From a virus, in the IMG/VR virus record IMGVR_UViG_3300010334_000348, positions 1-20,750 of that record: DNA of 20,750 nt. One strand, written 5' to 3'. The stretch's first letter is position 1; the number at the start of each line of letters is the position of its first letter. The notes under the pieces are model-generated. The model did not search any database. It had not been told where the DNA came from and worked only from the letters and a program-made list of their open reading frames with translations. Of the stretch, positions 1 through 20,750 are shown piece by piece. Made by a program: the position numbers and the translations under genes.

Positions 1-1907
1 GCAGTAACTGCTGTAGATTTGCTAGTTAATTGTGTTACCATTGCATTTGCAGTTGCAGAACCATACACAAAAGTATTTGCAATAATTGTGTTTGCGTTTA
101 CTGTTCCTGTTGCATCATTAACATTAATCGTACTGCTGGATGTAATATTATTAGCAAAAGCGTACAACAAAGAACCATCAGCACGTCCATATGCTTGGCG
201 CAATTGGTTTTGAATGAACAATTTACCTTGAGTCGTATCACTTAGAATAATTTTACCTAGTTGTACAACAGTGTTTGAGTTACCAGATATTGGTGCAACA
301 TTAGAAGCAATGCCTGGTGTTGTTGATAAGAAAAGAATATCTCCGTTTTTACCTAGTCCGGTTGTATTTAAATCTTCAACAATACCTTGAGAATAAGCAA
401 AACCATATGCTCCGTTTGCAATTGCATTCTTAACAAAACCAGCAACTGTTGCGTTAGCTGAATTGGTTGCATCAGCCAAAGCAATATAAGGAATTTGATT
501 AGCAGTAACACCAGGAACTAAACGAATAATTGAGTTAGAAGGTATTGTTGCGCCAGTGGAGTTGTAACCGCGGAAGAAAAGAACTTTCGAGATAGAAAGT
601 CTATCATTAGCAACATCTGTATCCAAAATCAAAGATTGTGTATTACCATAATACCACAACTGAGCAACTTGTTGTGTTGGTGTTGTTGATTGTGTGGTCC
701 AAAGAATTGAGTTTGATTGTGTTGTTATTGTGGTTATATTTGAAAAGAATACATTTCCTAATAGTGTATTCGCAGATAGTGTACCCAATACAACAAGATT
801 TTTATTGAACGTTGCACTGTTTGATGTAAAATTATCAATAGAAGCTGATTGTCCTACATTATTAGCAATCAAATTACCTGTCAATATCAATGATTGTAAT
901 TGTATAATCGCAGTATTTTGAACTGATGTGTTTGCAAGATTGAATGCGGCTTGACTGAATACTGCGTTACTAGCAATCCAAGTATTTTGGGTGTTATCAA
1001 CTCCTTGAATTGCAATAGTATTAGATGATGCGGTATTAGCTTGATTGAATGCTGATTGGGTAAAGGCTGAGTTACTAGCAATCCAAGTATTTTGTGTTAA
1101 ATTTACACCAGTTAATGATATGGTGTTAGCAGATGCTGTATTTGCTTGTGCAAATGCCGCTTGACTAAAAACAGCATTAGATGCAATCCAAGTATTTTGT
1201 GTTAAATCTACACCTTGAATCGATATAGTGTTGGATGATGCGTTATTTGCTTGGGTAAAAGAAGCATTTGAATATGCAAAAGATGCAGCAGAAGTATTTT
1301 GTGAAGTACCATCTGTAAAGTATATTGGATGACCATTTGTCAATTTAATACCATCACCAGTGATGATAGCAACAATATTTTCTTTGTTGTAACCACCTGC
1401 AATAATTTTAATTTGTGTGTTTGTGGTCGTTGTTCCAATGATCAAATTACCACCATTTACTGATCCTGTTCCACCAACAGTTGAACCTTGAACGTAGAGA
1501 TAACCATCAAGTGGACTTAATGCTGTACCTAAGTTATTGAATTCTAATCCCGGTTGAACATTCTTATTCGCAAAACCCAAATCTGTAAAATATGCAGCAT
1601 CAGTACCACCAGACCCCACATTTGCAGTAATAACAATATCAGCAGTACCGCCATCATCAGTATTAACTAAATTTGTTTGTATATAAGAAGCACCACTCAA
1701 AGCAAACTGAGCAATTGTGTTTGGTAGTGTGTTTGGATTAACACCAACACTCAAAGTTTCGTTTGAATAAAGGCCTTGCGCTAAAGTGTGTGCAGTAAAT
1801 TGGAATGTTTGTGCAGATGGTATATCAACACCAACAAACAACGTATTTGATGTATTTGCATTGATTCTTGTAAATGCAGGTAATTCAGAAATTTTAATTG
1901 AACTCAT
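1..1907 (-). CDS. Tail-fibre-like virion structural protein, C-terminus off the left edge
   Basis: An open frame of about 635 codons starts at ATG 1907-1905 and runs to the window edge without a stop, so only the N-terminal part is seen. The start lies 3 bases after the stop of the upstream wedge gene, with AGGAT as a weak ribosome site. The N-terminus (MSSIKISELP) is a common opening of phage structural proteins. Residues about 120-150 carry a 'DGYLYVQG...GNLIIGT' stretch resembling modules in marine T4-like fibre proteins. Residues about 200-327 hold a 35-residue repeat of the type NTWIASNAVFSQAAF(A/N)QANTAS, likely a trimeric fibrous stalk. The rest is rich in Asn, Thr, Ala and Gly. The position after gp7 in the wedge operon matches the T4 slot for wedge pin and fibre proteins (gp8-gp12). 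I do not recognise a specific T4 orthologue. Coding is secure; the fibre role is inferred. Confidence 0.8.
   Translation of the reverse strand, partial: MSSIKISELPAFTRINANTSNTLFVGVDIPSAQTFQFTAHTLAQGLYSNETLSVGVNPNTLPNTIAQFALSGASYIQTNLVNTDDGGTADIVITANVGSGGTDAAYFTDLGFANKNVQPGLEFNNLGTALSPLDGYLYVQGSTVGGTGSVNGGNLIIGTTTTNTQIKIIAGGYNKENIVAIITGDGIKLTNGHPIYFTDGTSQNTSAASFAYSNASFTQANNASSNTISIQGVDLTQNTWIASNAVFSQAAFAQANTASANTISLTGVNLTQNTWIASNSAFTQSAFNQANTASSNTIAIQGVDNTQNTWIASNAVFSQAAFNLANTSVQNTAIIQLQSLILTGNLIANNVGQSASIDNFTSNSATFNKNLVVLGTLSANTLLGNVFFSNITTITTQSNSILWTTQSTTPTQQVAQLWYYGNTQSLILDTDVANDRLSISKVLFFRGYNSTGATIPSNSIIRLVPGVTANQIPYIALADATNSANATVAGFVKNAIANGAYGFAYSQGIVEDLNTTGLGKNGDILFLSTTPGIASNVAPISGNSNTVVQLGKIILSDTTQGKLFIQNQLRQAYGRADGSLLYAFANNITSSSTINVNDATGTVNANTIIANTFVYGSATANAMVTQLTSKSTAVT
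925..1310 (-). repeat. 105-bp in-frame tandem repeats in the fibre-like gene
   Basis: The block GCAATCCAAGTATTTTG (plus-strand reading) begins at 973, 1078 and 1183, an exact 105-base period. A degenerate fourth copy (GAAGTATTTTG) starts at 1291, 102 bases after the matching point of the third. In protein this is a 35-residue unit with core QNTWIASNAVF and QANTAS. The units are similar but not identical in DNA, so they are old protein repeats under selection rather than a recent duplication. Confidence 0.85.
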
Positions 1908-1910
1908 TTT

Positions 1911-4900
1911 TTATCCTATTAGAAGCGTTGCGCCTGTTTCTGTTATAATTGTATAACCATTTTCTGTTCCCAATTCTGCAAAATATTGTACACCAGCAGG
2001 TCCAAATATTTGAATACTTGATGCATTTGATGAAACCATACTTCTACTTACTGACATTAAACCATTTGCTCCGTTAGCCAGAGGCCCACTTAATATTAAT
2101 GAAGTATATGGTGAACTAATCGTAGTTACAGTCTGTGCAGAACCATTAACTGAAACTCTATCACCAACTCTTATGGTATCTATAATTGGATATGCAGTGT
2201 TACTATAAACTCCACCATTTACAATGTTATAACTATATGTTAATGAATTTATATTTATTACTTGATTATTTCCATTTGTAGCAGAAACCACAGCAACGTT
2301 AGCAAAATATGTCCAAACATTATCTTGCAGTGTTACAGTATTTGCTGCTCCGTTTACCGCAACAACCAAAGATGTTACTATATCTGTTGATCTTGTTCCG
2401 TATGCAAAACTCAATATTGAAGAATTAGCAAAGAATACATTTGCAATATTTGCTCCGTACAAACTACTGAATTTGACAATATTGTTACTTGGATTTGTTG
2501 CTGATCCTCCAACAATAGTTGCGGTTACTGCTGCACCATCATAGTAACCTAGTGTGTGTGCATTTGCTACTGCATCTTTAGCAATGAAATTCATTTTATT
2601 ATTTGAACTCATTGCAATACGACCAATAGCTTGTAAACCTGCTGGATGCAATAGATTTAATAAAACACTTCTGTATTTTTCAATTTCTTTTGAAAGTGTC
2701 AACTGATATGTATAGTTGTTATATTGAGTATCTTGCAATACATCAAAAGAACTTGGTTGACCACTTGTGTCTAAGTATTGACCATTACCAATAACTAGAC
2801 CATTTAAGAATGTTGCACTAGCTTTAGCATAACCATCACCATAAGTCATAATTCCATTTGCAGCATCAAATCTAGTATCGGGACCATAATTAATAAATGT
2901 TGTGTTTTTATTGGTTGTGTAACCACCAACTAAAGATAATGCTGATCCTGAAGAATCAATTTTCAATGGCAGAGAAGCAGATGGCTTAGAAGTATAGTTA
3001 TAAACTCTTAATTGGTATATACTACTATTTGATTGAGAGCTTGGTTGTAGAGAAATAATTGAATCAACATAAGCAATATATGATGCTGCGTTTATACTAC
3101 TTCCTTGATAAATTGTGTCACCTCTATTGGGTAGAGAATATACAATAACATTCGATACAATTAAATCTTGTACTTTTAAAGAAATATTTGGTGCAGAAAT
3201 ATAATCTTGGCCATTATCTAAGATATTAAATGATGTTATTGCACCAACTCTATCACCCGATGCACTCAAAATGGCACCTTTTCCTAAAATTCCAAGAACT
3301 ACTAATGATGCGGTACTTTTATAAAATGAATTAGAAACTAAAGTTGTTGATGCATTTGTTGTTAGTAATAGTGAATTTGCATTTGTAACTGAACTGACTG
3401 TACCGATTATAATATTTTTATTTGTAACTAGAGTTGAACCACTACTTACTTGTGTTAAAAATGTTGTCCCGGTTCCTGTAACTACATTACTACTATTACT
3501 TGTTGTAATAGTTCCGGTGGCCACATTTGCAACAACCACGGTTGGTAATGAGTATTGATAACCCATACCACCTAAAGTCATTCTATTTGTATTGTTGGCA
3601 ACATAACCTACTGAAAGTATAGAACCACCCGAATCAACTGAAGTGACGTTTGCAAAAGCGCCGTAACCGGATCCACCAATAATTGCAATTTTATCATTAT
3701 TTGCATATCCTGAACCAGGATTAATAATTTGTATTGGTGCAAGTATACCTAAGTTAGCAAGATTTGTTTGAGAGTAAAGGTCAGTAGTATATTGAGATGA
3801 AGCTTGCACCACTGGCAAACTAGTTAATCCTCCGCCACCGTTCTGTATAATAACAGAACTAATTGGATATGCCGTAAAGCTGGTGAAAGTAAATGCATTT
3901 GCTAATGATGTGTTTGCGTTTGCTGATAAATTATTTGCAAATTGATATGCTTGCTGTGTATAAAGACCATTAGGTCCTAATGTGTTTGCTCCGCTACTGC
4001 CTGCAATATTTCCAATATAATGGTCTATTTTATACTGAATACTATCAACCGGAATATTTGTTACAAGTGATATACTATTTGGTGTATTATCTAAAGTACC
4101 TACTGTGATTATTGAACCACCACCAGAACTGATGTAAGTATTAGCACTACCAATTGAATTGTTTACACTAGGTGCAGTAGTATACCCATAACCTTTGGCA
4201 ACAACATCAACATTTTTTATACCACCAGAAGTTACTGAACCAACTTGAACTGTTGCTCCAATTGGATTTGGTGTATTAGGATTTAAACCTCCGTACACTA
4301 CAACTGGGTCATAAATATCACTTATAGTATTTGCAATATAATTTGTACCCCTATTTAATGGATCAATTATCACTTGACTAATTTGACCCACAATGAGTGC
4401 AGTTAATGTCTCAGCACCAATGGTTCCCACCGGAACAATAGAACCATTTAAAAAATATACAAGTTGGTTATTTGAATCAACTACAGTAACGGTTTCACCC
4501 GATTGAAACAAACGTTCAATATTTGAAATGAAAACTTCTGTTTTTAATCCATCAAATATTGCAGTTTCAACTGTAGCAATAGACTTTGATATGTTTCCAA
4601 ACAAACGTAAATTTTTGATGTTTAAGAAATTTGGATCACTTGTTGCCAATTTCAAACTTCTAGGCACATACCATTTACCAGCAGATGCTTTTAGTACTGC
4701 ATCTTTAGTGTAAAAAATTTCTACATCTGAATTATAAAGTACACGGAATAAAAATTTATATGATGCAGGTGTGCCTTTAGATTGATAAAGTTGTTTAGCT
4801 AATTTGATAGTTTTTGATTTGTCTGCCAGTATATCTTGTGGAAAATATGACATGAAATCATTAACGAAATATTGGAGAAATTGAGATGTGGTTGTATCCA

Positions 4901-5075
4901 CATCCATGTAATTCAATAAGTTTTTCGTGAAATCTAATGTGTTACCTTGTTGCTCCATCCATTGATAATATGCCTGTAAGAATAGTACAAAATTGGCATA
5001 GTTTGGGTCCTCACTAATAAAATTAGGGAGTTCATATGGAACAAGTAAAGAGGTTTTTTGATTACTCTGTATCAT
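1911..5075 (-). CDS. 7: gp7-like baseplate wedge protein (1054 aa)
   Basis: Residues about 8-140 and 800-830 resemble the C-terminal half of T4 gp7. There is an aromatic N-terminal helix region (NFVLFLQAYYQWM), then SKGTPASYKFLFRVLYNSDV at 99-118, which matches the T4 gp7 'STKGIEASYKFLFKVLYN' region as I recall it. HPAGLQAIGRI near 808-818 corresponds to T4 'HPVGFGFIAI'. Between these anchors are about 660 residues of Gly/Asn/Ser/Thr-rich beta-type sequence with repeated 'NPGSGY...' and 'GTGTTF' modules, and about 240 similar residues follow. In T4, gp7 links wedge proteins gp10, gp8, gp6 and gp53. The N-terminal half of T4 gp7 is not recognisable here. The gene starts 4 bases after gp6 ends, and its position after gp6 is the T4 order. 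No strong ribosome site is visible. The gp7 assignment rests on remembered motif similarity and synteny. Confidence 0.75.
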   Translation of the reverse strand: MIQSNQKTSLLVPYELPNFISEDPNYANFVLFLQAYYQWMEQQGNTLDFTKNLLNYMDVDTTTSQFLQYFVNDFMSYFPQDILADKSKTIKLAKQLYQSKGTPASYKFLFRVLYNSDVEIFYTKDAVLKASAGKWYVPRSLKLATSDPNFLNIKNLRLFGNISKSIATVETAIFDGLKTEVFISNIERLFQSGETVTVVDSNNQLVYFLNGSIVPVGTIGAETLTALIVGQISQVIIDPLNRGTNYIANTISDIYDPVVVYGGLNPNTPNPIGATVQVGSVTSGGIKNVDVVAKGYGYTTAPSVNNSIGSANTYISSGGGSIITVGTLDNTPNSISLVTNIPVDSIQYKIDHYIGNIAGSSGANTLGPNGLYTQQAYQFANNLSANANTSLANAFTFTSFTAYPISSVIIQNGGGGLTSLPVVQASSQYTTDLYSQTNLANLGILAPIQIINPGSGYANNDKIAIIGGSGYGAFANVTSVDSGGSILSVGYVANNTNRMTLGGMGYQYSLPTVVVANVATGTITTSNSSNVVTGTGTTFLTQVSSGSTLVTNKNIIIGTVSSVTNANSLLLTTNASTTLVSNSFYKSTASLVVLGILGKGAILSASGDRVGAITSFNILDNGQDYISAPNISLKVQDLIVSNVIVYSLPNRGDTIYQGSSINAASYIAYVDSIISLQPSSQSNSSIYQLRVYNYTSKPSASLPLKIDSSGSALSLVGGYTTNKNTTFINYGPDTRFDAANGIMTYGDGYAKASATFLNGLVIGNGQYLDTSGQPSSFDVLQDTQYNNYTYQLTLSKEIEKYRSVLLNLLHPAGLQAIGRIAMSSNNKMNFIAKDAVANAHTLGYYDGAAVTATIVGGSATNPSNNIVKFSSLYGANIANVFFANSSILSFAYGTRSTDIVTSLVVAVNGAANTVTLQDNVWTYFANVAVVSATNGNNQVININSLTYSYNIVNGGVYSNTAYPIIDTIRVGDRVSVNGSAQTVTTISSPYTSLILSGPLANGANGLMSVSRSMVSSNASSIQIFGPAGVQYFAELGTENGYTIITETGATLLIG

Positions 5076-5079
5076 TTAC

Positions 5080-7155
5080 TTAACTCTTATTTGTAGACAC
5101 AGAGACAACTACAGCAGCATTATCATACGGATCGATTGTTATTATTCTATTTAATGTTGATGATATGATAGTTGTTGTTGGTTTAACAGATATTGTTAAT
5201 TGACCTAATGGATTATTAATTGAAACTGGACTTAGATTTGTAAGAACAACAATTCCGTTTGTGTAGTCAATTGTTCCAACATTTGCTGAAACTATAATTT
5301 TACCTTTTACTGAATCATTATAATAACTTCTAATTGTTCCATATTGACCTTGCAAGTTTACAACCACACCAGCACCTTGGCCTGTAGTATCTCCAAATCC
5401 TGGATTGATAGTTGCTATCGCATTTGTATAACCCACACCAGCATTTGTTACTGTTACTGAAGATAAACTACCGTTTACGATATTTGCTATTGCTGTTGCA
5501 CCCAAACCATCACCTGTGATAGTTACTGTTGGTGTTGATGTATAATTATAACCTGGATTTAGAACGGAAATAGAACCAACACCAGCAACAGCTGTTGGCA
5601 CCTCTTCAAGGTATACTCCACTCAATTGTGTGTTAACATTTGTAGGATTAACAATGTTAATACTTGGTGAACTTGATAGTGTGGAAGAATAAACTCCACG
5701 TTGTAACGGACTATTATAGTAAAGGTTATATGTTGTTGGTGTACCTAAATTTGGATAAAACTTTTTCTGAACATTTAATGTGAAATCTGAACCCATAATA
5801 GATTTGTCAAAAGAATTTATAGCAGACAACAAAGCATAAGAGTTGAATGTTGAATTGAATGTGTTCAAATAATTTGAAGCATAGTTATAAATTGAACTTT
5901 GTACTCCACTTTGTAATGCACCTGGTGTCAGTGTTGTTTGTGCTGGGTCATACACCACAGATGCATTTACTTGAATATAAGTGTAATCTGGATCAACAAT
6001 GATTGGTTCAACAGTTAATACACCAATTGGTTTTATTACATTATTAATCAAAAGATTTTTTTGTGTTAGGGTTAGATCATAAGAACCTTTTGGTTTCAAT
6101 GAAATGAAAACTTGACCATACACCGGCGGAACATTTTGTTCTCCACCCCAAACAGAAACTGCATCAAATTGAAAACCTAAACTATTTTGTTGTAATGCTG
6201 TGATGTAGTCATTCTTATTAACTGCACGACCTTGAGCAGCAAAAGCTTTTGGTGCTTGGAACTTAATAGAATCAATTGCTTCTTTATCTGTACCATTGGA
6301 TGCTCTTTGATATGGTGCTAAAGTATAAGAACCATAATTACCGATGTTATCCATTAGTGTAAAGTTGTTAGCAAGACCACCAGCAGAACCAGAAGTAGAA
6401 AGATAACTCACCTTGACAATATTTCCATCAGCTAATTTTTTACCTAAAATACCATCACCAAAATATATTTGATAGTTTCCGTTTACTGCTTCTTGTACAA
6501 AATAAACTGCATCAGTAGGACCTAATGACAAGTAATCTGTTGTACTATTAAATATTTGATAAGAACTGTTTGAAGAAGATTGTTGAACTAATACTTTTAA
6601 TGTTGAAACGTCAATGTTCTGATCTGGTATTTCAAAAATATATTTTGGATTAGTTACTGAGTTAACTGTGAAATTATAACTAGAAAGTGTACCTTGTTTT
6701 AATTGAACACCATTGAATGTTGCTGTGTTATTAATGACCGGTGCAGTCAGACTTGTGGTTGTAACATAATTGTAATTAGTGCCATTGATTGCCTCTGACA
6801 TAAAATTTGTATACTGGGGCAAAGTAAATAGTGTTGTGGTCACACCATTAAATGCTAAATTTATTTGGCCAACAGCACCCATCGCTGATTGTGGAACGTA
6901 GTTCATCAATTTTGCATGTGAAACTACAGAAGAACGTTGTAATGCAGAGTCCAAAAACATCTCATTTGCAACCATATTCAAATAGAATGCATTGTATTGT
7001 GTATTGTAGGCAAGAACATCCAGCAAGGTCGACAGAGCTGAACCTGAAAAATTATAGTCTTTAAATGTACTTTGTGATTGTAAGTAGTTTGTAAAGTTTT
7101 GTTTAATGTCATTAAAATCTAAACTAGCTACTTGAATATTTGTATTTGATGCCAT
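5080..7155 (-). CDS. 6: Baseplate wedge protein gp6
   Basis: This is the 691-residue counterpart of T4 gp6 (about 660), the protein that dimerises to form the inner wedge ring and clamps gp25 and gp53. The N-terminal block is diagnostic: a 'FxDYNFSGSALSTLLDVLAYNT' region at about 32-54, then QYNAFYLNMVANEMFLDSAL and a 'YVPQSAMGAVG' segment. Mid-protein, a 'VYFVQEAVNGNYQIYFGDGILG' type stretch and an 'RAVNKNDY' motif are typical of the gpJ-like fold shared by gp6-type wedge proteins. Residues about 521-595 are unusual: two Gly-Tyr repeats (LNPGYNYTSTPTVTITG, TNAGVGYTNAIATINPG) like those in the downstream gp7-like protein. The start codon overlaps the gp25 stop (TAATG), with AGG 8 bases upstream, so the two genes are probably translationally coupled. 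Confidence 0.92.
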   Translation of the reverse strand: MASNTNIQVASLDFNDIKQNFTNYLQSQSTFKDYNFSGSALSTLLDVLAYNTQYNAFYLNMVANEMFLDSALQRSSVVSHAKLMNYVPQSAMGAVGQINLAFNGVTTTLFTLPQYTNFMSEAINGTNYNYVTTTSLTAPVINNTATFNGVQLKQGTLSSYNFTVNSVTNPKYIFEIPDQNIDVSTLKVLVQQSSSNSSYQIFNSTTDYLSLGPTDAVYFVQEAVNGNYQIYFGDGILGKKLADGNIVKVSYLSTSGSAGGLANNFTLMDNIGNYGSYTLAPYQRASNGTDKEAIDSIKFQAPKAFAAQGRAVNKNDYITALQQNSLGFQFDAVSVWGGEQNVPPVYGQVFISLKPKGSYDLTLTQKNLLINNVIKPIGVLTVEPIIVDPDYTYIQVNASVVYDPAQTTLTPGALQSGVQSSIYNYASNYLNTFNSTFNSYALLSAINSFDKSIMGSDFTLNVQKKFYPNLGTPTTYNLYYNSPLQRGVYSSTLSSSPSINIVNPTNVNTQLSGVYLEEVPTAVAGVGSISVLNPGYNYTSTPTVTITGDGLGATAIANIVNGSLSSVTVTNAGVGYTNAIATINPGFGDTTGQGAGVVVNLQGQYGTIRSYYNDSVKGKIIVSANVGTIDYTNGIVVLTNLSPVSINNPLGQLTISVKPTTTIISSTLNRIITIDPYDNAAVVVSVSTNKS

Positions 7156-7547
7156 TATCTGGACCTTTGCAATATTAGGTTGACTGCTGTTGGTGTTGTA
7201 CTATTACCTATGTAAAACTCCAAATTAACAGAGAAAGAATTTCTGTCCGGATTCACAAAAACAGTTATTGAATTTATTTGTACTCTAGGTTCAAAGTTGT
7301 TTATTACTTTTCGTATCTCGGTTTCTAAAATATTTGCAGTTAAATCTGTTACTGGTTCAAACAATAGTGCATCTACGTTTGAACCTAAATTTGGTTGAAA
7401 TGGTCTTTCATAAAAATTAGTCAGTAACAAATTTCTTACAGAAGCAATGACCGCTTGAGTATCATAACGCATAGCCACATCACCCGTACCTGGAAGACGA
7501 TTGAATGTTAAATCTAAATCTGAATAAAGCTTTAATGTATTTGCCAT
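7155..7547 (-). CDS. 25: Baseplate wedge protein gp25
   Basis: At 130 residues it matches T4 gp25 (132). It carries the NFEPRV motif near residues 84-89, the EPR core shared by T4 gp25 and type VI secretion TssE, which holds the wedge (gp6/gp53 side) together and contacts the first sheath ring. An 'AVIASVRNLLLTNFYERPFQP' region precedes it and a typical beta-strand end (SFSVNLEFYIGN) follows. It sits between gp5 and gp6, as expected for the wedge cluster. No Shine-Dalgarno is visible. The ATG is preceded instead by AATAAATAGAAC (see the motif entry at 7552). Confidence 0.95.
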   Translation of the reverse strand: MANTLKLYSDLDLTFNRLPGTGDVAMRYDTQAVIASVRNLLLTNFYERPFQPNLGSNVDALLFEPVTDLTANILETEIRKVINNFEPRVQINSITVFVNPDRNSFSVNLEFYIGNSTTPTAVNLILQRSR

Positions 7548-7551
7548 GTTC

Positions 7552-7559
7552 TATTTATT
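7552..7559 (-). promoter_or_regulatory. Late-promoter-like AATAAATA right before gp25
   Basis: The minus strand reads AATAAATA followed by GAAC and the gp25 ATG. It fits the T4-like late consensus NATAAATA, but is so close to the ATG that transcription would begin within a base or two of the start codon. The same arrangement precedes the gene at 12341. It could also be a chance AT-rich match. Confidence 0.3.
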
Positions 7560-7561
7560 GC

Positions 7562-8572
7562 TTATTGTGGACCGGATGTTAAAGAACCACCACTCATAAC
7601 ACCACCATGTACGTGTTTATCGAGACTAATTCCACCACCAACAACATCACCAGAAGCTGTTATTGATCCTGATACATTAATATTTCCATTAAAATTGAAT
7701 GCACTTGCAGTTGCAGTTACTTGTCCTGATACTGTTGAATTGATATTTCCATCAACTTTTTCAACAACATTACCTTTTACATATAAGTTTGCATTTCCAT
7801 TAACCGTTATATTACAATCACCAATCACGTTAACATAATTGGTTCCTGCAATAATTTCATAGTTATCTGACACAATTCTAGTTACTTTTGTACCATCTGG
7901 TTGTATTTCTGTATATGTTCCAGTTCTGTGTGCTATATGTATTCTTTCTGAACCATTGGTGTCATCAAACTCCATAACGTGACCCGATTCAGTTTCCATT
8001 ACTTGATTGTATGGTGGCTTCGTATTGTATGATGGTTTTGGCTGTGACCAACTACTACCAGCTGCTGTTGGTATGTTACTTACTGCGGCCGAAGTTTCTC
8101 TTCCTATGATTGTGGTATCAATCTTTTCATTTCTGTATAGTCTACTTGTTGTTGGTTCATCTAATTGATTTGGATATAAACTTGGAGACGATCCAAACGG
8201 TGCAGGAGAAGAACTTAAAACACTTGCATTTCTCTGGTCATAAAACCCACTTGATTGTTTGGGTGCTTCTATAGGAATACCAGGTAAAAGACCAATGATA
8301 CAAGGAAATTGGCCAGATTCTGAATCTAAAAAGAAACCAAAAACATAATCACCTTCTCTTGGTGTTTTGTTTATTTGTGTTGTATTAGTTGAAATACTAG
8401 GCATAGCCCACGGTAAATCTTTTGATGGTATCAACTGTAAGTTTTCTGTGTGCCATCCGAATATACGAACTTGGCAACGTCCAAGATTCAATGGGTCTAA
8501 TCTATTTTCAACAACGCCAGTCCACCAAATAAAGCCATTTAGACCTGCAAAGTTATTAGTTTCTTTAGACAT
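7562..8572 (-). CDS. 5: Baseplate central spike gp5, without lysozyme domain
   Basis: The N-terminal OB-fold (about 10-105) has the T4 gp5 pattern WWTGVVENRLDPLNLGRCQV followed by 'GDYVFGFFLDSESGQFP'. The start of the C-terminal part is almost diagnostic: METESGHVMEFDDTNGSER at 192-210, then HRTGTYTEIQPDGT. Residues about 245-316 are short beta-prism repeats (NITVNGNANLYVKGN...). The end, residues 317-336, has DKHVHGGVMSGG with H320-x-H322. This is the metal-binding type of spike tip seen in P2 gpV-like proteins. T4 gp5 is 575 residues and carries a T4-lysozyme domain between OB-fold and helix. Here only about 90 linker residues (105-195) occupy that place. The gene overlaps the hub gene by 8 bases, with AAAGGA about 10 bases upstream of its ATG. 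Confidence 0.93.
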   Translation of the reverse strand: MSKETNNFAGLNGFIWWTGVVENRLDPLNLGRCQVRIFGWHTENLQLIPSKDLPWAMPSISTNTTQINKTPREGDYVFGFFLDSESGQFPCIIGLLPGIPIEAPKQSSGFYDQRNASVLSSSPAPFGSSPSLYPNQLDEPTTSRLYRNEKIDTTIIGRETSAAVSNIPTAAGSSWSQPKPSYNTKPPYNQVMETESGHVMEFDDTNGSERIHIAHRTGTYTEIQPDGTKVTRIVSDNYEIIAGTNYVNVIGDCNITVNGNANLYVKGNVVEKVDGNINSTVSGQVTATASAFNFNGNINVSGSITASGDVVGGGISLDKHVHGGVMSGGSLTSGPQ

Positions 8573-9947
8573 TGGGTAATATTCCTTTCACTGAATCATT
8601 CCATAATTTACCACTATTTTTGGCTTGTGTATATGGATTTATTGTGCTTTCTTTTGCAAGCTCAAGTACAGTTTTATATTCTTGCAAAGTTAATATGTGT
8701 CTTGTTGCAGTTATTAAATAGTTACCTGAATAGAAAGAGTCTGGTTCTTTTTCTGTTGCATCTTTAGACAATAAATTAAATTTAATCACACGACCAACAG
8801 TAAGATTGGTATCACCTGGAACAGATATCTTAACTCTTGTGTAAGTTGATAATGGTATTTGTGCTGTACGATATGGAACGTAAGTCTCTGCAAAAATATC
8901 ATGAGCAACTGAACCTGGATTTGATTTTACATATTTAGAATCTGTTTCATTGAAGTTTGATAATATGAGTTTCAATGAAGCTTTATTTGTTTCATTTAGT
9001 CTATCACCAAATCTATTTTTTAAATCATTTGTTATGAGATAATCATTCAACATCTGTGATTGATTTGCATATGAAGGATAATCAAAATTTGTAACTCTGA
9101 ATCTTCTTAGCAATGGATCAATAGAAATTAACTGGTTGGTAAATACACCATCGTTTATTGCACCTAAGCTATCATAAGAGTCCATGATCTCATATGTAAT
9201 TGCATTCTTTAACTTCATATTCGTATCAAATTTATCTTTATTCAAGTTCTTTGGACTAAAAGTGTACTCATCATAAACCGGAGTAGTATAAAGTGATTGT
9301 AATGATTTGAAGTTAAAACCAAATTTGTTTTCATACAATAACATATCAGCACCTAGATTATTTGAGGGTCTAGCATATGATGATAACCAATTGATTGCAT
9401 CAAAGGGTTTTAAATTTGGAACTACAAAATCATATATTCCATATGTACTTTCTATGTTAAACGATTTGAGCTTGTTGTTTGGAACTTTTAAATGTGTTTG
9501 TAATATATCTTTTATCATAAAGGAAATATCTTTTCCTTTATAAGACTTACTTACCTTGTACTGTTCAGACAATAACAACTCTTCAGAACAAAAATAAAGA
9601 GAATATGATTCAGTATTTCCATCATTTATTGGTTTTCTTTTTGCGACTTTGAATACTCTAAAGATTTTATCTATTAAATATAAATCGTTTTCAGCTTTAC
9701 CAAACGTTAGTCTTATGAATTCATTACCATTCATGTGTAGTTTTTCAATAAAACCAGTAGAGTCGGTAACCATCAAGTATCCTGATGATATGTTATTGAA
9801 CAAATCTTCATTAAAAGACAGTTCAATCAATATGTTTTTAAAGTCAAATGTAGTAACCGACGTTATTAGTGTTAAATTTATTAACGAATAGTCATTAGGG
9901 TAAACTACACCGCCAGTTGACAGTTTATCTGAATCTGAATCTGCCAT
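8565..9947 (-). CDS. 27: Baseplate hub protein, gp27-like
   Basis: This 460-residue protein (T4 gp27 is 391) shows the gp27 pattern: an N-terminal beta domain with 'LITSVTTFDFKN...GYLMVTD' and 'LHMNGNEFIRLTF' (compare T4 'TKMDGNEIIQISV'), a middle 'DFVVPNLKPFDAINWLSSYA' segment, and a C-terminal beta domain with 'VPGDTNLTVGRVIKFNLLS' and 'GNYLITATRHILT'. gp27 forms the trimeric hub that joins the gp5 spike to the tail tube. It lies immediately upstream of gp5, which supports a hub-spike pair made from one message. It starts 1 base after the gp53 stop. No clear ribosome site is seen, so coupling to gp53 translation is likely. Confidence 0.85.
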   Translation of the reverse strand: MADSDSDKLSTGGVVYPNDYSLINLTLITSVTTFDFKNILIELSFNEDLFNNISSGYLMVTDSTGFIEKLHMNGNEFIRLTFGKAENDLYLIDKIFRVFKVAKRKPINDGNTESYSLYFCSEELLLSEQYKVSKSYKGKDISFMIKDILQTHLKVPNNKLKSFNIESTYGIYDFVVPNLKPFDAINWLSSYARPSNNLGADMLLYENKFGFNFKSLQSLYTTPVYDEYTFSPKNLNKDKFDTNMKLKNAITYEIMDSYDSLGAINDGVFTNQLISIDPLLRRFRVTNFDYPSYANQSQMLNDYLITNDLKNRFGDRLNETNKASLKLILSNFNETDSKYVKSNPGSVAHDIFAETYVPYRTAQIPLSTYTRVKISVPGDTNLTVGRVIKFNLLSKDATEKEPDSFYSGNYLITATRHILTLQEYKTVLELAKESTINPYTQAKNSGKLWNDSVKGILPNV

Positions 9948-9948
9948 A

Positions 9949-10623
9949 TTATTGAGCCATCAAAGATTTAAACTGTGCTTCAAACTGTGGTACATAAACT
10001 GAGTTGATTAAATTTATACTTCTCATAGATTCATTTTGCTGATTTTCATAATCATATATTGATTGAGTATACTTATTAATAACTTGTGTGATACTTCCAC
10101 CCGATGAATTTTTTCCTGGTGGAAATGATTTGGTTGTTGTACCAGTGATCACATTTCCATATGTTACTTGGTCCAAATAAAATGTATTGGTGGTTGATGT
10201 TCCAGAAACTGAATCTGTTGTTGTAATAGTTTTAACGTAGTTTTTTACAGTTCCTTCTGTGTAAGCGGAAATTTGAGCATACGTTACTGTATTTGCCGAT
10301 ACGTTAAATGCATTTGCGGTTGCAGAAGTATACTTGTCAACCAAATAATCTCTAAACAAATTTGAATTCATTGGCCAATTCCATTGTGGATCAATGATTT
10401 GATTTGCAAATAAAACTAACCAATAACGATAAGAATCACCATAATACTTGTCTGCAATAATTTCTGGTGTATCGCCGTCTTGGATATCATATTGATAGAA
10501 CAATGCAGGATTATTCAAAAGACTAGGAATAATCTCTGCACGAACCAATAAGTTTGTGAGTACAACATAGTTTCCAATATAATCTATACTTGCAATTTTT
10601 GGTATTGTTTGAAAATATTTCAT
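9949..10623 (-). CDS. 53: Baseplate wedge protein gp53
   Basis: At 224 residues it is a little longer than T4 gp53 (196). The N-terminal half has a LysM-like segment at about 43-85 (YDIQDGDTPEIIADKYYGDS, then RYWLVLFANQIIDPQWNWPM). This matches T4 gp53 'PEELANAIYGNPQLYWVLLMCN...DPYYGW' as I recall it. The C-terminal helix (YENQQNESMRSINLINSVYV) corresponds to the T4 'YEAAVLENEKLRQIKII' helix. The centre (about 105-180) is a Thr/Ser-rich beta insert. gp53 completes the inner baseplate by clamping gp6, gp25 and gp7. The start overlaps the gp48 stop by one base, with AGG about 9 bases upstream. Confidence 0.92.
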   Translation of the reverse strand: MKYFQTIPKIASIDYIGNYVVLTNLLVRAEIIPSLLNNPALFYQYDIQDGDTPEIIADKYYGDSYRYWLVLFANQIIDPQWNWPMNSNLFRDYLVDKYTSATANAFNVSANTVTYAQISAYTEGTVKNYVKTITTTDSVSGTSTTNTFYLDQVTYGNVITGTTTKSFPPGKNSSGGSITQVINKYTQSIYDYENQQNESMRSINLINSVYVPQFEAQFKSLMAQ

Positions 10624-11861
10624 TATCTTAAACCTGTTTTATCAGAAGGATTGTTGTAACCAGTTGACAATCTTGCTTTATCAACAACTTCAATTTCTTT
10701 AAATGAAAGTGTTAATGTTGTTTGTATTGGTGCACCATCACTATGTGCAGCCCAACCATTTGGTGCATAGTTAACATCAACATGTTCTAAAACACAATCT
10801 GCATATTTTGGAAGATATTTGTTTTCTATACCTTTAACCATAAAACTCACATTAAAAATTGCTGGCGGTATCAAGTACATACTTTGATTTGAAACTGTTT
10901 TACCAGATTGAAAACTTGGTGCAGAATAATATTTGAATTGATAGATGATATTATCAACTGTTTTTGCTTCTGCACGAGATTTGGGAGTAAAAGTAAATGA
11001 TAACTGAAAACTTCTAAATTCCAAACCTTGATATATCATTTGCATTTGTGGATTTGTTGCATATCCCTGTGCATTTAAGATTGCTGCGGACAAACCATCC
11101 GAACCTCCGACTGCACTAGTGCCCGCTCTTATTGCTGCATCGATTGCTGCTGGGTCACTACCAACTGCATTGATTACACTGCTATCACTTTTTATTGCAC
11201 CAGCTGCTGAACCGGCAACCGATGCAATTGTTTGTATACCTGTCAAAGTATCACCTAATGCACCACCAGGTCCTCTTAAATTAATTTGAGTGTAATCTGC
11301 ACTGTAACTTGCAGTTAAAGTGTCTGGCATATATAAAGATATAACTGCTTTTAGGTCTGTTGTTTGTTTTGTAAGCAAGACATTTGTAATTTGTTCTGTT
11401 TCTTTTTGTATCCAACTACCTGCTGAAGCTGCTCCACTTGCAACAGCATCCGCGGCACCTTGGCCAAATTGACTTAATGTATCAATAGGACGTTGTATAA
11501 GATTTGAAACACCCGTAACAACTCCATTAACAGCTGTTGTTGCTACAGGAACTGCATTGTTGACAACTGCATTTGCGCCATTAACTATTCCATTACCAAT
11601 GGCTTGAGCACCATTTGCTGCGATATTTGCTACACTTGGAGGAGTACCCGATACCGGAGTATATTTTTGGGGTATAATTTCTTTAATAGAAAATTGAACA
11701 TAATGACTTTTTGATGCATCTGTTGATAAATCTTGTGGATAATTAGCAGTAGTTAAATTTTTACCACCAAATAAAGCAGCCAAAGGACCACTAAGTATTT
11801 GACCTGTTTTACCGGGTATAGATACACCGCCAATCGATGTTGGTATAGAAATTATTGCCAT
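10623..11861 (-). CDS. 48: Baseplate tail-tube cap protein gp48
   Basis: This is the first gene of the leftward operon (412 aa; T4 gp48 is 364). Family features are an N-terminal 'NYPQDLSTDASKSHYVQFSI' segment, 'AVISLYMPDTLTASYSADYT' in the middle, and the C-terminal core LEFRSFQLSFTFTPKSRAEA, 'DNIIYQFKYYSAP', 'YLIPPAIFNVSFM', 'YAPNGWAAHSDGAPIQTTLTLSF' and a final GY. gp48 has the tail-tube fold and sits on the gp27 hub as the platform for tube polymerisation with gp54. Residues about 75-150 form an Ala/Gly/Val-rich low-complexity insert. The ATG has GGAA 7 bases upstream, and a late-promoter motif lies about 30 bases upstream. Confidence 0.9.
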   Translation of the reverse strand: MAIISIPTSIGGVSIPGKTGQILSGPLAALFGGKNLTTANYPQDLSTDASKSHYVQFSIKEIIPQKYTPVSGTPPSVANIAANGAQAIGNGIVNGANAVVNNAVPVATTAVNGVVTGVSNLIQRPIDTLSQFGQGAADAVASGAASAGSWIQKETEQITNVLLTKQTTDLKAVISLYMPDTLTASYSADYTQINLRGPGGALGDTLTGIQTIASVAGSAAGAIKSDSSVINAVGSDPAAIDAAIRAGTSAVGGSDGLSAAILNAQGYATNPQMQMIYQGLEFRSFQLSFTFTPKSRAEAKTVDNIIYQFKYYSAPSFQSGKTVSNQSMYLIPPAIFNVSFMVKGIENKYLPKYADCVLEHVDVNYAPNGWAAHSDGAPIQTTLTLSFKEIEVVDKARLSTGYNNPSDKTGLR

Positions 11862-11877
11862 TTTATTCCAGAAAAAA

Positions 11878-11885
11878 TATACATA
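11878..11885 (+). promoter_or_regulatory. Possible late promoter TATACATA for gp4
   Basis: TATACATA matches TATAAATA at 7 of 8 positions. It lies in the 32-base divergent gap, 8 bases before the gp4 ATG. If used, the mRNA leader would be only about 3 bases. The match is imperfect, so this is a weak call. Confidence 0.3.
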
Positions 11886-11888
11886 CTC

Positions 11889-11896
11889 TATTTATG
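11889..11896 (-). promoter_or_regulatory. Late promoter CATAAATA for the baseplate operon
   Basis: The minus strand reads CATAAATA then G, a fit to the T4-like late consensus NATAAATA. A start about 6 bases downstream would give a leader of roughly 22 bases before the gp48 ATG, containing its GGAA ribosome site. The motif overlaps the gp4 start codon on the other strand. It is the only good late motif upstream of the nine-gene leftward block. Confidence 0.6.
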
Positions 11897-12328
11897 GCCT
11901 ATTCAGGAAAGTTTACTCCTAAAAATCCACACAAGTATGTGGGTGACCACACGAATATTATTTATCGCTCATCTTGGGAGTGTAAAGTAATGTCCTATTT
12001 AGATAAGACCGAAGGAATCATTTCTTGGGCATCTGAAGAATTGATTATACCTTATGTATCTCCGGTTGACGGAAGATACCATAGATACTTTCCTGATTTT
12101 TTGGTGAAGGTTAGAACAAAAGATGACAAACTGAGAACCATACTAATTGAAGTCAAACCACAAAAACAAACAAAAGAACCAGAAAAAAAGAAAAAAGTAA
12201 CTAAACAATACATCAATGAGGTGGTTACTTGGGGTGTAAATCAAGCAAAATGGAAAGCTGCCCAAGAGTATTGTTTAGACCGTAACTGGGAATTTCAAAT
12301 TTGGACTGAAAAAGAGTTGGGATTGTAA
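11894..12328 (+). CDS. 4: Head completion protein gp4
   Basis: The start at ATG 11894 gives 144 residues beginning MAYSGKFTPKNPHKYVGD, matching T4 gp4 (150 aa, MAYSGKWVPKN...). An upstream in-frame ATG at 11855 would add 13 unconserved residues and overlap the gp48 start, so it is rejected. Other family blocks are 'YRSSWECKVMSYLD', 'WASEELIIPY', 'RYFPDFLVK', 'TILIEVKPQKQT' and 'EVVTWGVNQAKWKAAQEYC'. The PDF...xx(E)xKP arrangement is a PD-(D/E)xK nuclease-like signature, and T4 gp4 is needed to finish filled heads before tail joining. It is the first gene of the rightward operon, with no visible Shine-Dalgarno. Confidence 0.92.
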   Translation: MAYSGKFTPKNPHKYVGDHTNIIYRSSWECKVMSYLDKTEGIISWASEELIIPYVSPVDGRYHRYFPDFLVKVRTKDDKLRTILIEVKPQKQTKEPEKKKKVTKQYINEVVTWGVNQAKWKAAQEYCLDRNWEFQIWTEKELGL

Positions 12329-12330
12329 AC

Positions 12331-12337
12331 TAAATAG
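12331..12337 (+). promoter_or_regulatory. CTAAATA motif just before the gene at 12341
   Basis: CTAAATA is followed by GTAC and the ATG, with no Shine-Dalgarno between it and the upstream stop. It resembles the late-promoter core and repeats the gp25 arrangement (TAAATAG, then a base, AC and ATGGC). It could be a late promoter giving a leaderless message or a chance match. Confidence 0.25.
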
Positions 12338-12340
12338 TAC

Positions 12341-12979
12341 ATGGCAAAATCAAATACAACATCAAAATTAACTAGTTTAGCTGAAGAAAAAAAAGATAAT
12401 GGTTATAAAACCATGTCTAGGGATGCTATTTCTTGGATGAATGAAAAAGTTCTAGAATTAAAACGACCAGATAAAATAGCTACATCAATTAGTCGTGAAA
12501 GTATGAGAAATACTTCTCTTGTTAGAATTGGAATGCTTTATTGTTTTTACTATGATCCAAAAACAAAAGATAGTTTAGATTACTGGGATAAGTTTCCTTT
12601 AGTTTTGGTGCTAGAAAAATACGATGATGGTTTTCTTGGTTTAAATTTGCATTATTTACCACCAAAATTTAGAATTGCCTTCTTAACAAAACTAATGAAG
12701 TTTGCACAACTAACAAAAGATGGTGACATTAACCGCATGAGAATATCATACGACATACTAAATGCAGCCAAACGTTATGCAGAGTTTAAACCTTGTATTA
12801 AAAGATATTTGAAGAATCACGCTAGGTCTAGAATATTAATGATTCAGCCAAACGAATGGGATATTGCCACTCTGTTACCTCTACAACAATTCAGAGGCGC
12901 AAGAGCAACTACAGTATGGAAAGATTCGTTGCAAGAATATAGAGAACATATGGCTCACTTTAACAAAGAAGAAGAATAA
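12341..12979 (+). CDS. Conserved T4-like late protein, role uncertain (possibly gp2-type DNA end protector)
   Basis: This 212-residue soluble protein has features I associate with a widely conserved family in aquatic T4-like phages: 'IGMLYCFYYDPKTKDSLDYWDKFPLVLVLE', 'GFLGLNLHYLPPKFRIAFL', 'MRISYDILNAAKRY', 'KPCIKRYLKNHARSR' and 'PNEWDIATLLPLQQF'. Members are sometimes labelled DNA end protector (gp2), and T4 gene 2 lies next to gene 4, which fits. I cannot confirm that identity. The basic, aromatic sequence would suit nucleic-acid or virion contacts. The C-terminus is acidic. It starts 12 bases after gp4, is followed after 2 bases by the tube-fold gene, and lacks a clear ribosome site. Confidence 0.85.
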   Translation: MAKSNTTSKLTSLAEEKKDNGYKTMSRDAISWMNEKVLELKRPDKIATSISRESMRNTSLVRIGMLYCFYYDPKTKDSLDYWDKFPLVLVLEKYDDGFLGLNLHYLPPKFRIAFLTKLMKFAQLTKDGDINRMRISYDILNAAKRYAEFKPCIKRYLKNHARSRILMIQPNEWDIATLLPLQQFRGARATTVWKDSLQEYREHMAHFNKEEE

Positions 12980-12981
12980 CA

Positions 12982-13680
12982 ATGCCAAGTATTACAAATT
13001 TCATATCATCTTTCAATAAAGATGTTGCACGACCAAAACATTTTGATGTTACTATACCTGCACCTGTTGCTTTGATTCCTTATTTGGCAACTGCTAGAAA
13101 TTTGTCATTACGTTGTGAATCTGCTCAACTGCCAAGTAGAACATTTGCTTTAGCTGAACAAAAGTTTGGTGCAAATCCAGTTGAAAAACACGCCACACAT
13201 TCAAATTACAATGAATCGGAAATGACATTTATTGTGTCTGGTGATATGAGTGAGAAGATTTTCTTTGATGCATGGATGGAATATATTAATCCAACAGTAT
13301 CATTTGATTTCAACTACAAAGAAGATTATATTTCTACCTTGACAGTAAATCAATATGGTATGTCAAATGACCTAACATACTCATTAAATCTAATTGATGC
13401 TTTTCCAATCTCTGTCAATCAATTAGATTTGGATTGGTCCAACGATGGACACCATAAACTAACAGTTGTTTTTGCATACAGATACTGGCAAAACAATTCT
13501 ATTCAACAACTTGGTTCAAGTCTACTGCAAGCAGGTATCTCCAATATTCTTGATACTTTTGGTGGACTTAACCCCGATCCACAACCAACTGATTCACCAG
13601 ATTTTACAACAAGTATATATGGAGGAAAACCAAATACTAATGTAAATGTACCTGACGTAAATCCTCAGGCTAAACATTAA
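12982..13680 (+). CDS. Tail-tube-fold protein (gp19/gp54-like)
   Basis: This 232-residue protein shows the tail-tube pattern: an early 'ARPKHFDVTIPAP' strand, 'LSLRCESAQLPSRTF' (compare T4 gp19 'FQCKATALPAGIV'), 'EMTFIVSGDMSEKIFFDAWMEYI', and near the end FPISVNQLDLDWSNDGHHKL plus 'VVFAYRYW', matching the gp19 'PTNVGELQLDWDSNN...ALDYWE' ending. A Pro/Asn/Asp-rich tail of about 50 residues follows the fold. In T4, gp19 (tube), gp48 (cap) and gp54 (tube initiator) share this fold. Because gp48 and the hub are neighbours and no sheath gene is nearby, gp54 is my preferred reading, with the major tube protein as the alternative. The ribosome site is weak (AAGAAG) in the end of the upstream gene. 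Confidence 0.85.
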   Translation: MPSITNFISSFNKDVARPKHFDVTIPAPVALIPYLATARNLSLRCESAQLPSRTFALAEQKFGANPVEKHATHSNYNESEMTFIVSGDMSEKIFFDAWMEYINPTVSFDFNYKEDYISTLTVNQYGMSNDLTYSLNLIDAFPISVNQLDLDWSNDGHHKLTVVFAYRYWQNNSIQQLGSSLLQAGISNILDTFGGLNPDPQPTDSPDFTTSIYGGKPNTNVNVPDVNPQAKH

Positions 13681-13699
13681 TTGAAAAGGAAATATAACT

Positions 13700-14425
13700 A
13701 TGGCTTTACCAAAAATTGACTCACCTGTCTATGAATTGACTTTACCACTTTCAAAAAAACATATTAGATTTCGTCCCTTTCTAGTAAAAGAACAACGCAA
13801 TCTGATGATGGCGATGGAATCAGATGACAAAGAAACTGTTGAAAAGAACATCAAACAAGTTTTACATAACTGTACCTTGACAGAAGGTATTGATATTGAA
13901 TCATTACCTATCATTGACATTGAATACTATTTCATTCAATTGAGAGCAAGATCAGTAGGTGAAATTGTAGAAAACAAATATCGTTGCGAGAACATTGTTA
14001 ATGAAAATCCTTGTGGTAATTTGATGGAAGTTAAATTTAATCTACTTGATATTAAAATTACAAAGAATGATAGTATCAAAGATGAGATTCAATTGACAGA
14101 TACAATTACAATCAAATTTAAATATCCCCAATTCTCAACATTGAATCATGTTAGAGAAGAAGAATCTGCAACAGATATTGCTTTTAGAATGATTGTTGAA
14201 TCTGTAGAACACATTTTTGATGGTGAACAATTTTACTATGCAAACGAATGTTCAACAGAAGAAATTATGGAATTTATTGAATCATTGAATCAAGAACAGT
14301 TCTCAAAGATCGAAGAGTTCTTTGAGAATCTTCCAACTTTAAATAAGAAAATTGAAGTTGATTGTAAAAAATGTAACTTTCACCATGTCATTGATGTGGA
14401 GGGCCTTGAAAATTTTTTCGGGTGA
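13700..14425 (+). CDS. 26: gp26/gp51-family baseplate hub protein, likely tail assembly chaperone
   Basis: The 241-residue protein resembles the T4-like baseplate hub family (gp26/gp51 type). Signs are 'LTLPLSKKHIRFRPFLVKEQRNLMMAMES', 'IDIEYYFIQLRARSVGEIV' and the acidic helical end 'EEIMEFIESLNQEQFSKIEEFFENLP'. Four cysteines, C96-x8-C105 and C222-x2-C225, could bind a metal; HH follows at 228-229. It begins 19 bases after the tube-fold gene with a good AAGGA site. It sits between a tube-fold gene and the long tail genes, the place of the lambda G/GT chaperones. Its last codons are GAA AAT TTT TTC GGG TGA, a canonical -1 slippery run. A slip there would replace the final Gly and give a 304-residue product ending in the downstream 63-codon frame. 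The gp26 label is family-level; gp51 is equally possible. Confidence 0.85.
   Translation: MALPKIDSPVYELTLPLSKKHIRFRPFLVKEQRNLMMAMESDDKETVEKNIKQVLHNCTLTEGIDIESLPIIDIEYYFIQLRARSVGEIVENKYRCENIVNENPCGNLMEVKFNLLDIKITKNDSIKDEIQLTDTITIKFKYPQFSTLNHVREEESATDIAFRMIVESVEHIFDGEQFYYANECSTEEIMEFIESLNQEQFSKIEEFFENLPTLNKKIEVDCKKCNFHHVIDVEGLENFFG
14398..14419 (+). promoter_or_regulatory. Putative programmed -1 frameshift site with upstream SD-like stimulator
   Basis: GGAGGG at 14398-14403 is followed by 9 bases and then T TTT TTC (14413-14419), an X XXY YYZ heptamer in the frame of the upstream gene. A second overlapping heptamer, A AAT TTT, begins at 14410. The -1 frame has a TGA at 14407-14409, so it is open only from the slip run onward. 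It then continues 66 codons into the 63-codon frame. The SD-like hexamer sits at the distance known to stimulate the E. coli dnaX frameshift. An AU-rich 8-bp hairpin (14435-14457, one G-U pair) lies downstream but is weak and rather far. The site is seen directly; its function is inferred. Confidence 0.7.
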
Positions 14426-14613
14426 CGCTGCGGCATGATAATCTAAAAAATTATTATACCACAAACTTTGCTTTGATGCAGCATCACAAATATAGTTTAA
14501 CTGAATTGGAGTCTATGTTACCTTGGGAAAGAGAGATTTATGTGTCTATGCTTTCCCAATATATTGAAGAAGAAAATGAAAAAATAAAACAAAGAAACGC
14601 AGAACGTAGATGA
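14422..14613 (+). CDS. 63-codon -1 frame: C-terminal extension of the gp26/51-family chaperone
   Basis: This small frame opens with GTG overlapping the TGA of the upstream gene (GTGA) and ends with an ATGA overlap at the next gene. The protein is helical and charged, with core LPWEREIYVSMLSQYIEEEN, which looks conserved-type rather than random. No ribosome site lies at a normal distance: the nearest, GGAGGG, ends 18 bases upstream of the GTG. This argues for expression by the -1 frameshift (product 240 + 64 residues), as with the T part of lambda GT, or else for termination-reinitiation at GTGA. Its length, position before the long tail genes and frame relation fit the tail-chaperone model. 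A separately translated small hub-assembly protein is the alternative. Confidence 0.75.
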   Translation: MTLRHDNLKNYYTTNFALMQHHKYSLTELESMLPWEREIYVSMLSQYIEEENEKIKQRNAERR

Positions 14614-16487
14614 CCGACAAAACCAACCCTACTCCAGAAGATGTTATTAATCCCAAATACACTCCTGGTCCCATTCCTCCTGGATTTACTGAAATAAATC
14701 TAGTTAGACCTGGCGTTGCAACGCAGGTTCGCTATGTTCATAGATCACAATTAGAATCTTGGTTGGAAAATGGTTGGAAAAAAGGCAAAGGTGACGGACC
14801 TGTTGCACCTCTAATTGAAAAAATAAAAGAAGAACAAAAACGTGTAAAAGAAACTAAAGTTCGTTCTACAAAACCTCAAAGTGAGGCTGCAGCATCAACA
14901 CCTGAACCTGAAAAACAACCTGAATCTGCACCAGAGCCTGAACAAAAACCCGATAGAGAAAAAACTGCTCAAAGAGGTGAAAAGATAAAGAAAAAGTTTG
15001 TACCAAAAACATTAAGTAATATGTTTGGGAGTGCAAGACCAAAAAATAATGTAAACACAGGTTTGTATTCAGCTATTGCTGCTCCCAATAATCCAAAATT
15101 ACGTTCAGGTGATGGTGCTGCAACTATTGCAACTAAAATTTATGCAGTAATGAAAAATGATTTGGACGTAAAAAAAGTAAGAACAGAAATAATCAAAAAC
15201 TTTGAAACCGAAAAGTATGAAGGCGAAAAACGTAGACATAATGAGATTATTGCTGAAATAGAAAAGATAAAAAAATCTAAACCAAAAATGCCAGTTCGGG
15301 ATTTAAAGACTGGTAGATTTAAAAAAGCAGAAGAGAAAGCACCATCTGCACCTGCACCCACAACTAAAGCTGCACCACCTAAAACTAAAGCACCAGAAGC
15401 CAAAGCTCCAGAAGCCAAAAAAGCACCAGAAGCCAAAAAAGCACCAGAACCTAAGAAAGCACCAGAAGCCAAAGCTCCAGAAGCCAAAAAAGCACCAGAA
15501 GCCAAAAAAGCACCAGAACCTAAGAAAGCACCAGAGGCTAAACCACCAGAGGCTAAACCACCAGAACCCAAGAAAGCACCTGAAGCTAAACCAAAAGAAA
15601 CTGCAAAAAAAGAAGAAGCTGCACCACCAACACCAACAGCACCGACGGCAACAAAACCGCCGCCTGCTGTACCAAAAGGTGCAGCCACAGCCGCAAAGGT
15701 AGCTATAGGTGGAGCAAAAGGTGCTGTTGCAGCTGCATTACTTGCCGCAGGTTTCTCAAAGGCTGCACAAGCTAACATCATGGCGAATGTAGATGAAGAA
15801 AGTAAATTTAAACCAAGAAGTGAAGAACTTGAAAAATATTCAGCTAAAACTTTGTTTAAGATGTATGGACCTCCCGGTGTTGATGGTGGTCAACCAGCAG
15901 GCGGAAAAAATAAAGTTAGATTCCAATCAATTTCTGAAGCTCAAAGCCTTGTTGCAAAAGGACCTGAAGCGGTTGGTGATGTAATCTATGGTGGTAGAAT
16001 GGGTAACTCTGAGCCAGGTGATGGATACAAATATAGGGGCCGTGGTTATATTCAATTGACAGGTAAAGATGCTTATAAAGCAATCGGAGATAAAATTGGT
16101 GTTGACTTACTCAAAAATCCAGATTTAGCTAATGATCCAGATGTAGCAGCAAAAATTGTTCCTGCTTTCTTTCAAATGAAATTGGGTAAAAATAAACCTT
16201 CAGAATTGGATGACATTGATAAAGTTAACAAAATTGTTGGTTCTGCAAGTGAAGAATCTAAAAATAAAAGAAAACAACTAGCATCACAATACATGAGTGA
16301 AGGTGATTCTGGTGGCGATCAGTTAAATAAATCATCTGTTGAAAATGCAGACCAAAAGAAAGCAATGCAGAAAGGTGGAACTACAATTGTTGATGCTTCG
16401 ACAACTGTTAATGGTGCACCTGCAAGTAAGCCACAGAAAATTGAAGTACCAACAGATTCAGATAAACCAGCACATACAAAAAAATAA
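14610..16487 (+). CDS. Virion-associated tail protein with GH19 lysozyme domain
   Basis: 625 residues. The N-terminus (about 15-60) is a compact 'GPIPPGFTEINLVRPG...VHRSQLESWLENGWKKG' segment. A charged, Pro/Lys-rich region follows. Residues about 230-360 are a Pro/Ala/Lys/Glu linker with APEAKKAPEPKK repeats. An Ala-rich helix at about 363-385 leads into a GH19 chitinase/lysozyme-like domain at about 377-565: 'NIMANVDEESKFKPRSEEL' with E396/E397 as candidate catalytic residues, and GYKYRGRGYIQLTG at 472-485, a hallmark of phage GH19 muralytic enzymes. The C-terminus is a low-complexity tail. The gene overlaps the 63-codon frame (ATGA). With lysozyme absent from gp5, this protein is the likely peptidoglycan-cutting part of the injection machine. 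Its length and place after the chaperone also allow a tape-measure or hub role. There is no signal peptide, which argues against a holin-dependent lysis enzyme alone. Confidence 0.88.
   Translation: MTDKTNPTPEDVINPKYTPGPIPPGFTEINLVRPGVATQVRYVHRSQLESWLENGWKKGKGDGPVAPLIEKIKEEQKRVKETKVRSTKPQSEAAASTPEPEKQPESAPEPEQKPDREKTAQRGEKIKKKFVPKTLSNMFGSARPKNNVNTGLYSAIAAPNNPKLRSGDGAATIATKIYAVMKNDLDVKKVRTEIIKNFETEKYEGEKRRHNEIIAEIEKIKKSKPKMPVRDLKTGRFKKAEEKAPSAPAPTTKAAPPKTKAPEAKAPEAKKAPEAKKAPEPKKAPEAKAPEAKKAPEAKKAPEPKKAPEAKPPEAKPPEPKKAPEAKPKETAKKEEAAPPTPTAPTATKPPPAVPKGAATAAKVAIGGAKGAVAAALLAAGFSKAAQANIMANVDEESKFKPRSEELEKYSAKTLFKMYGPPGVDGGQPAGGKNKVRFQSISEAQSLVAKGPEAVGDVIYGGRMGNSEPGDGYKYRGRGYIQLTGKDAYKAIGDKIGVDLLKNPDLANDPDVAAKIVPAFFQMKLGKNKPSELDDIDKVNKIVGSASEESKNKRKQLASQYMSEGDSGGDQLNKSSVENADQKKAMQKGGTTIVDASTTVNGAPASKPQKIEVPTDSDKPAHTKK
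15387..15535 (+). repeat. Perfect 69-bp tandem duplication in the Pro/Ala/Lys linker
   Basis: Positions 15387-15455 and 15456-15524 read as identical 69-base units (23 residues each); 11 further bases of a third copy match before divergence. Within each unit the shorter GCACCAGAAGCC-type element also repeats. The two perfect copies suggest a recent unequal crossover or slippage event. Being in frame, it lengthens the linker before the lysozyme domain. Confidence 0.9.
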
Positions 16488-16498
16488 GAGAATAAAAA

Positions 16499-18052
16499 AT
16501 GTCATATCAAAGATCACGAGCTATAAGACGTTCACCACTTGGTCGTTTAATAGTTAACCGAACTATATCGGGCCAAGGTTTTTTAGGTTCTGTTCGCTCT
16601 TCTATATCAGATAAAACTAAAGCTGGTCTGACAGGCATAGCAGAGAAGTTTGATCCTATGAATATAGGTAAAGCTGTTGGTGGTAGACTAGGTGCTTATG
16701 CTGTTGGTAAATTGACTGGACGATCTCAAGAAGATATGTCTTATTTTACTGGTGCACCATATAGTAGAGGTGATCAGAAATCTAAACCTGTTTCTGTACA
16801 AAAGAAGAACAATCCCTTATATACAAAAATTTCTGCATCAGATGCAAGACCATCCAAAAAAGGTGATGGTCTTGCTGATGTACTGTCTCGCATATTTAAT
16901 TTGATGAGAAAAGAATCTGATGAAAATGTGAAAAAACACGAATTAGAAAAAAACTTTGAAAGACAAAAAGAAGATGATCGTGAAGAAAGACATAAAGAGT
17001 TAATAAAAGCTTTATCTGGTTTATCTGGCGGAACTGCCACAAAGGTTGAACCTGAAGGTAGTAAAGGTGGAATATTTGATTTTATCAAAAAAATGTTTGA
17101 TTCTTTTTTGAATGATTTTAAAATCTTAAAAGATATTGTATTAAAGTATGGGCCAAATTTGATGAGGATTATAGGAACAGCAGCAGAGTTTGCCGCGGGG
17201 CCGTTAGCATTTCTTGCTGCTGTTGGTGCTATAGCATATTTGGCTAAGGCTATTCAAGAAAAACTGGAAGAAAGCACAGAAAAACAATTTGGTAAAGCTG
17301 GAGGAGAAAAAGCAGAAAAAGCATTAAAAGAAGTACATGAAGAGCGTAGAGGTACAGATGTTGAAAATGCATCACCCGAACAAGCAGAATCTGTACAAAA
17401 ACAATTGAAAAGTGAAATTAAAGCAACTGATGAAATTAAAAAGAAACAAGATTTGATTCAATCTTATATGCAAGAAAAAGGCTACAAAAAGTATGCCAAA
17501 ACTGCTTTGGGTTTAACTTATGGTTATGAATATGATGATAAGAATGGCAAACAAGCGCCAGAGTCATTGTTAAAAGAAGCTGATGATTATGCAGAAAAAG
17601 AAATGAAAAAACAAGAAGTAACTGCACCTAAAGCTGGTGCGACCGCTTCTAGCGTTCCATCACCGTCATCTACGCCCGCATCAGCAGCACCTTCAGCATC
17701 ACCAGTTTCATCAGAACCTTCTTCAACATCACCTTCTACATCAACACCATCGGGAACATCTTCAGCAACACCTTCAGCTACATCATCGCCAGCAGGAGCA
17801 CCTTCAGCAACACCAATGCCAGCTGCACCAAGTGTTACTGGACAAAATGTACAAGCAGCCATTTCAGAAAATAAAAATTTAGAAATGGATCAAAATGCAA
17901 GTCAAGGCCAAACGGTCGTGATTGACAAATCTAAAAATGTTGGTGGCGGAGGCGAACCAGGACCTGCCGTGACGATTGATAGCTCTGCACCTGTACGAAT
18001 TGATGATCCAACATTGAAATACATCCAGGAAAGAAACCTGAGAAAGTTTTAA
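16499..18052 (+). CDS. Probable tail tape-measure or hub structural protein
   Basis: 517 residues, starting 11 bases after the lysozyme gene. The N-terminus is basic (SYQRSRAIRRSPLGR...). A strongly charged helical stretch covers about 130-170. A long hydrophobic Ala/Gly-rich segment lies at about 217-252 (IIGTAAEFAAGPLAFLAAVG), typical of tape-measure proteins that insert in the host membrane. Lys/Glu-rich helices follow (255-360), then a Ser/Thr/Pro/Ala low-complexity linker (about 378-450). The end has a Gly-rich turn and 'PVRIDDPTLKYIQERNLRKF'. I do not recognise a T4 orthologue by sequence. The order tube-fold protein, chaperone, long tail proteins and the membrane-like segment favour tape-measure or hub (functional gp29 or gp28 analogue). 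It is the last gene of the rightward tail operon. Confidence 0.8.
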   Translation: MSYQRSRAIRRSPLGRLIVNRTISGQGFLGSVRSSISDKTKAGLTGIAEKFDPMNIGKAVGGRLGAYAVGKLTGRSQEDMSYFTGAPYSRGDQKSKPVSVQKKNNPLYTKISASDARPSKKGDGLADVLSRIFNLMRKESDENVKKHELEKNFERQKEDDREERHKELIKALSGLSGGTATKVEPEGSKGGIFDFIKKMFDSFLNDFKILKDIVLKYGPNLMRIIGTAAEFAAGPLAFLAAVGAIAYLAKAIQEKLEESTEKQFGKAGGEKAEKALKEVHEERRGTDVENASPEQAESVQKQLKSEIKATDEIKKKQDLIQSYMQEKGYKKYAKTALGLTYGYEYDDKNGKQAPESLLKEADDYAEKEMKKQEVTAPKAGATASSVPSPSSTPASAAPSASPVSSEPSSTSPSTSTPSGTSSATPSATSSPAGAPSATPMPAAPSVTGQNVQAAISENKNLEMDQNASQGQTVVIDKSKNVGGGGEPGPAVTIDSSAPVRIDDPTLKYIQERNLRKF

Positions 18053-18061
18053 CCAATAAAA

Positions 18062-18082
18062 AACCCCGCACTAGGCGGGGTT
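18062..18082 (-). terminator. GC-rich hairpin, rho-independent terminator with minus-strand U-tract
   Basis: AACCCCGC and GCGGGGTT form an 8-bp stem around an ACTAG loop, 10 bases after the tail operon stop. Read leftward the stem is followed by a run of six T, a good terminator. Read rightward only TT follows before the late promoter, so it would be weaker in that sense. It may end both the rightward tail transcript and stray leftward transcripts. Confidence 0.75.
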
Positions 18083-18089
18083 ATAAATA
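18082..18089 (+). promoter_or_regulatory. Late promoter TATAAATA for the homing endonuclease gene
   Basis: An exact TATAAATA, the T4 late-promoter sequence, shares its first base with the 3' arm of the terminator hairpin. A start near 18095 gives a leader of about 56 bases ending in a strong ribosome site. Confidence 0.7.
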
Positions 18090-18092
18090 AGT

Positions 18093-18142
18093 GTGTATCG
18101 CCGGACTACGACCCCCGCATACACTCTAATGCTATAAAGGAG
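18093..18142 (+). promoter_or_regulatory. Leader with 5' hairpin and strong ribosome site
   Basis: GTGTAT (18093-18098) pairs with ATACAC (18119-18124), extended by C99-G117 and G100-C116 with one bulged C. The loop is unusually GC-rich for this genome. The hairpin begins about where the late transcript should start. AAAGGAG at 18136-18142, 8 bases before the ATG, is the best ribosome site in the window. The hairpin does not cover it, so a role in mRNA stability is likelier than repression. Confidence 0.5.
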
Positions 18143-18150
18143 CAATCAGC

Positions 18151-18705
18151 ATGAATATTTATAAACCATACACATATCTTATTGGATGGACAAATCATAA
18201 TAAATGGTATTATGGTGTTCGTTATTCAAAAAAATGTAATCCTTCTGATCTTTGGATAAAATATTTCACAAGTTCTAAAAAAGTAAAAGAATTTCGTGAA
18301 TTGCATGGTGAACCAGATATAATTCAAATCAGAAAAACTTTCTTAGATGATAAATCAGCCAAATTATGGGAAGATAAAGTATTGCGAAGAATGAAGGTTC
18401 ACATTGATGAAAAATTTATAAATGTACGAAAAGATACCTTTAAAGGAGTTATAGTCACCGAAGAAATGAGAAAAAAGAATGGTGATGCACATCGTGGCCA
18501 AATTCCTTGGAATAAAGGAATAAAAAGACCAGATATTTCAGAAAAAATGAAAAATATGAGAAGAAATAGAGAGGATTGGGGCACGACCAAAGGTCAAACT
18601 AACGAATATAGAAAAGAAAACGGCCTACCTCTAATAAAAGGTAGGCCGAAAGGTTCTAAAGATTTAAAGAAAAGAAAAACTTACACCAAATCAATCATCA
18701 GCTAA
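18151..18705 (+). CDS. GIY-YIG-type homing endonuclease with NUMOD3-like region
   Basis: 184 residues, very basic. The N-terminal domain has 'TYLIGW' (8-13) and 'WYYGVRY' (19-25), the variant GIY...YIG pair seen in phage free-standing homing enzymes. E74 in 'LWEDKVLRR' is a candidate catalytic Glu and 'INVR' (90-93) follows. Residues about 110-135 resemble a NUMOD3 DNA-binding repeat (GDAHRGQIPWNKGI). Residues 163-170 (KGRPKGSK) look like an AT-hook. Such genes insert between conserved phage genes and spread by cutting phages that lack them. It is the only plus-strand gene downstream of the tail operon, has its own promoter and ribosome site, and its last 15 bases overlap the end of gp32 tail to tail, which suggests insertion beside gp32. 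The catalytic Arg and full fold are not verified. Confidence 0.8.
   Translation: MNIYKPYTYLIGWTNHNKWYYGVRYSKKCNPSDLWIKYFTSSKKVKEFRELHGEPDIIQIRKTFLDDKSAKLWEDKVLRRMKVHIDEKFINVRKDTFKGVIVTEEMRKKNGDAHRGQIPWNKGIKRPDISEKMKNMRRNREDWGTTKGQTNEYRKENGLPLIKGRPKGSKDLKKRKTYTKSIIS
18611..18648 (-). terminator. Rho-independent terminator of the gp32 transcript, inside the endonuclease gene
   Basis: CGGCCTACC (18621-18629) and GGTAGGCCG (18640-18648) form a perfect 9-bp stem, 10 with the T-A pair at the loop. Read leftward it is followed by TTTTCTTTTC. It begins 43 bases after the gp32 stop. On the plus strand the same bases encode residues 157-166 of the endonuclease, including part of its KGRPKGSK motif. 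Confidence 0.8.
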
Positions 18706-19581
18706 CCGAGAAAAATAGGCTAAATCTGTATCATCTTCATCGCTGCTTGTTGCAGTAATATCAGGTTCAACTTCTTTTACTTTTGGTGCAGACTTCAATT
18801 GTTCAACTGTAGTCTTTGGTTTGATTGTCTCACCATTCAGACCAAGAACTTTATCCAAACGACCTTTCAGGTCATCATATGATTTAAATTCTTTGTCAGC
18901 AGTCAACTCTTTCAAAGAGTGTTCATTCTTCCAAATCTTTTCGAGTTTTTCATCATCCTTAGACAATGCAGATGGTGCTTCAAACTCAGACTTGTCATAG
19001 TTTTGGTAACCCTCAACTTTACGAATCTTCAGTTTGAAGTTTGCACCAGTCCATAGGTCAAATGGATTGATTGCAGTTTCATCTTCAAAAGCAGGATTCA
19101 TTGCTTCAGTAATCTTATCAAAGATTTTCTTACCAAACTTGAACAGTTTGATTTGTCCTTCATTCTCTGGATGTTTTGGATCAGAGATAATGTAGACGTT
19201 TGCAATATAGTTTAGTTTACGTTTTTGCTTACGTACAACTTCCTTGTTTGCTTCGATACCAGAATTCCACAATGTAGAATTGTGTTCACACACAGGACAT
19301 TGCTGATTCTTAGTAGTCAGACAGTTATCAATCAGCCAACCACCAGGACCTTGAAATCCATGAGAAAACATCTTGACCCAAGGCAATGCATCATCGCCGT
19401 CTACTGCTGGTGCAGGAAGAAAGCGGAAAGTAGCCATGCCGTTACCGGCTTTATCTACTTCTGGTCGCCAAAATTTATCTGATTTTTCACCTGTGTCGGT
19501 ACCAGCACTCATTGCTTCAACAGCTTTTGCCAGTTTGTCCATATTGCCCGAAGAGCGTTTAAGATTTGCGAAATCTACCAT
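18691..19581 (-). CDS. 32: Single-stranded DNA-binding protein gp32
   Basis: The start at ATG 19581, with AAAGGA 7 bases upstream, gives 296 residues (T4 gp32 is 301). A longer frame from 19632 would run through the leader repeats and is rejected. The N-terminus has a short basic segment (LKRSSG) like the T4 LAST motif used for cooperative binding. The core OB-fold region has 'KAGNGMATFRFLPAP', H74, C87, C95 and C98 (HGF...C...CPVC), the same His-Cys3 zinc site as T4 (H64, C77, C87, C90), then 'YIANVYIISDPKHPENEGQIKLFKFGKKIFDKI' and 'NPFDLWTGANFKLKI'. The C-terminus is acidic (SSDEDDTDLAYFSRLADD), the part that contacts partner replication proteins. It is transcribed from an exact late promoter and perhaps also by read-through from the genes upstream. 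Confidence 0.95.
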   Translation of the reverse strand: MVDFANLKRSSGNMDKLAKAVEAMSAGTDTGEKSDKFWRPEVDKAGNGMATFRFLPAPAVDGDDALPWVKMFSHGFQGPGGWLIDNCLTTKNQQCPVCEHNSTLWNSGIEANKEVVRKQKRKLNYIANVYIISDPKHPENEGQIKLFKFGKKIFDKITEAMNPAFEDETAINPFDLWTGANFKLKIRKVEGYQNYDKSEFEAPSALSKDDEKLEKIWKNEHSLKELTADKEFKSYDDLKGRLDKVLGLNGETIKPKTTVEQLKSAPKVKEVEPDITATSSDEDDTDLAYFSRLADD

Positions 19582-19597
19582 GATTTTTTCCTTTATA

Positions 19598-19628
19598 TAA
19601 CGGAGTGTAAAAAATATTAACGGAGTGT
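19598..19628 (-). promoter_or_regulatory. Paired 11-base repeats in the gp32 leader, possible autoregulatory site
   Basis: TAACGGAGTGT (plus-strand reading) occurs at 19598-19608 and 19618-19628, exactly 20 bases apart. The mRNA therefore carries ACACTCCGTTA twice with a U-rich spacer, just upstream of the AAAGGA ribosome site. T4 gp32 represses its own translation by binding a structured, AU-rich leader. These repeats are a plausible counterpart, by inference. Confidence 0.5.
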
Positions 19629-19650
19629 CCACTTATTCATAATATAATTC

Positions 19651-19658
19651 TATTTATA
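19651..19658 (-). promoter_or_regulatory. Late promoter TATAAATA for gp32
   Basis: An exact TATAAATA on the minus strand, with the HAD-gene stop codon TAA (19656-19654) embedded in it. A start near 19645 gives a leader of about 64 bases that includes both 11-base repeats. Confidence 0.7.
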
Positions 19659-20145
19659 CACGCAATAAAGCGTCTAAAATAGAGATAGTGCTCAATGCAT
19701 CTTTGTGATGAATTGCGACACCACCTGCTTTCTTCCAATCATCGATAACAGATTGAGTATCATCAATGATTATGGAATCTGGTGTTGCATACTTGTACTT
19801 GTGTTTTTTACCAGGTACAAAGTTGCGAGGATATTTAATGTTTCGGATAGTAAGCCAAACATCTTTTTGATAAGAAATTTCCTTATGTGATTCTTCTCTT
19901 GCAGTAGACGAAAGAATCTCAACAGGAACACCACAAGTGTTTAAATGATCCAATAAAACCACCGCATCTGGCATATATTCGAGTGAAGAGAATTGTCTAG
20001 ATTCAATAAAATCTTCAAAGAACATACCAAATTTTTTTCTCTTATCAGCTTCTGCTGGCTCAATCTTGTACAATTCTTTATAACGTTTTGTGAAGTCGGC
20101 AATTACACCGTCCATATCCAAATAAATCTTAGTAAACTTACTCAT
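19654..20145 (-). CDS. HAD-superfamily hydrolase, 5'-nucleotidase (NT5C)-like
   Basis: 163 residues. HAD motif I is 'IYLDMDGVIADF' with D10 and D12 (nucleophile and acid/base). Motif II is 'EILSSTA' at about 77-82. A Lys-rich motif III lies near 113-118. Motif IV is 'SIIIDDT' with D128/D129. The DMDGVIADF form is typical of 5'(3')-deoxyribonucleotidase-like proteins, so dephosphorylation of a nucleotide is the best guess, but substrate cannot be read from sequence. Related small phosphatases with DNA 3'-end activity share this fold. The start overlaps the stop of the upstream hydrolase gene (TAATG), implying translational coupling. Confidence 0.82.
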   Translation of the reverse strand: MSKFTKIYLDMDGVIADFTKRYKELYKIEPAEADKRKKFGMFFEDFIESRQFSSLEYMPDAVVLLDHLNTCGVPVEILSSTAREESHKEISYQKDVWLTIRNIKYPRNFVPGKKHKYKYATPDSIIIDDTQSVIDDWKKAGGVAIHHKDALSTISILDALLRV

Positions 20146-20666
20146 TACATTTCTTTCAAATAATCAATAACTAATCCAAAGTGTTTGTCAAACCTGTGGT
20201 CTGCATCAGCCACAATTGTAACATCAAAACCAGCATCTGTCAAGTTTTTGCTGAAGGTTTGATTATCTATTACCTCATCATACTTTGCAAAGAAATATTT
20301 GTGTCCTTCATGTGGAGCAAATACAGAATACTTTTCACAGATTTCTTCAGGCACACCATACTTCAATAGTGATGTTGCAGGATCAACCGAAGGATTGATG
20401 ATAACAGCTTTCGCTTTATATAATTTAGCAAGTTTGGCTGCTGTCCAACCACCAAGTGATGTACCGACAAATACCAATTCAACATCTTGATTCAGGTGGT
20501 CGATGAGTATATTATCGATTTTATTGGTGAGATACGTCAAAGCTTCAACAGGGTCAACGTCAGCCTCAAAGCAATAGGCATTAAATCCTGCTTCTTTGAG
20601 AGCTTTTAGTTTGTTGCTGTTTGCACTTGAACCATAACCGTGGCAATATACAATTAACTTTTCCAT
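20145..20666 (-). CDS. YqiA-like alpha/beta hydrolase (esterase)
   Basis: The start at ATG 20666 gives 173 residues beginning MEKLIVYCHGYGSS, which places the oxyanion-loop HGYGSS as in the YqiA/UPF0227 esterase family. The nucleophile elbow is GTSLGG with S70. Candidate acid residues are D130 or D134 ('KYDEVID'), and the His is H157 in 'DADHRF'. Length and order of these motifs match compact YqiA-type esterases. The cellular substrate is unknown. An in-frame GTG at 20672 is possible, but it lies between the -10 box and the predicted transcription start. No Shine-Dalgarno precedes the ATG. This is probably a host-derived accessory enzyme, the first gene of a short unit with the HAD gene and possibly gp32. 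Confidence 0.82.
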   Translation of the reverse strand: MEKLIVYCHGYGSSANSNKLKALKEAGFNAYCFEADVDPVEALTYLTNKIDNILIDHLNQDVELVFVGTSLGGWTAAKLAKLYKAKAVIINPSVDPATSLLKYGVPEEICEKYSVFAPHEGHKYFFAKYDEVIDNQTFSKNLTDAGFDVTIVADADHRFDKHFGLVIDYLKEM

Positions 20667-20672
20667 ATACAC

Positions 20673-20701
20673 ATTATATCACATTACAAATAACTTGTCA
20701 A
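20673..20701 (-). promoter_or_regulatory. Perfect sigma-70 type promoter, TTGACA-N17-TATAAT
   Basis: The minus strand carries TTGACA (20701-20696), exactly 17 bases, then TATAAT (20678-20673). Both boxes and the spacing are consensus. The expected start, about 7 bases after the -10 box, falls at the A of the hydrolase ATG (20666). It is likely an early promoter for host RNA polymerase. Confidence 0.85.
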
Positions 20702-20702
20702 C

Positions 20703-20750
20703 CTACTTTTTAGGATGTCCCATCATAACTTTAGTATGCATTTCTCCACC
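20703..20750 (-). CDS. C-terminal end of an unidentified gene (partial)
   Basis: The minus strand is open from the window edge to TAG at 20705-20703. The 15 visible residues end GEMHTKVMMGHPKK. The stop lies just before the -35 box of the next promoter, as expected for a gene ending upstream of a new transcription unit. Too short to identify, and it could be chance. Confidence 0.4.
   Translation of the reverse strand, partial: GGEMHTKVMMGHPKK

Follow-up and report, generated by a model that had tools for sequence, protein, structure and literature searches.

The locus considered here raises the question of whether a T4-like myovirus makes its tail assembly chaperone in two forms, the longer of them by −1 ribosomal frameshifting near the end of the gene. 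The window, by which we mean the whole stretch of DNA analysed, is a viral contig of 20,750 bases carrying a T4-like tail module. In it, the gene for the tail tube protein (12,982–13,680, 232 residues; PHROG 45 'tail tube', E = 9e-36, with a weak match to PF06841) is directly followed by that for the short chaperone, TAC-N, which is of the gp26 type (13,700–14,425, 241 residues). The frame-0 codons at the slip junction read AAT TTT TTC GGG TGA, which places the heptamer T TTT TTC (14,413–14,419) in the X XXY YYZ phase, with the frame-0 stop TGA (14,423–14,425) one codon past it. The −1 frame is open from a TGA at 14,407–14,409, three bases before the heptamer, through the TGA at 14,611–14,613, and after the slip site it encodes 64 residues (RVTLRHDNL...NAERR) plus the stop, designated TAC-C (14,419–14,613). 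Slippage would give a long form, TAC-NC, of 240 + 64 = 304 residues (13,700–14,613). The window has a single + strand copy of the SD-like hexamer GGAGGG, at 14,398–14,403, 9 nt before the slip site. All these features, and the two genes downstream of them, are on the + strand. The in-frame heptamer, the −1 frame closed before it and open after it, and the product sizes of 241 and 304 residues are all as the original prediction gave them.

The gene that follows (14,610–16,487, 625 residues) overlaps the TAC-C stop and has a chitinase/lysozyme-like domain (PF00182, E = 3.5e-9; PHROG 181), and is a candidate for the tape-measure/hub module. The next large ORF (16,499–18,052, 517 residues) is a second tape-measure candidate, put forward from its sequence only; no convincing family match to it was found in Pfam or PHROG. 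The chaperone gene therefore lies directly after the tube gene and ahead of a large ORF that is a tape-measure candidate only; in HTVC008M, 'putative tail tape measure' is the annotation of the second gene after TAC-C. We note also a long EAKAPEAKKAPEPKKAPEA-type repeat in the 625-residue protein, encoded at 15,350–15,700 and ahead of the chitinase/lysozyme-like domain; a 184-residue ORF adjoining the tail genes (18,151–18,705, starting YKPYTYLIGWTNHNKWYYGVRYS), which by eye is like a GIY-YIG homing endonuclease; and a 157-residue ORF (11,855–12,328), which by eye resembles a T4 gp4-type head completion protein. In several relatives, a gene annotated as a gp4-type head completion protein lies near the chaperone gene.

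TAC-N matches the Pfam family PF12322 (T4_baseplate) with E = 8.5e-60 and 202.6 bits (cut-off 24.5), and matches positions 5–232 of the 282 in PHROG 150 with E = 9.7e-64. TAC-C gives a match to PHROG 634 (gp51, 'baseplate hub assembly catalyst'; E = 4.2e-29) and also covers positions 235–278 of PHROG 150. A tblastn search with TAC-C matched 594 GenBank phage records at E ≤ 0.1, most of the top matches starting at the first residue past the slip. Across 39 diverse relatives, the C-domain has 14 invariant residues and a mean column identity of 71%, compared to 50% for the N-domain, and its predicted structure is a three-helix domain. Judged by these sequence comparisons, the −1 frame encodes a real, conserved protein domain, as its non-random core had suggested. 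Pfam matches of TAC-C to Stealth_CR2 and SWT1 were under the cut-off and were judged to be due to chance. The short form also contains cysteine pairs recalling a zinc ribbon (encoded at 13,985–14,390, with C96 invariant and CKKC near residue 223), and has a weak, sub-cut-off Pfam match to Hsp33 (E = 7e-4).

In T4, gene 26 (208 residues) and gene 51 (249 residues) lie on opposite strands, and their products are listed as hub assembly chaperones (PMC3004832). When a profile of the long forms was compared with them, the alignment with T4 gp26 ended at the slip point, whereas that with T4 gp51 ran on beyond it into the C-domain, the E-values referring to a database of six sequences. The coverage of PHROG 150 follows the same pattern, at positions 13–280 for gp51, 14–235 for gp26, 5–232 for frame 0 of the window and 235–278 for its −1 frame, and PHROG 634 is matched by both the window C-domain and T4 gp51. 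The two T4 proteins thus belong to one family, in which gp26 corresponds to the short form and gp51 to the long form, except that T4 supplies the two from separate genes, without a frameshift. In the KVP40 record, a small protein is noted as resembling the T4 gp51 C-terminus.

The loci for analysing the conservation of the junction came from isolates and from two unbiased scans of viral contigs, in which the gp26 part and the C part respectively served as the query. In a first set of 165 sequences (contigs, the window and three isolates, with near-duplicates counted), a −1 C frame and the heptamer were found in every one. The extended set contains 142 distinct junctions, forming 36 clusters at 60% protein identity, with Kyanoviridae, Straboviridae, Pootjesviridae and Chakrabartyvirus among the isolates. 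Ackermannviridae, Vibrio phage K355 and T4-type phages were set aside because their arrangement differs. In each of the 142 junctions the C frame is −1 and T TTT TTN lies in phase with frame 0; all contigs from both scans were kept, but isolates were added after the first set only if the heptamer was present. The heptamer is TTTTTTC in 126, TTTTTTT in 10, TTTTTTA in five and TTTTTTG in one. The codon ahead of TTT is AAT, AGT, GAT, TCT, GCT or GGT, encoding N, S, D, A or G, and its last base is always T. Every junction uses TTT for the first Phe, compared to roughly 65–70% elsewhere in these genes. With codon usage drawn from the same genes, the probability that the T and the TTT would both be invariant among the 36 representatives is near 10^-16.6, a rough figure in that even clusters at 60% identity are related. 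The frame-0 stop is one codon past the slip site, as in the window, in 129 of the 142, and the upstream stop closing the −1 frame lies a median of 18 nt before it. As a control, the fetched loci were searched for a T TTT TTN near the 3′ end of an ORF with 40 or more open codons of −1 frame after it; among 669 distinct ORFs of 150 codons or more, this combination occurred 121 times, every time in the chaperone gene. The slip signal is therefore beyond chance. The overlapping A AAT TTT, also present in the window, is ruled out as a general slip site because the preceding codon varies across the junctions (AGT, GAT, TCT and others).

The conservation expected of the junction across T4-like phages thus holds, in this set, for the heptamer and the −1 frame, but not for GGAGGG, which is present in only 61 of the 142 junctions; by the test used, 26 have no SD-like element at all. 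SD-like pairing upstream of the slip site is nonetheless stronger than in synonymous shuffles, at −7.4 versus −5.1 kcal/mol on average. In the window it is very strong, being matched by about 1% of synonymous shuffles, while the median representative is unremarkable. The dnaX-like stimulator that had been proposed is consequently plausible in the window, and on the sequences compared would be a lineage-specific element rather than a general feature. A conserved downstream RNA structure was not supported over the 142 junctions (mean z of −0.57; about −1.4 to −2.1 in the window).

Most GenBank records give the −1 frame as its own CDS, and it could accordingly be a separate small gene (gp51) with its own start, translated through coupling to gp26 or by re-initiation at the stop of that gene. 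An ATG in the −1 frame is indeed found near that stop in 40 of the 142 junctions, sometimes overlapping it (KVP40, S-CRM01). Yet 69 junctions, and 16 of the 36 representatives, have no ATG, GTG or TTG before the conserved core, and in these the −1 frame cannot be a separate gene. In several records, among them Mosig, Melnitz and HTVC008M, the 'gp51' gene is annotated as starting within the core. Such starts stand at L163 3058, L178 3055 and L179 3753, and if the frameshift reading is right, the proteins deposited from them are truncated artefacts. The window itself has a GTG at 14,422, with no SD at normal spacing, in agreement with the prediction that the −1 frame has no ribosome site at that spacing; and among the homologues having the gene pair, none has a C frame well apart from gp26. 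Re-initiation does not explain conservation of the slip site at silent positions, and in T4 gp51 the domain is fused to the N-domain. Since a start before the core is lacking in about half of the junctions, we reject a separate gene as the main explanation and consider it very unlikely, while noting that coupled re-initiation could add a free C-domain where an ATG adjoins the stop, as in KVP40 and S-CRM01.

The run of U could instead have been kept only because the short form needs two phenylalanines, the −1 frame being a remnant, now decaying, of an earlier fusion. The FF pair hardly varies among the short forms, and T4 gp26 has it too, close to its end (...GLKEFFELL). This need would not account for the T that precedes TTT in every junction despite the varying amino acid, nor for the use of TTT alone as the first Phe codon; in six junctions TTA or TTG (Leu) replaces TTC, with the slip still possible, and a domain better conserved than the N-domain, with its 14 invariant residues, does not look like a remnant. 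We regard this explanation as highly improbable. Runs of U can also cause RNA polymerase to slip, and transcriptional slippage on the T run would join the two frames into nearly the same protein. Six T's are short for polymerase slippage, however, and the run is fixed at that length in most members, since in 126 of the 142 the base after it is C; the constant X XXY YYZ phase relative to frame 0 fits ribosomal slippage better, and the SD-like enrichment also favours it. A transcriptional origin of the long form is thus scarcely to be expected.

We therefore propose, with a probability of about 0.93, that the locus encodes a T4-like myovirus tail assembly chaperone in two forms by −1 frameshifting. 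This reading, essentially the lambda-type slippage originally predicted, is supported by the conservation and phase of the slip site, the missing start codons, the colinearity with T4 gp51, the gene order and the predicted fold. We infer the frameshift, its efficiency and the chaperone role as follows. Most ribosomes would stay in frame 0 and stop at 14,425, giving the short form. A minority, holding TTT and TTC in the P and A sites respectively, would shift back by one base at T TTT TTC, bypass the stop and produce TAC-NC, carrying the helical C-domain of the gp51 type. By analogy with lambda gpG and gpGT, the N-domain common to both forms would serve as a coat for the tape measure protein, and recruiting the tube protein would fall to the C-domain.

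The slip site of lambda G/GT is G GGA AAG, and that of the window, T TTT TTC, therefore differs from it. The arrangement is like that of gpG and gpGT: the gene follows the tube gene, and a short form would be accompanied by a long form made by a −1 shift near the 3′ end, with the C-domain in the −1 frame. The model of the N-domain also resembles gp13 of HK97, a lambda-like phage chaperone. Lambda G/GT is the model for assigning the N-domain to the tape measure and the C-domain to the tube (PMC5009743). A further parallel is Pseudomonas phage Adele (Vandenendeviridae), for which a −1 frameshift at a conserved U-rich site in TAC-N was proposed and the C frame is often annotated as a separate gene; there the invariant motif is GTTTTT and the phage family is another one (PMC12846349).

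The structure of the short form was predicted using AlphaFold2, with a pLDDT of 87. Using VIA-align, residues 1–95 of the model matched 3FGX, 3KLU and HK97 gp13 (2OB9) with Z of 7.7, 7.5 and 7.2, values under 8 which, as the tool warns, can mean a common arrangement; the next chains had Z of 4.5 and 3.0. All three top matches are phage tail assembly chaperones (PMC9603447). The likeness of the predicted N-domain to such chaperones is suggestive only. A Foldseek search of the N-domain model against the PDB gave nothing with E under 0.001, HK97 gp13 standing out only on realignment. A search of the C-domain against viral models gave no significant match, which says little for a helical piece of 64 residues, and a sequence search of the PDB with the N and C profiles yielded nothing useful.

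Loss of the slip run with both proteins retained would have counted against the proposal. Among the phages compared it occurs only in Ackermannviridae and Vibrio phage K355, where the C frame remains in −1 and the run is reduced to NTT TTC. In Ackermannviridae, a homologous C-domain, often unannotated, follows gp26 in the −1 frame, and the site reads ATT TTC or GTT TTC in the six examined (end of the gp26 gene in L172, L177, L181, L182, L184 and L185), so that only one tRNA could re-pair well. This C-domain matches 280 phage records, nearly all of the Ackermannviridae type by organism. Vibrio phage K355 has a related −1 TAC-C, with CTT TTC at the site (L173 3600–3900). The chances seem to us evenly balanced that a frameshifted chaperone was ancestral to the T4-like phages and Ackermannviridae, and that Ackermannviridae and the Vibrio relative now shift at a reduced, non-canonical site. 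If so, there would be a natural series from the full heptamer, through slippage by a single tRNA, to the separate genes of T4.

We also observed a slip site and an open −1 C-domain in Cronobacter phage LPCS28 (L174 3720–3890) and Acinetobacter phage nACB2 (L180 3711–3890), where the annotation shows no gene, and a related TAC-C in the −1 frame with the canonical T TTT TTC in Vibrio phage Bakedbeans (L183 about 960–1160).

The abstract of a 2022 study by Vladimirov and colleagues reportedly states that frameshifting appears to be conserved in several groups of T4-like phages, and names 26 and 51 as the genes used by T4. A review in 2016 had described G-T frameshifting as conserved in long-tailed phages except T4 (PMC5009743). 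According to papers that cite it, the study of Vladimirov, Gautam and Davidson (Virology 2022, 566:9–15) identified the T4-like TAC genes (PMC10885494, PMC12846349). The PRFect paper cites it for some T4-like phages having a short gene and a fused long gene rather than frameshifting (PMC10885494), and the phage Adele paper credits it with poly-T slippery sequences in T4-like TAC-N genes (PMC12846349). On these citing accounts, frameshifting in the T4-like gp26/51 family was already published in 2022, though the original prediction was not aware of a description, and the window contig would be a further member of the group, with no difference in kind seen from the TAC-N/TAC-NC described there. 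The observation of a T4-like chaperone gene with a frameshift signal is correct, but not new in kind.

Hundreds of marine T4-like genomes have a small gene annotated as 'gp51 baseplate hub assembly catalyst'. Most likely this is the frameshifted end of the chaperone and not a separate gene. The result also fits the reading of T4 genes 26 and 51 as encoding the short and long chaperones; the two have long been listed as hub components of unclear role. The practical gain is a corrected annotation, together with natural variants on which to test how the ratio of short to long forms controls tail assembly.
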